NCBI RefSeq assembly: GCF_029395435.1
Contig: NZ_CP113915.1
Coordinates: 1,984,001 to 2,048,000 of the forward strand
DNA: 64,000 bases
Direction: 5' to 3'
DNA from: Bifidobacterium sp. ESL0790
GTDB lineage: Bacteria; Actinomycetota; Actinomycetes; Actinomycetales; Bifidobacteriaceae
Positions 1 to 64,000 of the stretch are shown here, piece by piece. The notes beneath the pieces are model-generated. The model was not told the DNA's origin. It searched no databases and saw only the letters and a list, made by a program, of their open reading frames with translations. The translations under genes and the position numbers were made by a program. The stretch's first letter is position 1. The number at the start of each line of letters is the position of its first letter.

Positions 1-69
1 TGGATTCACGTTAAAAATCTGTGTTTTTCTCAAATTTTGATTTGGGACGAAGGCGTTGTGTTGCTCGCC

Positions 70-882
70 TCACTCGTCCGGATAGCTCAGGTTGATATAG
101 ACCGTGGCGAGAATCGCGAACACGTAGGCCTGCAGGAAGGCGATGAACGCCTCGAAGAGGGTCATCACGAAACCACCGACGAACCAGAGGCCGCCCACCG
201 GGATGCCGACGAACTTGTTGGCCGCGTCGATCATCCAGTACTGCGCGAACGCCAGGCAGGTCGCCAGGACCAAATGGCCGGAGATCATGTTGGCGAAAAG
301 TCGAATGGTCAGCGAGGCCGGACGGATGACCAGCAGCTCGAGCAGCTGAATCGGGGCCAGCAGGATGTAGATGGGCCACGGCACACCCGGGGTGAAGCAT
401 TCGTCGCGGATGTAGCGGAAGAAGCCCTTCTCACGGCAGGCGGCGACCCAATACTGCACGAGCACCCAGATGGCGAAGACCAGCGGCATGGTGACCGTGG
501 CCGTGGCGGCCATGTTGGCGCCCGGGATGATGCCGAAGAGGTTGAAGACGAAGATGGTGAAGAAGAGGGTGGCGATCATCGGCACGTAACGGCGGCCACG
601 AAGCTCGCCCATCGTCTCGTAGACGACGTTGTTGCGCACGAAATCGATGCCGTACTCGATGAGGCCCTGCCAGCGGCCGGGGATGAGCTTGGCGCGCGCG
701 GCGGTGATGCCCAGGACCAGCAGCAGCACGACCGTGGCGACCAACCGGATGAGAATGATGCGGTTGATGGCGAATGGCGTGCCTTGGAAGAGGATCTCAG
801 GAGGCAGGAAGTCGTTGACGGTTGGGATCTCGGGACCTGACCCGGACGCCAGCAACAGACTCGTGCCGACCGTTTCCATCAT
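70..882 (-). CDS. atpB: F0F1 ATP synthase subunit a
   Basis: This is the membrane proton-channel subunit of ATP synthase, 270 residues, which forms the half-channels beside the c-ring. Five to six hydrophobic helices are visible. The essential arginine lies in TIRLFANMISGHLV (about residue 194), the family hallmark. The ATG at 882 was chosen because CAGGAGG precedes it by five bases; an upstream in-frame ATG at 900 has no such site. The stop is 69 bases from the window edge, so atpE and the rest of the atp operon should lie just outside to the left. Identification is firm from the conserved C-terminal half. Confidence 0.96.
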   Translation of the reverse strand: MMETVGTSLLLASGSGPEIPTVNDFLPPEILFQGTPFAINRIILIRLVATVVLLLVLGITAARAKLIPGRWQGLIEYGIDFVRNNVVYETMGELRGRRYVPMIATLFFTIFVFNLFGIIPGANMAATATVTMPLVFAIWVLVQYWVAACREKGFFRYIRDECFTPGVPWPIYILLAPIQLLELLVIRPASLTIRLFANMISGHLVLATCLAFAQYWMIDAANKFVGIPVGGLWFVGGFVMTLFEAFIAFLQAYVFAILATVYINLSYPDE

Positions 883-1276
883 GTGCGCCTCCTGACTCAC
901 TACAGACCTACCAGTTTAAGCCATGCGCAGGAAAAATTGTGCGACGTCTCAAGGAGAATGACGCCCGTATCTCGACGTCAAATCCTCAAGTAAAACAAGA
1001 CTCGAGATCTTGCCCCACCGTTGTTTATCACTTGTTTATCCCCTGCATGGCCGACTTTCGTACAGCCGGAGATGATTTTACGTCAACTTGGTCATGCAGG
1101 TGTGAAATTCCTTGTATTGTAATGGTTCCTTCGGCGTTTCTTACCTCGGTTTTGTCTGCGGGAACCCTACTGCGGACTGTGATTGAGACATATAATTGCT
1201 GGCTGCCTAATTTACGAAAGCCAGTTTGGGCGAAATCACAATAAACGCTTGCACAATGCCTTGCTCAGCGCCTGTC
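883..1276. other. Intergenic region upstream of atpB
   Basis: This gene-free stretch of about 390 bases should hold the promoter for the atp operon reading leftward. It contains AT-richer segments around 1000-1130 but no hairpin, tRNA or credible small gene that I can support. It ends in the 11-bp tandem array described separately. Confidence 0.5.
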
Positions 1277-1376
1277 CAACGATTGCCCACCGCTTGGTCA
1301 ACGCCTAAACAACGCTTGGCCGACGATTGACCAACGATTGATCAACGATTGCTCGACCAATCAACGCCTGATCAAC
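1277..1376. repeat. Degenerate 11-bp tandem repeat array
   Basis: About nine head-to-tail copies of an 11-base unit close to CAACGATTGAT run from 1277. The phase is exact for seven units, then one 8-base unit occurs, then one or two more. The last copies run through the metA stop codon, so they encode the final MetA residues. The copies differ by one to five bases, so this is an old or weakly conserved array. I see no dyad symmetry within a unit. Confidence 0.7.
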
Positions 1377-2395
1377 CCGTACCCGTCGCGCTCCACCGGT
1401 TTGAAACCGTCTTCTCTCGGGGAGCCAGGCTCGTGACGGATGGCGCGGTCGGTGCCTAGGCGCTTCTGCGCGCGAAGGTGCGGCACCTCGGAAAGGTCAT
1501 AGGGCGTGGTCTGGTAGACCCAGTTGAGCCAGTTGCGCCACAAGAGGTTCGCATGCGCACGCCACGAGAAAAGCGGCTCGAGTTTAGGATCGTCGTGCGG
1601 GAAATAGTTCTTCGGGAACGGCACGTTTTTCAGGCCTTTGACCATGTCGCGCTCGTACTCGTCGCGCAACGTGTATTTGCCATACTCCCAGTGACCCAGC
1701 GCGAAGACCTCCGAGAAATCACGCGCCGCGATGAGGCCGGGGCCGGATTCCGGGCCCCAGGTGAGCACCTGCAGGTCGGGGTTTTGGGCGACGTCGCTTT
1801 CGTTGACGCCGGCGAGGCGGGAGTGAGGCTGCAGCGAGATCTCGTCGAAGCCGTTTGTGATGAAGCAGTATTCGTCCTGCAGGAATTGTGGGAAGACGCC
1901 GAAGATCTTCTGGTCGTAGTCGACCTTGCGCACGCCGTAGCGGTGATAGAGGCCGGCCATCGCGCCCCAGCACAGGTACATCGTGGAGAACACGTGGGAT
2001 TGCGCCCAGTCGAAAATCGATGTGAGCTCATCCCAATAATCCACCTGCTCGAAATCCATTTGCTCCACAGGGGCGCCGGTGACCACGAGGCCGTCGTAAT
2101 AGTTGTCGGCGAAGGCGTCGAGGTTCTCGTAGAACTTGAGCAGATGGTCGGCGCTGACGTGGGTGGATTCGTGGGTGGAGGTCTTCATGAAATCGATTTC
2201 CACCTGGAGCGGCGACTTCGAGATCAGGCGCAGCAGCTGGGTCTCGGTCTCGATTTTCTTGGGCATGAGGTTGAGGATGACCAAGCGCAGCGGGCGGATC
2301 TGCTGCTCCTCGGCGTCGGGGCGCTCGAGCGCGAAAATCCGCTCCGAATCGAGTATGGCGCGGGCTGGCAAACCACTGGGAATCCTGATAGGCAT
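1361..2395 (-). CDS. metA: Homoserine O-acetyltransferase (MetA family)
   Basis: This enzyme acylates the homoserine hydroxyl, the committing step to methionine. It has 344 residues from the ATG at 2395 (MPIRIPSGLP). That start gives the usual MetA N terminus, and GGAG lies just upstream; the 58 in-frame codons before it look non-coding. The catalytic Cys142 (YLCWGAMAG), His235 and Glu237 (GHWEYGK) fall at the standard family positions. Residue 111 is Glu (TGAPVEQ). In this family Glu111 is reported to favour acetyl-CoA and Gly111 succinyl-CoA, so I infer an acetyltransferase despite frequent annotation as succinyltransferase. It is monocistronic here, and its 3' end lies in the 11-bp repeat array. 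Confidence 0.93.
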   Translation of the reverse strand: MPIRIPSGLPARAILDSERIFALERPDAEEQQIRPLRLVILNLMPKKIETETQLLRLISKSPLQVEIDFMKTSTHESTHVSADHLLKFYENLDAFADNYYDGLVVTGAPVEQMDFEQVDYWDELTSIFDWAQSHVFSTMYLCWGAMAGLYHRYGVRKVDYDQKIFGVFPQFLQDEYCFITNGFDEISLQPHSRLAGVNESDVAQNPDLQVLTWGPESGPGLIAARDFSEVFALGHWEYGKYTLRDEYERDMVKGLKNVPFPKNYFPHDDPKLEPLFSWRAHANLLWRNWLNWVYQTTPYDLSEVPHLRAQKRLGTDRAIRHEPGSPREDGFKPVERDGYGLIRR

Positions 2396-2759
2396 AGCTC
2401 CATTATGCTCTTGGTCTGGGCTTTTCGCATGGCGTTTTGCGACGGCGGGTCGACGCTGGTTTCTTTGGGTTGGGATTGTTTTGAATGCCGGTTTCGTGAT
2501 TACGTTTGATATCGATATATGGTGTCGACGGCGAAATGCGTGCTGCAAGCTGCGGAAAGTTGGATGCATCGCCAGATTGCGAATGCCGTTGGAAGTCAGA
2601 AAAAGTCAGGATATGGCTTGCCACCCTCACGTAACTACAAATGCCCTCGGAAAATGGACAAACTCGCTGAAACTGCTCGTCTCTGAGCTGAAAACGCGCC
2701 GAAGTTTGACATTCTCGCCATTTCTCGTATTGTTGAATATTGCTGTTTGAAACAGCCGT

Positions 2760-2836
2760 CGCGGGGTGGAGCAGCTCGGTAGCTCGCTGGGCTCATAACC
2801 CAGAGGTCACAGGTTCAAATCCTGCCCCCGCTACCA
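2760..2836 (+). tRNA. Initiator tRNA-fMet (CAU)
   Basis: A full 77-base cloverleaf with encoded CCA. The acceptor strands are CGCGGGG and CCCCGCT, which leaves position 1-72 as an unpaired C-U, the initiator hallmark. The anticodon stem has three consecutive G-C pairs (CTGGG/CCCAG) next to the loop CTCATAA. These features identify an initiator rather than an elongator tRNA-Met. Confidence 0.97.
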
Positions 2837-2837
2837 A

Positions 2838-2876
2838 AAGCCCGGAATCTCAACGATTTCCGGGCTTCATCATTTT
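2838..2876 (+). terminator. Rho-independent terminator after tRNA-fMet
   Basis: Inverted repeat AAGCCCGGAA / TTCCGGGCTT with a 10-base loop, followed within six bases by TTTTT. It starts two bases after the tRNA CCA end. Confidence 0.88.
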
Positions 2877-3026
2877 TCGGCAACGCCAAGGTACGCTTAA
2901 ATCTACGCTATCGCCAGAGGAATCGGCCCGGCGTCACCCTAACTTTCAGGAACGAAAAAAGAACGGCACGAAACACTCACTGCCGCTTGGCCAAACCCCG
3001 GTTATAAACCAAATATTCTGGCCTAT

Positions 3027-3253
3027 AACCCCAAATTGACGCAAGCGGTTGATTTGGCGTCACGATTGCAATCTTGTCTTTGTTTGGTCGCAAATGTGAC
3101 GCAAGCGGTTGATTTGGCGTCACGATTGCAATCTGCATTGTCTTCTTATTGCAGGTGTGACGCAAATGGTCGGTTTGGCGTCACAATCGCAACCTTCGTA
3201 ACCGTTATATTGCATTTGTGACGCAGATGGCTTGGTTTGCGTCGCAAATGCAA
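3027..3253. repeat. Array of four TGACGC palindromes, 60-61 bp period
   Basis: Four imperfect palindromes of about 44 bases follow one another. Each has the form TTGCAAATGTGACGCAA, 8-12 variable bases, then the reverse complement. The TGACG cores start at 3037, 3097, 3158 and 3219, a period of 60, 61 and 61 bases. The first two units are almost identical and the others are diverged but keep both half-sites. Spacers between palindromes are about 17 bases and unrelated. A second such array lies at 24741-24968. The rest of the gap from 2877 to 3286 shows nothing else recognisable. Confidence 0.85.
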
Positions 3254-3286
3254 CTGGTCTGCTGGGACGGTACCGCGCCTGGTCCG

Positions 3287-6103
3287 CTACTCAGTGGCTT
3301 TCGGAGAAGTGAGGTCGTAGAGGGTGACGCCGTCTACGGTTTGGGACTTGAAGTTTGACTTGACCCAGGTGGCGATCTGGCTGGAGGCGTTGGAGCCGCC
3401 CATCTGGCTGCCATCCATGCCGCCGCCCATCTCGCCGCCGATGTAGTAGTGGATCTTGCCCTCCTTGACGTAGCGCTTGAACTGCGCGAGCGTGGGGCTC
3501 GGGTCGGAGCCATTGAAGCCGCCGATCGGCATGACCGGCTGCTGCGTGGCGAGCTGGTAGCCGGAGGCCGACTGCGAACCCGTCGCGGCCGCGACCCAGG
3601 TGTACTTGCCCGCGTCCTTCATCAACAGCTTTTTCAACTTGCTGCCGACCGAACTTGAGCCGTCGCCGCCGGTCAAGCCGCCACCATGCCCCATAACGCC
3701 ACCATGACTCATGCGGTTTTGGCCGCTCCTCGAACCGTTTTTGGAGCTATTGCTTGCGCCGGGCATGCCGGAGGATGCGCCGTCGGACTTTTCGGACTTG
3801 CCAGAGTCCTTAGCACCGAAGCCGCTAGCGCCTGAGTCACTGGAATTGTCTGCGCCAGTGGCGTTCGGGGTGTCAAAGGACCTCGAAGATAAACCGTTAC
3901 CGTTCGCGGAACTGTTGGAACTGTTGGAACCGTTGGAGGCGCTAGCTGAGCCGTTAGCGGAACTGTTGGAACCGTTCGCAGCGTTATTCGCACCGTTGGC
4001 GCTTCGAGAATTACCGGAATTACTCGGACCACCAGCGCTACCTCCATTGTTGCGGGAACCGTTGGAGCTGTTCGTTTGGCCGTTTTGGTTGCTCTGATTG
4101 CCTTGGTTATTGGCACCTCCGAATCCGGCGCCGGGACCGCCTTGGGCGCCTTGATTACCACGACTACCCTGACCGGTCTGGCCATCACCTTGACCGCCGG
4201 GACCGCCCATGCCAGCGGCTCCACCGGGGCTACCCTGACCGCCATGACCGCCACCGGGGCCACCACCCATGGAACCTGTGACCTCCGGACCGGCGGTGAC
4301 GATCGAACCGTGATGACCGGTCGCGACCGTGTAACCCGTCCACGCAACCGGGCCGGCGTAAAGCGCGACCGTCGCCAGGACGATGCCAACCAAGCCAATG
4401 TTGCGCACAGCCTTGCCACCATTGCCCGAACGCATCGCGCGCAGCGAACGAATCGGCAAAGCGGCGATGACCGTAATCAGCAACGCGATCGTCGCAAAAC
4501 CGCCGACTACCAGCACGGCAACCCGAAGCCACGGCAGCCAAGTCGAGCGCGAGAGCAGCTCGGCAGCCCACAACGTGTTGCCGAGCACCAGCAGCGTGGC
4601 GACCACGCGTGACCACAACATGCGCCGGTGCTCCCACAACGTGCGCACGGCGACGGCGACCATCACGGCCACGGCGGGCGCGAGCGCGACGGTGTAATAC
4701 TGATGGAAGATGCCACCCATGAAGCTGAAAGTCAGCCACGTGACCACAAGCCAGCCACCCCACACCATCACGCCGGCGCGGCGCATATCGGTGCGGCGCA
4801 CACGCAGCGAGACCGCGAGGCCGATGACCACACCGGCGAACGCGATGGGCGCGAGCCATGCGATCTGGGTGCCATAGACGCCGTCGAAGAGGCGGGTGAT
4901 GCCGGTTTGGCCCCACATTCCGCCGCCTTGGCCGCCGCCGGTCTGGCCGCCACCGGGCCCGCCCGCCATACCGCCGGTCATGGCGCTATAAGCATTGCCC
5001 AAGGCCTTGGAGGCCTTGCCTCCGCCGCCACCGCCGGGTACGACCGAACCTGTCTCATTGCCGGTCAATCTGCCGAAACCGTTGTATCCGAACGTCAGCT
5101 CAAGGAACGAATCGTTCTGTGAGCCGCCGATATACGGGCGCGACCCGGAAGGCACGATGACGGTGAGCAATACCCACCAGCCGGCGCTGACGACCATCGC
5201 CGCGAGCGCCACGAGGCTGTCGGCCACGCGGCGCCAGAACTTGGTCGGCGAGGCAATGAGGATGGCAAGCGCGAAGCCCGGCAGCACGAGGAAGACCTGC
5301 ATCTGCTTGGTGAGGAAGCCGAAACCGATGCACACGCCCGCGAGCGCCAGCCATAGGGTGCGCTTGCGGTTGGCCTTGCGTGCCGGGTCGTATTCCAGCG
5401 CCCTCAGCACGGAGGCCGAGGCGGCGATCATCAGGAGCACAAGCAGCGCGTCGGGGTTGTCGAAGCGGAACATCAGCGCGGCGACGGGCGTCAGGGCCAG
5501 AGTGGAACCGGCGATGATGCCGGCCCAATTACCCCAATACCTGCGCACGGAGACGTATAGCAGCCAGACGCTCAGCACACCGCACAGCGCTTCTGGCAGC
5601 AGGATGGCGAACGAACTCAGTCCCAAGAGTCGGACGGAGAGCGCCATCAGCCAGAGCGCGGCCGGCGGCTTGTCGACAGTGATGGAGTTGGCCGCGTCGG
5701 ACGAGCCCCACAGGAACGCCTCCCAGTTTTTCGATCCGGCTTGGGCGGCGGCCGCGTAGAACTCGTTGGCGTAGCCGTTGGCGGTGAGGTTGACGAACAT
5801 GATCGCCACGGCGCCGGCCATCATCAGGGCGAAGGCCAGCCAGTCGATCGTCGTGCGTTTGCGGGCGATGGAATGGCGGACGGTACGCGAAGCGTCGGCC
5901 GAGATGAACCGGCCGCCGGGCACACCTTTGAACGCGGTGCGCATGCGGGTGAACGGGTTGGTTGGATTCGAGGCGTCGGCAGTGGCTGCTGCTCCGGTGG
6001 CAGCATTCCCGGCGACTGAGCTATTACCGGCGTCGCTGCCAACACGAGGTGAATCAGCGCCGGGCTGGCCGCCGCTCCCCCGTTTGTCGGTTGAATCGTT
6101 CAT
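3287..6103 (-). CDS. ArnT/PMT-like membrane glycosyltransferase
   Basis: A 938-residue GT-C fold glycosyltransferase predicted to move a sugar from a polyprenyl-phosphate donor to an extracytoplasmic acceptor. Residues about 90-590 carry ten or more membrane helices. The first outer loop has the YkcB/ArnT-type signature EFYAAAAQAGSKNW then ITVDKPPAALW. A Gly-rich insert lies near residue 370. From about 620 to 800 the chain is an extracellular Gly/Ser/Asn-rich low-complexity region, and a small conserved-looking C-terminal domain follows (YTWVAAATGSQSA, PVMPIGGFNGSDPSP). AGGA precedes the ATG. It lies 80 bases after the GT2 gene on the same strand, which is the usual donor-maker and donor-user pairing. 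The acceptor and sugar are unknown. Confidence 0.85.
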   Translation of the reverse strand: MNDSTDKRGSGGQPGADSPRVGSDAGNSSVAGNAATGAAATADASNPTNPFTRMRTAFKGVPGGRFISADASRTVRHSIARKRTTIDWLAFALMMAGAVAIMFVNLTANGYANEFYAAAAQAGSKNWEAFLWGSSDAANSITVDKPPAALWLMALSVRLLGLSSFAILLPEALCGVLSVWLLYVSVRRYWGNWAGIIAGSTLALTPVAALMFRFDNPDALLVLLMIAASASVLRALEYDPARKANRKRTLWLALAGVCIGFGFLTKQMQVFLVLPGFALAILIASPTKFWRRVADSLVALAAMVVSAGWWVLLTVIVPSGSRPYIGGSQNDSFLELTFGYNGFGRLTGNETGSVVPGGGGGGKASKALGNAYSAMTGGMAGGPGGGQTGGGQGGGMWGQTGITRLFDGVYGTQIAWLAPIAFAGVVIGLAVSLRVRRTDMRRAGVMVWGGWLVVTWLTFSFMGGIFHQYYTVALAPAVAVMVAVAVRTLWEHRRMLWSRVVATLLVLGNTLWAAELLSRSTWLPWLRVAVLVVGGFATIALLITVIAALPIRSLRAMRSGNGGKAVRNIGLVGIVLATVALYAGPVAWTGYTVATGHHGSIVTAGPEVTGSMGGGPGGGHGGQGSPGGAAGMGGPGGQGDGQTGQGSRGNQGAQGGPGAGFGGANNQGNQSNQNGQTNSSNGSRNNGGSAGGPSNSGNSRSANGANNAANGSNSSANGSASASNGSNSSNSSANGNGLSSRSFDTPNATGADNSSDSGASGFGAKDSGKSEKSDGASSGMPGASNSSKNGSRSGQNRMSHGGVMGHGGGLTGGDGSSSVGSKLKKLLMKDAGKYTWVAAATGSQSASGYQLATQQPVMPIGGFNGSDPSPTLAQFKRYVKEGKIHYYIGGEMGGGMDGSQMGGSNASSQIATWVKSNFKSQTVDGVTLYDLTSPKATE

Positions 6104-6183
6104 TTGGAGTCCTTAATAAGTAGGTGTGATTGGGAACGTGATTACGCGTGTGATTGAAAAAACGATTAAAATATGGGCTGGCG

Positions 6184-7329
6184 TCAGCGCTGAACGGCGA
6201 GATGACGCGCGCCCTGGGGCGAAATCCACGTATGCCGCGCCACAGGGATGCGACACGAACGAGGGAAGAGAGCCGAAGATTTGCCGGCCTTAGTAACTTG
6301 ATCCGCGAGCGCGTCATGTCGTTTCGCATCATCGACCAGACGACGCTCCTCAAGCGAGCCGAGAACGTGGCGCATGCGCATCATGCCCTCGATGTCCTTG
6401 CGCGCGGTATCGGGGATGTCGACGGTGGTGCCGGCGTCCTCCACCCAGCGCACCGGGAAAATATAGGTGGGCAGACCGTAGGCTTGGGCGAGCGTGAGCA
6501 GTTCGGTGTCGAAGAACCACTCGTCGTCTTGGATTCGCGGAAGCAGGAATCTCGCGGCCGAGGCGCTGATGGCTTTGAAACCGCACTGCGCGTCTTGGAA
6601 ATCGGCACCGAGGGTAGCACGCAGCAGGACGTTATAGCAACGCGAGATGAACTCACGCTTCGGTGAACGGTCGACCTGCGACTCATCAAGCAGACGGCAG
6701 CCGGTCGCGACCTCGGCCGGACCGTCGAGAATCGAGTGAATCAGCACGTCGGCGCAGCGGATGTCGGTGGAAAGGTCGACGTCCATGTAGGCTCGGACGC
6801 TCGCCCGGGACTCGCCCCACGCCAGTTTCAGCGCGCGGCCACGGCCTTTGGCGGCGATTCTTATGGCCCGAACACGTTGTGGGTATTGCCGCGCCAGATA
6901 GACCGCGATTGGCCAGGTGCCGTCGGTGCTGGCGTTGTCGGCGATCACGATGTTCCACGTGTAGCCCGCGCCATCTCGCCGTTCCCGTGCACTGCGCTCG
7001 AGATAATCCATCAAGGTCCGCACCGAATCCGCGAGCTGTTCGCTCTCGTTGTAGACCGGAATGACGATATCCGCGTCGACCTCATGGGGACGTCCGACAC
7101 GGTCGGCAATCACGTTGAGGCGTTGTGCGGATTGGGATTTCCCCATACGTCCAGCTTCAACTTGGGGGCCAAGTTCTGTTATGGGTTTCAGCCCAGATTC
7201 GGATTTGACACCGGATTGGTACGTGGCGCCGAATTCAGCCGAATACCTTGAATCGGAATCAGGCTCGGCCGCCGGATGAAGATGAAGAGTTGAGGGATAA
7301 GCCGCCTCGGGCTGTTGCAGTGATGTCAT
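6184..7329 (-). CDS. Family 2 glycosyltransferase, polyprenyl-phosphate sugar synthase-like
   Basis: A 381-residue GT-A enzyme resembling dolichyl/undecaprenyl-phosphate mannose or glucose synthases. After a variable N-terminal segment of about 80 residues come DIVIPVYNESEQL, the nucleotide-sugar motif ADNASTDGT and the metal-binding DVDLSTD, followed by the FKAISASAARFLLP acceptor region. No membrane helix is evident, so the product is DPM1-like rather than YkcC-like. I infer that it makes the lipid-linked sugar used by the PMT-like enzyme just downstream. The true start may be internal, because the first 60 residues are unconserved in character. Confidence 0.85.
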   Translation of the reverse strand: MTSLQQPEAAYPSTLHLHPAAEPDSDSRYSAEFGATYQSGVKSESGLKPITELGPQVEAGRMGKSQSAQRLNVIADRVGRPHEVDADIVIPVYNESEQLADSVRTLMDYLERSARERRDGAGYTWNIVIADNASTDGTWPIAVYLARQYPQRVRAIRIAAKGRGRALKLAWGESRASVRAYMDVDLSTDIRCADVLIHSILDGPAEVATGCRLLDESQVDRSPKREFISRCYNVLLRATLGADFQDAQCGFKAISASAARFLLPRIQDDEWFFDTELLTLAQAYGLPTYIFPVRWVEDAGTTVDIPDTARKDIEGMMRMRHVLGSLEERRLVDDAKRHDALADQVTKAGKSSALFPRSCRIPVARHTWISPQGARHLAVQR

Positions 7330-7475
7330 AGTGCCAGTAAAGGTGGCGGGACTTGAAACACACTCGGCATATGGTTGGGCCAGGCCAAGAGGTTTTCACC
7401 AGTATCCGCAACGTACGCTGGACGTTCGCTGGATGGCAAATCGCCCAAGAAGCTTGGAATCAAGCCAAAATGAAA

Positions 7476-7518
7476 GTGGAAGGCCAACATTCCACAGAAT
7501 GGAACATTGGCCTTCCAC
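7476..7518 (-). terminator. Hairpin, likely terminator of the Ser-rich membrane protein gene
   Basis: Nineteen-base arms starting GTGGAAGGCCAA and ending TTGGCCTTCCAC, with two internal mismatches and a 5-base loop. On the minus strand it is followed by a T-rich run (TTTCATTTT). It sits between two co-directional genes and may reduce read-through into the GT2 gene. Confidence 0.55.
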
Positions 7519-7573
7519 ATCGTCGTCCAGGTCGGCCGATGCGATATCGGAAACGACCCGGAACGACAATCGG

Positions 7574-8353
7574 TTAGATCGAATCCAGGCTTGTGCCAAC
7601 GCCAGCTCTGGTGGATGAACTCGACGAGCTGGACGATGAGTTTCCGTTCGAGGAGCCATCGGAGTTGCCCGAGCCGGAGCCCGAACCGCCTTGCGAATCA
7701 AGGCCTTGGGCATCGCCACCTGACTGGGAGTCGGAACCGCCAGACTGGGAATCGTTGCCACCACGCTGCGATTGCGAGCCGCCAGACTTGCGCGAACCCG
7801 ATCCGCCCGGCTGGCTACCAGAACCAGGCATGCCCTCGCCGCCCATCGGCTCGCCCATGCCCTCGCCAGCGCGGCCGGAAGTCTGCGAACGCTCGTTGTG
7901 GTGGCTCGGGGTGGCCATGCTTGCAGCCCCGAAACCGCTGATGGCACCGCCGGCCAGACCGCAGACCAGAGCTATCACCGCGGTGATGGCCCAGAATTTA
8001 GCCCGGCCATGGTTCTTCGCCGATATGTCGACTGGAGGAACATAACCCCCGAGCTGGAAATCGCCGTCCTTCGACGAACCACCAGTCGTGTCAGCGGAAG
8101 AGCCGCCATCATTCCCATATTGCTGTCCCGCAAATTGCTCGCTGGCATATGGTTGACCCGCATACCGCCGACTTCCTCCTTGCGGGTTTCCGTACGGCTG
8201 CCCGCTATACGGCTGATTCGTGGGCGCGCCGGCGGCCGCCTGCCCCTCCTGCCAAACCGCGGCGGAATCGACGGCAATGGTCTCTTGGTCGGCGGCCTGG
8301 TATTCCTTGGTCGGTTGCAAATCCTCGGGATTCGACGGTGATGTGTTGGCCAT
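7574..8353 (-). CDS. Ser/Gly-rich single-pass membrane protein
   Basis: A 259-residue protein of unknown function. The N-terminal half is cytoplasmic and rich in Gln, Tyr and Gly (several GQPY repeats). One membrane helix follows at about residues 108-135 (FWAITAVIALVCGLAGG). The outer C-terminal region is almost wholly Ser, Gly, Gln and Asn. This organisation is common in actinobacterial envelope proteins but belongs to no family I can name. It sits upstream of the GT2/PMT pair on the same strand, and its Ser-rich outer part would be a plausible glycosylation target, which is inference only. Confidence 0.7.
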   Translation of the reverse strand: MANTSPSNPEDLQPTKEYQAADQETIAVDSAAVWQEGQAAAGAPTNQPYSGQPYGNPQGGSRRYAGQPYASEQFAGQQYGNDGGSSADTTGGSSKDGDFQLGGYVPPVDISAKNHGRAKFWAITAVIALVCGLAGGAISGFGAASMATPSHHNERSQTSGRAGEGMGEPMGGEGMPGSGSQPGGSGSRKSGGSQSQRGGNDSQSGGSDSQSGGDAQGLDSQGGSGSGSGNSDGSSNGNSSSSSSSSSTRAGVGTSLDSI

Positions 8354-8664
8354 GTTCGGCTCCTTTATATACGTGTTCTTTTTGTCTTGTGCAAAACCAT
8401 TTCGTCACGGGAAACAGAAACCCCGCAAGCGCCGAAACCCTTTGGCCGCTGGGATTCACGGCCATAACCGGGTTCCGTCTGGTTCATATTGCACAACACG
8501 AGATTGGAGAGCCGCTGGAGCCAAGCCGTACGGCGTCTAGTGAATTGCGCAAATCTTCAGGAAAGTTTTCTGGACGTCCGCTGGACGCGGCGCCCCGCAT
8601 GGCGTCACCACCATCCGAGACGACCGCATCCAGCAGGCAACAGCCGGCATCCAACAACCGTCGC
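8354..8664. other. Intergenic region, nothing recognised
   Basis: About 310 bases between two leftward genes. It should hold the promoter of the Ser-rich protein gene (GGAGCC precedes its ATG) and the 3' end of the surface-protein transcript. I see no strong hairpin, repeat or coding segment. Confidence 0.4.
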
Positions 8665-10908
8665 CTAGCAGCCACTGCGGCGGCGAATGGCGAACACCAT
8701 GATCGCACCCACCGCAAGCGCCCCAAGCCCGATGCCCGCAAAGACCAGCACCGTGGCTCCGGTATGCGCCAGACTCTCCGATTGCGGCCCGGGACCATCG
8801 CTGACGGTGACCGTCTCCTCACGCACGCCGACCTCGTGGGCCGTGAGCACATCACCTTGTGGCGAGACCACAGCGGCTTGCCAATAGACCTCACCGGGCT
8901 TATCGACCTGCACGTCCGGACTTGAGACCTCGGAGCCCGAGTGCCTCGAGGGCACGCTGACGCGCCTGGCGTCCATGATCTTGCGGCCACTGCCGGCCGG
9001 GGCTCCCTTGGACACCGGTTCGTAGGCCGTGAACTCCACGTAGGAGCCGACGGGCAGATCGCCGGTGACCCTAGCGACGTCATGGAAGGTGTCGCCGACG
9101 TTAACCGCGCTCTTGTCGACATGGGTGGTGATCATCGGCAATTCCTGCGGCGAGAAGCCCTCGACGCGGGTGCGCTCCCAAGCGTCGTCGTAGTCGCTGG
9201 CGGCGGGCTTCACCCGGTCATCGCCGCCGAAGCGCCAGACGAACACATACCATCCATGATCCTGCGCCACGATGTTGACCGGGGCGCCATGGGCGTCCAG
9301 AACCCCGCCGCCCACGCGAATCGTGCCGTTCTTCGCAGGGAAATCCCATGTGCCGACGAGACGGTGATTGGCGTCCGGAGCCGGAGCGGCCTTGCCCTGC
9401 GGCCGGTATTGCGCGTCATCCTGCTGGCCATCGGCGCTGCCGGCCCACCAGACGTCCACCTGCGCCAAGGGCTGGTCAGGCCTGAACCCATAGTTCTGGT
9501 TGCCTTGGAAGCTCCCGTGGTCCTCGGGAAAGCCGGAGACGGTGATGGTGTCGCTCAGTTCGGAGCCGATGCTGGCCGAATGCTCGGTGACGCTGGACTG
9601 CACCTCGATCCTGAACCTGTTGGAATTGGTCTCGTTGGGTTCCAAGAAGGATGAGACCGAGTCGCCTTTGAGATACTCCTTGGCCTCCTCGCTCTGCTTG
9701 TCGCGTTCGAAGGCCCACACCCAAGTGCCGAAACCTCCCGCCGGGGCGCGATACTGCTGCGATCCGCCGGCAGTGGTGGTGGCCGTGGCCCTCACCGTCT
9801 GCCCGGGCCCCGTGAACTCGGCCTGTCCGTAAGCCGTGGGCTCGTGGCCGCTGGCGGCGAGACAGTTGAGGAAGGTGTCGGAGGCATTCGAGCCTTGGGC
9901 CGCCGTCACCTCTCCGCGAAGCTCGTCAGGACGCAAGCCCGCGAAATACCAGCCCGAAGCCGTCAGCTTCATATCGGGCACCCAGTAGTTGTCGTCACCA
10001 ATGAGCGTGGAGGTCAGGTCGTCGGAGACCGGCTGCCCGTCGTTGACCACCTTGGCGGCGACGGAGCTCAAGATATCCGGCTTGAAATCCTTGCGTACCT
10101 TGAACTCGATCGACCCGGCGTCGGTACGCACGTCGTTGCCGATTCGGGCGTAATCCTGACCGCTGTAGATCATGTCGAGCGTCTTGCGGTCGTAGGTGAC
10201 GGAGGCGGTCACGTCGCCTTTGTCGGTCGCCTTCCAGCCCAACGTCACGGGCTGCGAGGCGGAGACTCCGCTCACCTCGTCGCTGCCGTTGTCGAAGACG
10301 GCGGGCCCGTTGAGCCGCACATGGAAGGTGACGCCCGCGATGGGCAGGCCCGAGTCATCCTCAATCGCGACGTTGACGGACCCTTTTCTGATGCCCTGAA
10401 GATAGGACTGGCCGATGTCGGCCCCGCCCGGGGTGTTCCTGCCGGCCTCGTCCCACAGCTCGTTGACGCGACCCGCCAGGTCGGGGTACTGCCCCATGAT
10501 GATGTCCTTATGCTGGCCCCAAACCCCGAGATTGTGGTCCAAATAGTCGTGGGCGAGCACGCCGATGGCCGCCTGCGTGCGCTGGTCCGAATCGCTGTAG
10601 CGCCCCATGAGCCAAGAGAGGCGTCGCGCTTTGACGCTGTCGGGGAAAGCGACGATGTTGTTGATGTCGTGATTGGCCGGCGCGCCCGCCTCGATGCAAT
10701 AATATTTTCGTCCTTGGGAGTCCTTGTTGAGCACCCCGATGCGCATCGGGCTCCCGTCGAACCGATAACTCAGATAGGTGTCCCTGCCCGTCCATTCAAG
10801 CGTGTCTGCCTGCGCCGTGCCCACGCCCGCCACACCAACGGCCACGCTTGTCGCTATCATCGCCATCGCGCCGAGCACGGCGGTCAGGCGTCTCTTCCAT
10901 ACTTTCAT
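8665..10908 (-). CDS. Thioester-domain surface adhesin with LAHTG sortase signal
   Basis: A 747-residue secreted, wall-anchored protein. The ATG at 10908 was chosen because AAAGGA lies eight bases upstream and a typical signal peptide follows at once (MKVWKRRLTAVLGAMAMIA, cleavage near AQA-DT). Residues about 40-160 look like a TQXA/thioester domain: Cys71 in KYYCIEAG and Gln112 in DQRTQAAIG are placed as in domains that form an internal Cys-Gln thioester for covalent host attachment. Several Ig-like or Cna-B-like segments follow. The C terminus has LAHTG at about residue 712, a hydrophobic helix and RRR, the class-E sortase pattern. The role as adhesin is inferred from these domains. Confidence 0.85.
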   Translation of the reverse strand: MKVWKRRLTAVLGAMAMIATSVAVGVAGVGTAQADTLEWTGRDTYLSYRFDGSPMRIGVLNKDSQGRKYYCIEAGAPANHDINNIVAFPDSVKARRLSWLMGRYSDSDQRTQAAIGVLAHDYLDHNLGVWGQHKDIIMGQYPDLAGRVNELWDEAGRNTPGGADIGQSYLQGIRKGSVNVAIEDDSGLPIAGVTFHVRLNGPAVFDNGSDEVSGVSASQPVTLGWKATDKGDVTASVTYDRKTLDMIYSGQDYARIGNDVRTDAGSIEFKVRKDFKPDILSSVAAKVVNDGQPVSDDLTSTLIGDDNYWVPDMKLTASGWYFAGLRPDELRGEVTAAQGSNASDTFLNCLAASGHEPTAYGQAEFTGPGQTVRATATTTAGGSQQYRAPAGGFGTWVWAFERDKQSEEAKEYLKGDSVSSFLEPNETNSNRFRIEVQSSVTEHSASIGSELSDTITVSGFPEDHGSFQGNQNYGFRPDQPLAQVDVWWAGSADGQQDDAQYRPQGKAAPAPDANHRLVGTWDFPAKNGTIRVGGGVLDAHGAPVNIVAQDHGWYVFVWRFGGDDRVKPAASDYDDAWERTRVEGFSPQELPMITTHVDKSAVNVGDTFHDVARVTGDLPVGSYVEFTAYEPVSKGAPAGSGRKIMDARRVSVPSRHSGSEVSSPDVQVDKPGEVYWQAAVVSPQGDVLTAHEVGVREETVTVSDGPGPQSESLAHTGATVLVFAGIGLGALAVGAIMVFAIRRRSGC

Positions 10909-11031
10909 CGCTGCATCCTTTCCGTTCCTCCCTCCCGATTTCGAGCGGGTAGACAACAGGATGGCCCTTTTCGGATGCCTAGCGAAGGAATTTCAGGTAC
11001 TGTGGTCGAACGGTCGGGGTCTCCGGCGTGT

Positions 11032-11142
11032 TGTGGATAACTCCGTTTCACTTATCCACATTTCGCCGTTTTGAAGACCTTCACACCGAATTTATCCACA
11101 GAGTTATCGACTTTTCAAAAAATCCCTCCGAAGTTATCCACA
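11032..11142. promoter_or_regulatory. Cluster of four perfect DnaA boxes
   Basis: The 9-mer TTATCCACA, the consensus DnaA box, occurs exactly at 11052-11060, 11092-11100 and 11134-11142 and as its complement at 11032-11040. A near match (TTATCGACT) lies at 11104. The cluster occupies the divergent gap between the thioester adhesin and glgE. No dnaA, dnaN, rpmH or other origin neighbour is present, so a secondary DnaA-binding locus or DnaA-regulated promoter is more likely than oriC. Confidence 0.8.
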
Positions 11143-11263
11143 AATTTCGCGTATGTCCAGAAGATTGACGAAAACGACCATCACGCTCCCCTACAATGAA
11201 GACACGATGCCGGGCCGGGCAAGGCGGTTCGGCACTTGGAAACACTACCGAGCGGAGGCACAG

Positions 11264-13360
11264 ATGAACACAACGAAGGCCATCGAAGAACCAGCCACGC
11301 CCAGTTTCCCCATCACCAAGCCCGACCAGTTCGGCCGCATCGTCATCCTCTCCGCGACGCCGAATGAGGAATGCGGGACGTTCCCGGCACGCGTCGAGCT
11401 GGGCGAAGTGTTCAAGGTAAGCGCGCAGATCTTCATCGAGGGCCGCAGCAGGACGAGAGCCACGGCGGTGCTGCACGGGCCGGATGGGAAAGTGCGTCGA
11501 GTCAAGGCGATGGCTTATGTCAATCCCGGGCTTGACTTGTGGACCGTGGACCTGGCCGCCGGTGAGGCCAGCAACGTGAGGCCTTGGGAACCTGAGTTCG
11601 CCGAGGTCGCCGAACAGCTCGGCGAATGGACGGTGGCGCTTGAGGGCTGGGAGGACATCTACGCCTCGTGGCTCGCCGACGCGCGTATCAAGGTTGAAGT
11701 CGGTGACGACGTCGACAACATCCTCACCACGGGCTCGGCACTCTTCGCACGCTGGGCGCGGACGAAGGACGCCAAGCTCGATGACGCCGAAAAATCGACT
11801 TTGCTCAACGTCTCGCGAACGCTTGGCGACGCGGATATCGACGCTGGCGAGCGCCTGAAAGCCGCGGACAATCCAGCCATTGAGGCGCTGCATCTGGAGC
11901 ACCCGCTGCGCGACGGGCTCACGTCGAGTGACCCGCTGCGATTCCGCGTCGAACGGCCGAAGTCGAGTTTCACCGCGTGGTACCAGTTCTTCCCGCGTTC
12001 CGAAGGCGCGAAACGCGATCCGGCGACCGGCAGAATCACGCAGGGCACCCTCACCACCGCCTTGAGCGGACTCGACCGCGCGGCCGCCGAGGGATTCGAC
12101 GTGGTGTATGTGCCGCCCATCTTTCCCATCGGCGTGACCAACCGCAAGGGCCGCGACAACGCGCTGGTGGCCGGGCCCGACGACCCGGGCTCACCATTCG
12201 GCATCGGCGCTAAAGCCGGCGGACACGACACCGTCGACCCATTGCTTGGAGACATGGACGACTTCAAGACGTTCTGCGACCATGCCCACAAGCTCGGCCT
12301 CGAGGTCGCGTTGGACTTCGCGTTGCAATGCTCGCCCGACCACCCGTGGGTGCGCGAGCATCCGGATTGGTTCCGTCACAAGCCCGACGGCACCATCGCC
12401 TTCGCGGAGAACCCGCCGAAGAAATACCAAGACATCTATCCCATCGATTTCAACATCGACATGCCCGGCATCGAGCGCGAGACCGAGCGAGTCATGGACC
12501 TCTGGATCAACGAGGGCGTCACGATGTTCCGCATCGACAACCCCCACACGAAGCCGGTGCGTTTCTGGCAGGACGTCATCAAAGCCGTGCAGACCCGGCA
12601 CCCCGAGACGCTCTTTCTGGCGGAGGCGTTCACCCGCCCGGCCATCATGCAGGCGCTGAGCCTGGCCGGATTCACGCAATCGCACTGCTACTTCCCCTGG
12701 CGCAACACCAAGGACGAGCTCACCGAATACCTGCAGACCACCAACGGCGACAAGGCCTATTACCAGCACAACACGTTCTGGCCCACCACACCCGACATCC
12801 TCACCGATTACCTGCGCGACAACGGTGCGGAAGGCCATAAGGTGCGCGCCGTGCTGGCCGCGATGGGCTCACCCTCGTGGGGCATCTACAACGGCTATGA
12901 GCTGGTGGAGAACCGGCAGCAGGAGGGCCACGAGGAACAGGCAGACAACGAGAAATACGAGATCAAGGTGCGCGATTGGAGCCAGGCCGAGCGCTATGGC
13001 ATCGCCGATCTGCTCACCCAGCTCAACCACATCCGCCGCGAGCACCCGAGCTGCCGTAGCTACCACGACCTGGTGATGCTCTGGACCAGCGACCCGAACG
13101 TCGTCGCCTTCGCGCGCCACACGCCGGCCGACCTCAACGAATCCAAAACGGACGACACCGTCATCGTCGTGGTGAATCTCGATTGCCAGGCCGCCCACAC
13201 CTCGGAGGTCAATTTCGACCCCGCATTGCTCGGCCTGCCACGGGACAAATCTTTCACCGTCCACGACGAACTCGGAGGCGGCGACTTCATCTGGACGAGC
13301 AACAACAAACTCACGCTCGACCCCGCCAATCGCCCCGCCTATATCCTCACCGTTGCATAA
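11264..13360 (+). CDS. glgE: Alpha-1,4-glucan:maltose-1-phosphate maltosyltransferase
   Basis: A GH13 enzyme of 698 residues that extends alpha-glucan chains with maltosyl units from maltose 1-phosphate. The ATG at 11264 follows GGAGG with normal spacing; an upstream in-frame ATG at 11153 lacks one. An N-terminal beta domain (about 30-150) precedes a helical insert and the catalytic barrel. The nucleophile is Asp425 in FRIDNPHTKP and the acid is Glu454 in FLAEAF. GlgE markers such as YVPPIFPIG, GSPFGIG and YYQHNTFWPTTPD are present. The maltokinase, trehalose synthase and GlgB partners are not in this window. DnaA boxes lie upstream and a DUF3800-like gene follows by four bases. Confidence 0.95.
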   Translation: MNTTKAIEEPATPSFPITKPDQFGRIVILSATPNEECGTFPARVELGEVFKVSAQIFIEGRSRTRATAVLHGPDGKVRRVKAMAYVNPGLDLWTVDLAAGEASNVRPWEPEFAEVAEQLGEWTVALEGWEDIYASWLADARIKVEVGDDVDNILTTGSALFARWARTKDAKLDDAEKSTLLNVSRTLGDADIDAGERLKAADNPAIEALHLEHPLRDGLTSSDPLRFRVERPKSSFTAWYQFFPRSEGAKRDPATGRITQGTLTTALSGLDRAAAEGFDVVYVPPIFPIGVTNRKGRDNALVAGPDDPGSPFGIGAKAGGHDTVDPLLGDMDDFKTFCDHAHKLGLEVALDFALQCSPDHPWVREHPDWFRHKPDGTIAFAENPPKKYQDIYPIDFNIDMPGIERETERVMDLWINEGVTMFRIDNPHTKPVRFWQDVIKAVQTRHPETLFLAEAFTRPAIMQALSLAGFTQSHCYFPWRNTKDELTEYLQTTNGDKAYYQHNTFWPTTPDILTDYLRDNGAEGHKVRAVLAAMGSPSWGIYNGYELVENRQQEGHEEQADNEKYEIKVRDWSQAERYGIADLLTQLNHIRREHPSCRSYHDLVMLWTSDPNVVAFARHTPADLNESKTDDTVIVVVNLDCQAAHTSEVNFDPALLGLPRDKSFTVHDELGGGDFIWTSNNKLTLDPANRPAYILTVA

Positions 13361-13364
13361 AATT

Positions 13365-13934
13365 ATGGCTATAAATCCGCTAGCTTGGTGCGACGAGAGC
13401 ATCGTCAAGGAGCACGGGTCTACATCGTCTCGATATCTTATCGGTGCAAGCCTTTGCGGCCTTGATGAAAAAACAATCAGAACATTCTTCATCAAAGAAC
13501 ATCTTGTAAAACGAACCAAAGCTCACTGGCATGATATGACCCTGCCAGAACGAAGAAAATCAATCGCATTCATTGATGGTTTGAATCTGGTGCATATCGT
13601 CGCTTCAGTCGAATTTACTTCTGGCATCACCCGGCCCGAACGTGCCCGCAGAAGGTGTCTCGAACACTTACTTCCCGTTCTTGAACAAGATTACTCAGTC
13701 GCTCAAGTCTTTATGGAAGGTCGCACCAAACAACAAAACAATGCCGAAATCACATTCATTCAGGGACTCAGATCGCGAGGATTTTTCAGAGTTTTGCGCT
13801 ATGACCTGATGCCAGGGTCGCAAGATGCCAGACTTTGGATTCCCGATCAGATACTCGGAGCGGTAGGAAGTGCAGACAGGTCACTTTTTCACCCGCAAAA
13901 CGTCATCAGACTACCCACTACCAGCATCATTTAA
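13365..13934 (+). CDS. DUF3800-like protein
   Basis: A 189-residue protein that starts four bases after the glgE stop and has no clear ribosome-binding site. A GTG/ATG at 13353 is an alternative start. It shows the DUF3800 pattern: an early acidic motif CDES (Asp10, Glu11), then YLIGASL, a central WHDMTLPERR segment, and a C-terminal DARLWIPDQILGAV that matches the usual D-x6-7-Q-hydrophobic-A/G-G end motif. This family is thought to have an RNase H-like fold and often sits in defence or mobile contexts; its function is unproven. Codon use is visibly AT-richer than in glgE, consistent with acquisition. A structured RNA candidate follows within 55 bases. Confidence 0.68.
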   Translation: MAINPLAWCDESIVKEHGSTSSRYLIGASLCGLDEKTIRTFFIKEHLVKRTKAHWHDMTLPERRKSIAFIDGLNLVHIVASVEFTSGITRPERARRRCLEHLLPVLEQDYSVAQVFMEGRTKQQNNAEITFIQGLRSRGFFRVLRYDLMPGSQDARLWIPDQILGAVGSADRSLFHPQNVIRLPTTSII

Positions 13935-13978
13935 TTCATAATGTCACTTGATAAAGTAGAAAAATCCACAAAAGTATC

Positions 13979-14076
13979 TATAATGGGACTATCGCCTACC
14001 TCCGAGGAGGCAAGGAAGTGGAAGCCGGATTGCCCGTGTTGCACGGGGACCGGTTTCCGCGTTTTTACCAGTTTTT
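13979..14076 (+). ncRNA. Candidate structured small RNA after the DUF3800-like gene
   Basis: A perfect -10 box TATAAT (13979-13984) is followed by two hairpins. The first is at 13994-14011 (GCCT, bulged A, CC paired with GGAGGC, small loop). The second is at 14020-14058: GGAAGCCGG pairs with CCGGTTTCC over nine pairs including one G-U, then a 4x2 internal loop, then CCCGTG/CACGGG with a 3-base loop. Two U-runs follow at 14062-14066 and 14072-14076. This looks like an autonomous transcript of about 75-85 nt with its own terminator. Structured RNA motifs linked to DUF3800 genes have been reported by comparative genomics; whether this is one of them I cannot test. Confidence 0.55.
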
Positions 14077-14144
14077 CTTTATGATTCGGCATGGATATGC
14101 GCTAAGCTAGAGGGCGAATAATCAATCCTTATTAAGGAGCAAAC

Positions 14145-14636
14145 ATGGCAGAGACATTCAACGTCCTCGTCGAGATCCCGCGCGGGTCGAAGAACAAGTA
14201 TGAGATGGACGAGGAGACCGGCCGCATCAAGCTCGACCGCACCCTCTTCACCGCGATGGGCTACCCGGATGACTACGGCTACATCGAGGACACCCTGGGC
14301 GAGGACGGCGACCCGCTCGACGCGCTCGTGATGATCCCGAACTCGGTGTTCCCGGGCTGCGAGATCAAGTGCCGCGCCGTGGCGCTCTACCACATGGAGG
14401 ACGAAGAGGGCGGCGACGACAAGGTGCTGTGCGTGCCCGCCGACGTGCGCTTCGACGACATCAAGGATGTCGACGACGTCAACGACTACCACAAGGCCGA
14501 AATCAAGCACTTCTTCGAGCAGTACAAGGCCCTGGAGCCTGGCAAGGAAGTCATGCCCGGCGATTACTGGACCGGCGCCGAAGAGGCCGAGAAGCAAATC
14601 GTGGCCGCCCGCGAGCGCCTCGCCGCCAAGAAGTGA
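14145..14636 (+). CDS. ppa: Inorganic pyrophosphatase
   Basis: A family I soluble pyrophosphatase of 163 residues that hydrolyses PPi to phosphate and so drives biosynthetic reactions. The signature EDGDPLDALVMIP supplies the metal-binding aspartates. FTAMGYPDDYGYIEDT and YKALEPGKEV are also typical. The start is set by AAGGAG seven bases before the ATG. It is monocistronic, with a terminator about 80 bases downstream. Confidence 0.97.
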   Translation: MAETFNVLVEIPRGSKNKYEMDEETGRIKLDRTLFTAMGYPDDYGYIEDTLGEDGDPLDALVMIPNSVFPGCEIKCRAVALYHMEDEEGGDDKVLCVPADVRFDDIKDVDDVNDYHKAEIKHFFEQYKALEPGKEVMPGDYWTGAEEAEKQIVAARERLAAKK

Positions 14637-14715
14637 GCAATCGCTCACGTTGAAGATCGACCGGCTGTCGAGTTGATAACCATCAGCCAATAGCCATTCG
14701 ACATTCTTCATCAAC

Positions 14716-14754
14716 GAAACCGGAACGTGCGTCATGCATCGTCCCGGTTTTCGT
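14716..14754 (+). terminator. Rho-independent terminator after ppa
   Basis: Arms GAAACCGGAAC and GTCCCGGTTTTC with a 13-base loop, ending in a short T-rich stretch (TTTTCGTTT). Confidence 0.7.
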
Positions 14755-14805
14755 TTGCCGTATTCGCAGACCGCCAAACCGCCGAACGAGACATCGGCCC
14801 AGTAC

Positions 14806-15023
14806 TATACTGAATTCAACAATTGTGGCATGCGAACGGTATTCACATCGGGAATTCAAAGCCGGAACAGTAAGGAGTTGCCGGCAGTTCTCAATGCCGA
14901 AACACAAGGCGTAGGCGGGCGACCGTCGAGGCCCATCCGCGTGCGACATGCGCTGGCAGCGAATCGACGTTGCCGTTCCCGAAATCGCGTTGCGGATGAA
15001 CACGAAAGTGCAAACGCAAGCTT
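14806..15023 (+). promoter_or_regulatory. Promoter and long 5' leader of mntP
   Basis: A -10-like TATACT (14806-14811) opens a leader of about 205 bases with no gene before the mntP ATG. The leader contains a GGAGTTG segment followed by the hairpin CCGGCA/TGCCG and then GAAACACAAGGCG. This vaguely recalls the order of elements in the manganese-sensing yybP-ykoY riboswitch (GGGGAGUAG, hairpin, AAACA). The second conserved loop of that riboswitch is not recognisable, so I call only a candidate regulatory leader. Confidence 0.35.
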
Positions 15024-15593
15024 ATGATCGTCGAAATTCTGCTTATCGCCGTGTCCGTGTCGATGGACGCCTTCGCCATCGCCATCGGCAAGGGTCTGGC
15101 CACCAAACACGTCAAGCCGGTCAATGCCATCAAGACCGCGCTCTGGTTCGGTGGATTCCAAGCGCTGTTTCCGATTCTGGGTTATTTCTTCGCATCACTG
15201 TTCGGGCGTTACGTCGAGGCCGTCGACCATTGGATTATTTTCGGATTGCTCGCGCTTATCGGTGGCAATATGATTCGCGAGGCGTTCGGCGAACCCGAGG
15301 AGGACGCCAAGGAGACCGCGCAATTCGACTGGCGCCACATGGCACCGCTGGCCGTCGCCTGCAGCATCGATGCCTTCGCGGTCGGTGTCAGCTTCCAGTT
15401 CATGCCGCTCAATATCTGGGGCGCGGCCACCATCATCGGTATCATCACCGGCGCCTTCTCCATCGCGGGCCTCTACCTTGGCCACGTCATCGGCGTGAAA
15501 TGGCAGCAGACCGCCCAGATCATCGGCGGTATCGTCCTCATCCTCATCGGCCTGAAAACCCTGCTGGAACACCTCGGCATCATCGCCTGGTAG
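15024..15593 (+). CDS. mntP: Manganese efflux pump MntP
   Basis: A 189-residue inner-membrane exporter with six helices arranged as two related halves. Each half carries the family motif with a membrane-embedded aspartate: SVSMDAFAIAIGKG near the N terminus and CSIDAFAVGVSFQ in the second half. It exports Mn2+ and so limits manganese toxicity. No clear ribosome-binding site precedes the ATG, which could fit translational control by the long leader. Confidence 0.93.
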   Translation: MIVEILLIAVSVSMDAFAIAIGKGLATKHVKPVNAIKTALWFGGFQALFPILGYFFASLFGRYVEAVDHWIIFGLLALIGGNMIREAFGEPEEDAKETAQFDWRHMAPLAVACSIDAFAVGVSFQFMPLNIWGAATIIGIITGAFSIAGLYLGHVIGVKWQQTAQIIGGIVLILIGLKTLLEHLGIIAW

Positions 15594-15901
15594 TTAAGTT
15601 ATTCGACCATAACGGTGACCTGCCCATTCACAGCGAGCAAACGTCCAAATCCATTTCGGCACAGCTCCGAAGACATGGCATATTCAAAAATGTGTTCGCT
15701 GATATACCGAACCAGCAGGGAACGGAATTCCAACCGGAATAGAGTTTCCCTGCTGCAAATATATTCCTCACGACAATTTGCCAGTCACCAGAATCATTGA
15801 TATTTCAACGTTGTGCGATTCTCAAGCAAAACACGACATAGCACCGAAGAACAATCACGGCATATACAAGCGTTCCGTGCTATGAATCGCCACGATAACC
15901 A
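15594..15901. other. Intergenic region, nothing recognised
   Basis: About 308 bases between the convergent mntP and membrane-protein genes. It is AT-richer than its surroundings, and I see no strong terminator hairpin, repeat or small gene. Confidence 0.4.
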
Positions 15902-16837
15902 TCAGCCAACGAAAACAAGCAGCGCGACCAACGCCAGGAACACAACCAAACCGCCGTACATAATCGGTGCAAGACCAATGCCAATCCATGAGTAACGCCG
16001 GCGCTCATCAGCGCTCCAATGCGGAACGACCTCACTGCGATCAGGCTGACTCACCCTATTGTAATCACACCACCAGCGCACCGAAGCACAAGCCAACGCC
16101 ACCAACAGCGCCAGAACGACGATGACGATAATCGTCACTATACCGATTTGAGCGGTGCCGGCAACCTTCGCGTCCTTCAAATCCCCCGAGAAATAACGCA
16201 GCAGCACCGGAAGGAACACCCATCCGGAAGCGGCAACCAGGGCAACGTTAATCATCAAACTTTCCGAAAGGGAAAGCACCATATTCGTGCGTTCACGGCG
16301 CAGCATCTGATGAAGGAATCCCAAAATAGCGAAAACGGTAAGCGCCACCAACAGCGCACCTGCCCAAAGCGTGCAGACATGAAGCAGGCTGCCGGTAGAA
16401 ACCTCCTCGAATCGGCCAACATGCGCCCGATGGTTGCCGCTGGTTTCGCCGGTTCTGGGCAGCAAATCCAAGAGCACCATCTGCGTGCCGCCAATCATCA
16501 GCTCACCGCCGACGATACCGATGATCCTGTCGACAATCGAACCGCGCATAGGCCAGAAAATAATACCGAACACCATCATCTGCGCGATGAGTTCCGCAAT
16601 CGTGAGTTGCACCTGGCCGTCGACAAAGCAGGAGGCCACAAGCATGACGGCAATGACGACATAGACGCAAACCTCAAGCAGCACAATGTGTTTGGCCGAG
16701 CGACCGGAACCACCCTGCCCGGCACCAACACCGACAACACCCGAGCCAGAGCCGGCGCCGGCCACGTCCACGCTGGAGCCGGACGACGAGCCAACCGCTT
16801 GCCGTCCTTCGGCGCCTTGATCCACCCCAGCGTCCAT
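15902..16837 (-). CDS. Multi-pass membrane protein of unknown function
   Basis: A 311-residue protein. The ATG at 16837 is preceded by TTGGAG at suitable spacing; an in-frame GTG at 17023 is a weaker start. After a Gly/Ser/Ala-rich N-terminal segment of about 50 residues there are seven or so hydrophobic helices in pairs, with short charged loops (for example FWPMRGSIVDRI, LRRERTN, SADERRRYSW). I do not recognise the family, and the neighbours (mntP, glnR) give no firm clue. Confidence 0.7.
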   Translation of the reverse strand: MDAGVDQGAEGRQAVGSSSGSSVDVAGAGSGSGVVGVGAGQGGSGRSAKHIVLLEVCVYVVIAVMLVASCFVDGQVQLTIAELIAQMMVFGIIFWPMRGSIVDRIIGIVGGELMIGGTQMVLLDLLPRTGETSGNHRAHVGRFEEVSTGSLLHVCTLWAGALLVALTVFAILGFLHQMLRRERTNMVLSLSESLMINVALVAASGWVFLPVLLRYFSGDLKDAKVAGTAQIGIVTIIVIVVLALLVALACASVRWWCDYNRVSQPDRSEVVPHWSADERRRYSWIGIGLAPIMYGGLVVFLALVALLVFVG

Positions 16838-17098
16838 ATTGTGAGCTCCAATCTCGAATGAGGGAATTGCCCTCACACCGCCCGTTTTGGCCGCAGCACA
16901 GGCGTTCCCAGCAACATTACCAAGCTCCGGGAGCGTCGAGCGTAACACAGCCGACACAATCCGGGCTTTCCATAGCAATATATGGTAGCCGCAAGTGTCC
17001 ACAACCAGCAGGTAAAATGGCACACAATCGGCGAGGGCCAGGCTGGCGCGAGTTCCGCCTCGGGCAACAACCTGCGCCCATCATGGGAAGGGGGCTCA

Positions 17099-17899
17099 AT
17101 GACCGACTTGACGTTGATGACGGCGGCCTCCGACCCGGCCACCGTGCTGCCGAGCCTGGCCCTGCTCTCCCACCGCGTGCGCGTGCTGCCCATGGAGACC
17201 GCCAGCCTCATCAAACTTCCCGAAAACACCATCCTCTTCCTCGACGCCCGCGACGACCTGGCCACGGCCAAGACGCTGTGCAACCTCATCCACGCCTCGG
17301 GGCTTGGCCTGCCCATCATCCTCATACTCACCGAAGGCGGGTTCACGGCGGTCAACGGGCAGTGGGGCGTCACCGACGTGGTGGTCTGCACGGCCTCGCC
17401 CGCCGAAGTGGAGGGGCGGCTGCGGCTGGTCTGCGAGCGCGGCGCGAACGCTCCGGCCGTGGCGCCAACGCAGAAGGACCAAGGCGTCTACCGCGAGGAC
17501 GGCCGGGTGCGTTCCGGCGACCTGATCGTGGATACCAAAAGCTATACCGCCAGCCTCAAGGGCCAGCCAATCGACCTTGCATACAAGGAGTTCGAGCTGC
17601 TCAAATACCTGGTGCAGCATCCGCATCGCGTCTTCACGCGCGCCCAGCTGCTGCAGGAGGTTTGGGGCTACGACTATTACGGCGGCACACGAACGGTCGA
17701 CGTGCATATCCGTCGTCTGCGCGCCAAACTTGGTGGCGAATACGAGCATATGATCGGCACGGTCCGCAATGTGGGCTACCGTTTCGACCCGCCGGAGGAG
17801 TGCAGCTCCGAAAGCGCGGATGGTGGCAACGCCGCGGATGGCGCCTCCGACAATGCTTCCGACAACCACACCGAAAACGCGTCGAGCGATAATTCCTGA
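17099..17899 (+). CDS. glnR: GlnR-type orphan response regulator
   Basis: A 266-residue OmpR/PhoB-family regulator that matches actinobacterial GlnR, the global regulator of nitrogen genes such as glnA and amtB. The ATG at 17099 has AAGGGGG just upstream. Residues 1-115 form an atypical receiver domain (ILFLDARDDL, ILTEGGFTAV) and residues about 150-245 the winged helix (FELLKYLVQHPHRVFTRAQL, then VWGYDYYGGTRTVDVHIRRL). No histidine kinase gene is adjacent, as expected for GlnR. A hydrophilic Asn/Ser/Asp-rich tail of about 30 residues is extra. Confidence 0.86.
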   Translation: MTDLTLMTAASDPATVLPSLALLSHRVRVLPMETASLIKLPENTILFLDARDDLATAKTLCNLIHASGLGLPIILILTEGGFTAVNGQWGVTDVVVCTASPAEVEGRLRLVCERGANAPAVAPTQKDQGVYREDGRVRSGDLIVDTKSYTASLKGQPIDLAYKEFELLKYLVQHPHRVFTRAQLLQEVWGYDYYGGTRTVDVHIRRLRAKLGGEYEHMIGTVRNVGYRFDPPEECSSESADGGNAADGASDNASDNHTENASSDNS

Positions 17900-18058
17900 T
17901 TTTGTGCGGTTTGGTACCTATAGTGGCGACAAGATAGCGGTCGACGGATATATTCGGGTACGTCAAGCATATTCAGCGATATCGCGTGATATCCATTGAT
18001 ATCCGACGCCATCCACGCAAACGCGACGCGCACAACGCGCCAACACAGGAAGTGAACG

Positions 18059-18727
18059 ATGCCCAGGGAGACCAAAAAGCAACGATTCGAGCGCATGCAC
18101 GCCGAGTACGAGGTGCTGCGCGAGATCATCCCCGAGCCGGAGTGCGCCCTTGATTTCGAGACCCCGTTCCAGCTTCTCGTCGCCACGGTGCTGAGCGCCC
18201 AGACCACCGACGTGCGGGTCAACAGCGTCACACCCACGCTCTTCAAGGACTACGGCACACCCGACAAGCTCGCCGCGGCCAATCCTGAGCGCATCGAGGA
18301 CATCATCCACCCGGTCGGCTTCTACCGCGCCAAGGCCGACCACATCATCACGCTTTCGGGCCAGATCATGCGCGATTTCGACGGCGTGGTGCCCAAGACC
18401 ATGGAGGAGCTCACCACCTTGGCCGGCGTGGGCCGCAAAACCGCGAACGTGGTGCTCGGCAACGCCTTCGGCATCCCCGGATTCCCCGTCGACACCCACG
18501 TCATCCGCCTGACCGGCCGCCTGCGCTGGCGCTCCGACTGGCGCAGCACGCATCCCGACCCGGTGAAGATCGAGAAGGAGATCACCGACTATTTCGAGCC
18601 GGACGAATGGACGAACCTCTCGCACCGCCTCATCCTCTTCGGCCGCTCCACCTGCCACGCGCGCCGGCCGGAATGCGCCGACTGCCCGCTCAACGACACC
18701 TGCCCCTCCGCCGGCATGTTCGGCTGA
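18059..18727 (+). CDS. nth: Endonuclease III
   Basis: A 222-residue DNA glycosylase/AP lyase that removes oxidised pyrimidines in base excision repair. The helix-hairpin-helix is LAGVGRKTANVVLG and includes the catalytic lysine; the catalytic aspartate is in PVDTHVIRLTG. The C-terminal 4Fe-4S cluster cysteines follow the exact C-x6-C-x2-C-x5-C spacing (CHARRPECADCPLNDTC). AGGAAG precedes the ATG. Upstream there are three GATATC words within 40 bases (17979-18003), which may be a local operator. Confidence 0.97.
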   Translation: MPRETKKQRFERMHAEYEVLREIIPEPECALDFETPFQLLVATVLSAQTTDVRVNSVTPTLFKDYGTPDKLAAANPERIEDIIHPVGFYRAKADHIITLSGQIMRDFDGVVPKTMEELTTLAGVGRKTANVVLGNAFGIPGFPVDTHVIRLTGRLRWRSDWRSTHPDPVKIEKEITDYFEPDEWTNLSHRLILFGRSTCHARRPECADCPLNDTCPSAGMFG

Positions 18728-18894
18728 GTCGGTTGACAATCGGCCTCAAAAAGCCGAAATTCCGCCATTTCTTCACCGCCGTTCCGTCATCTCTGACGCT
18801 GGCGCAATGCCACGCGATGCCGCGACGATCACACCTCTGAAACGATGTATGACTTTCAGCTATCATTCAGCCCGGCACGGTACAGTGTTGTATT

Positions 18895-20424
18895 ATGTCA
18901 CGGCATGCACAGCGTTCGATTCGACCGATGAAGGGTCTGGCCTTCATCGGTGTCGCCGCCGTGCTCTTCGCCGCCGTTGGCATCGGCTGGGCCGCGCACA
19001 ACCGGCGCCCGATCAACAGCCTCACCTCCATCGTCCCGCTCACCGAAGTGGCCGTGGGCATTGACGGCCCCGCCCCGCAGACGCTCGACATCCGCAAGAC
19101 CCCGGGCAAGGAGCTCGACCAGGCGCTGCTGGGCAATGTATACGAGACGCTGGTCGGCCGCGACCAAGACAACAACCTCGTGCCCTCCGTGGCCAAAGGC
19201 TGGGATATTTCGAAGGACGGCCTGACCTACACCTTCGACCTGCACAGCGATATGCGCTTCTCCAACGGCGACGCGATGGACTCCTCCGACGTCGTCTACT
19301 CACTCCAGCAGGTCATTAACGACAGCTACGTGGGCGCCGAGGACCTCACCGGCATCGCCCAGGTGCGCAACCCCGATACCTCGACGGTGGTGGTCACCCT
19401 GAGCACGCCGAACCCGAAGCTGCTGCGGGCGCTCTCCTCGCGTGCGGGCATCGTATACGATTCCAACGCCAAGATCGACTACGCCAAGCAGGCGCTCGGC
19501 AGCGGGCCGTTCACCCTGCGCACGTTCGAGCCCGGCAATTCCATAAAACTGGTGCGCAACACCTTGTATTGGCAGCAGCAATCCGCGTCCTCGCAGGTGC
19601 GCCTGCACTATTACGACTCCGCCGACTCGATGCGCTCGGCGATGAGCGACGGCGAGATCCAGGTGGCGGTGCTCCAGCCCGCCGAGTCGCCCAGCCCCTA
19701 CGAGAACAACGACAAATACAACGTCACCAAGGGCTCGGGCACAGTGAAGGTGATGCTGGCGCTCAACAACGGCACCAATTCCATATTCTCCGACGAACGC
19801 GCGCGCAAGGCGGCACGCTATATCCTCGACACCCCAAGCCTGGTGAAAAGCCAGCCAAGCGCCTCGGCCCCGCTGGGAGGTCCGATCGGGCCGCTCGAGC
19901 CCGGCTACGAAGACCTCAACTCGCTCTACCCGCACAACCTCAGCGAAGGCGAGAACGACATCAACTACTTCTCCCCCGCCTACCTCGGCAGCGCCACCTT
20001 CCTCGTGCCCGAGGAATACAGCGACCTCGGCAACCAGATCGCCAAGCAGTTCGCGCCCACCCGGTTCAACCTGACGATGCAGGTGGTCAACGACGCCACG
20101 GTGCGCCAGCGCATCGGCAACGGCGACTACACGATGGCCATCACCACCATGGACGGCACTGACGACGCCGGCCAGTTCGCCGACAACAAGTTCGGCTACC
20201 AGAACGGCGACACCCAACAGATGTACCGCAACGCCCTGGCCACCACGAACGACGCCGATTACCAAGGCGCGTTGAAGACCTACGCGAAGGCCGTGAGCCT
20301 CGACGCCGCGGGCGCTTGGCTATACAACGAGAGCAGCACCGTGGTGACCACCAAGAAGGTGACGGGCGCCCCACGCAACATGACCGACCAGCTGCTGCCG
20401 TTGCGCGATGTGCTCACGAAATAG
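18895..20424 (+). CDS. Family 5 extracellular solute-binding protein
   Basis: A 509-residue protein of the oligopeptide/nickel (SBP_bac_5) binding family. It has an N-terminal hydrophobic anchor (GLAFIGVAAVLFAAVGIGW) without a lipobox cysteine, so it is probably membrane-tethered by an uncleaved helix. The domain begins near residue 50 with TLDIRKTPGKELDQALLGN and includes LVPSVAKGWDIS and FSNGDAMDSSDVVYSL, both typical. No permease or ATPase genes are adjacent, so it must act with a distant transporter or alone. The start may be a few codons later (ATG at residue 12), as no clear ribosome-binding site is seen. Confidence 0.85.
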   Translation: MSRHAQRSIRPMKGLAFIGVAAVLFAAVGIGWAAHNRRPINSLTSIVPLTEVAVGIDGPAPQTLDIRKTPGKELDQALLGNVYETLVGRDQDNNLVPSVAKGWDISKDGLTYTFDLHSDMRFSNGDAMDSSDVVYSLQQVINDSYVGAEDLTGIAQVRNPDTSTVVVTLSTPNPKLLRALSSRAGIVYDSNAKIDYAKQALGSGPFTLRTFEPGNSIKLVRNTLYWQQQSASSQVRLHYYDSADSMRSAMSDGEIQVAVLQPAESPSPYENNDKYNVTKGSGTVKVMLALNNGTNSIFSDERARKAARYILDTPSLVKSQPSASAPLGGPIGPLEPGYEDLNSLYPHNLSEGENDINYFSPAYLGSATFLVPEEYSDLGNQIAKQFAPTRFNLTMQVVNDATVRQRIGNGDYTMAITTMDGTDDAGQFADNKFGYQNGDTQQMYRNALATTNDADYQGALKTYAKAVSLDAAGAWLYNESSTVVTTKKVTGAPRNMTDQLLPLRDVLTK

Positions 20425-20559
20425 CCCCGCTGCCATACCGAAACAGCCTCGTCGATATCGCCGTGAATAAAGCTTTGGGTATCGCCACGCATATTCCCTC
20501 AAATATCAACGTGGACAGGCACGCCCTGATGTCACCATTGCTTTCTAAACTTGAGGGTT

Positions 20560-23310
20560 ATGACTGATCAGGACAATAACACTATCAACGCAAGCCTTTC
20601 GCCGCTTCCCGACAGGGTCGGCGTCGACGGCCTCGAGGACAAATGGCGTGCCGATTGGGACGACAACGGCACCTATTATTTCGACATCCCGCGCGACGGT
20701 AACGGCGAGCCCGACCGCAAGGCCGTCTACTCCATCGACACCCCGCCGCCCACCGTTTCGGGCAGCCTGCACGTGGGCCACGTTTTCTCCTACACCCATA
20801 CCGACGTCATCGCCCGCTACGAGCGTATGAAGGGCAAGCACGTCTTCTACCCGATGGGCTGGGACGACAACGGCCTGCCCACCGAGCGCCGCGTGCAGAA
20901 CTATTACGGCGTGCGCGTCGACACGTCGCTCAAGTATGATCCTGATTTCAAGCCGCCGTTCGAGGGCACGCAGGGCAAGAAGATCAACGCCCGCGACCAG
21001 GTGCCTGTCAGCCGCAAGAACTTCGTGGAGCTGTGCGAGAAGCTCACCGCGCAGGACGAGAAGCAGTTCGAGGCGCTATGGCGTTCCTTGGGCATGTCCA
21101 TCGACTGGCGCCAGACCTACCACACCATCGGCGAACACCCGCAGCGCGTGGCTCAAAAGGCGTTCCTGCGCAATCTCGCGCGCGGCGAGGCCTATCAGAA
21201 GGACGCCCCCGGTCTTTGGGACGTCACCTTCCAGACCGCAGTGGCACAGGCCGAGCTGGAAAGCCGCGAGTACGACGGCTTCTACCACCGCGTCGCCTTC
21301 CGCTTCGAGGACGGCACCCCGATCTACATCGAGACCACCCGTCCGGAGCTTTTGGCCGCTTGCGGCGCGTTGATCGCCAACCCCAACGACGAGCGCTACC
21401 AGAAGTACTTCGGCCAGTACGTCTACTCCCCGCTTTTCAAGGTGAAGGTGCCAATCCTCGCGCACCCCGCCGCGGAGATGGACAAGGGCGCCGGCATCGC
21501 GATGTGCTGCACCTTCGGCGACCAGACAGATATCGAGTGGTGGCGTGACCTGAACCTGCCGACCCGCCCGATCATCCAGCGCAACGGCCGCATCATCATG
21601 AACGTGCCCGATTGGATCACTGACGAAGGCGGCAAGAAGATCTTCGAGGAGACCGAAGGCAAGACCACCTTCACGGCCCGCAAGATCATCGTCGAGCACC
21701 TACGTGAGTCCGGCGACCTCGACGGCGAGCCGAAGCCCACCAAGCGTATGACGAACTTCTACGAGAAGGGCGACAAGCCGCTCGAGATCGTCACCTCGCG
21801 CCAGTGGTACCTGAAGAACGGCGGCACCGATATGAAGCTGCGCGCCGAGCTGCTCGAGCGTGGCAAGGAGCTCGAGTTCCACCCCGACTTCATGCGCGTG
21901 CGCTATGAGAACTGGGTCAACGGCTTGAACGGCGACTGGCTCATCTCGCGCCAGCGCTTCTTCGGCGTCCCGTTCCCGCTGTGGTACCCGGTCAAGGCCG
22001 ACGGCGATCCGGATTACGACCATCCGATCACCCCGAGCGAGGACCAGCTGCCGATCGATCCGACCAACGATGTGCCGGCCGGCTACAGCGAGGACCAGCG
22101 TGATGTGCCCGGCGGCTTCACCGCCGAGAAGGACATCATGGACACCTGGGCCACCTCGTCGCTGACCCCGCAAATCGTGACCCACTGGGCCGAGCCCGAC
22201 CAGGAAAGCAAGGACCTCTTCAAGGCCACCTTCCCGATGGACCTGCGCCCGCAGGGCCAGGACATCATCCGCACCTGGCTCTTCAGCACGATGGACCGCG
22301 CGCATCTCGAGAACCATTGCCTGCCGTGGGCGCACACCGCGCTTTCCGGCTGGATCCTCGACCCCGACCACAAGAAGATGTCGAAGTCCAAGGGCAACGT
22401 CGTCGTTCCGAAGGAGCCGGTCGACAAGTACGGCGCCGATGCGGTGCGTTATTGGGCTGCCTCCGCCAAGCTCGGCCTCGACGCCACCTACGACGAGGGC
22501 CAGATGAAGATCGGCCGCCGTCTGGCCATCAAGCTCCTGAACGCCACCAAGTTCGCGCTGGCCATCGGCCGCGAGGACGACAACCATCACGTCGGTGCCG
22601 CCGCGAGTGCCGCCTGGAACCCGGCCGATGTCACCGAACCGCTTGACCGCGCCGTGATGGCACGCATGGCTTCCGTGATCCGAGAGGCCACCAAGTCGAT
22701 GGATTCCTACGAACATTCCAAGGCGCTCGAGATCATCGAGACGTTCTTCTGGCAGTTCTGCGACGACTATATCGAACTGGTAAAGAACCGCGCCTACGGA
22801 ACGGCTGATTCCACTGGCAAGACGCCAACGGAAGCCGCTGTGAAGTCCGCTCGCACCACGCTGGGCTTGGGTCTCGAGGCGTTCGCACGTCTCTTCGCGC
22901 CATACATGCCGTTCGCCACCGAAGAGGTCTGGCACTGGATGCACGCGGGCGAGGGCTCTGTGCACACCGCCGCCTGGCCGAAGGCCGAACCGTACGAGGC
23001 CGCCGCTGGTGACGCTGATCCGGACATGCTCGTCTGGGCCGGCAAGGCGCTGGCCGAGCTGCGTGGCTTGAAGTCTCAGGCCAAGGTCTCCATGAAGACC
23101 CCGATCCTCAAGGCGACGCTCAACGTCCCCGAAGCCGGCAAGAAGGCCATCGACGAAAGCCTCATTGACATCGCCGAGGCTGGCAAAGTCACCGGTCCGC
23201 TTACAGTCGCGGTCGACGATTCGGCCGACGTGCCCGACAACGAAATCGTGGTGAAGGTCAGCGACGCCGAGCTCGGCGAACCGCCGGCCAAGAAGCCGAA
23301 GAAGAAGTGA
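20560..23310 (+). CDS. valS: Valyl-tRNA synthetase
   Basis: A class I synthetase of 916 residues that charges tRNA-Val. The HIGH motif is HVGH at residues 71-74 and KMSKS begins at about residue 606 (HKKMSKSKGN). An editing domain lies between. The C terminus ends in a Lys-rich tail and lacks the long coiled coil of the E. coli type, as in the shorter archaeal-like ValS forms. A TTG at 20551 is an alternative start; the ATG at 20560 follows GAGGG closely. Confidence 0.96.
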   Translation: MTDQDNNTINASLSPLPDRVGVDGLEDKWRADWDDNGTYYFDIPRDGNGEPDRKAVYSIDTPPPTVSGSLHVGHVFSYTHTDVIARYERMKGKHVFYPMGWDDNGLPTERRVQNYYGVRVDTSLKYDPDFKPPFEGTQGKKINARDQVPVSRKNFVELCEKLTAQDEKQFEALWRSLGMSIDWRQTYHTIGEHPQRVAQKAFLRNLARGEAYQKDAPGLWDVTFQTAVAQAELESREYDGFYHRVAFRFEDGTPIYIETTRPELLAACGALIANPNDERYQKYFGQYVYSPLFKVKVPILAHPAAEMDKGAGIAMCCTFGDQTDIEWWRDLNLPTRPIIQRNGRIIMNVPDWITDEGGKKIFEETEGKTTFTARKIIVEHLRESGDLDGEPKPTKRMTNFYEKGDKPLEIVTSRQWYLKNGGTDMKLRAELLERGKELEFHPDFMRVRYENWVNGLNGDWLISRQRFFGVPFPLWYPVKADGDPDYDHPITPSEDQLPIDPTNDVPAGYSEDQRDVPGGFTAEKDIMDTWATSSLTPQIVTHWAEPDQESKDLFKATFPMDLRPQGQDIIRTWLFSTMDRAHLENHCLPWAHTALSGWILDPDHKKMSKSKGNVVVPKEPVDKYGADAVRYWAASAKLGLDATYDEGQMKIGRRLAIKLLNATKFALAIGREDDNHHVGAAASAAWNPADVTEPLDRAVMARMASVIREATKSMDSYEHSKALEIIETFFWQFCDDYIELVKNRAYGTADSTGKTPTEAAVKSARTTLGLGLEAFARLFAPYMPFATEEVWHWMHAGEGSVHTAAWPKAEPYEAAAGDADPDMLVWAGKALAELRGLKSQAKVSMKTPILKATLNVPEAGKKAIDESLIDIAEAGKVTGPLTVAVDDSADVPDNEIVVKVSDAELGEPPAKKPKKK

Positions 23311-23379
23311 TGGCTCGATAGCCGAGGCGAAAGCCAAGAGAAAAAGCCAAAACCCGGGTTCTTGTGAATCCGGCAAAGA

Positions 23380-23414
23380 AGTGGGTCCGCACCGTTCATC
23401 GATGCGGGCCCACT
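23380..23414. terminator. Terminator-like hairpin after valS
   Basis: Twelve-base arms AGTGGGTCCGCA and TGCGGGCCCACT, with one mismatch and an 11-base loop, without a strong T-run. It lies between the converging valS and the hypothetical gene at 23464 and could act on either. Confidence 0.5.
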
Positions 23415-23463
23415 CTCGATATCTCACAATATTCAACGCCTCTCGCGCCTCACAACCAATCGT

Positions 23464-24042
23464 TCACAACCACTCACTGATGGTCGACAAATCGCCACAA
23501 ACCAGCTTCTCACTGGGAACGGTGCCCACGACGGCCGTGTACGGCTCGCACAGCGTCTTGCCACGTATAGCCATGCTTTCGATGGCATGCATGAACCCGG
23601 TGACCTGCGAGTCCGGCATACGCGCCACATCATCCTCCAAAATCACCGAGCGCATCACCAGCCGCACATGCTCGACATCATAGGCCGGGCCACGCTCGCC
23701 TTTCGTCGCGTCGAAATCCGTGGAGAATTCCAGCCCGTTCTCGCCCAGGCAGGCGGGCGCATGGGGCGCCCAGGAGATATTGGAGATGCACGCCTTGAGC
23801 AGTGAGGAGAGCCCGGTGAGCAGCAACTTGCTTTGCGTCATCGACAGCCCGGCGCGCTCACAATACAAAAACCACGACACAGGAAGGTCCTGGGTGCCGC
23901 CCAAGGCCTCCTCGAATTCGACCATCGCCCGCTCCATCAGCTCCACGCGGTCCTCAAGCCGCTTCTGCGCGGCGATCATGTCGTCATTGGCATGGGAACC
24001 TTTCTTTTTGTCGTGCTTCTTGCCGGACTGCTTCTTGCCCAT
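23464..24042 (-). CDS. Hypothetical protein with Lys-rich N terminus
   Basis: A 192-residue soluble protein I do not recognise. The first 17 residues are almost all Lys, Gly, Ser and His. A coiled-coil-like helix follows (AAQKRLEDRVELMERAMVEF), then a globular part with several Cys and Trp residues (VSWFLYCERAGL, SWAPHAPACLGENG). AGGAGAATGGT lies just before the start. It has no membrane segment or catalytic motif that I can name. Confidence 0.75.
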   Translation of the reverse strand: MGKKQSGKKHDKKKGSHANDDMIAAQKRLEDRVELMERAMVEFEEALGGTQDLPVSWFLYCERAGLSMTQSKLLLTGLSSLLKACISNISWAPHAPACLGENGLEFSTDFDATKGERGPAYDVEHVRLVMRSVILEDDVARMPDSQVTGFMHAIESMAIRGKTLCEPYTAVVGTVPSEKLVCGDLSTISEWL

Positions 24043-24304
24043 ACCATTCTCCTCGCTGATATGCGACAGTATGTGTCAATACCAATAATATTCCATACAA
24101 CTGAAATTGGTATTTGTAAACTATCATCATTGATACATCAAAGTCACAACCCGATACGGCAGAAGGGTTCGCGGTCCTTATAAAATCCGTTGACGCGAAG
24201 GCGACAAACCGTTTGACAGATTTGACATCCCGATATCCGCAAACTGGATTTTCAGGCTATACGCTCTCGACTCTCGATTACCTACGCCTGCCCCGCTACA
24301 CCAC

Positions 24305-24697
24305 TCATGCATAGACGTCGAGTACGCCGGGGTCGCCGCCGGCCTCAGCGATGCGCTGGTGACGGTTCTTGGCCTCGGTGACCACGAACTCGCGGTAGTT
24401 CTCCTCGATGTTCGGGTCGAGCCCTGCGCTGATGGCGACCTGCTTGAGACGCACGGATTGGCGGCTTTCACGCTCGCGGTCCTCAGGGGCGAACCCCGCC
24501 TTCGCCTTGAGCGCCCCCACCTCGGCGGTGTATTTGAAGCGTTCGGCGAGCAGCGAGACGATGGCCGTGTCCACGTTGTCGATGGACTGCCGCAATTGCT
24601 TGATGCGCGCGACGTCGTGCGCGATTTCAGGGTTCTGCGCGGCTTGGGCGTCGTCGATGGTCGTGTTGCGCCAGCCAGAGGAGTCACTATCGTTCAT
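24305..24697 (-). CDS. Chorismate mutase, AroQ type
   Basis: A 130-residue all-helical chorismate mutase that converts chorismate to prephenate for Phe and Tyr synthesis. The core is LRQSIDNVDTAIVSLLAER, then YTAEVGALKAK with the substrate-binding lysine, then DRERESRQSVRLKQVA. About 30 N-terminal residues are extra. It stands alone, without pheA or aroH neighbours. The upstream gap to rho holds a TGACGC palindrome array, which begins about 44 bases before its start codon. Confidence 0.9.
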   Translation of the reverse strand: MNDSDSSGWRNTTIDDAQAAQNPEIAHDVARIKQLRQSIDNVDTAIVSLLAERFKYTAEVGALKAKAGFAPEDRERESRQSVRLKQVAISAGLDPNIEENYREFVVTEAKNRHQRIAEAGGDPGVLDVYA

Positions 24698-24740
24698 AAT
24701 CCAAGGATACCGCGCGCAACGCCAACCACCCCACGGCCTG

Positions 24741-24968
24741 GTCGCAAATGTGACGCAACCGCGTGGCGGCCGTCACAAATGCAATCACATCCATTCCCCG
24801 ATTGCAAACGTGACGCAAACCCCAGCATAAACGTCACAAATGCAACCGGGGCTATCCAAAAACTTGCGCTTGTGACGCAAACCAGCCCATCCGCGTCACA
24901 TCCGCAACCAAACACACCCACAAATTGCAAATGTGACGCAAACAGCTTGTTTTGCGTCACATTTGCAA
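24741..24968. repeat. Second array of four TGACGC palindromes, 60-62 bp period
   Basis: Four palindromic units related to those at 3027-3253 have TGACGC cores at 24751, 24811, 24873 and 24934. The last unit is nearly perfect: TTGCAAATGTGACGCAAA, a short centre, then TTTGCGTCACATTTGCAA. The first three keep the outer half-sites with a few changes. Intervening DNA is unrelated to the first array. It fills most of the 316-base gap between the divergent-side ends of chorismate mutase and rho. Confidence 0.87.
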
Positions 24969-25013
24969 TCAACAGTTGGCAGCAGCTAGCAGCTATAGCT
25001 CAGGAAACGAGCA

Positions 25014-27020
25014 TCAGTTGTTGTTCTGCTTGATGATGGCCTGCAGGAAGTCGCGGTTGGTGGCCGTCTTCTTCAGGCGCGGCACGATGGTCTGGTAGGC
25101 CTGCTCGGGCTCGAGGCCGCCAAGCAGACGGCGCAGGCGATAGATGACCGCCAGCTCGTCGTTCGGGGTGATGAGCTCCTCGCGGCGCGTGCCGGAGGCG
25201 TTGATGTCGATGGCCGGGAAGAGGCGCTTGTTGGCCAGATCGCGCGAAAGGCGCAGCTCCATGTTGCCGGTGCCCTTGAACTCCTCGAAGATGACCTCAT
25301 CCATCTTGGAGCCGGTCTCCACCAGCGCCGAGGAGATGATGGTGAGCGAGCCGCCGTTCTCGATGTTGCGGGCCGCGCCGAAGAACTTCTTGGGCGGGTA
25401 GAGCGCCTGCGCATCGACGCCGCCGGAAAGGATTCGACCGGAGGCGGGCGCCGCGATGTTGTAGGCGCGGGCCAGGCGGGTCATGGAATCGAGCAGCACC
25501 ACCACGTCCTGGCCAAGCTCGACCAGGCGCTTGGCGCGCTCGATGGCCAGTTCGGCGACGGTGGTGTGGTCGGAGGCGGGACGGTCGAAGGTCGAGGAGA
25601 TGACCTCGCCCTGCACCGTGCGTTCCATGTCGGTGACCTCTTCGGGGCGCTCGTCAACCAGCACGACCATCAGGTGGACCTCGGGGTTGTTGGTCGCGAT
25701 GGAGTTGGCGATGTTCTGCAGGGTGATGGTCTTGCCGGCCTTCGGCGGGGAGACGATCAGACCACGCTGGCCCTTGCCGATCGGCGATACCAGGTCGATC
25801 AGGCGGCCGATGAGCTTGTTGGGCGTGGTCTCCTGCACCAGGCGCTCCTGCGGGTAGAGCGGGGTGAGCTTGGAGAAGTGCGGACGGTTGGCCGCGTCCT
25901 CGACGCTCATGCCGTTGATGGTCTCCACGGACTGCAGCGGCACGAACTTCTGACGCTGGTTGCGGCGCTCACCCTCGCGCGGCGGGCGGATCGTGCCCTG
26001 CACGGCGTCGCCCTTGCGCAGGCCGTACTTGCGAATCTGGCCCATGGAGACATAGACGTCGTTGGGGCCGGCGAGGTAGCCGGAGGTGCGTACGAAGGCA
26101 TAGGAATCGAGCACGTCGATGATGCCGGCGACGGGGACGGTGCCCTCCTGCGGATCGTTGCGGCGCTCGTCGCGATCGCGGTCACGGTCGCGCTCGGAAC
26201 GGCTGTAACGCTCCTCGCGATCGTCGCGGTCGTTGTAATCGTAATTGTTGTTGCGGTCACGGCCACGCATGCGGCGCTGGTGACGCTCGTTGCCCCGCTC
26301 GTGATCGCCACGGCCGTAACGCTCGTTGCGGCCGCGCGAACGGCGGTTGAACTCGTGGCGGGGCTGCTCCTGCCTCTCGTCATCGTGCTCGCGCTTGTCG
26401 TCCACCACGGGCAGCGTGGCCAGGATGTCGTCCAGGTCGCGCACCTCGCTGGAGTTGCCGTCATGGCTGGACTCGCGATCGGCGCGCGCGCCACGATGGC
26501 CACCGCGCTCCTCATCGTTCTCCATCATCCGCTCGCCATGGTGGTGACCGGCCACGCGCGTATGTCTGCGCATCGGCTCGTCGTCGGATTCCTCGGAATC
26601 CGAACCGTTGGACGAATGCGCCGACGCCGAGGCCTGACTGGTGCCGACGTGCCGATTGACACGTCTTTCCGCCTGTCCATCGTTGCGCTCGGCTTCGGAC
26701 TCGCCAGGCTGGCCCTCGCGATCGTCTTCGCGCTCATCTCGCAAGCCGGCGGTCTTGCCGCTCATATTCGATTTCGAGTTTTCCGATTTCGCCGCGGAAT
26801 CCTCGGCATCGCGCTTCACTGAATCGACGGGGCTTTTGACGCTGGTCTTGGGGGCACGGACGGTGACGCCGCTGGGCGCCTCACCGCCGGAACGGGCGGC
26901 CTGCAGGGTGGCGAGCAAATCCGGCTTACGCATCGTTGACGTGCCCCGGAGTCCCATCTGCTTGGCGAGCTGCTTGAGCTCAGGCAGCTTCATATCCTCA
27001 ATATTCTGGCTTGTTGCCAC
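25014..27020 (-). CDS. rho: Transcription termination factor Rho
   Basis: The hexameric RNA helicase that ends transcription. I place the start at the GTG at 27020 because GGAAAGG lies eight bases upstream; an ATG at 27047 is possible but lacks a site. The N-terminal Rho_N helices ([16 protein letters not shown]) are followed by about 230 residues of Arg/Asp/Glu/Ser-rich disorder, then the cold-shock RNA-binding domain ([18 protein letters not shown]) and the ATPase with Walker A SPPKAGKT and Walker B VVVLLDS. The long charged insertion is typical of high-GC actinobacteria. The length is about 668 residues. Confidence 0.95.
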
Positions 27021-27300
27021 TGGTAATGCCTTTCCTTGGCTTCCCATAGCACTACTGCTTGGAAGCTTTGTGAAAAAGATGCGGATTACTATAAACCGCT
27101 TAAGAACGTTCGCCGCCAATATGCGGCTTTCGAACTGGTTTTCACCATACAGTAGAGCTAAGACCAATAGCGACACGGAGTGCCGCGTGTCGCGGGTGCC
27201 GCCGGAACATGAAAAAATGCGTCACAAAATCGTGGGACATCACGCAATATTTGCGAGATGAAACCATACGACGAAATGTGCAACGCAATCTCGCGATAAT

Positions 27301-27336
27301 ACAAAATCAGCCACCCAACAATATGGATGGCTGATT
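27301..27336 (-). terminator. Terminator of the flavoprotein gene
   Basis: Arms AATCAGCCA and TGGCTGATT flank a short loop with an extra inner pairing; on the minus strand they are followed by TTTTGT. It lies 25 bases after the stop codon of the gene at 27362. Confidence 0.75.
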
Positions 27337-27361
27337 GCGAAAACCTAAAGACCAGGAAACG

Positions 27362-29005
27362 CTACTTTTCCTCGTGGTAGGACTTCTCGGTGTTGACCGA
27401 CCAGACGTTCTTCTTGTCCGTCTTGCCGGACTTGATGTTGCCGACGGCCTCCATCGCGCTGGCCATGGAGTGGTCCTGGTTGTTGTAGCGGTGCTGGCCG
27501 TTACGACCCACGCAGTAAAGGTTGCCGAAGGAATCAAGGTAGTCGATGAGCTGCGGCATCTCGTCGTAGGTGTCGAAGTAGGCGGGGTACGCCTTCTTGA
27601 CGTGCTCACGGTGGGAGTCGAGGACGTCCTCGGGGCCGTTGATCACGCGCATGCGGGTCAGTTCCTTGATGGCGAACGCCGTGGCCTCCTCGTCGGAGAG
27701 GTTCCAGAAGTCGTCGCCCTCCTCGCAGAAGTACTCGAGGCCGACCCAGACGGTGTTGTCCACATCCTTGACCAGGTAGGGGCTCCAGTTGTTGAAGATC
27801 TGCACGCGGCCGACCATGTAGCCCGGGTCCTGCACGTAGATCCAGCAGTCCGGCACGATCGGCGGGTTGCCGAGCGTCTTCATGTCGGTGGTGTTCTTGA
27901 GACGCAGGTGCTTGACGAGCAGGCCGACGGTGACGAAGTCGCGGTAAGGCAGGCCGTTGGCGATGCGGGTCATGTCGGCGGGCACGGCGGCAGGCTTCGT
28001 GGCGACATCCTGCGACGGGGTGTCGTCTTCCTTGACCGCCTTGTCGATCGCGTTGACGAGATCCTTGACCGGCATCGAGGAGATGAACTGGTCGCCGCCG
28101 AGCTCGACGCGCTGGCCGTCGGCGTCCTTATAGACGACGGAGGCGATGCTGCCGTCATCCTTCTGGCGCAGCTCGACCACGTTCGCGTCGGTGATGACCT
28201 TGCCGCCACCATCGACGACCTGGCTCTCGACGATCTCCCAAAGCTGGCCCGGGCCGAGCTTCGGGTACCAGAATTCCTCGATCAACGAGGTCTCGACGTC
28301 CTTGGAATCACGCTTCTTCGGCATCATCTTCTGGATGGCGTTCTTGAGCACGCTGATGACGCTCAGGCCACGGACTCGCTGAGCGCCCCAATCCGCGGAA
28401 ATCTGCGACGGGGTGCGGCCCCAGACCTTCGTGGTATAGCCCTCGAAGAACATGGAGTAGAGCTGACGGCCGAAACGGTTGATGTAGAAGTTCTCGAGGT
28501 TGTCCTCGGGAAGCTTGTGGATCATCGACCAGAGATAGCTGAAGCCGGCCTTCAACGTGAGCTTCAGGCCCAGCGCCTTGAACAGGCCGGGCGAAAGCGA
28601 GATCGGGTAGTCCAGGAAGTGCTGGTTCCAGAAGATGCGCGAGACGCGGTGGCGCTTGAGCATCACTTTGTCCGTCTTCTCCGGATCGGGGCCGCCGGGC
28701 TCGAGGTCGTGGTGGCGACCGAGCTTCTTGTCGTCGTACGAGGGCGCACCCTGCAGCGGCATGATGTTCTTCCACCAGTCCATCACGCGGTCGTCCTTGG
28801 AGAAGAAGCGGTGGCCGCCGATATCCATGCGATTGCCGTTGTGCTTGACAGTGCGGCTGATGCCGCCGAACTCCTTGGTCGCCTCCAAAACGGTCACGTC
28901 GTACTTGTCGGCGCCGCCGTCCTTGAGCAGCTCCCACGCCGCGGTCAGGCCCGCAGGCCCGCCGCCAATGATCACCACAGACTTCTTATCCGCATCCGCA
29001 GCCAC
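27362..29005 (-). CDS. FAD-dependent oxidoreductase, UDP-galactopyranose mutase-like
   Basis: A flavoprotein of 547 residues. The GTG start at 29005 follows GAGGAGG by a few bases; an ATG 12 codons upstream has no such site. The Rossmann fingerprint is [17 protein letters not shown], followed by [13 protein letters not shown] and [11 protein letters not shown], and the second nucleotide half is near [17 protein letters not shown]. The layout fits the amine-oxidase/protoporphyrinogen-oxidase-like group that includes UDP-galactopyranose mutases. The substrate is not certain; a role in cell-wall sugar modification is a reasonable inference. Confidence 0.8.
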
Positions 29006-29168
29006 ATCTACCTCCTCGAAAATCCATACTCTGAGGCGCAATACGCCCCACTACACAAATCATCACCAGCCTACACGCAAGCGCAAACCTCCCCAGCCAC
29101 CCCACCCAAACATCCACAATCCATCTCCAACTTACGCGGATTCGTATCATTAAGGTCACAAACCCACG

Positions 29169-29257
29169 ATGCTGTCTGGAAATATGCCTTGCTCGGGACG
29201 CTCCTTGGCCGCTCGGCCGTGTCTTACGCCCGAGCAAGGCATATTTCCAGACAGCAT
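29169..29257 (-). repeat. Structured hairpin repeat, copy 1
   Basis: A perfect 29-base inverted repeat (29169-29197 with 29229-29257) encloses a 31-base apex. Read on the minus strand, the apex differs at only one position from that of the copy at 29653-29743, although the arms are unrelated in sequence. The apex holds the mini-hairpin GGCCGAGCGGCC between TAAGACAC and GGAGCGT. It lies in a 757-base gap between a flavoprotein gene and DUF2469. Confidence 0.88.
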
Positions 29258-29278
29258 CTTCATCTCAATCCCCGCCAC

Positions 29279-29549
29279 TAAAGAATCATCCGGTCCACAA
29301 TCCGAGCTCTTATCCGCTCCAAATGCGCCCAGAACTCCGACATCCTCGCAGCCAGTCCCCTGAGAAACACCGGCCACCTCAAAGATGGCAGAGGAGGATA
29401 TATACGTTGTTCGGGCGTAAGCTTGGCCGAGCAAAATCTACGATTTTGCCTTCGCGCTCGTACATCGCGCTCACTTCGCCTACGAAAACCCCACAGGGCT
29501 TTTCGCTTAACGGCTCAGCCAAAGCGTCCCAAACCCAATCCTTATCGCT
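29279..29549 (+). repeat. Diverged hairpin-repeat copy with expanded apex
   Basis: The left flank from 29279 (CTAAAGAATCATCC) to about 29420 is a diverged duplicate of 29550-29688, including the end of the left arm and the start of the apex (TTGTTCGGGCGTAAG, GGCCGAGC). About 85 bases with two small hairpins (AAAATC-tac-GATTTT and CGAAAACCCC/GGGCTTTTCG) then intervene before a segment resembling the apex end (AGCCAAAGCGTCCC). The outer right arm is no longer complementary. It may be a decayed or elaborated copy. Confidence 0.5.
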
Positions 29550-29652
29550 AAAGAATCATCCCAATCGCAGTCGTAGCTCTATCCGCTCCAAACGCGCCCC
29601 AGAACTTCGACATCCTCCACAGTCAGACCCCTGAAACACCGGCCACCTCAAA

Positions 29653-29743
29653 GATGGGCGGGAAATATATTCGTTGTTCGGGCGTAAGACACGGCCGAGC
29701 GGCCATGGAGCGTCCCGAACAACGAACATATTTCCCGCCCATC
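29653..29743 (+). repeat. Structured hairpin repeat, copy 2
   Basis: Thirty-base arms (29653-29682 with 29714-29743) pair with one mismatch. The 31-base apex (29683-29713) begins CGTAAGACAC, contains GGCCGAGCGGCC and ends GGAGCGT. It is preceded by a flank shared with 29279-29420. No T-run follows, so it is not a classical terminator. Confidence 0.88.
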
Positions 29744-29763
29744 GCATAAGAGCGCAAACGAAG

Positions 29764-30078
29764 CTACACCAAGGAGTCGGGAATATCGATGTCGGACTTC
29801 TGCACTTCCTCTACGTTGACATCCTTGAACGTCACGATTCTCACGTTCTTGACGAACCGCGAGGAACGATACACATCCCATACCCATGCGTCGGTGAGCC
29901 GCACGTCGAAGTAGACGTCCTGGCCGGCGGAGCGCACGTTGAAGTCGACCTTGTTGGCGAGGTAGAACCTGCGTTCGGTCTCGACCACGTAGGTGAAGAG
30001 TTTGATGACGTCGCGGTATTCCTTGTAGAGCGCGAGCTCGGCGTTGGTTTCGTAATTGTCGAGGTCTTCGGCACTCAC
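29764..30078 (-). CDS. DUF2469 family protein
   Basis: A 104-residue soluble protein conserved in actinobacteria (DUF2469). It begins MSAEDLDNYETNAELALYKE and contains VVETERRFYLANKVD, AWVWDVYR and VRIVTFKDVNVEE, all strongly family-like. Its biochemical role is unknown. Its ATG overlaps the stop of the upstream GNAT gene by four bases (30075-30078), so the two are translationally coupled. Confidence 0.92.
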   Translation of the reverse strand: MSAEDLDNYETNAELALYKEYRDVIKLFTYVVETERRFYLANKVDFNVRSAGQDVYFDVRLTDAWVWDVYRSSRFVKNVRIVTFKDVNVEEVQKSDIDIPDSLV

Positions 30079-31337
30079 CGACGTCCTCCTTTATGGTCGT
30101 TTGATTGCTGGGTCGATTTGTCGGATTGCTTGGAGCCGCTCGTCTGGCGCTCGGTCTTGCCGTCCTTGTCCCCGTGGCTGCTGTGGCCCAGGTTGCGCCA
30201 CCACGCCTTCTTGGAGGTCTTGGTCTGCGTGGCGGAATATGGCCATACCGAGTCGGTGTCGCCCTCTTCGTTGCCGACCACGACGGGGGTCTCGTCGCGC
30301 TTGTCGTCGTCCGCGGGCTGCCCGTCGGATTCGGCCGCGGAGGGAGAATCGTTCGACGAAGCGTCAGTTGCTCCAGATTGCGCGGCGGTTGACGACGGCG
30401 ACGACGCCACGGACGAATCCGCTTTCGCGTCATCATCAACACTAGACTCAGGCTGTTGAACCGCAACGTCATCGACATCGCCGCAGGACGCGTCCGCCGG
30501 CTTCGCGACCGCGGCGGCCAGCTCGTCGGCCTTCACCTTCGAACGCTGCTGAATCTCAATGGAGTGCTCGCGCGCGGCCATGGCCTCCTTGACGCCCGGG
30601 TTGCCTTCGATGACGTGCATGCCGAAGGCGTCGAGCGAGCGAATCGGATCATATTCGTCGACGAGCGTGTCGAGGACGATGAGGTCCTGGTACTTGCCGA
30701 GAGTGGCGTCCCACAGCGAATCGCGCGAGGTGCCGGACTTGATGAAGCCAAGCGACTGGTAGACCGAAAGCGTACGGGCGCTTTTCTCAGGCACGGCCAC
30801 CCAAATGCGATGCATGCCGAGGCCGGTGGGCTCGGAGGCGAAGGCGTAGGTCATCACGCGGGGCATGGCGTCGCGCGAGTAGCCGCGGCCACGGTAATCC
30901 TTGCCCAGCATCACCTGGATGCGGGCCGAACGCGACCATCCATCGAGGTCGATGAGGAAGATCATGCCGATGACGTTGTCGGTCTCGCCCGCGTCAATCT
31001 TGCCGTCGACGTCGTGGTCGGCGTCGGTCAGAATCGCCCAAGCCATCGTACGGCGAGATTCGGGATCGCCGACACCGGAATCCTCCGGGGCCACGCCGCT
31101 CACCCACGCCACGGAACGCTTCACCCAGGCGTGCACCAGGGCGCGTTCGGAGACCTCATCCTTGCCCATGTCGCCCGAGGCGTTGAAATAGACCTGCAGC
31201 TGGTCGAGTTTGGGAAGATCCTCCAGGGTCGCGGGGCGCAGATGCACCATTTCGCCGCGAATCTCAGGTATGGAAATACGTTCAGGCAGACGGCGTGACA
31301 CATCCTCAGCAACCGAGTCTTCGGAGTTAGCAGACAT
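30075..31337 (-). CDS. GNAT family N-acetyltransferase with long acidic tail
   Basis: A 420-residue protein. The GNAT fold occupies about residues 25-225: VHLRPATLEDLPKLDQL at the start, the acetyl-CoA loop YRGRGYSRDAMPRV, and WVAVPEKSARTLSVYQSLGF as the usual final strand-helix. The remaining 180 or so residues are Ala/Ser/Asp-rich and look disordered, ending in Lys/Gln-rich sequence. The start at 31337 places GGAGGA nine bases upstream; an ATG at 31346 abuts the site too closely. It heads an operon with DUF2469. The substrate is unknown. Confidence 0.85.
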   Translation of the reverse strand: MSANSEDSVAEDVSRRLPERISIPEIRGEMVHLRPATLEDLPKLDQLQVYFNASGDMGKDEVSERALVHAWVKRSVAWVSGVAPEDSGVGDPESRRTMAWAILTDADHDVDGKIDAGETDNVIGMIFLIDLDGWSRSARIQVMLGKDYRGRGYSRDAMPRVMTYAFASEPTGLGMHRIWVAVPEKSARTLSVYQSLGFIKSGTSRDSLWDATLGKYQDLIVLDTLVDEYDPIRSLDAFGMHVIEGNPGVKEAMAAREHSIEIQQRSKVKADELAAAVAKPADASCGDVDDVAVQQPESSVDDDAKADSSVASSPSSTAAQSGATDASSNDSPSAAESDGQPADDDKRDETPVVVGNEEGDTDSVWPYSATQTKTSKKAWWRNLGHSSHGDKDGKTERQTSGSKQSDKSTQQSNDHKGGRR

Positions 31338-31465
31338 AGATCTCATTCCTCCAACGCACTGGAAATCTTCATTCAGATTACTGTATTCGCCTGACTATTC
31401 GCTGGGTATTTGCCAGCGCCAGGTAGCCGCCACAACGCAGCCTTATAGAAACGGCAAGACGAAAC

Positions 31466-31606
31466 TCAATAGTTCGCATACTCGTAGACGAGCCAGAAAC
31501 TCCAGGTTTTCGGATTGGCCGAATACTCATATATCTGGCCCTCGCTGACCACGGGAACGTCGACAACCCAGCCATATCTGGCGGCACGTTTCAGCTCCTT
31601 CGACAA
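31466..31606 (-). pseudogene. Small coding-like fragment
   Basis: A 46-codon reading frame with protein-like composition (KELKRAARYGWVVDVPVVSE, then YEYSANPKTWSFWLVYEYAN) lies directly after, and in the same frame as, the out-of-frame sortase tail. It has no ATG (TTG at 31606 is possible). It may be the remnant of a small gene or the end of a longer one whose start is lost. The rest of the gap to 31337 shows nothing recognisable. Confidence 0.35.
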
Positions 31607-31615
31607 ACGGTAAGG

Positions 31616-31750
31616 TCAGGATTCGTCCGCGCGCCCTTTGCGGCGCAACGCCTCGAAACTCGTGGCGCAAAGCGCGAGCACCAGCGCCAGACCGACGGGA
31701 ACGACGACCGACGAACCGGTTTCAGCCATTTCCGCACCATTGGTATTGGG
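31616..31750 (-). pseudogene. Out-of-frame sortase anchor of the LRR surface protein
   Basis: In the reading frame shifted relative to the LRR protein, the segment reads NTNGAEMAETGSSVVVPVG, then a hydrophobic helix and RRKGRADES: a complete LPXTG-like sorting signal (MAETG, helix, basic tail). Removing one base from the four-base run at 31748-31751 would join it to the upstream protein. As written, the LRR protein ends without an anchor. Confidence 0.75.
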
Positions 31751-34415
31751 GCTGGCCTTGAGGAGCCTGGGGCGATCCGGGAGCCTGCCCAGGAGCCGGC
31801 GGTGTGCCACCAGGGACACCGGGCACAACGTCATCGGCCCACACCGGACGAATCCAAATCTCATGGCCGGGCATCGAGGAGCCGGTGAAAGTGAACGGGG
31901 TCCACGGACCCGAAGCCGAGGCAGCAACCTCCCAATGGTCGAAATGCTTGCCCGCCGGCGCATGCAGGTCGGCGGCAGCCGGCTGCGTCAGCGAATCCTG
32001 ATACAGCGACGAGCCCGATGGCGCGGCGCCGGTCCACGTGCCGCCGTTCCAATCGTAATGGACCGCGAACGAATCGCGCACCCAATTGGGCCGCACATAA
32101 ATGTCACCGGTCACCGCGGTGCCGGAACCCGACGAACCGAAGACGAACGCGCCGAGCGAGGCCCCGTTGGACGTCGAGGCGTAAATCCAACCGTCCTGGC
32201 GCATGCCGGTGGGCGCCACCATCCCGGTCACCGTGGGTTCGGTGGTAATCGTGTCGCCATCGTTGACCGCCAACGGATTCGTGCCGGAAATCGAGGTCCA
32301 CGAGGCCCCCGTGCCGGGCTCGAACGTCACCGAACGCGTCACCAAAGGCGTGATCTCGCGCGTCGCCTTGCCACCATACATGCCGATATGGCCGGGCAGG
32401 GCGGTCATGAATTGGACGCTCACCTTGTTGACGTTGCCCGCGACGCTCGACCACGTCGAAACGCCGGTGGAGGGATCATACGACCAATTGCTGCTCGGAG
32501 ACACATCATACGAGGGATAAATGGTGTTGCTGGCGGGATAGCTGCCATTGAGCATCTTGTAGAAATGATTGATCTTGACGTTCGTGCGGTAACTAATCGT
32601 GGGCTCCGTTATCGATTGGTTGCCCACGTATAGGGCGTCGTTCGTATCGGTGTTCGGGAAAGCCGTCCAACCGCTCAACGGCGTGAGGTCGGAAATGTGG
32701 TTGGTCGCCAGGTTGAGCGACGTCATCGTCGTGGCGTGCGGGGAGCTGGCGATGGACGACAGGTCGTCGATGTTGTTGCTGTGCAACGAAAGGTCGGTCA
32801 CCGTCAGATGGTGGTCCATCACGTATTTCATCTGCGCGTTGTCGATCTTGTCCTTGTTCAGCGCGAGCGTGGTCAGGCCCGTCACCGGATCCAGCAGCGA
32901 GACGGTGATGCCGCCGTCCCTAGTGGAGTCGGGCACGAAACCGGAAGCGTCGAGAACGACGAGGTTCGCGTGATGCGTCGCGATGTTGGTCAGGCCCGTG
33001 TCGCCGAGGAGGTTGAAGCCGACCTTGAGGGTCGTGATGCTCGCGTGGCTGTCGAGGGGCGTGAGGACCGTGAGCTTGTTTTTATTCATGTCCAGATTGG
33101 TCAGCGTGGATGAGACGCCGCTGATCGGGGCGAAACCGGCGTCATCGATCTTGTTGTCTTCCAAATCAAGCAAGGCCAGCCTCGTCAGATTGCCGATTGT
33201 CGAGGGAATGACGGTGAGCGCATTGGACTCCGCCGCGAAATTGACCATGGACGGCATATGGTTCGTCACGACGCCGATATCGGTGAGCTGGTTGTAGCTG
33301 ACGTCAAACTTGGCGAGATTCGCGAGATTGGTCAGGCCGGAGATGTCGGTGACGGAGTTCTGGTCAAGGTACAGCGTCGTCAGGCTCGTCAGCGAGTTCA
33401 AATCCGACACGTCCACGATCTGGTTGGCACCCAGATCAAGCGTTTGCAGACTGGTGAGGGTTCTCAGCGGGGTCACGTCGCTTATGTCGGCTTGAACCAC
33501 TTTGAGGGTCGTGAGGTTGACCAAGGGCGACAAGGGCGTGAGCTTGTTGGCGCCGTCACCGATTCCGCTATCACCGTTCAGGTTAAGCGTTTGCAGACTG
33601 GTGACGGTCGACAACGCCGTCAAATCGTCAATCGAGCTGTCGCCACTCAGATCAAGCGTCGTCAGGTTCGTCAGGCCCGACAACGGCGAGAGGTCCTCCA
33701 GACTCCAATCATCATTGATCTGGATGGTCTGGAGATTGCGCAACAGGTTCACGCCGGTCAGATTGCCACTCGAAGTGCCGCTAGAAAGGACTAGGGTGGT
33801 GACGCGATCGAGCTCCGTCTGCCGCATCACCGACTCCTCGACGATGTAATTGCCGCCCAGGGACTGGTCAATCCTGTCTATAACTTCGGACCGCACTCTG
33901 TCATCGGTGAAGCACTCGTCATACATGCTTGAGTTCAGCACGCAATTTGATTGTGGACCAACCGAGGAGCCTCCGCGGGGCTGCAGTTCCTGGGATGACG
34001 GAAGCTGGCTCAACTGACTCGGAGAGGTTTGGACCGATGACTGGCCCGGTGCGAGCGGAGGTGTTGGAGCGCCGGAAGGTTCGTTGTCGCCCTGTTGCCC
34101 ACCTGACGATTGCGCCGGGGCCGAAGACTGCGCTGACGTTGGGCCGGATTCGCCTGATTGCTGGGATTGCCGGGAAGATTGCGACGAACGTGACGACTGA
34201 GCCGACGAGCCTGGTTGCTCGTCCTGCGCCGATACTTGCGGCTGACCGGCTGCACCACCATGGATCCTAGGCTCGGCCGCGAACGCCATGGAAGGCATCA
34301 TCATAGATGCTCCGACGATTACCGCCACGAAAACGGAGAACAGTCCCCTTCGATGGTTCTCACGCTTGTTGTTCGATTTTGGTCGTAACAGGTTTTGCTT
34401 CTTCTGATCTGGCAC
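31722..34415 (-). CDS. Leucine-rich-repeat (internalin-like) surface protein, frameshifted near its end
   Basis: A secreted protein of 897 residues as written. The GTG at 34415 follows AGAGGAG. A signal peptide ends near MAFA-AEP, then comes a Ser/Gln/Pro-rich stretch to about residue 150. From about 170 to 560 there are some 15 internalin-type repeats of 22 residues (LTPLSGLTNLTTLDLSG and similar). Next come two Listeria-Bacteroides/Flg_new-type modules (SVTFEPGTGASW, FAVHYDWNGG) and a Pro/Gly-rich wall-spanning segment. The frame then shifts and stops at QWCGNG. Such proteins bind host or surface ligands; here secretion without wall anchoring is predicted unless the shift is corrected. Confidence 0.85.
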   Translation of the reverse strand: MPDQKKQNLLRPKSNNKRENHRRGLFSVFVAVIVGASMMMPSMAFAAEPRIHGGAAGQPQVSAQDEQPGSSAQSSRSSQSSRQSQQSGESGPTSAQSSAPAQSSGGQQGDNEPSGAPTPPLAPGQSSVQTSPSQLSQLPSSQELQPRGGSSVGPQSNCVLNSSMYDECFTDDRVRSEVIDRIDQSLGGNYIVEESVMRQTELDRVTTLVLSSGTSSGNLTGVNLLRNLQTIQINDDWSLEDLSPLSGLTNLTTLDLSGDSSIDDLTALSTVTSLQTLNLNGDSGIGDGANKLTPLSPLVNLTTLKVVQADISDVTPLRTLTSLQTLDLGANQIVDVSDLNSLTSLTTLYLDQNSVTDISGLTNLANLAKFDVSYNQLTDIGVVTNHMPSMVNFAAESNALTVIPSTIGNLTRLALLDLEDNKIDDAGFAPISGVSSTLTNLDMNKNKLTVLTPLDSHASITTLKVGFNLLGDTGLTNIATHHANLVVLDASGFVPDSTRDGGITVSLLDPVTGLTTLALNKDKIDNAQMKYVMDHHLTVTDLSLHSNNIDDLSSIASSPHATTMTSLNLATNHISDLTPLSGWTAFPNTDTNDALYVGNQSITEPTISYRTNVKINHFYKMLNGSYPASNTIYPSYDVSPSSNWSYDPSTGVSTWSSVAGNVNKVSVQFMTALPGHIGMYGGKATREITPLVTRSVTFEPGTGASWTSISGTNPLAVNDGDTITTEPTVTGMVAPTGMRQDGWIYASTSNGASLGAFVFGSSGSGTAVTGDIYVRPNWVRDSFAVHYDWNGGTWTGAAPSGSSLYQDSLTQPAAADLHAPAGKHFDHWEVAASASGPWTPFTFTGSSMPGHEIWIRPVWADDVVPGVPGGTPPAPGQAPGSPQAPQGQPQYQWCGNG

Positions 34416-34764
34416 AATGCTCTCCTCTATGATTCGTTGTGTCGGCTTCTCCCGAATATGCCCAACTACGACATAGAGCAAATATTATTTTTGTGCCACC
34501 TCAAAAGTCATACGTTTCCCCAAGAGGAAAATCCCCTATCTAATTCCCTAATCCCCCAACATTTTTACGTCTACTAAACCAGTCAAACCACTAATCGCTA
34601 CTGATATTCAACCCCTCTTCATCCCCTTCGACAAAGAGTTAGATTCCCTCCAATAGCCCAAAATCCACCAAATCAGCCCACACTAAAGAACCAGCCCCCA
34701 CCACAGTCAGCAGCTAAATCCGCTCCCCCGCCAGACTGAAGCTTCGTGACTCACATACGCAAAA
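34416..34764. other. AT-rich promoter region of the LRR gene
   Basis: About 350 AT-rich bases upstream of the LRR protein gene. The part at 34690-34740 (CTAAAGAACCAG, then TAAATCCGCTCC) resembles the flank that precedes the hairpin repeats at 29.3-29.6 kb. No gene is apparent. Confidence 0.45.
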
Positions 34765-34854
34765 GCCTGGCTGAAAAGATATTCGTTGTTCGACCGTATG
34801 ACTTGGCCGAGCGGCCCGGAGCGTGTCGAACAATGAATATCTTTTCAGTCAGGC
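34765..34854 (+). repeat. Structured hairpin repeat, copy 3
   Basis: Thirty-base arms (34765-34794 with 34825-34854) pair with two mismatches. The 30-base apex keeps CGTA-GAC, GGCCGAGCGGCC and GGAGCGT, as in the other copies, with four or five changes. The arm nearest the apex shares ATTCGTTGTTCG with copy 2, but the outer arm is unrelated. It lies 25 bases beyond the gatB stop codon. Confidence 0.85.
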
Positions 34855-34879
34855 GTCAGTTACACCTAGCTGAGAAACC

Positions 34880-36379
34880 TCAGCCCTTCATTTTCTTGAT
34901 TACAAGAGAACTCACAGCCTTGGCATCCGCCTGTCCGTGGGTAGCCCGCATGACCGCGCCGATGATGGCACCCATCGGCTTCATGTTGCCGCTCTTGAGC
35001 TTCTCGGCCACATCGGGGTTGGCGGCGAGGGCGTCATCAATCGCCTTCTCGAGTGCACCGTTGTCGGAGACGACCTGATAGCCGTGCTTCTTCACGACCT
35101 CGTCAGGCGTGCCTTCGCCGGCGAGCACACCGGTGACGGTCTGCTTGGCGAGCTTGTCGTTGAGCTTGCCGTCGGCGACGAGCTTCTCGACCTCGGCCAC
35201 GTCGGCCGGGGTAATCGGCAGCTCCTCGAGCGAGAGGCCGCGTTCGTTGGCGACGCGCGAGATCTCGCCAAGCCACCACTTGCGGGCACCGGCAGCGGTC
35301 GCGCCGTCCTTGACGGTCTCTTCGACCAAATCGAGCGCGTCGGCGTTGATGATGTCGCGCATCTCGAGGTCGCTGAGCTTCCATTCCTTCTGCAGACGGG
35401 CGCGATGCTCTCGCGGCATCTCCGGCATGGTCTTGGCGATCTCGTCGATGTGATCCTGCGTGATGTGCAGCATCACGAGGTCGGGGTCCGGGAAGTAACG
35501 GTAATCGTTCGCGTCGGACTTCACACGGCCGCCAGCGGTGGTCTGCGTGGCCTCGTCCCAGTGACGGGTCTCCTGCAGGATCTCGCCACCCTCGTCGAGG
35601 ATGGCCGCCTGACGACGGATCTCGTACTGCAAGGTCTTCTTGATGCCGCGGAACGTGTTGACGTTCTTGGTCTCGCTACGGGTGCCGAGCTCAGTCTCGC
35701 CCTTCTTGCGCAACGAAATATTGACATCGGCGCGCATATTGCCCTGCTCCATGCGACCATGGGAGATGCCCAGGGTGCGCACGATGTCGCGGATGGCACG
35801 CATATAGGCGTCCGCGATCTCCGGAACGCGGTCGCCGCCGCCCTCGACGGGCTTGGTGACGATCTCGATCAGCGGGACGCCGGCGCGGTTGTAGTCGACC
35901 AGCGAGTGATCCGCGCCTTCGATACGGCCGTCGGCGCCACCGATATGGGTGTTCTTGCCGGCGTCGTCCTCGATGTGTGCGCGCTCGATCGGCACGCGGA
36001 AGATGGTGCCGTCCTCGAGCTCGACGTCGAGGTAGCCGTTGCCGTTGGTGGGCTTGTCGAACTGCGAGATCTGATAGTCGCGAGGCATGTCGGGGTAGAA
36101 GTAGTTCTTACGCGCGAACTGGCTCCACTCGTTAATCTGGCAGTGCAGCGCCAAGCCGAGCTTGATCGCGAAATCGACCGCGGTCTTGTTGACCACCGGC
36201 AGCGAGCCGGGCAGGCCAAGGCTCACCGGGGTCAACTGCGAGTTGGGCTCGCCACCGAACTCGATGTGCGCCGGGCAGAAGAGCTTCGTGTTGGTGCACA
36301 GCTCGACGTGCGTCTCCAAACCGAATACCGGGTCAAATTCCTTGACGGCATCGGAATACTTCATCAATTTTTCAGCCAT
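34880..36379 (-). CDS. gatB: Asp/Glu-tRNA amidotransferase subunit B
   Basis: A 499-residue subunit that binds the misacylated Glu-tRNA-Gln or Asp-tRNA-Asn and phosphorylates the acyl group. [18 protein letters not shown] and GSLPVVNK mark the N-terminal catalytic cradle, with [14 protein letters not shown] in the centre. The C-terminal YqeY-like tail includes [20 protein letters not shown]. It is the last gene of the gatC-gatA-gatB operon, 24 bases after gatA. Confidence 0.97.
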
Positions 36380-36403
36380 GATTTTATGCTCCTTGCCGTC
36401 CGA

Positions 36404-37960
36404 TTACTTCGCGCTCTTGACGGAACCGTCAAGCCACGGGGTCTTGAGGGACTGCCAGATCGGGCCGCCCCACTGCTCCTCGAGCGCGGCCTCGAGCGCG
36501 GCGGCGGGCTTGTACATCTGCTCGTCGTGCTTCTGCGGGGCCATGAACTGGAAGCCGACCGGCAGGCCGTCGTCGGAAAGACCGGCGGGGATGCTCATCG
36601 CGGGGGTTCCGGCCATGTTCGCCGGAATCGTGGCGACATCGCTCATGTACATGGTCAGCGGGTCGTTCATCTTCTCGCCGAACTTGAACGCGGTGGTCGG
36701 GGACGTCGGCGCGACCAACACGTCGGCCTTCTCGAACGCCTTGTTGAAGTCGTCGATGATCAGCGTGCGGACCTTCTGCGCCGAGCCGTACCACGCATCG
36801 TAGTAACCGGCGGAAAGCGCGTAGATGCCGAGGATGATACGGCGCTTGACCTCGTCGCCGAAGCCGGCTTCACGGGTGTAGGCCATCATGTTGGCGGCGG
36901 TCTGCGGCACGCCTTCCGGCGGCATGACGCGCAGGCCGTAACGCATGCCATCGTAACGGGCCAGGTTGGAGCTGACCTCGGAGGGCATGATGATGTAGTA
37001 GGCCGCGAGCGCGTAATCGAAGTGCGGGCAATCGACCTCGACCACTTCGGCACCCATGCCTTGCAGCAGCTTGACCGCTTCGTTGAAGCGAGCCTCGACG
37101 CCGGGCTGGTAGCCGTCGCCGCTCAGTTGCTTGACCAGGCCGACGCGCACGCCCTTGAGGTCGCGCTTATAGCCTTCGCGGGCGGCCTTGACAATCGGCG
37201 GCACATCCATCGGGATGGACGTGGAATCACGCACGTCGTGGCCACCGATGACCTCCTGCAGCAGCGCGGAATCAAGCACGTTGCGGGAGACGGGACCGAT
37301 CTGGTCGAGCGAGCTCGCCATGGCGATCGCGCCGAAACGGGAGACGCCGCCATAGGTGGGCTTGACGCCGACCGTGCCGGTCAACGAACCGGGCTGGCGA
37401 ATCGAGCCACCGGTATCGGTGCCGAGGGCAAGCGGCGCCTCGAACGCGGCGACCGCGGAAGCGGAACCACCGCCGGAGCCACCAGGGACGCGCTCGGTGT
37501 CCCAAGGATTGTGGGTCGGGCCGAACGCGGAATGCTCCGTGGAGGAACCCTGCGCGAACTCATCGAGGTTGGTCTTGCCGAGCAACGGCATGCCGGCGGC
37601 CTTGAGCTTGGTGATGACCGTGGCGTCGTAGGGCGGCACCCAGCCCTCAAGAATCTTCGAGGCAGCGGTGGTCTCGATGCCCTTGGTGACGATCATGTCC
37701 TTGATGGCGATCGGTACACCGGCAAGTTCCGGCAGACCTTTGGTCTCTCCTGCCGCGTTCTTCTTGTCGAATTCGTCGGCCTGGGCGCGAGCCTCGTCGG
37801 CGGAAACGTGAAGGAAGGCGTGCAGCTCCGGCTCGGCGGCGTTAATCACGCTGAGCTCGGCGTCGACCAGCTCACGGCTGGAGACTTCCTTGTTGCGAAT
37901 CTTCTCCGCCATCTGAGCGGCACTGAGCTTGACCAGCTCTTCGTTTTCGATGTTCGACAT
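36404..37960 (-). CDS. gatA: Asp/Glu-tRNA amidotransferase subunit A
   Basis: The 518-residue amidase that releases ammonia from glutamine for transamidation. The Ser-cisSer-Lys triad is visible: Lys in [12 protein letters not shown], the Ser-rich loop in [13 protein letters not shown] and the nucleophile region [11 protein letters not shown]. The ATG at 37960 shares one base with the gatC stop codon, indicating coupled translation. Confidence 0.97.
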
Positions 37961-38259
37961 CACTCGTCACCTCCGAGGATTCGCGGCGCCACGAACATAC
38001 CGTCTTCAGTGGCGGGGGCGCCGGAAAGCGCCTCTTCGGTGGTCAGCGGCTTTTCGGCCACATCGGGGCGCAGATAGGCCTCGAGCGGCACGGGGTTGGC
38101 GGTGGGTTCGACGTCATCGGACGCGACTTCCTGCACCTTGTTGATGGAATCGGCGATGACGTTCAACTCGCCTTGCATGCGGGTCGCTTCCTCGTCGGTG
38201 AGCGCTATCTTGGCCAAATCGCCAAGGTGCTCCACTGTTTCTCTTGTGAAAGTAGGCAT
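37960..38259 (-). CDS. gatC: Asp/Glu-tRNA amidotransferase subunit C
   Basis: A 99-residue subunit that wraps around GatA and stabilises the complex. The start at 38259 ([20 protein letters not shown]) gives the family length; in-frame codons upstream are not conserved in character. GAGGG precedes the ATG. The C-terminal [16 protein letters not shown] segment is typical. Confidence 0.94.
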
Positions 38260-38388
38260 AGCCCTCATTGTATGGGCCACTTGTGACGTTGAGATGACGA
38301 GGCGAAGCTTGCTTTTACGGGCCGTTTTCACGGGCCCTCGGCGGATAGATCAAAGCAAGACGCCCTTCTGCCCCGTTTTGTGCATCTA

Positions 38389-38460
38389 ACAAGACGGTTC
38401 TGCTGGAAAACGTATGTTTCAGGGGGCCAAAATGTACGTTTCCCAGCAGAACTGTCTTGT
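38389..38460. repeat. Long hairpin upstream of gatC
   Basis: Twenty-six-base arms (38389-38414 with 38435-38460) pair with two mismatches around a 20-base loop containing AGGGGGCC. The arms begin ACAAGAC and end GTCTTGT. Neither arm nor loop matches the other hairpin families in this window, and no T-run follows. It lies between the fused ABC gene and gatC and might end transcription of the former. Confidence 0.7.
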
Positions 38461-38547
38461 TACCAGCAAAAGGGAACGGCTAATGACAGTGGTCGGCAAT
38501 CAGAAGGCCTTGAGAACCAGACGGGATCAAGCTGATAATTTCGCCGG

Positions 38548-41010
38548 CTACTTCACGTCGCGATGACGGAAGACCGCGGTGCCGACGGCCATGAAGAGCA
38601 ACGCCCACAGCCCTAGGAGCAGGCCGCTCTGCCACCAGTTCGGCGCGCCCACGTTATATGTCATGACGTCCAATCCCGCAGCCGACTGGACCTCTTGAGT
38701 CGTATAGCCCGCCAAAAACACATCGAGACAGGACGACGGCATGTACCAAGAGAGCCAGAGGAAGAATCTCACCTGGGTGAACGCGGCCAGAATCAGCAGG
38801 CTGCCCGGGAACATGCCACCCATGAATATCATCAGGACCATGGCCCCGGCGGTCGAGCGGCAGATGGCTCCGATGCCCAGCGAGATCAACGAGAACAGCC
38901 CGACCGCCAGCGCGGCTCCGACGGTGGAGACAAACGGGGTCCATGAATGGTAATAATCGTCGTAATTGGAACTGATGTTATGGCCGCTCGAAAAAGCCGA
39001 AAGCGAGACCAAAGCGAGCAACGAGGCGACCAGCGTCGAGACGAAGGCATGGCAGAACACGACCACGGCCTTCGAACCGAAATACGAGACGCGCCTGGGG
39101 TCGGCGACCAACGCGGACTGCACCGACATGTTCGAGTATTCGCCGGTGATCGAGAGCACGGCGATGGCCGCCATGACCACGATGAACATCGGCAGTGACA
39201 CGATGTGCGCAAGGTTGACGAAGTTCTCGCCGCGGGCGACGGCATTCAGGTCGTTGGGCTTGGTCATCCAGCCGACGAATATGCCGGCCACCCAGATCAG
39301 GCCCACGAATATTCCCGTGAACCACCATGTGGAGCTCAGACTGTAGAGTTTGACGAACTCGGCGTGGACGCTGCCGCCGAAGGTGAGGCGGGGTTGGCGG
39401 AGGGGGATGCGGGCGATTGGCGGGGAGGCGGGTTGGGGTTGGGGTTGAGATGCCGGCTGTGGTGGCTGAGGTTGTGACGTGGCCTGAGGTTGGGATTGAA
39501 ATTGAGATACGGCCTGGAGCTGAGGCTGAGGCTGGAGCGAAGGCTGAGATTGAAGCTGAGGCTGCGATACCGCCTGGGGTTGGGATTGGAATCGAGACTG
39601 CGGCGCTGCCTGAGATTGATGCTGCCACGAGTATGGGGATTCCGACGGAGACTGTGGGCGAGAAGACACTAGCGACGCCGGCGGGGACGGTACCGACGAT
39701 GGCGATACTGGCAAGGTTTCCGTCGCAGACACAGGCGCTGACGTCGACGCCGTCGCAGAAGTCGATTGGGGTTGCGTCGAGGCGGCAGACTTCGGCCCGC
39801 CATTCTGTTCATCCTGCCGCGTATACCCAAGATTCTGCGGCTGCTGCCGAGGCTGCGGATTCTGGACCTGCTGGGAATGTTGTTGCGACGAAGCCATAGG
39901 CTGCAAACCTTGCAAATACTGCGATTCTTGTGTACTCAGCTGCTGGGATTGCTGAGACTGCGTGGTTTGCGGATAACCCTGCGGGTACGTCTGCGACGAG
40001 TCTTGCGAATAACCCTGCGAATCGCCCAGAGATTGCGCGAAAACCTGCTCCGCGCCAAACGCGCCAACGGTACCGACAGGCCGCGTGACGTATTCCTCCT
40101 GCGAATTGGTCAGGGCCACGTAGGCGTCCTCGAGCGAGGTCCGCTCACGCAGCAGCTCATAGGTCGGCAACTGCGCCGCCGCGAAAATACGCACCACCTG
40201 GTCATAGTCATGCACGCCCTGGATCTCGAAGACCTCGCCGTCGGGAGCGTCATCCGCACGGCGCTGCACCTGGCGCACGGTCACCGTTGGCTCGTCGGAG
40301 AAAATCGCGTAAAGCTTTTGGAGCTCGGACGTGGCGACGCGAATGTTGCTGGTGGAATTCTCGTTGATGAAATCAGCGACCGACGTGGTCTTCATGATCC
40401 TGCCGCGGCCGATGATGACCAGGTCGTCGGCGGTCAGTGCGATCTCGCTCATCAGGTGGGAGCTCAGCAGCACAGCGCGGCCCATGCCGGCATAGTCACG
40501 GCACAGTTGCCGCACCCAGCGCACACCCTCGGCGTCAAGCCCGTTGATGGGCTCGTCCAGAATCAGGTTGTGCGGGTCGCCGAGCAGCGCCGCGGCAATC
40601 GAAAGCCGCTGGCTCATACCCAGCGAAAAATTCTTGGCCTTCTCTTTGCGGACATTCGAGAGGCCGGTTATCTCAATGACCTCGTTGACACGGCCTACGG
40701 GAATGCCGTTGGTCAGCGCCAGGGAATGCAGATGTTCGTAGGCGCTGCGGTTCTTGTGCGCGGACTTGGCGTCGAGCACCGCGCCGGCCGTCGTCATCGG
40801 CGCCCGGCTTTTGACGAACTCCTGACCGTCAATCAGCGTGCGACCAGCATCCGGGGTGATGAGGCCGAGCATCGTGCGCATGGTCGTGGACTTGCCCGAG
40901 CCGTTCGGGCCGACGAAACCGGTGACCCTGCCGTCGAGCGCCGTGAAACTCACATCGTTCAACACGGTCTTCTCGCCGAACTTCTTCGTCAGATGCTCTG
41001 CAATGATCAT
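38548..41010 (-). CDS. Fused ABC ATPase and ABC-2 permease with Gln/Pro-rich linker
   Basis: An 820-residue single-chain exporter. Residues 1-230 form the ATPase: Walker A GPNGSGKST, signature FSLGMSQRLS, Walker B LILDEP and the SSHLMSE switch. A helper domain runs to about 305. Residues about 310-540 are low complexity, nearly all Gln, Ser, Pro, Ala and Thr. From about 545 to 820 there are six helices of the ABC-2 (NatB/YhaP-like) type, containing AVLSITGEYSNMSVQSALVA and RRVSYFGSKAVVVFCHAF. In most bacteria ATPase and permease are separate genes. The substrate is unknown; bacitracin/lantibiotic-type exporters have similar ATPases. Confidence 0.88.
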   Translation of the reverse strand: MIIAEHLTKKFGEKTVLNDVSFTALDGRVTGFVGPNGSGKSTTMRTMLGLITPDAGRTLIDGQEFVKSRAPMTTAGAVLDAKSAHKNRSAYEHLHSLALTNGIPVGRVNEVIEITGLSNVRKEKAKNFSLGMSQRLSIAAALLGDPHNLILDEPINGLDAEGVRWVRQLCRDYAGMGRAVLLSSHLMSEIALTADDLVIIGRGRIMKTTSVADFINENSTSNIRVATSELQKLYAIFSDEPTVTVRQVQRRADDAPDGEVFEIQGVHDYDQVVRIFAAAQLPTYELLRERTSLEDAYVALTNSQEEYVTRPVGTVGAFGAEQVFAQSLGDSQGYSQDSSQTYPQGYPQTTQSQQSQQLSTQESQYLQGLQPMASSQQHSQQVQNPQPRQQPQNLGYTRQDEQNGGPKSAASTQPQSTSATASTSAPVSATETLPVSPSSVPSPPASLVSSRPQSPSESPYSWQHQSQAAPQSRFQSQPQAVSQPQLQSQPSLQPQPQLQAVSQFQSQPQATSQPQPPQPASQPQPQPASPPIARIPLRQPRLTFGGSVHAEFVKLYSLSSTWWFTGIFVGLIWVAGIFVGWMTKPNDLNAVARGENFVNLAHIVSLPMFIVVMAAIAVLSITGEYSNMSVQSALVADPRRVSYFGSKAVVVFCHAFVSTLVASLLALVSLSAFSSGHNISSNYDDYYHSWTPFVSTVGAALAVGLFSLISLGIGAICRSTAGAMVLMIFMGGMFPGSLLILAAFTQVRFFLWLSWYMPSSCLDVFLAGYTTQEVQSAAGLDVMTYNVGAPNWWQSGLLLGLWALLFMAVGTAVFRHRDVK

Positions 41011-41148
41011 GGCTTCCAGCGTATCCGAGACATGTGCTGGATATGTGATTATCGAATCTCTGGCACAATTATCAATACAAACGTTTTACTATCGTCTTAC
41101 AGATGTGGCCGACGCGAACCAGAGTCTATCTGGCCGAAACGGCTTGTG

Positions 41149-41937
41149 TCACCTCATGTTCTGCGAGATCCAGCAGTGCATCGAGACCGCGGCGGCGGCA
41201 CCGGCGTTGATGGAGCGCACCGAACCGAACTGGGAGATGTAGACCACGTCGTCGGCCAGCTCCAGCGCGCGCTGCGAAAGGCCGGGGCCCTCCGCGCCGA
41301 AGAGCATGAGGCAGCGCCTCGGGAAGCGGTAGGTCTCGATAGGTACCGCGCCGGGGATGATGTCGAGAGCGATGATGCGCGAGTTCTTGGCGTCTTCGGC
41401 CGCCTCATGATAGTGGGCTTTATCGAAGCGAAACTCGGCCTTGGCCTCGGCGGCCTGCGCCTGCGCGATCTCCTCCTTCATCTCCGCCTTCCACGACGTC
41501 ACCAAGTCCTCGATCGAGGGATGATGGTCGACGTGCTGGTAGAGCTCGGTCATCAGCGCACCCTTGCGGTTCCACTTGTGCGGGCCGACGATGTGAACCT
41601 TGTGGGCGGCGAAGGCGTTGGCCGTACGGACCATCGAGCCGATGTTGAAATCGTGGGTCCAGTTCTCCACAGCCACGTCAAAGCCATGACGGCCTTGTTT
41701 GTCAAGTTCGGCCTTGATGGCCTCGACCGACCAATAACGGAATTTGTCGAGCACGTTGCGCCGGTCGCCATTGTCAAGGAGCTCGGAATCGAAACGAGGG
41801 TCGAAATTCGGCGACTTCGGATCATCAGGACGCGGATCGTTCGGATGGGTCTCGTTCCAAGGTCCAACGCCGATCTGGCGGAACACCGGTTCGCCCGAGG
41901 CCTGCGCGGCGGCGGTGACTGGATTGGGCTCACGCAT
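41149..41937 (-). CDS. SPOUT (TrmH/SpoU) RNA methyltransferase
   Basis: A 262-residue 2'-O-ribose methyltransferase. The three SpoU motifs are clear: HDFNIGSMVRTANAF, MLFGAEGPGLSQRAL and GSVRSINAGAAAAVSMH. An N-terminal extension of about 75 residues (NPVTAAAQASGEPVFRQIGV) probably helps bind RNA. Target RNA and position cannot be told from the sequence. The ATG overlaps the end of the PRTase-like gene by eight bases. Confidence 0.9.
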   Translation of the reverse strand: MREPNPVTAAAQASGEPVFRQIGVGPWNETHPNDPRPDDPKSPNFDPRFDSELLDNGDRRNVLDKFRYWSVEAIKAELDKQGRHGFDVAVENWTHDFNIGSMVRTANAFAAHKVHIVGPHKWNRKGALMTELYQHVDHHPSIEDLVTSWKAEMKEEIAQAQAAEAKAEFRFDKAHYHEAAEDAKNSRIIALDIIPGAVPIETYRFPRRCLMLFGAEGPGLSQRALELADDVVYISQFGSVRSINAGAAAAVSMHCWISQNMR

Positions 41938-42574
41938 CGGCTTGGCTCCCCTCCGTCTCAGCGAACGTCCTCAGCTCCGACTCATGATAGGCCTGGATGA
42001 ACGGCAATTCCTTGCGTTCCTGGGTCACAGGATTGATGACTTCGATATCTTCATCGTTATCCAACCCACCAATGAGCGAGGCTATGGCGACGACCTTCGC
42101 GCCCTCGTGCTCGACGATGCCGAAATCCAGACTCAGCTCGTTGCCATTGCGCAAGGTGACCAGTGAGGATGTCTGCACATACGATTTCTCGGAAAGCCAC
42201 GAATCAAGAAGCAGCACGCGCTTACCTTTGATCGACGGCCCTTTGATCGACGGATACACGAAATCCATCACAAACCCATTGAGTTCGGCACCTCGCTTGG
42301 AGGCCGCGCCCACCATCGAAATCACCAGTGGCACCGCGGCCGCGGTCAACGCGCCCACCGCGTCGAAGTCGTCGAGCGAATATCCATCCGACTCCACCGC
42401 ATCCAGCAACACGTCTCCGACAATCTCGACCCCACGCTGGCCGAATGTGACGCCGAAAAGCTCACTGAAGGGTTTCGCGCTCATCTCGGAGGTCAACATG
42501 TCGCGTAATTCCGCGCGGAAATTCGCCACCTCGGCAGCTCCCTGATCGTCCGCCGGTTGTTTCATCACAGTCAT
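41930..42574 (-). CDS. Phosphoribosyltransferase-like protein
   Basis: A 214-residue protein with the order of a PyrE-like type I PRTase: GYSLDDFDAVGALTAAAVPL as hood and substrate loop, then KRVLLLDSWLSEKSY where PRPP-binding V-x-D-D-x-x-T-T-G would be expected. The second Asp and the Thr-Thr-Gly of that loop are replaced by SWLSEKS, so catalysis is doubtful and a regulatory or alternative-substrate role is possible. It is coupled to the downstream SPOUT methyltransferase. Confidence 0.65.
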   Translation of the reverse strand: MTVMKQPADDQGAAEVANFRAELRDMLTSEMSAKPFSELFGVTFGQRGVEIVGDVLLDAVESDGYSLDDFDAVGALTAAAVPLVISMVGAASKRGAELNGFVMDFVYPSIKGPSIKGKRVLLLDSWLSEKSYVQTSSLVTLRNGNELSLDFGIVEHEGAKVVAIASLIGGLDNDEDIEVINPVTQERKELPFIQAYHESELRTFAETEGSQADA

Positions 42575-42851
42575 GCTGCCACCCTATCGTCTCTTGCGGT
42601 CAACCCAGCACTTACCCGGACCAACCTATACAACCCAACACTCAAGCCAGATCGAAACAACATCTGACTCGAATCAACTCAACTCCCAATGCAGGCTAAC
42701 CCGTCGTCGAGAGCATCGCCATCTGCGCCAAGTCATTCGTAACGATCGGCCAACATCACCTAATCGGCCACCAAGACGAGTCGCCAACCACCATCAACAA
42801 GCATCACCAAAGCCAGCGTCACAAACCGCAATCGGCAACCGAGTCCGCGCT

Positions 42852-44195
42852 TCACTCCTCCTCGTCAAGATTCAGCTCGGGGGCGGTGAGTTCTTTGATG
42901 TCGGTCTTGTCGGAGTCGACCGGCTCCACCGGCTCGATGACCTTGCTGCCGTCGATTTTCTGCATCTTGCGGGCCGTGACCAGCACCCTCGACTCGAGCG
43001 ACGAAGCGAAGGCGTTATAGGCCGAGACAGTACGAGTGATCGAGTGCCCCAGCTTGTTGGCCTTGTCGCCCAAGACCGCGAAGCGCTCATAGAGCTCGCG
43101 CGAGAGGTCGAAAAGCATCTTGGCGTCATCGGTCAGGCTCTGCTGTTGCCACGCGAAGGCTACCGACTTGAGCACGGCCCACAGCGTGACCGGCGAGGTC
43201 AGCGCCACCTTGCGCGCGAAGGCGTCGTCCATCAGCGTCGGATCGACCTGCAAGGCCGACTCAAGCAAAGCGTCGTTGGGGATGAAAGCGATGACGAAAT
43301 CGGGAGCCGTGTCGAAAGCGTTCCAATAGGCCTTGTCACCCAAGGTCTTGACGTGCTCGCGCAACGCCTTGGCATGGGCCTGCAACAGCTCGTCTCGACG
43401 GGCCAATTCCTCCGGCGAGGCGGTGTCTGGAATCTCGCACGCCCTCTGATAATCGGAATACGGCACCTTCGCGTCGATGGGAATGGTCTTGCCTCCAGGC
43501 AGGTGCACCACCATATCAGGCCGCTGGATGTTGCCCTCTGGGTCGGTGACGACCACCTGGGTGTCGAAATCGACATGCTCCAGCAGACCGGCCGACTCCA
43601 CGATGTTCTTCAGCTGCGCCTCACCCCACGCGCCACGCACCTTGTTGTTGCGCAAGGCCGCCGAAAGCGAGCTGGTCTCCTTGTCGAGCCTGGTCTGCTG
43701 CTCGTTGAGCCCCTTGAGCTGCTCGCCGAGCGCACCCATCTCATGCTTGCGCCCCTCCTCGATCTGCGAGACCTTGTGCTGCAAGGCGTCGAGGTTCTTT
43801 TGCACGGGCGCGAGCGCCGAAAGCACCTTGCTCTGCTCGGCCATGGCCTTCGCCTGCTCCTGGCGTTTGCGCTCGGCCTGCTGCGCCTCCTGCTCACGCT
43901 GCCTCTGGAGCCGAATCTGCTCGGCCTGCTGCGCCTGCGAAAGCTGGGATTTGACGAACGCCAACTGCTGGTTAAGCCCGTCCACCTGGGCGCGATATTG
44001 CGCCGATTGAGCCGTCAGGTTGCTGACCTGCCCACGCAAAGCGTCGTTTTGCGCCTGAGCGTCCTTGGCGTCGGAATCCTTGAGCGCCCGCGCGGAATCC
44101 TGACCGCGCGATTTGCCCAGCACAAATCCGGCCACCAACCCCAGCGCCGCCGCGAGGATGACCAGCACAATAATCACAACAGGATTTTCGAACAT
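42852..44195 (-). CDS. rmuC: DNA recombination protein RmuC
   Basis: A 447-residue RmuC-family protein, thought to limit inverted-repeat recombination. An N-terminal membrane helix (VVIIVLVILAAALGLVAG) precedes a long Gln/Glu/Arg coiled coil (about 45-170), then the nuclease-like core with RGAWGEAQLKNIVE, PDMVVHLPGGKTIPIDAKVPYSDY (read as two adjacent motifs) and FVIAFIPNDALLESAL. The C terminus is acidic. The start is uncertain: an ATG at 44219 is an alternative and neither has a strong site. Confidence 0.92.
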   Translation of the reverse strand: MFENPVVIIVLVILAAALGLVAGFVLGKSRGQDSARALKDSDAKDAQAQNDALRGQVSNLTAQSAQYRAQVDGLNQQLAFVKSQLSQAQQAEQIRLQRQREQEAQQAERKRQEQAKAMAEQSKVLSALAPVQKNLDALQHKVSQIEEGRKHEMGALGEQLKGLNEQQTRLDKETSSLSAALRNNKVRGAWGEAQLKNIVESAGLLEHVDFDTQVVVTDPEGNIQRPDMVVHLPGGKTIPIDAKVPYSDYQRACEIPDTASPEELARRDELLQAHAKALREHVKTLGDKAYWNAFDTAPDFVIAFIPNDALLESALQVDPTLMDDAFARKVALTSPVTLWAVLKSVAFAWQQQSLTDDAKMLFDLSRELYERFAVLGDKANKLGHSITRTVSAYNAFASSLESRVLVTARKMQKIDGSKVIEPVEPVDSDKTDIKELTAPELNLDEEE

Positions 44196-44404
44196 ATGTT
44201 CTATTAAACCGGAGTCCATGGACGAAAAATCGGCACCAACGCTGCTATACACGACACGCCTAGAAACCACTCGAATATCCCACCAACCCCAGCCATCCCG
44301 CCCATCTCACGCCGTCAAATTCACATATCCCGTGTCAATCGGCGGGCCAAGAAGCCATAACCGCCGAAACTCTGCGATGATATAAGGGAAATCAAGGAGG
44401 GGAC

Positions 44405-45505
44405 GTGGGATTCGACCTGTTCATGGGCGGTTTGGCGATAGTCCTGGCCGCGCTCGCCACCTGGCTCATCATCCTCTATTTCCGCTCGCCCACTTCGGCG
44501 CAATCGTCGGTGGAGACGGCGTTGCAGGGGCTGCGAAACCCCAATTCGACTTCTTCCGATCAATCGAAACCGACAACAAACGCAGTCGACGACAAACCGG
44601 AAACCAAGCGGACCACGGCAGAAGCCGACCAGACCCAAACCCAGATTTCGCGTATTTCCCGGATGCTGGTTTTCGCGATTGTGCTCACCGCCATCGTTTT
44701 CATCCCTTCGCTGATCAGCCGTTTCAGCACTTCCGTTGCGTCCACCTGGCTGGTCAACCCTTGGCTGCAGGCCATTCTGACCACGCCGACGATGTTTTGG
44801 TGCGGCGCCCCGATTCACCACGAAGGTTGGCATGCGCTGAGGCATCGCGCCCCGGACGTCAATTCGCTGATTTCGTTGGGGGCTATAGGGGCCTTCATTT
44901 ATAGTCTTGCCATTTGCGTGGCCGGCAGCCAATTCCCGGAAGGTTCGCGGCGCGCCTATTTTGGCGGGGTCAACGTCATCATCACCTTGGCGCTGGCCAT
45001 CGAACTGGTCCAACTGTTGATTCTTCGCGACGTTGAAAAAGCGCGGAATTCAATACATCCCGCAACGACAGCGCAGACCTCGTCCACAACAATGAAAGTT
45101 TCTGCTGCGAACAAAGGCTCGTCCGCCAACACGAACGAAGGCGACGAAGGCCCGGTCTCACCGCCTCAAGGCTCAGACACTGAGACCGGTACAAGCAACG
45201 ACACCAGCACTATCGGTGCAAACGCAAACGTCACGGCCCATGCCATCGCCGACCGCGCTTTCGATACGCTCATCGCAGGCATCCGAAAACTCATGCATTT
45301 CGCCCGCATTTTCGTCATCACCGTCATCATCATCGCGGTCTGGGCGTTCGCGCTGTTGCTGGTGTTCGGCCCGCAGCCACGCCTGACATTCGCGCTGTTC
45401 GGCGGGGTTGGGGTGCTGGTCGTCGCCGGGTTCGTTCTCGCGATTTTGGCGCTCGTCCTTATGATCAATGGACGTCGCAAAGCGCAACGCGCCAACATCA
45501 ATTAG
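44405..45505 (+). CDS. Degenerate P1B-ATPase membrane module
   Basis: A 366-residue membrane protein starting at GTG 44405, directly after AAGGAGGGGAC. The segment TPTMFWCGAPIHHEGWHALR followed by VNSLISLGAIGAFIYSLA matches transmembrane helices of copper-type P1B ATPases. Later, ADRAFDTLIAG and FGPQPRLTFALFGGVGVLVV match the region leading into the CPC helix. Where CPCALGLATP is expected the protein has GFVLAILALV. The actuator, phosphorylation and nucleotide domains are absent, replaced by a Ser/Thr-rich linker. It therefore cannot pump by the usual cycle. A regulatory, metal-sensing or decaying role is open. Confidence 0.7.
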   Translation: MGFDLFMGGLAIVLAALATWLIILYFRSPTSAQSSVETALQGLRNPNSTSSDQSKPTTNAVDDKPETKRTTAEADQTQTQISRISRMLVFAIVLTAIVFIPSLISRFSTSVASTWLVNPWLQAILTTPTMFWCGAPIHHEGWHALRHRAPDVNSLISLGAIGAFIYSLAICVAGSQFPEGSRRAYFGGVNVIITLALAIELVQLLILRDVEKARNSIHPATTAQTSSTTMKVSAANKGSSANTNEGDEGPVSPPQGSDTETGTSNDTSTIGANANVTAHAIADRAFDTLIAGIRKLMHFARIFVITVIIIAVWAFALLLVFGPQPRLTFALFGGVGVLVVAGFVLAILALVLMINGRRKAQRANIN

Positions 45506-45936
45506 CAAAGCACGCTGAGAACGATGCCGGTTCGCGGCGAGACGCTATCTTTACCGCGGACGTAGCACGGAACGAACTTCGTACGCGCTTTTACCACTCA
45601 CTGCTATGAGTTGGATATCGACCGTTTACCAAATCATTGGAATTTTAAGGTTTCTTAATTCTAAAAAATTCCCGCCACTCGAACATTGCAGCACAGAATG
45701 AAACTTACACACGATTCCACCCTTCACTGCTGCAAGCCGGAAGTTGTCCATCCAACAGATTGTTGGTATTCCGCGGTTTTTTAAGTACAGTAGATTCCGC
45801 CCAACCAATTATCGCAGCACTGAACCGAGTCTTTCACGCTCATACCATTCTCTGCTGTACATTGGCGCGCCAAACAGCACTTGCACGCCAAGCAACACTA
45901 GCGCGCCAAACAACAATAAACATCCCCAGAACGACG
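45506..45936. repeat. Intergenic region with diverged tandem duplication
   Basis: No gene is supported in this gap. Segments 45632-45734 and 45755-45857 are diverged copies of one unit of about 103 bases (both contain TTTCTTAA/TTTTTTAA, then ATTCCCGCC/ATTCCGCCC, then GCAGCAC and CTCTGCTG/CACTGCTG). The second copy includes TTGGTATTCCGCGGTTTT, the complement of the conserved loop in the hairpins flanking the DUF559 gene. Three short copies of a CGCCAAACAAC-like word follow at 45870-45916. Confidence 0.55.
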
Positions 45937-45974
45937 CAAAAACCGGGCTATCGCATTGCTGCAACAGCCCGGCT
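45937..45974 (-). terminator. Rho-independent terminator of clpB
   Basis: On the minus strand AGCCGGGCT pairs with AGCCCGGTT across a 16-base loop, followed at once by TTTTTGCG. It lies about 100 bases past the clpB stop. Confidence 0.82.
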
Positions 45975-46076
45975 CTCGTGCCAGACAATTACTATCTCTA
46001 TCTGCTATCGACAAACCTGCCGCGAAACGCTTTATTGCCTGCGTTCCGTGACAAGCTTCATCGCATCAGACATCAC

Positions 46077-48707
46077 TCACTTGTCGTCGTCCCCGCTCAG
46101 CGGATCCTCCGGCATCGTAGTGAGCTCGAGATGCTCGCCGCCGGTCTGGTCGACCAGAACGGTGTCGCCGTCGTGGACCTTGCCGGAAAGCAACATCTTC
46201 GCCATCTGGTCGCCGACCTCGGTCTGCACCAGTCGACGCAGCGGACGGGCGCCGTAAGCCGGGTCGTAACCGGCGTTGGCAAGCCATTCCTTCGCGGCCT
46301 TGGTGACGTCGAGCGTGATGCGGCGGTCGGTCAAGCGAGACGCGACCTGCTTGACTTGGATGTCCACGATCTCGCCCAGCTCCTCGCGGGTGAGCGGATG
46401 GAAGATGACCAGCTCGTCGAGACGGTTGAGGAACTCGGGCTTGAAGTGCGCGTGAACCGCGTCCATCACGGCCTTCTTCTTGGCCTCGTCATCCAAGTCA
46501 GGCTGCACTAGGAACTGCGAACCCAAGTTCGAAGTCATGATGAGAATCGTGTTCTTGAAGTCCACGGTCCTGCCCTGGCCATCGGTCAGGCGACCGTCGT
46601 CAAGCACCTGTAGAAGGATGTCGAAGATCTCAGGATTCGCCTTCTCCACCTCGTCGAACAGCACGACGGAGTAAGGACGACGCCGCACGGCCTCGGTGAG
46701 CTGGCCGCCCTCTTCGTAACCGACGTAGCCGGGGGCCGCACCGATCAGGCGGGTCACGGAACCCTTTTCCATGTACTCGCTCATATCGATACGCACCATG
46801 GCCTTCTCGTCGTCGAAGAGGAAGTCCGCCAACGCCTTGGCGAGCTCCGTCTTGCCCACACCGGTCGGGCCCAGGAAGAGGAACGAGCCGGTCGGACGGT
46901 TCGGGTCGGAGATGCCGGCACGCGAGCGCCGCACAGCGTCCGAAACCGCCTGAATGGCTTCCTTCTGGCCGATGACACGCTTGCCGAGGAACTTCTCCAT
47001 ATTCAGGAGCTTCTCATTCTCGCCCTGCATCAGGCGGCCGACAGGAATGCCGGTCCATTCGGAGACGATGCCCGCCACCGAATCGGCGTCCACGTGGTCG
47101 GGAACCATCGGCTCGGTCTCCTGACCGTTCGCGTTCTCCTCGTCCGCGGCCTGCTCGGCCAGATCCAGTTGCTTCTGGATCGCCGGGACTTCACCGTAGA
47201 GAATCTTGCTGGCCTTCTCCAAATCGCCCTCGCGGGTGTACTTGTCAGCCTGGACCTTCTTGGCGTCAAGCTGGGCGCGCAGATCGCCGACCTTGTTGTG
47301 GCCGGCCTTTTCCTGGTCCCAACGGGCCTTGAGCCCCGAAAGCTTCTCGCGGGTGTCCGCCAAGTCGCTTTGCAGCTTCTTCAGGCGGTCCTTGCTCGCG
47401 GGATCCTCGGCCTTCTTGAGCTGCATTTCCTCCATCTCGAGACGGGTCTCGCGACGTTGCAGCTCATCGATTTCCTCGGGCTGGCTATCCAACTCCATAC
47501 GCAGGTGCGCAGCGGCCTCGTCGACCAAATCGATGGCCTTATCAGGCAGCTGACGGCCGGTGATATACCGGTTCGAAAGCGTCGCGGCGGCAACGAGCGC
47601 ATCGTCGCCGATGGTCACCTTGTGGTGAGCCTCGTAACGCTGCTTCAGGCCGCGCAGAATCGCGATGGTGTCTTCAACGCTGGGCTCGCCGACGAAGACC
47701 TGCTGGAAACGACGTTCCAGAGCCGGGTCCTTTTCGATGTTCTCGCGGTATTCGTCGAGCGTGGTCGCGCCGATCAGGCGGAGTTCGCCACGGGCCAGCA
47801 TGGGCTTCAGCATATTGCCGGCGTCCATGGAGCCTTCGGCCGCACCCGCGCCGACGATGGTATGAATCTCGTCGATGAAGGTGATGATCTCGCCGTTGGC
47901 GCTCTTGATCTCGTTCAGGACGGACTTCAGGCGTTCCTCGAACTCGCCACGGTACTTCGAACCGGCCACCATCGAACCCAAGTCAAGGCTGATGAGCTTC
48001 TTGTTCTGCAAGGTCGTGGGTACGTCGCCCGCCACGATTCGTTCCGCCAGGCCTTCGACGACTGCGGTCTTGCCGACGCCGGGCTCGCCAATCAGAACGG
48101 GGTTGTTCTTGGTGCGGCGAGAAAGAATCTGGATGACACGGCGGATCTCCTGATCGCGGCCGATCACCGGATCGAGCTTGCCTTCCTTCGCCTGCGCCGT
48201 GAGGTCGGTGGAGTACTTCTCCAGCGCCTTGTAGCTGCCTTCGGCATCCGGGCTGGTCACTTTCGCGCCGCCACGCACGCTCGGAACGGCCTTGCGCAAG
48301 CCCTCGGCCGTCACACCGTTGGCCTTCAAAATATCCGCGCTCTCGTTCGGCGCACTCGCCGCGATGCCAATAAGAAGGTGCTCGGTGGAGACGTATTCGT
48401 CGCCCATCTTCTGCATCTCTTTCTCGGCCTGAGCCAGCGCCGTCGTGAGCTGACGGCTGGCCTGCGGCTGCGAAGTGGACGAGCCACTCGCGCTCGGCAG
48501 CTTCACCAGCGCATTGCGCACGGCCGCGCCGATGCCCTGGCGATTGCCGCCCGCGGCCTCGATGAGTCCCGGCACCACGCCGTTCTCCTGACGCAGCAAA
48601 GCGTCAAGCACATGCAAAGTATCAACCTGCGGATTGCCCGCAGCCGACGCGCTCTGAATCGCGTCACCGATGGCCTCTTGGGCCATGGTCGTGAACTTCT
48701 GTTCCAT
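46077..48707 (-). CDS. clpB: ATP-dependent disaggregase ClpB
   Basis: An 876-residue Hsp100 protein that pulls proteins out of aggregates with DnaK. The start at 48707 follows GGAGG by five bases. The N-terminal Clp repeat domain is followed by AAA module 1 ([13 protein letters not shown], then FIDEIHT), the coiled-coil middle domain (about 410-530) that distinguishes ClpB from ClpA/ClpC, and AAA module 2 ([24 protein letters not shown]). A HAIR operator 120 bases upstream indicates HspR repression, as known for bifidobacterial clpB. Confidence 0.97.
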
Positions 48708-48828
48708 ATCTACCTCCGTTTTGTTCGCCCCGGCCGCGCTTCTCGGTTCTCGGTTTTCGCTCGCGCGCCAAGGCATATTTCGTTATCTGTCATACTCAAC
48801 AGCAACCAAGCCCCGCCTATTCCCAAAA

Positions 48829-48849
48829 CTTGAGTGAAAGAGACTCAAC
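48829..48849 (-). promoter_or_regulatory. HAIR operator (HspR-binding site) upstream of clpB
   Basis: CTTGAGT, seven bases, then ACTCAAC: one mismatch from the consensus CTTGAGT-N7-ACTCAAG recognised by the heat-shock repressor HspR. It lies 122 bases upstream of the clpB start codon in the divergent gap. Confidence 0.9.
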
Positions 48850-48922
48850 TTTTAGACCTCTTTGTCTAGTTAGGTACTGGCCATTCCTCAGACTGACTCG
48901 AGTTATCCACAATCAAGACATA

Positions 48923-48992
48923 CCCAAACAGGCCCATTTAAAAATAAAACCGCGGAATTCCAACGTTTCTGATTTAAATACCCCTGTTTGGG
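48923..48992. repeat. Hairpin repeat upstream of the DUF559 gene
   Basis: Twenty-base arms (CCCAAACAGG... with ...CCTGTTTGGG; three mismatches) enclose a 30-base loop containing AACCGCGGAATTCCAACG. A related copy with the same loop design lies at 49964-50041, beyond the gene. A single perfect DnaA box (TTATCCACA) lies just before, at 48903-48911. Confidence 0.82.
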
Positions 48993-49069
48993 CGTGTCGA
49001 AATCCAACCGTTCGACCACAGTACCCGAAATCATCACGGAAAAACTCAGAAATCGGATATGGTGCAACC

Positions 49070-50017
49070 ATGTTTGAGATTATTCGAGAGCCAGATACGG
49101 AAAAACTCATGCGCCATGCCGCATGGGAACGCCAACAACGAGCCATCCACGCGTTCCTCAAGGTTCAGCGGCGCACGAAAAAGCAGCTCACCGCAAGCCA
49201 TTTCACAGCAGCCGCGCTGATGGGCGTCGCCACGACGAAAGAGGACTCTGGAATCTATGTGAGCGTCAAGCAGCACGAGTCAAGATACCGCATGAAAGGG
49301 GTCCGCTTCAAAACTTGGAACAACGCGGACACAACGGGTGATGCCATTGAAATCGCGGGCATCTTATGCTCATCTCCAGAAGCGACCTTTGCACAGCTAT
49401 CCCGCGAAATCAGCTTCGAAGACGCCATCATTCTTGGCGATTCGCTGGTTTGCCGAGATTCCATGCTTCGCAGAACCAACAAGAAAAGCATAGAAAACTA
49501 CCTGCGAGATTGTCTCCCATTCCAGAACAGGAACAAATGTCTCCGCGCGCTTTCCCGAGTACGGGAGAATACCGATTCGCCAGCGGAGACGAAAATGCGA
49601 ATCATGCTCTGCAGATACGGCTTTCCGGAGCCGGAAATCAATTATCGAATAAATCTCAGATCGTCATATTACTTGTTGGATATGGCCTACCCGGAATACC
49701 AGATTGGCATCGAGTTCAACGGGCAGCACCACCACCATCAAATCGCAGAAGATTGGGAACGCTTCAATACCCTTCAATCCCTGGGATGGCAAATTTTCAC
49801 GGCCGAAAAAGACAATCTGGGGAGCCCGGCGCTCGATTTGCGCTTCTGCGACGATTTGGAGCGGGCCTATCGACGAGCGGGAGACACTGGGTTTTCTCAT
49901 CTCGAACGGCCTATGAGCATGCTGCAGTTATGCGACCGGAAACATCAGAATAAGAAGAACCTACACACCCAAACAGGGGCATTTAAAAACAGAACCGCAG
50001 AATATCAACGTTCTTGA
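49070..50017 (+). CDS. DUF559 (Vsr-like nuclease fold) protein
   Basis: A 315-residue protein. Residues about 1-190 are helical, including AIHAFLKVQRRTKKQLTASH and FEDAIILGDSL, as in AbiEi-like or DUF559-associated N termini. The C-terminal domain is a DUF559/Vsr-type restriction-endonuclease fold: SPAETKMRIMLCRYGFPEPE, LLDMAYPEYQIGIEFNGQHH with the likely catalytic Asp and Glu, and LQSLGWQIFTAEKDNL. Its last 17 codons lie inside the downstream hairpin repeat. It is flanked on both sides by related hairpins. The function is unproven; a defence or mobile nuclease is possible. Confidence 0.75.
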   Translation: MFEIIREPDTEKLMRHAAWERQQRAIHAFLKVQRRTKKQLTASHFTAAALMGVATTKEDSGIYVSVKQHESRYRMKGVRFKTWNNADTTGDAIEIAGILCSSPEATFAQLSREISFEDAIILGDSLVCRDSMLRRTNKKSIENYLRDCLPFQNRNKCLRALSRVRENTDSPAETKMRIMLCRYGFPEPEINYRINLRSSYYLLDMAYPEYQIGIEFNGQHHHHQIAEDWERFNTLQSLGWQIFTAEKDNLGSPALDLRFCDDLERAYRRAGDTGFSHLERPMSMLQLCDRKHQNKKNLHTQTGAFKNRTAEYQRS

Positions 50018-50041
50018 TTTAAATGCCCCTGTTTGGGTGTG
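49964..50041. repeat. Hairpin repeat downstream of the DUF559 gene
   Basis: Perfect 24-base arms (CACACCCAAACAGGGG... with ...CCCCTGTTTGGGTGTG) enclose a 30-base loop containing AACCGCAGAATATCAACG, closely related to the loop of the upstream copy. It covers the 3' end of the DUF559 gene and ends six bases before the stop of the convergent FAH gene, so it may also terminate both transcripts. Confidence 0.88.
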
Positions 50042-50046
50042 CGGCT

Positions 50047-50865
50047 TCAGCCCTTTACGACCACATTTCTCAGGGAACCGATGCCCTCGATGTTGACGAT
50101 GGCCTCGTCGCGCGGCTTGAGCGAGCCCGAGGCGTTGGGGGTGCCCGTCATGATGACGTCGCCAGGCAGCAGGGTGGCGAAGCTTGAGATCTCAGCGATT
50201 TGCTGGGGAATCGAGTGAATCAGGTCGGCCGTGGTGCCCGAGGCCCCCGGCACAGCCTTGCCATTCAGGGTGAAGGAGATCTTGGCGTCCTGCCAGTTGA
50301 GCTCGGTCTGGATCCACGGGCCGAGCGGGCACGAGGTGTCGAAGCCCTTGGCGCGCGTCCACATCGGGTCGTCGCCCTGCAGGTCGCGCAGCGTCACGTC
50401 ATTGACGCAGGTGTAGCCCAGCACGTAGTCCATGGCCTTGGTGACCGAGACGTTCTTGGCGATGCGGCCGATGATGACCGCCACCTCGGGCTCGAAGTTC
50501 ATATCGTTGGAGAAATCGGGGATGACGATGGGGTCGTCGGGCCCGATCACGGAGGTGCTCGGCTTCATGAAGATGACCATGTCGCTCGGCGCATGCTCGG
50601 CCTGCGACTGGCCCTTGGCATGCATGAACTCGGCGTGGGCCTCGTAGTTCTTGGCCAGGCCGTAGACCTTCGAGGGGATGATCGGGGCGAGCAGGCGGAC
50701 GCCCTCGCCGTCGACCGGGTAGCGCTTGCCGGTGGGCCGCACGGTCTGCCCGCCGAAGGGGTAGCCGTCGAGCACCACGAGATAGTCTTTGCCGTCGCCC
50801 TTGTCGGTCTGCACGAAGGCATATTGCGGGGCTTCGTCATCATGTGTGAAACGTGCGATTCTCAT
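50047..50865 (-). CDS. Fumarylacetoacetate hydrolase family protein
   Basis: A 272-residue metal-dependent enzyme of the FAH superfamily, which includes hydrolases, isomerases and decarboxylases of acyl-pyruvates. GLAKNYEAHAEFM, FEPEVAVIIGRIAKNV and GYTCVNDVTLRDLQGDD are typical, with GDVIMTGTPNASG near the end. The ATG at 50865 has GGGAG just upstream; the ATG at 50898 does not. The exact substrate cannot be read from the sequence; oxaloacetate or acylpyruvate activity is common. Confidence 0.88.
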   Translation of the reverse strand: MRIARFTHDDEAPQYAFVQTDKGDGKDYLVVLDGYPFGGQTVRPTGKRYPVDGEGVRLLAPIIPSKVYGLAKNYEAHAEFMHAKGQSQAEHAPSDMVIFMKPSTSVIGPDDPIVIPDFSNDMNFEPEVAVIIGRIAKNVSVTKAMDYVLGYTCVNDVTLRDLQGDDPMWTRAKGFDTSCPLGPWIQTELNWQDAKISFTLNGKAVPGASGTTADLIHSIPQQIAEISSFATLLPGDVIMTGTPNASGSLKPRDEAIVNIEGIGSLRNVVVKG

Positions 50866-50924
50866 GGCTCCCAGCCTACGCCACTTCCCCGTCTTCAATC
50901 AGTCAAGAGCCGAAATAAACACAC

Positions 50925-51287
50925 TCAGAAGGCATCGCGGCGAACACGGAATCCGGAGTCTTTATTATTGGAAAGAGGAATTTCCTCAGTCCGCACATGG
51001 TCGACGTGGCCCCACCTTGGGCCTGACTTCAGCACCTCGACCATTGCCGAAACCGCGTCGGCAGAACCCTGCGCCTCCACTTCGACCGAGCCATCACGAC
51101 GGTTGCGCACCCAGCCGGAGACACCTAGGCGAGAGGCCTCGTTCACTGCGAAATAGCGGTAGCCGACACCTTGCACGAGGCCGCTCACCACTGCATGTAC
51201 ACGCACGTCGCCATTCGCCGCAGAGCCGTCATCCGCACCGGCATTCCCCAATTGCCGGGCGTTCGCGGAACCGTTCTGTCGCCTCAT
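50925..51287 (-). CDS. acyP: Acylphosphatase
   Basis: A 120-residue protein whose C-terminal 92 residues form the acylphosphatase fold. The phosphate-binding loop GLVQGVGYRYF carries the catalytic arginine and GWVRNRRDGSVEVEAQG the catalytic asparagine. The first 27 residues are a hydrophilic extension. It hydrolyses acyl phosphates such as acetyl or carbamoyl phosphate. Confidence 0.92.
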   Translation of the reverse strand: MRRQNGSANARQLGNAGADDGSAANGDVRVHAVVSGLVQGVGYRYFAVNEASRLGVSGWVRNRRDGSVEVEAQGSADAVSAMVEVLKSGPRWGHVDHVRTEEIPLSNNKDSGFRVRRDAF

Positions 51288-51326
51288 CGCTTTTGATACA
51301 CTCCCTTCCGCTCCGCTCAGCCCTTC

Positions 51327-52160
51327 TCAGATGAATGCCCTCTCGCCAAAGATGGCCGTGCCAACACGCACGATGGTGGAGCCCTCGGCGATGGCGAGCG
51401 CCATGTCGTGGGTCATGCCCATCGAGAGCTCGCGGCAATCGGCGGTGCCGGCGTCGCCCGAGGCGAGAATCTGGTCGCGGGTGCGGCGCAGGTGCGCGAA
51501 GCCCTCACGGATGCGCTTCTCGTCGTCAACGTGGGCGCCGATGGTCATCAGCCCCTCAAGCCGCAGCCCGCCGATGGCGCCGATCTGCCCGGCCAATTCG
51601 ATGGCGTGCTTCGGGTCGCAGCCCGACTTGGACTCCTCGCCCGACTCGTTGACCTCGAGCAGCACGCCCACAGTGATGTCATGCGCCACCGCCCGCCGCG
51701 CGATCTTCTCGGCGGTCTCGAGCGAATCGACGGACTCGATGGTGTCGACGTAAGGCAGCACCTTGTTGATCTTGTTGGACTGCAATTGGCCGATGAGATG
51801 GAAGGGAATGTGCGTGCGAGCCTCGGGATTCGAACCTTCCTTGAGCGGCGAGACCGACGCGCCCAGGTCGAATCCCTCGTCGGCGCAGTGGCGGATGAGC
51901 CCCTCGGCCTTGGCGGAAATCTCCTGCGGACGGTTCTCGCCGATCATGCGCACGCCTGCGTCGATGGCGGCCATGATTTCGCCGACGTCGCGGGTCTTGG
52001 TGGCCGCGAGCAGCTTGGCCGAGCCGGGTTCGCGCCCCGCGTCCGCGGTCGCCTTCGCCACGGTGTCGAGTACGCGGTGCACGCCGTCGGTGATCTCCTG
52101 GCGCCGCTTGGCGTCGATGGTCTCATTGGCCAGATTCTTGTGGTCCATATATGCCGTCAT
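51327..52160 (-). CDS. YggS/PLPBP family pyridoxal-phosphate protein
   Basis: A 277-residue alanine-racemase-fold protein that handles PLP homeostasis. The PLP lysine is in KLLAATKTRDVGEI. IGENRPQEISAKAEGL, FHLIGQLQSNK and LSMGMTHDMALAIAEGSTIVRVG are the standard family blocks. The ATG at 52160 follows GGGGGAA; in-frame codons upstream are ignored. An insertion near residue 110 (LGASVSPLKEGSNPEARTH) is longer than in E. coli. Confidence 0.92.
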   Translation of the reverse strand: MTAYMDHKNLANETIDAKRRQEITDGVHRVLDTVAKATADAGREPGSAKLLAATKTRDVGEIMAAIDAGVRMIGENRPQEISAKAEGLIRHCADEGFDLGASVSPLKEGSNPEARTHIPFHLIGQLQSNKINKVLPYVDTIESVDSLETAEKIARRAVAHDITVGVLLEVNESGEESKSGCDPKHAIELAGQIGAIGGLRLEGLMTIGAHVDDEKRIREGFAHLRRTRDQILASGDAGTADCRELSMGMTHDMALAIAEGSTIVRVGTAIFGERAFI

Positions 52161-52445
52161 GATTCCCCCATTGAGCTTTCGCCTCCATAATATCCAACAC
52201 CTCGTCACCGTGGCGGCGAAGGCGGGCAACAGTGAAATCCGAAGGCTTGCGTTCGCTGTTTTATCGCGATTTTGAACTCTTCACGAAGTGTTTCAAATCT
52301 GGCCTTAGCCGATTTCAGAACAATTTCACATTGGTCCAAATCCGTCTCAAACTTACCCAAGGTCGGTTCTAAATCCCTTTCAGATTATCCTCGAGTCCAT
52401 CTCGAATCTGCCTTGGATTTCCCACAAATCCGCTTCCATTACGGC

Positions 52446-54305
52446 TCAGATCCGCAGGAGAGTTTCAAGCAAATCGTCGGGCAGCACCTTGTCAGTCACG
52501 TCCTCGCGTACCTTGCTCCACGAGAATCGTCGCAACGCCTCATCCACACTCATCGCGACGGGCTTCGTTTGGCCCAGTTCACGCAAGCCCAGCAACCACG
52601 CGCAATAGCCGATGACCTGCTCCGGGCGCACTCCCGCGGCCCGCAACTCCCCCATGTCGAGCGAGCGCCGACGCTTGGCCAGCCGCGTTCCGGAAGGGTC
52701 GTCAATCAGTGGCAGATGGGCATAGTCGGGATGGAACGGAGAACGCGAGCCTGAAGTGCTTGCAGCATTTATTTGGCTTGCACTATCAGCCAAACCGTTG
52801 GGATGATTGGGACGAGCGGAGGCGTCATCACGGCCGTCACTCGCAAACCTAGATTTTCTACAGACAGCATCAGCCAGCACAGCGGTATCCCGGATATTCT
52901 GAGTTTCAGCTGTCTCTCGACCAGAACCACTCTCGGTAGTTCCAGAATCGCGGTTTGATGCCGCCATTCCGACACCATGTTTCGCAGCGAATCCAGAGGC
53001 GACCAGCGCCCGCTGAATCCACATCTGCAAGGCAGTCGAGCGCAGCAAATCACGGCCGCGCACGATGTCGTTGACACCCATCAGCAGGTCATCGACCACA
53101 ACAGCGAGCTGGTAGGAGAAGATGCCGTCCGACCGGCGCACCACCGTGTCGCCGACCTCACGCGCCAAGTCGAAACGTTGCGCGCCGTAGACACGGTCCT
53201 CGAACGAGATTATGGAAGCGTCACAACACGCATTCGCGGGCATCGAATTTCGGGGATTCCGTTCTGCCGTCTTGCCGCCAAACGCATCGTCATTACCTCG
53301 CAAGTTACGGTCGACAACCTCACCTTCAGACTCAACATTCCCCTGACTGCACCTAGGCACCGCAATACGCCACGAGTGACGTTCACCCGCCTCAAGCCGA
53401 CGCCGCACCTCGGCTGGGTCGTACGCCAAAAGCCGCCGGCACGTGCCCGGATAGATGATGAAACGGTCACCTTCTTGGGGAGCCGACGCCGCACGGATGT
53501 CGGCCCGCGAACAGAAACACGGGTAAATCAGGGGACATGCAGCCTCAGCACCCTGCCCACCGGCCACGGATTCCGCCGGCCCAGCGGCACGAGGCCATGG
53601 TTGCCGTCGGCCCTGCCCATCTGCCACAGATTCCGCCCCATCGCCAGAACGCGGCAAAGCATTCAGAAACAAGGAATCCAACGCCGACAAACCTTGCGAA
53701 TTCGTAGATTCAGACACGTTGGAAGTCGAAGACCCAGGCAACGATGAGCTTGATGAATCCGACATCTGCGATCCAGCAGTTATTGAATCAGCCAGGCCAT
53801 GCGAGTCAACGGTGTCTGCCCAACCAGAACTGGAGACATCACCTGCCCTACCTCGCAAACGCAGTCCGCCATCAGCGGTCAGTTCCAGCGACATCAAGGA
53901 AAGCAACGCGTCCTCGTAGATGGCCGCGCGCTGGGATTGGTAGATTGGGTCGCCGTCCCATGCGAGCCCCAACCAGTTCAGATCGTCCATAATCCATCGG
54001 TCAGCGTCGGGCCGGGCTCGCGGTCCGTCGACGTCCTCGATGCGCAGCAACACGCGCCCGCGAGCGCCGTTTCCCGCGCCATCAGCGACCCTGTGCATGT
54101 CTTCAGCGCGGACGCCCGCGCTCGAAAAATCACGGGAATCAATTGCGGCATCAGACGAATCACACGCATTATGCGCATCACCACCATGCGCCGAAAGCCA
54201 CGCGCCCAACATTGCATATACATTGCCGATATGCATGCGCCCGGATGGAGTGGGCGCGAATCGCCCTGTCACAGGGGTCGCGCCGCAGCCAGCAGCGCCC
54301 GTCAT
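52446..54305 (-). CDS. gluQ: Enlarged glutamyl-Q tRNA(Asp) synthetase-like protein
   Basis: A 619-residue protein built on the anticodon-domain-less GluRS fold that glutamylates queuosine in tRNA-Asp. The ATG at 54305 overlaps the upstream gene by four bases. RFAPTPSGRMHIGNVYAML is the HIGH region, the zinc-site cysteines are in CFCSRADIRAA and IIYPGTCR, VNDIVRGRDLL precedes the active-site end, and RLAKRRRSLDM is the KMSKS equivalent. The usual length is about 300. Extra Ser/Asp/Gly-rich segments lie at about 40-65, 125-240 and in two later places. The C terminus includes IGYCAWLLGLRE. Confidence 0.85.
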   Translation of the reverse strand: MTGAAGCGATPVTGRFAPTPSGRMHIGNVYAMLGAWLSAHGGDAHNACDSSDAAIDSRDFSSAGVRAEDMHRVADGAGNGARGRVLLRIEDVDGPRARPDADRWIMDDLNWLGLAWDGDPIYQSQRAAIYEDALLSLMSLELTADGGLRLRGRAGDVSSSGWADTVDSHGLADSITAGSQMSDSSSSSLPGSSTSNVSESTNSQGLSALDSLFLNALPRSGDGAESVADGQGRRQPWPRAAGPAESVAGGQGAEAACPLIYPCFCSRADIRAASAPQEGDRFIIYPGTCRRLLAYDPAEVRRRLEAGERHSWRIAVPRCSQGNVESEGEVVDRNLRGNDDAFGGKTAERNPRNSMPANACCDASIISFEDRVYGAQRFDLAREVGDTVVRRSDGIFSYQLAVVVDDLLMGVNDIVRGRDLLRSTALQMWIQRALVASGFAAKHGVGMAASNRDSGTTESGSGRETAETQNIRDTAVLADAVCRKSRFASDGRDDASARPNHPNGLADSASQINAASTSGSRSPFHPDYAHLPLIDDPSGTRLAKRRRSLDMGELRAAGVRPEQVIGYCAWLLGLRELGQTKPVAMSVDEALRRFSWSKVREDVTDKVLPDDLLETLLRI

Positions 54306-55585
54306 TCCTGAATCCACAGCTCTTGGTCGGTGGGCCACTCGTTGGGTACGCACCCATTGAGCCCCATCGACTGCTCCTGCATCAGCGGCGCGGGTTTGCC
54401 CGGCCCGGCGCACGTCGGCTCGTTGTCGATGTGCCCGAGGCGATGGCCGACCTCGTGGTTGATGACCATTTCGCGGTAGCGCTGCAGGGTGAGCCCGGCC
54501 TTGATGAGCTGCTTGGTCGCGCCGTTCCAGCGGTCCTCGTTGATGATCACGTCGTCGCCCACACGGCAGCTGTATTCGTCGGAGCAGTCCGCCGAGAACG
54601 TGCTCACCTGGTTGGCCTGCGCCAGGTACATGGTGAAGTCGCAGTTGCCGGCGTTCGCGTCGCCGAGCGTGAAGGTCGCCCCGGCGCGCGGCCAGCCCTT
54701 CGGGTCGTTCAGCGTGCGGAAGATGTCGTTTTCGAAGACGCGCATATTGGTGTCGCCCACGTTGCCACGGGTGCCGACGCAATAGGTGTATTGGTGCGCG
54801 GGCTTGCCGCTGGCGGCCACGGTTTTCTGCGCACGCGCCAAAATATCGCCGCGGCTCTGGTCGGTGAGCGCGGGCTGGGCGGGTATCTTGTAGGGGTCGT
54901 GGGCGGCCTTGCGTTTGGCTTGCGCGGCGGCCTTCTTGGCGGTCTCACGCTTTTGGGCGGCTTGGGCGATCTGCGCGCTTTCGGACTGCTGCTGCGCTTT
55001 CGAAGCCACCACGGCATGCACGGCCAGGGCGATCGCGGCCACCAGCACCACGGCAACAAGCGCCACGACGGTACGTCTCACACGGAACACGGAGGCCGAA
55101 GGTCTCCCCTTTGCTCCGCCACGTGCTCCACCGCGTCGAGCCTCGCCTCGCTGCGCCTCGCTTGCGGAGTCGGGTTCCAGCACCGAGCCGATGAAGCCTT
55201 GGGATATCGCCGCCATATCCACCACGGGAGGCGGTGGCGGCCCCGCGCTCAGGCCAGATTTCACCGTGGAATTTTGACCATCACGACGCTTGCGGCGACC
55301 TTGCCGTTTGCCAGCATCCTTATGGCCTTTGCGCCCCTTACGCCCCTGGCTGTTTTTATGGCCTTTACTATCGTCGTGTCGATCGCGCCCGCCGGAAAAT
55401 CCCAGAAAACCGGACGCCGCCTGCCACAGCCGACGAACACCGTGGTTGAACGAGCGCAACACGACAAGCGCCCCGTGGCCCAACCCCCTCAGGCCGATGA
55501 GCGCCCAGCTGGCGATGAGGTCCAGCACGGCCAAGAACCTGCCGGCCGCACCCTGTTCAGATCGTCCGTCGCGCTTCACATCCAC
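54302..55585 (-). CDS. DUF3152 putative zinc metalloprotease, membrane-anchored
   Basis: A 427-residue protein. A basic, Gly/Arg/Lys-rich cytoplasmic N-terminal region of about 165 residues is followed by one membrane helix (VVALVAVVLVAAIALAVHAVV) and an Ala/Lys coiled coil. The outer DUF3152 domain (about 240-427) contains INHEVGHRLGH, the H-E-x-x-H-x-x-G-H zinc motif of metzincin-like peptidases, and paired cysteines (FSADCSDEYSCRVGDD). The start is a GTG next to GGGGA. It is translationally coupled to the gluQ-like gene, probably by chance of compact layout. Confidence 0.82.
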   Translation of the reverse strand: MDVKRDGRSEQGAAGRFLAVLDLIASWALIGLRGLGHGALVVLRSFNHGVRRLWQAASGFLGFSGGRDRHDDSKGHKNSQGRKGRKGHKDAGKRQGRRKRRDGQNSTVKSGLSAGPPPPPVVDMAAISQGFIGSVLEPDSASEAQRGEARRGGARGGAKGRPSASVFRVRRTVVALVAVVLVAAIALAVHAVVASKAQQQSESAQIAQAAQKRETAKKAAAQAKRKAAHDPYKIPAQPALTDQSRGDILARAQKTVAASGKPAHQYTYCVGTRGNVGDTNMRVFENDIFRTLNDPKGWPRAGATFTLGDANAGNCDFTMYLAQANQVSTFSADCSDEYSCRVGDDVIINEDRWNGATKQLIKAGLTLQRYREMVINHEVGHRLGHIDNEPTCAGPGKPAPLMQEQSMGLNGCVPNEWPTDQELWIQE

Positions 55586-55782
55586 TCCCCATGCTGGGCT
55601 TCAATCACTTGGTTTCATGATATGCGCTCTTCATGACCTGCGACGCGGCGGTACAGGAGCAAAGCAGAAGCGCAACGAGAACGGAACACGCGAGACGGCG
55701 ACGCCCAGCGCAATCTGGACGCCGCCGTCTCACAAAGCCTCGGCGATGCCGGATATCGGTTCCGGCAATCAAGCGAGTCAGC

Positions 55783-55821
55783 TCAAGCAATCAAAGCAAT
55801 CAAAGCAATCAAGCCAATCAA
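55783..55821. repeat. 9-bp microsatellite
   Basis: Four copies of a CAATCAAAG-type 9-base unit lie just beyond the 3' end of the aquaglyceroporin gene. Two copies are exact. A tract like this could vary in copy number but would not alter a reading frame. Confidence 0.7.
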
Positions 55822-55829
55822 CCACCCAA

Positions 55830-56549
55830 TCACTGGAAGCAGAAGTTGAAGATCCACGCGCCGATGACAGCTCCGATGATCGGCGCCACAACGGGAATCC
55901 ACGCCTCGCCCCAACGCGAGCCGCCCTTGTTGGGAATCGGCAGGATCCAGTGCAGGAAGCGCGGCACGAGGTCGCGGGCCGGGTTGAGGCCGGGGCCGGT
56001 GGAGCCGCCCATGGAGGTCACCAGGCCCCAGACGATGAAGCCGACGACGATGGACGCGGCCGCCAGGTTCTTCGAGCCCCAATCCAGCTTGAGCATGCAC
56101 AGCGCGCCGAGCACGAGGATGAGAGTGCCGAAAAGCTCGTTGAGGAAGTAGACGACCTTGTTGTTGGAGGCCTCGGTGGTGCTGAACGTCGCGAAAATGG
56201 CGTCGGGGCTGGTCTCCATCTTGTAATACGGAAGGTAGGTGATGTAGACGATCAGCTGGCCCAGAGCCGCGCCGAGCAGCTGGGCGGCGATGTACTGCGG
56301 CACCTCGTTCCATGGGAAGAGGCCGTTCGCCGCCTGGCCGATGGTCATGGCGGGGTTGATATGCGCCCCGGAGACCGGCCCGAACATCAGGACCGGGAAC
56401 ATCACACCGAAACCATAGCCCATCGCTATGTTGAGCCAACCCGTTCCATGACCTTTCGTCCCTTTAAGTTCGGTGTTGGCGACGGCGCCATTGCCGAAAA
56501 TCATCAGTAACGCGGTGCCGAGAAACTCGGCGGCAAGTTTAGCGAACAT
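55830..56549 (-). CDS. Aquaglyceroporin (MIP family)
   Basis: A 239-residue channel with six helices and two re-entrant NPA loops: SGAHINPAMTIGQA and GLNPARDLVPRF. The Asp after the second NPAR is the mark of glycerol facilitators rather than strict water channels. A loop insertion around residues 115-130 (YYKMETSPDAIFATFSTTE) also fits the GlpF subgroup. GAGGAG lies just before the start codon. No glycerol kinase gene is adjacent. Confidence 0.93.
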   Translation of the reverse strand: MFAKLAAEFLGTALLMIFGNGAVANTELKGTKGHGTGWLNIAMGYGFGVMFPVLMFGPVSGAHINPAMTIGQAANGLFPWNEVPQYIAAQLLGAALGQLIVYITYLPYYKMETSPDAIFATFSTTEASNNKVVYFLNELFGTLILVLGALCMLKLDWGSKNLAAASIVVGFIVWGLVTSMGGSTGPGLNPARDLVPRFLHWILPIPNKGGSRWGEAWIPVVAPIIGAVIGAWIFNFCFQ

Positions 56550-56862
56550 AAAAAACTCCTCATCTTCTCTTCATCGAAGGCAATAAATCATAGCTTTTAC
56601 ACAACGTTGTTCCGCAAGGCTATGTTTATCGTTTTGCAGTTGACGAATCTAAAACAATGCACCAGTACAGTTGCTTTTCATCGTTGCGAATAATTATAAC
56701 ACTCACTTAGTGAAAACGTTGTACGTTTACCATATTCGAGACTAGTTACCATTCGTTTCAAACGTATTTGACCAAAGCGTTGCGATTGGGCACGACACAC
56801 CGTGTTGCGCACATGGCGGCCTCGCAGTAATATATCAACTTGGCTCTTGAAGTTTTGCCAGC
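56550..56862 (-). promoter_or_regulatory. Aquaglyceroporin promoter region with candidate operators
   Basis: A 313-base AT-rich gap. ACAACGTTGT at 56601-56610 is a perfect palindrome centred on CG, and AAAACGTTGT at 56713-56722 is a second half-matched copy. TCACTTAGTGA at 56703-56713 is another odd-length palindrome. CG-centred palindromes of this kind are typical of LacI-family sugar regulators. A TATAAC word at 56694 might belong to a rightward promoter for the tRNA. Confidence 0.35.
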
Positions 56863-56936
56863 GCCCCTATAGCTCAGCTGGTTAGAGCAGCTGACTCTTA
56901 ATCAGCGTGTCCGGGGTTCGAATCCCCGTGGGGGCA
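56863..56936 (+). tRNA. tRNA-Lys (CUU)
   Basis: A 74-base cloverleaf. The acceptor is GCCCCTA with TGGGGGC, the anticodon loop CTCTTAA gives anticodon CTT, and the T arm is CGGGG-TTCGAAT-CCCCG. CCA is not encoded. Confidence 0.97.
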
Positions 56937-56941
56937 CAGAT

Positions 56942-56976
56942 AAACCGCAGTCAATCATCGATTGGCCGCGGTTTTT
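56942..56976 (+). terminator. Terminator after tRNA-Lys
   Basis: AAACCGCAGTCAATC pairs with GATTGGCCGCGGTTT (two mismatches), followed by TTT. It starts six bases after the tRNA. Confidence 0.82.
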
Positions 56977-57283
56977 GCATTTCCGCAGGTCGGCCCGTAG
57001 GTCGTCTGCCCCGGCCTGGCGCCCGTCCAACTCGAACACCCGTCAGGCCATACAGGGCAACACCTCGCGCCCCAACACAGACACACATTCTGGCCGGTAT
57101 CCCGAGGTTTGTCACGACGCTTCCGTCTTGCCGTTCCTTGCTTCAGATTGACCAAACATTTTTGCCTATTAATATGGTTGGCATGCGTCTAATACGTCGT
57201 AAATATTAGATAGACTCATCGTATTACGTTTTAGACGACGGCAGCCTCGTTGATCGTTGCATATATATAAGGAGTAGAGAACG

Positions 57284-59182
57284 ATGTTAGTCAAGATGGC
57301 GGTATCCGCGCTTTTGTGCGCAGCCACCTTGATTTCGCCCGTCGCCTCCGCGCCCGTGCCGACGGATCAATCCGTAGCATCAGCAGACACGACATCGGTC
57401 GCCCCCGCTTCCATGCCGGCAAATCAATCCGTCAAGCCCGCAGACTCGACATCGGTCACTTCAGCTCCCTCCCCATCAGCGCAGACGGAAACTCCTGAGA
57501 CTCCGGACAACGATAAATCGGATGGCGACAAGCAAACCCCGAACTCAACGCCTGAACAAACAAAACCCGAACAAACAGAGCCTGACAACAAAGTCACGCC
57601 ACCCGCACCAGCGACCCCTGCACCAAAACAGTCCAAACCCCAAAAGGAGCAGTCACAGGCTCAGACACAGCCACTGACGGTCAAGCCACAAGACAACACC
57701 TGCATACCTTCGACTGACAACACCTGGAGCGGTAGCAATCACGGCGGATACTCCACCGACATCATCAAGTGGGACATCACCGCCGACTGCAAGATGACCA
57801 TCATCAGTGGCACTCTCAACCACAACTACACGTGGTCGTCCCTACCGTGGCAGGGCACCAGCCAAACCAAAATCACCTCGCTAGACGCCAAACACCTCAC
57901 TCTGCAGTCCGGCGTTACCACTTTGGCAGATTGGTTCTATGGCTGCTCGTCGCTGGCGAGCCTGGACCTTTCCGGCTGGAACACCAGCCTCGTCACCAAC
58001 ATGAGCAGCATGTTCCAAGGATGCTCGTCGCTCACGAGCCTGAAGGTGGCAGGATGGAACACCTGGGACGTCACCACCTTTGCGAACATGTTCCACGGCT
58101 GCTCGTCGCTGGCCGGGCTGGACCTGACCGGCTGGAACATCCGCGACCTCAACTACAGCACGGCCAGCATACAGGACATGTTCACGGGCTGCGCGGGGCT
58201 CGCCCACCTGACGCTGGACGAATGGAAGACCGACGGCTCCAGCTCCCAGCTGGTCCGACCGGCCCTCCAGACCGCGCCCGCGCTCACCACCCTCGACATC
58301 TCCCGGCTCGACGCCAGGGGCGCCACCGACCTCGGCGGCATGCTCTCCAGCCTCCCCACCCTCAAGACCATCACCGCCAACGACTGGACCGGCTACAACA
58401 CCAGCGGCACCAGCCTGAACGGCCTGTTCCAGAACGACACCGGCCTCGAGACCGTCAACGCCCACGGCCTCGCCACCACCAGCGCCAACAGCATGGGCAG
58501 CATGTTCCAGGGCGACAGCAACCTCGCCACACTCGACATCTCCGGCTGGGACACCAAAAACGTCAACAACACCAGCAGCATGTTCCAGAACTGCAACAGC
58601 ATCAAGCAAATACGGTTGGATCAGCATGAGGATAAAGTGTTGCCACTGATACCGACCGATGTATTTACCCCTGGCCGCAACCTGACCATCATGGTCGAAG
58701 GGCGAACGACCGCCAATGGAGGTCAATACTCCTTCTATTCCACCAGCACTCCCGCAAACGCCTATCAAGTAAACCAACCAACCTGGTTCAAGGTCGCGGA
58801 ACGCGGCATCCGCTACGGCCGCCCCTCCGACACCGGATTCTTCCCGCCCGCATGCGTCAGCTGGAGCAATGATCCGGCAGCCACCTGCACCATCGCCGGA
58901 TCGACTGGAATGACCCCGCCTATTGTGGGCCAACAGCTCTTGAACTGGAAGGTCGATGGCGGCAGCACGACTTACACGCCTGGCGCCAATGTGACCGTTC
59001 CCGCCACATTCGTAACCGTCACGCCGCAATGGGGGACGCGCGAAACGCTGTCTGCGATGCCACTGACCGGCGCCGATAAACACCCAGCGCTCGTCGCGGC
59101 GCTGCTGCTCGCAATCGCTCTGGTTATGATTGCCGCGACCTTCGCCCTGCGCAATCGCAAACTTGCTCACCGCTCCATATGA
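57284..59182 (+). CDS. DUF285-repeat surface protein with MPLTG sorting signal
   Basis: A 632-residue secreted protein. AAGGAG lies nine bases before the ATG. The signal peptide ends near SPVASA. Residues 25-145 are Thr/Pro/Gln/Ser-rich, with two short related blocks (DQSVASADTTSV, NQSVKPADSTSV). From about 200 to 460 there are BspA-like DUF285 repeats of 24-25 residues (SLDLSGWNTSLVTNMSSMF and variants) of the fibronectin-binding lipoprotein_15 type. A Flg_new-like module follows (GQQLLNWKVDGGSTTYTPG). The end carries MPLTG, a hydrophobic helix and RNRKLAHRS, a sortase signal. A role in host adhesion is likely but not shown. Confidence 0.88.
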   Translation: MLVKMAVSALLCAATLISPVASAPVPTDQSVASADTTSVAPASMPANQSVKPADSTSVTSAPSPSAQTETPETPDNDKSDGDKQTPNSTPEQTKPEQTEPDNKVTPPAPATPAPKQSKPQKEQSQAQTQPLTVKPQDNTCIPSTDNTWSGSNHGGYSTDIIKWDITADCKMTIISGTLNHNYTWSSLPWQGTSQTKITSLDAKHLTLQSGVTTLADWFYGCSSLASLDLSGWNTSLVTNMSSMFQGCSSLTSLKVAGWNTWDVTTFANMFHGCSSLAGLDLTGWNIRDLNYSTASIQDMFTGCAGLAHLTLDEWKTDGSSSQLVRPALQTAPALTTLDISRLDARGATDLGGMLSSLPTLKTITANDWTGYNTSGTSLNGLFQNDTGLETVNAHGLATTSANSMGSMFQGDSNLATLDISGWDTKNVNNTSSMFQNCNSIKQIRLDQHEDKVLPLIPTDVFTPGRNLTIMVEGRTTANGGQYSFYSTSTPANAYQVNQPTWFKVAERGIRYGRPSDTGFFPPACVSWSNDPAATCTIAGSTGMTPPIVGQQLLNWKVDGGSTTYTPGANVTVPATFVTVTPQWGTRETLSAMPLTGADKHPALVAALLLAIALVMIAATFALRNRKLAHRSI

Positions 59183-59342
59183 GCGCCTTCGCGGAACTAT
59201 GAGTGCCTTCGCACAATAACGTGAACATGCACCGAGCTATCAAATTGATATTCGTTTTGCTCCGCTGAAACTTGGTAACGGCGGAATTCGGACACAAACC
59301 ACCGTAAGTTATGCCCGATTCAAACCCCAAAACCAAATAACG

Positions 59343-59386
59343 GCAGAGAACGGACAAAATCATACAGATTCCCGTCCGTCCTCTGC
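59343..59386. terminator. Bidirectional-type terminator hairpin
   Basis: Arms GCAGAGAACGGAC and GTCCGTCCTCTGC pair with one mismatch across an 18-base loop, between the convergent surface-protein and exporter genes. Confidence 0.65.
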
Positions 59387-59442
59387 AATTAAATGAAGCG
59401 CTCCCCCAATAAAAGGGAACAAGCGTCTACGAACTCAGCGCC

Positions 59443-60885
59443 TCACGCCTCGACCGGGCGCAGCTCGACGCGCGGCTTCTTGCGCACCTTGATCGACACC
59501 AGGGTGATGGACAGGGCGACCAGCGAGAGGATGATGAGCAGCGCGAAGGCGTTGGTGGCGCCGTCGACCGCGGCGAACTTGACGTTGTGGCGCATCCGGG
59601 CCTCGCTCAGGGAGAGCGACGAGGAGAGCACCGTGGTGCCGAGCGAGCCGGCGTACTGCTGGAGCACGTTGAACAGCGAGTTGAAATCGGTCTGCTGCGA
59701 GCCGGTGACGAACTTGCTGGCGTCCGACATCGTGTTGCCGTAGCCGAAGTTGAAGCCGGCGCGCAGGAACATGTAGAGCAAGGTGAGCAGCAGCACGGTG
59801 GCCTTGCCGGTGGTCGCGCACAGGGCGGCCGAGCCGACGAGCAGCGAGACGTTGGAGACCAGCAGCACCAGGGTCGGGCCGCGGCGGTCGTAAAGCTTGC
59901 CGACGAACGGGGCGATGACGGCGCCAAGCAGCGAGCCCGGCAGCAGCATGAGCCCGGCGGTCAGCGAGTCGATGCCCAGGAAGTTCTCGGCGAAGACGGG
60001 CAGCAGGAACGAGCTGCCGATGTTGATGAACTGGAGGATGAAGTAGTTGGCGCCGCGCAGGCTGACGATCGGCTTGCGCAGGATGCGAAGGTCGAGCAGC
60101 GGCGACTTGGAGGCGAGGCAGCGCCAAATGAACAGGGCGAGGGTCGCGACGGCGGCGACGATGGCGATGGCGACGCGCGGGGACCAGCCACCGGCGATGC
60201 CGATCTGGTCGAAGATCTCGGTGAAGCTGACCATGAAAAGGCTCAGCAGCACCAGGCCCACGCCGTCGAACGACTTGTCCGCGCCGTCGGCCTTCAGGCG
60301 CAGGCTGACCTCGCCGAGGATCCACGCGATGGCGAGCAGCGGCAGGGTGAGCACGAAGATGATGCGCCAGGAGAAGTAGAAGTTGATGAGCCCGCCGTAG
60401 GTCGGCCCGAGCGCCGGGGCGAACGAGGTGACCATGTTGGCCAGGCCGATGTAGGTGCCGCGTCGGCTCACGGGGATCAGCGAGAGGATCACGTGGATCA
60501 GCAGCGGCGTGGAGACGCCCGTGGCGGCGGCCTGCAGCAGACGCCCGAGCAGCAGCCACCAATAGCCCAGCGGCAGGGAGCTCAGGATGGTGCCCAGGAT
60601 GCTGATGATGATGGCGCAGCGGAAGAGCGGCCGCGCGTCGAAGCGGCGCAGCAGGAAGGCGGAGGTGCTCATGACGATGGTCACCATCAGCAGGTAGCCG
60701 GAGGTCAGCAGCTGGATGGTGGAAAGCGGCAGCCCAAACTCTCGGGTCATGGTCGGGAATGTGACGTTGAGTGACGTCTCGGTAAGAATCCCGATGAACG
60801 ACAGCAACGCGGTCGCCGCGATCGAGAGCTTGGTCTGTGTCGTAACGCGTTCTTCTTGCAAGTTTTTGAACCTCTTCAATACCAA
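59443..60885 (-). CDS. DHA2-family MFS multidrug exporter
   Basis: A 480-residue transporter with about 14 helices, the size of EmrB/QacA-type proton antiporters. FIGILTETSLNVTFPTM (motif D1 region), YLLMVTIVMSTSAFLLRRFDARP (motif A) and IGLANMVTSFAPALGPTYGG (motif C of antiporters) are visible. Start codons are weak: TTG at 60885, or TTG at 60861 with AAGAGG upstream. No regulator gene is adjacent. The substrate is unknown. Confidence 0.88.
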   Translation of the reverse strand: MVLKRFKNLQEERVTTQTKLSIAATALLSFIGILTETSLNVTFPTMTREFGLPLSTIQLLTSGYLLMVTIVMSTSAFLLRRFDARPLFRCAIIISILGTILSSLPLGYWWLLLGRLLQAAATGVSTPLLIHVILSLIPVSRRGTYIGLANMVTSFAPALGPTYGGLINFYFSWRIIFVLTLPLLAIAWILGEVSLRLKADGADKSFDGVGLVLLSLFMVSFTEIFDQIGIAGGWSPRVAIAIVAAVATLALFIWRCLASKSPLLDLRILRKPIVSLRGANYFILQFINIGSSFLLPVFAENFLGIDSLTAGLMLLPGSLLGAVIAPFVGKLYDRRGPTLVLLVSNVSLLVGSAALCATTGKATVLLLTLLYMFLRAGFNFGYGNTMSDASKFVTGSQQTDFNSLFNVLQQYAGSLGTTVLSSSLSLSEARMRHNVKFAAVDGATNAFALLIILSLVALSITLVSIKVRKKPRVELRPVEA

Positions 60886-61595
60886 ATATATAAAGAATGT
60901 ATGTGTGTTTAGCCTTTAACGTGTTTGCCATACACTCGCTGTCACGGTTGAATGCGCATGGATTCCCACATGCGCGCAACCTTGTTATTTTACGCCCTTG
61001 GTATCGACGATGACGCGGTCCGGTGAAAAAGAGAAACGCGCGCCGCGCTTCCCTGTAAACCTTGTGATTGCAAGCTTTCTCGCCTCGCCTATCTCGAAAA
61101 CCAAGGTGACGGATTCACCTCACTTGCGATGTGAGATTCGACAAATTTCACGAGGACGAACGGGCTGTCAGGCTTGGTGAACCGGCTTTTGTAATCACAA
61201 TGAAATGATTTACATTCGTTTTAGTGAGTATAACAAGTTCCATTGTCCTGCTCATATGGATTGCATTTTATTGATATATGGTTCCATAAATTCGACTTTA
61301 CTTTGTATTTTGTTTGATTTGTCATACATAACCAGACATTTCTTTAGAATATGACCGCTTATAAGGCAACCAACCAGCTTCGCGACCTGTAGTACACGGT
61401 ATACAGACAGCGAACACAATGTGATAAACACCACGTTGTGGACAACTCACCCCGGCACAAAGCCCGAGTTTCCAACGCTCACGAACGCCTCCCGGCCGAT
61501 TGCCTCACACCTCACACCTTCGCGTCCTTCCAAGCGGGGCTAAGCTTGAGGCAATGATGCGCAACGGATTGTGCATCCCCAACAAGGAGGTTCTG
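60886..61595. other. Long intergenic region upstream of the exporter and SDR genes
   Basis: About 700 bases between divergent genes. The part at 61190-61440 is strikingly AT-rich compared with the rest of the window. TTGTGGACAA at 61434-61443 is a one-mismatch DnaA box. A 60-codon rightward frame at 60998-61180 has no supportive features. The gap probably holds both promoters. AAGGAGG at its right end serves the SDR gene. Confidence 0.45.
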
Positions 61596-62339
61596 ATGTC
61601 AGATCGTCTTAACGGTAAAGTAGCACTTATTTCCGGCGGTGCCTCGGGCATTGGTCTCGCCATCGCGAAGCGTTTCGCGTCTGAGGGCGCTAAGGTCGCG
61701 CTGGGCGACATCAACGCCGAAAGCGGCGAGAAGGTCGCGGCCGAAATCGGCGACAACGCGATGTTCGTCACCCTCGACGTCACCAAGGAAGAGATGTGGG
61801 AGGCCGCGTTCAAGGCCGTCATCGAGAAGTTCGGCAAGGTCAACGTCGTCGTCAACAACGCCGGCATCGCCATCGGCAACAACATCGAGGACATCCCGCT
61901 GGAGCAGTGGAACAAGGTCGTGGCCATCAACGGCACCGGCATGATGCTCGGCACCAAGCACGGCATCAAGAACATCAAGAACTACGGCGGCGGCTCGATC
62001 ATCAACATGTCGTCGATTGAGGGCTTCATCGGCGAGCCCTTCAACCTGGCCTACGACTTCACCAAGGGCGGCGTGCGCATCATGAGCAAGTCCGCGGCCC
62101 TCTACTGCGCGGAGAAGAAGTACGACATCCGCGTCAACACCATCCACCCCGGCTACATCCACACCCCGATGGTCGACACCCACCCCGGCCTGGTGAAGCT
62201 CGAGGAGTCCAAGACCCCGATGGGCCACTTGGGCCAGGCGCAGGACATCGCCAACATGGCGCTCTTCCTCGCCAGCGACGAGTCCAGCTTCGCCACCGGT
62301 TCGGAATTCGTGGTCGACGGCGGCTACACCGCCCAGTGA
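61596..62339 (+). CDS. Short-chain dehydrogenase/reductase
   Basis: A 247-residue classical SDR. The start at 61596 follows AAGGAGG. The cofactor motif GGASGIG is at 14-20, Asp38 after the second strand suggests NAD(H) preference, NNAG is at 87-90, and the catalytic Ser139/140, Tyr153 and Lys157 are in place (NMSSIEG, AYDFTKGG). The C-terminal SFATGSEFVVDGGYTAQ is typical of (R)-specific alcohol or 3-hydroxy-steroid type dehydrogenases. The substrate is unknown. The gene has strongly biased codons (AAG, ATC, GGC, CTC), suggesting high expression. Confidence 0.9.
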   Translation: MSDRLNGKVALISGGASGIGLAIAKRFASEGAKVALGDINAESGEKVAAEIGDNAMFVTLDVTKEEMWEAAFKAVIEKFGKVNVVVNNAGIAIGNNIEDIPLEQWNKVVAINGTGMMLGTKHGIKNIKNYGGGSIINMSSIEGFIGEPFNLAYDFTKGGVRIMSKSAALYCAEKKYDIRVNTIHPGYIHTPMVDTHPGLVKLEESKTPMGHLGQAQDIANMALFLASDESSFATGSEFVVDGGYTAQ

Positions 62340-62367
62340 TTCCGGCCTGAGGCCAACTCCTTTCTCC

Positions 62368-62404
62368 GAAACCCCATCGCAGCGTTCGGTTGCGGTGGGG
62401 TTTC
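62368..62404 (+). terminator. Terminator after the SDR gene
   Basis: GAAACCCCATCGCA pairs with TGCGGTGGGGTTTC (one G-T pair) across a short loop, 28 bases after the stop codon. Confidence 0.85.
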
Positions 62405-62499
62405 GTATGTCTTCAGACGGACTTGAGCTGGCAGTAAGCCGAGCCAAGCCGAACCGACCCAAACCAATTCGATCACGACCACGAATATGACCACGAATA

Positions 62500-62541
62500 T
62501 GAGAAATCCCGCATGCGCACGAACGGCGCAGCGGGATTTCC
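62500..62541 (-). terminator. Terminator of the rpsF-ssb-rpsR-rplI operon
   Basis: GAAATCCCGC and GCGGGATTTC enclose an 18-base loop; on the minus strand TCTCAT follows. It lies 43 bases beyond the rplI stop. Confidence 0.75.
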
Positions 62542-62583
62542 CTTGCTTAAGCTTGCGGTTGTTGTAAACCGATATTGCCCTGA

Positions 62584-63030
62584 TTACTCGGCGACGACAC
62601 GAACCGTGAAGTCGGCGGAGATCTCGGGGTGGAGGGCCACGGTGGCGGGGAAATCGCCGGTGGTCTTGATGGTCTCGACCTTGATGGTCTTGGGGTCGAC
62701 GGCGGCCTGGGGCTCGAGGGCCGAGGCGATGTCGACGGTGGAGATGCCACCGAAGAGCTTGCCGGATTCGGAGACCTTGGCGCTGATTTCGACGACGGTG
62801 CCCTCGATCGCGGTCTTGGCTGCGACGGCGTCCTCGCGGGTGGCGACGGACTTGGCCAGACGAGCGCGCTTCATGCCCTCGATCTGAGCCGCGGCGCCCT
62901 TGCTCCACGCGAAGGCGAGGCCCTGCGGGAAGAGGTAGTTGCGCGCGTAGCCCGGCTTCACCTCGACGACATCGCCGGAGTGGCCCAGGTTCGGGACGGA
63001 CTTGGTGAGAATAACTTTGGTTTCAGCCAT
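62584..63030 (-). CDS. rplI: 50S ribosomal protein L9
   Basis: A 148-residue two-domain protein of the large subunit. [20 protein letters not shown] is the N-terminal signature, a long central helix (about 45-75) follows, and the C-terminal domain ends in [21 protein letters not shown] read as adjacent strands. It lies 19 bases after rpsR. Confidence 0.98.
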
Positions 63031-63049
63031 GTTCCTTGGTCCTTCCTGA

Positions 63050-63298
63050 TCAGCGGCCGGTGGTGGAGTAGGGCAGCAAGGCCATCTCGCGGGCGTTCTT
63101 CACGGCGCGGGAGATCTTGCGCTGCTCCTGGATGGTCACACCGGTGATGCGACGGGAGCGAATCTTGCCGCGGTCGGAGATGAACTTGCGCAGCAGCGCG
63201 ACGTCCTTGTAATCGATCTCGGTGATCTTGGCAGCCTTCAGCGGGTTCGGCTTCTTCTTAAACGGCTTTACTGGTGGCTTTGGCCTTTTGCGTGACAT
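63050..63298 (-). CDS. rpsR: 30S ribosomal protein S18
   Basis: An 82-residue small-subunit protein that pairs with S6. [19 protein letters not shown] and [19 protein letters not shown] are diagnostic. It contains no cysteine, so it is the zinc-independent form, which in some actinobacteria exists beside a zinc-binding paralogue. It lies between ssb and rplI as usual. Confidence 0.98.
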
Positions 63299-63415
63299 AA
63301 TGATGTCTCCTTACATTTCTTTGCTAACGTCTGGTTATCTCGATGTATCGCGACGGTTATCGTTCCAACGGTTTCAGCACTTGCGGCTGAGCGCCTTGAG
63401 CTTTGGGGTCTCGCC

Positions 63416-64000
63416 CTAGAACTCGGGCTCGTCGGAGTCGCCGCCGAAATCGGAGCTTCCGCCGAATGACGAGAACCCGTCACCCGAGGAAGTGGAGGAC
63501 CCCCAGGGATCGGCCGCCGGGGCAGCCTGCTGGGCCGCCTGGCCGTTGCCGGCCGCGGACGCGCCACCGGAGTAGCCAGCGCCGCCGGAATAACCGGCAC
63601 CGCCCTGGTAGCCTCCGTTGCCGCCACCGTTGTTGTAGCCGCCATTGCCCGAGTTGCCGCCGTTATAGCCGTTGCCGCCACGTGATCCACCTTGGAATCC
63701 GTTGCTGGACTGCTGGCGCTCGACCTGGGCCGTGGCATAGCGCAGCGAGGGTCCGATCTCGTCGACCGTCATCTCGACGACCGTGCGGTTCGTGCCATCG
63801 TTGGCCTGGTAGCTCCTCTGCTGGAGACGGCCCTGGGCGATGACGCGCATGCCCTTGGAAAGGGTCTGCGCGCAGTGGGTGGCCATGTCGCGCCAGACCG
63901 AGCAGCGCATGAACAGCGCGTTGCCGTCCTCCCACTGCTGGGTGTTGCGGTTGAACGTCCGCGGCGTGCTGGCGATCGTGAAGCTCGCGACCGAAGCGCC
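63416..64000 (-). CDS. ssb: Single-stranded DNA-binding protein (N terminus outside the window)
   Basis: The visible 194 residues lack the first strands, which lie beyond base 64000. The OB fold shows [30 protein letters not shown] and [17 protein letters not shown] Gly/Asn/Tyr/Ala-rich linker of about 85 residues follows, and the acidic tip DSDEPEF is the docking site for repair and replication partners. Together with rpsR and rplI it marks the rpsF-ssb-rpsR-rplI operon; rpsF should lie just to the right. Confidence 0.97.

Follow-up and report, generated by a model that had tools for sequence, protein, structure and literature searches.

The window analysed here is a stretch of 64,000 nucleotides from a 2.25-Mb Bifidobacterium genome, in which a short gene and a small structured RNA element lie between glgE and ppa (as identified with Pfam). 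The features of the locus are:

13365–13934, + strand: DUF3800-like gene of 189 amino acids (open reading frame; homologue alignments; predicted RNase H2-like fold)
13979–13984, + strand: −10 hexamer TATAAT, its first base 15 nt before the conserved GCC
about 13991–14066, + strand: small RNA gene of ~76 nt (covariance models R1 and R2; both ends predicted)
13994–14011, + strand: 5′ hairpin (GCCU.CCU/AGG.AGGC), variable in sequence but kept as a hairpin
14014–14018, + strand: GGAAG linker (alignment A5, 73 sequences), the last G also pairing in the long hairpin
14018–14060, + strand: long hairpin (outer stem 14018–14028/14050–14060, inner stem 14033–14038/14042–14047)
14062–14066, + strand: U tail, presumably the RNA's own terminator (T enrichment across 73 homologues)

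The gene begins (ATG 13365) four bases after the glgE stop codon (13358–13360), its GC content is 46.8% compared with 63.1% for glgE and 63.2% for ppa, and its product carries the motifs CDES, YLIGAS and DARLWIPDQILGAV, while TATAAT (13979–13984) lies 45 bases past the gene (stop codon 13932–13934). On all of these points, the four-base gap, the AT-richer gene, the motifs and the hexamer, the preliminary description of this DNA is borne out. From start codon to U tail the module measures about 0.7 kb. Within positions 13365–13400 the window copy reads CDES where its relatives read GDES, and there is no obvious ribosome-binding site in this copy four bases after glgE, suggesting that its translation may be coupled to that of glgE. 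In several close relatives (L075–L078 and L081) glgE and ppa are adjacent without the gene, which argues that gene and RNA were inserted here as a unit; target duplications could not be defined at the junction, where the border is too diverged from the relatives. By eye, an apparent degenerate copy of the RNA lies in the glgE–ppa gap of L088 (genome G084), a species without the gene at that place.

The two stem-loops that had been described behind the gene are both present (13994–14011 and 14018–14060), the second with 17 pairs (11 outer and 6 inner) and not the 15 first counted. The two U-runs also lie in the window as described, but the second (about 14072–14076) is not conserved, the 3′ flank no longer being T-rich from +8. 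The region 13980–14085 folds at −40.1 kcal/mol compared with −30.1 kcal/mol in shuffled sequences (z = −3.0, with 0 of 200 shuffles as low), and the element recurs behind the second gene copy of the same genome and, by covariance model, behind the third. This recurrence beside two other gene copies in the genome, together with homologues elsewhere and covariation among them, confirms an element beyond chance.

When 73 RNAs were aligned by MAFFT without reference to structure (A5), 95.5% of the cells of the long hairpin were paired (82.9% in shuffles) and two-sided changes were found at 13 of its 17 pairs (8.8 in shuffles). None of 500 shuffles was as good on any of five measures, a count that includes related rows and so is not a probability. 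The pairing falls to 34–48% once the partner strand is shifted by one, two or three bases. The preliminary description had held that an element with neither transcript nor covariation would be just a terminator, and the covariation in these homologues is strong. The 5′ hairpin aligned poorly by MAFFT and was therefore counted by presence: a predicted stem of at least three pairs occurs in 72 of the 73 homologues, in very varied sequence, with weak support from energy relative to shuffles (mean z −0.8). In a smaller alignment (A1, 26 rows) RNAalifold gives it three pairs, two of which show two-sided changes (in 5 and 3 rows), with up to 7 broken rows. Three of the five linker positions are invariant in the 73 sequences and the other two are conserved in at least 90%; the 5′ AGCC and this GGAAG make up the short unpaired conserved sequence. 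A −10 hexamer with at least four of six matches stands 13–18 nt upstream of the GCC in 89% of 72 RNAs, compared with 7–25% in nine control windows of equal width, and at five or more matches the values are 46% and 0–7%. Downstream of the long hairpin, T makes up 36–82% of the 73 homologues at positions +2 to +7 and 11% at +8. With its conserved −10 box, two hairpins, linker and short U tail the RNA looks like an independent gene. A protein-coding role for the region was rejected by inspection, as frame and start are not kept among homologues and in-frame stops occur.

The co-occurrence of gene and RNA in other genomes, which the preliminary description had offered as a check, is very strong. 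Among 112 Bifidobacterium genomes the RNA adjoins all 22 intact gene copies, at a distance of 60–170 nt from the matched end, and also 7 of the 9 that are broken (intact and broken being our own classing). These counts hold partly by construction because covariance model R1 was trained on the RNAs beside the genus genes; the tests outside the genus are free of this. Counted by genome, the RNA is present in all 23 with the protein and stands alone in 25 of the 89 others, in 18 of these 25 at E ≤ 1e-10 (Fisher p 7e-11 and 4e-13), where the protein is absent in the sense of those assemblies and the search sensitivity used. When GTDB contigs were searched with conserved peptides, 46 loci, near-copies included, came up in Actinomycetota. 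The RNA accompanies the gene at 44 of them, all 16 from Bifidobacterium and 28 of the 30 others; of the two exceptions, L188 lies at the end of a contig and in L219 the gene is broken. For an out-of-sample test with model R2, which was trained on none of these loci, protein hits came from 11 further genomes out of 396 in the phylum. In 8 of the 11 the RNA directly follows the gene (E ≤ 0.003), in two the RNA match is weak (E 0.03 and 0.11) and one (L248) is without. The phylum-wide scan for the RNA itself, in which 11 candidates were scored per genome, is weak (a match in 8 of the 396), and the distribution given here is that of the protein searches. Gene and RNA look like a dedicated pair, and the pairing itself we take as practically certain.

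Several loci carry more than one copy of the RNA. A second copy lies near the gene at L201, L202, L205 and L218 (an Eggerthellaceae locus and Saccharopolyspora loci), with perhaps a third at L205 and L218; further copies near the gene are found at L070 and L057, and the covariance model detects up to seven per genome.

The relative orientation of the partners is variable. At all 28 RNA-bearing loci outside Bifidobacterium in the GTDB set the RNA is convergent with the gene, on the opposite strand, and at 27 of them its 3′ end falls −8 to +14 nt from the stop codon (the exception is L208, where the frame runs on). Within Bifidobacterium 15 of the 22 intact copies are co-oriented with their RNA, as is a plasmid copy outside the genus (L317). 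On the protein tree four changes of relative orientation are needed, of which at least three are forced by well-supported branches. This independence of orientation counts against a common antisense or 3′-UTR role. A cis-antisense (type I) function, for which RNAs in the convergent layout could pair with the mRNA of the gene, was ruled out as the common one on the 15 co-oriented copies. As the long hairpin and the Us behind it can end transcription, the RNA might be read as a mere intrinsic terminator of the gene. That is highly improbable, and terminator function as a full account was rejected, given the opposite-strand position in 28 of 28 loci outside Bifidobacterium, the changes of orientation, the RNA's own −10 box, the extra 5′ hairpin and near-invariant linker, and copies without the gene that (by inspection) stand behind the terminator of another gene.

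Protein and RNA have also diverged together. Their pairwise distances correlate with r 0.74 over 44 pairs and r 0.64 over 20 pairs in Bifidobacterium (0 of 5000 permutations in each case), values that include the shared ancestry of the hosts. In the third copy of the window's genome, protein and RNA are both nearest L029 and L030 and not their own paralogues.

The protein belongs to a family with homologues in 23 of the 112 Bifidobacterium genomes, including three copies in the window's own. It matches no family of Pfam or NCBIfam at E ≤ 1, and its one match in PHROG has E 0.31. PF12686, the DUF3800 family, whose profile the preliminary description had proposed for a search, does not match the window protein (Pfam curated cut-off 21 bits) and gives only three weak matches among 21 relatives (best E 0.11, below the cut-off), while the same profile finds ordinary DUF3800 genes in 28 of the 112 genomes, at other places. 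The kinship itself holds up. In hhalign the alignment of 21 homologues (A2) meets that of 12 PF12686 members (A3) with E 3.2e-5 and a probability of 72.6% over 160 columns, a modest but consistent link that includes the DES and terminal D motifs. AlphaFold2, supplied with the 21 homologues, predicts the window protein with pLDDT 93.5 and pTM 0.89, and the closest solved folds are RNase H2/HII (Z 11.8, 2.9 Å over 152 residues); a PF12686 protein of the genus (L034), modelled likewise (pLDDT 83.4), also has RNase H2 first (Z 12.8). Among viral structures the window protein is matched best by a DUF3800 protein (TM 0.61, normalised to the length of the query); a profile search of PDB sequences gave nothing below E 0.05.

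With the PF12686 proteins the window protein shares a DES motif close to the N terminus, a late helix that bears an acidic residue and a similar order of elements, and 3 of 20 listed plasmid homologue records are named 'DUF3800 domain-containing protein'. It differs from them in being shorter (the family has about 190 amino acids), in scoring below the Pfam cut-off and in its family-specific KxHW and ERARRKCLE-like motifs. The PADLOC RT-DUF3800 models matched at best 2 of 35 family members, weakly (E 0.012). The profile comparison, the shared RNase H2-like predicted fold and the DES and PDQ/ADL motifs support the view that the protein is a divergent DUF3800 relative; since Pfam's own cut-off is not reached, it is named DUF3800-like and is not assigned to PF12686. 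Positions invariant in 35 diverse homologues include D10, E11, S12, Y24, K52, H54, W55, R95, E118, R120 and D161. The fold of RNase H2/HII has four active-site carboxylates, to which the invariant D10, E11, E118 and D161 may correspond.

The RNA likewise belongs to a known kind without matching a known family. At gathering score Rfam places no family on the RNA in the window, and at permissive E values (window positions 13300–14300 and sets of 15, 12 and 11 loci) nothing rises over the gathering score, including the DUF3800-I to -XI models against which a comparison had been suggested. The sub-threshold matches listed are at chance level; one of them, PhotoRC-I (E 1), overlaps the RNA on the opposite strand. 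This negative is informative because the identical search detects DUF3800-I and DUF3800-IX RNAs beside ordinary DUF3800 genes of the genus. In Rfam, DUF3800-I (RF02969), DUF3800-IX (RF02968) and DUF3800-XI (RF02975) are, like the window element, small structured RNAs typed as sRNA genes and lying beside DUF3800-type genes. Within the genus DUF3800-IX is downstream and convergent (L038, L039 and L041), in the manner of many window-type loci, DUF3800-I lies just upstream of its gene (L043 and L047), and DUF3800-XI comes up just below gathering score only (L048 and L049). DUF3800-IX is a closed three-way junction, whereas in the window RNA two hairpins follow one another, joined by the GGAAG linker, and its partner protein escapes PF12686. 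The RNA thus appears to be a further DUF3800-type RNA without an Rfam family, and the preliminary title of a DUF3800-like gene paired with a candidate autonomous RNA is supported, short of the PF12686 and Rfam thresholds. A 2017 survey of 224 candidate structured RNAs reportedly named DUF3800 RNAs as well, and we know of no function for the RNAs beside DUF3800 genes. No description of the window RNA was found in the portions consulted of papers that mention DUF3800 and of a human-microbiome RNA survey (PMC8040213); it may have been noticed earlier elsewhere.

The predicted fold raises the question of whether the RNA serves the protein as a cofactor or guide. TnpB with its omegaRNA and Argonaute are RNase H-like nucleases with an RNA, both much larger than the window protein, and the OMEGA (TnpB/IscB) RNA consists of a scaffold plus a variable guide. 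By analogy the RNA would be a scaffold that the RNase H-fold protein requires and that directs cleavage of foreign nucleic acid, and Argonaute PIWI domains are indeed in the next group of fold matches after RNase H2 (Z about 7–8). The highest Z belongs to RNase H2/HII, however, which needs no guide. Between its own −10 box and its U tail the RNA consists largely of the two hairpins and leaves little room for a guide: up to its predicted 3′ end it shows no variable unpaired stretch, and a guide beyond the tail would need readthrough. A pure cofactor should moreover decay where the protein is missing, yet the RNA is seen in the 25 genomes without detected protein. A cofactor or guide role is unlikely in our judgement. 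According to the parts consulted of PMC10910872 and PMC12669027, DUF3800 proteins are RNase H-fold accessories of some CRISPR loci, lying beside some Cas12a2 (V-A2) and type VI-F loci, which keeps a defence reading open.

The lone RNAs can be followed at a site shared by eight Bifidobacterium species, where gene and RNA occur together in L054, L065, L067 (with the gene broken) and L070, and the RNA alone in L139, L142, L144 and L150. The lone RNA here follows a gene that by inspection ends in its own hairpin terminator. Between genomes without detected protein but with matching upstream flanks, the solo RNA is often more conserved than its 100-base flanks (L155/L157, 0.89 compared with 0.66 and 0.27; L157/L158, 0.93 compared with 0.66 and 0.32). 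In other pairs it is no more conserved than a flank (L161/L168, 0.76 compared with 0.85 and 0.32; L136/L141, 0.73 compared with 0.25 and 0.75) or than both flanks (L158/L160, 0.97 compared with 0.99 and 1.0), so that some of these orthologues may be decaying. An RNA kept in this way, with its own −10 box and U tail, might be a trans-acting sRNA that works on mRNAs or other proteins, the protein merely processing or degrading it to set its level. Against such a regulator stand the 22 of 22 intact genus copies with an RNA and the joint divergence of the two, which point to a dedicated pair, and the shortness of the unpaired conserved sequence (5′ AGCC and GGAAG); we consider it unlikely.

A different view of the solo copies is that of a mobile element, the hairpin being the end or integration site for an RNase H-fold transposase-like protein and the lone copies its non-autonomous forms. 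The empty glgE–ppa site of close relatives, the multiple RNA copies per genome and synteny that often breaks at the RNA would suit it, as would near-identical solo RNAs in unlike surroundings: those of L167 (G107) and L171 (G036) are 0.97 identical, with flanks of 0.46 and 0.09 and unmatched surroundings. Since the flanks are not shared, this pair was left out of the conservation evidence; its near-identity possibly reflects recent spread of the RNA alone. However, the orientation of RNA and gene flips, and a transcribed RNA would account for the conserved −10 box, the U tail and the compensatory changes. Retroviral integrases do appear among the fold matches (Z about 7), but well below RNase H2, which comes first. 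We regard a mobile element as quite unlikely.

Some further observations concern the surroundings of these RNAs. When L139, L142, L144 and L150 are compared with L065, L067 and L070, the RNA is often the point at which synteny ends, and a small gene, lipoprotein-like by inspection, switches from one side to the other. Two solo RNAs of one genome (L057, 8068–8145 and 13026–13100) have ~100 nt of upstream sequence in common; by inspection of the ORFs, genes for an Abi-like protein, a transposase and an ATPase are nearby. By eye, a GGTTATAGGCC-like intergenic string occurs near many Bifidobacterium RNAs (L057, L061, L062, L135, L137, L138, L144 and L150) and is possibly a genus-wide repeat. By eye, solo RNAs show no excess in genomes that also have ordinary DUF3800 genes.

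The pair is also carried on plasmids. Homologues of two query proteins were found in 29 and 73 plasmid records respectively, and of nine chosen plasmid stretches eight have the RNA next to the gene (E ≤ 6e-6 in seven, a partial match at E 8e-4 in the other), the ninth (L314, from a Streptomyces plasmid) being without it. Neither the two protein queries nor a pattern-based scan of viral contigs gave phage homologues, and two RNA patterns, which cover part of the family, returned 47 distinct loci in viral contigs, none convincing by R2 (best E 0.057). Among 95 frames of 25 loci, delimited by simple ORF finding, the neighbours matched by PADLOC are mostly single restriction-modification-type genes (best 25 of 52 families), and in Pfam housekeeping types lead (best 25 of 87 families) and not defence islands.

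The one-way dependence of the partners, in which no intact gene of the genus lacks the RNA and the RNA is often found without the gene, is as a toxin–antitoxin system predicts, and with plasmid carriage and a nuclease-type fold it fits an RNA that restrains a harmful enzyme. The preliminary description had left the choice between toxin–antitoxin, defence and retroelement-like units; an RNA-antitoxin-like pair is now favoured, and a guide-RNA reading is weakened. We propose, at about even chances, a compact two-gene module that combines an RNase H2-like, DUF3800-related nuclease-fold protein with a ~76-nt RNA antitoxin from a separate gene, which has its own sigma-70-type −10 box and a terminator-like end. 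The folded RNA would bind the protein in trans and restrain its activity, like the RNA antitoxin of type III-like systems; if plasmid loss or infection upset the balance, the nuclease set free would damage either the cell or the invader. Lone RNAs would be remnants after gene loss and may protect against incoming copies, though some could have acquired an unrelated regulatory role. Against the antitoxin reading stand the mainly housekeeping neighbours among those best families, the lack of phage homologues for the two queries, and the loci without RNA, one of nine on plasmids (L314) and one of 11 in the phylum genomes (L248).

In a typical type III system the antitoxin is an array of tandem repeats that precedes the toxin gene and is co-transcribed with it, and the fold of the ToxIN toxin differs from that of the window protein. 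Tandem repeats upstream were not found here: there is usually one RNA, downstream of the gene, separately promoted and mostly convergent outside Bifidobacterium, which also counts against the antitoxin reading, and unlike ToxIN it has no repeat array and is not co-transcribed in most layouts. The predicted logic is nonetheless that of ToxIN, in which, in the portion of PMC5772629 consulted, an RNA neutralises an RNase by direct binding. The nearest tested counterpart of the window pair is AbiF with the abiF RNA (RF03085; RCd22). In the portion of PMC12373285 consulted, RCd22 of Clostridioides difficile is an RNA of ~100 nt, with a promoter and a terminator of its own, that binds AbiF directly and neutralises it both in cis and in trans; the abiF motif is credited there to the survey that listed 224 candidate structured RNAs in 2017. 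The AbiF pair resembles the window pair in joining a nuclease-type protein to a short, structured RNA gene that is separately promoted and terminated (PMC12373285). It differs in that AbiF has a HEPN fold where the window protein is predicted to be RNase H-like, and its RNA lies upstream, is partly co-transcribed and has two motif copies. The AbiF system has been tested at the bench (PMC12373285), whereas the window pair is known from sequence comparison, in its pairing, correlated divergence, RNA structure, promoter, U tail, orientation independence, persistence of the RNA without the gene and plasmid carriage.

RNAs beside DUF3800 genes are already in Rfam, and in the genus the gene described here is never intact without its RNA while the RNA is often found without the gene. 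This one-way logic, together with orientation independence and small size, reduces the question to simple co-expression. If the antitoxin reading is true, a function can be given to a broad, uncharacterised superfamily of proteins, and a plasmid-borne RNA–protein module can be added to those of Actinomycetota, bifidobacteria among them. More tentatively, and with less confidence than we attach to the module itself, the DUF3800-type RNAs including the new one might form a large class of RNA antitoxins against an RNase H2-fold nuclease toxin, spread by plasmids in Actinomycetota, the lone RNAs providing immunity or anti-addiction. Behind the ordinary DUF3800 genes of L034 and L035, from two species, lies a common inverted repeat (GACGCCGTG...CACGGCGT) that has no Rfam match and is perhaps another unlisted partner RNA.
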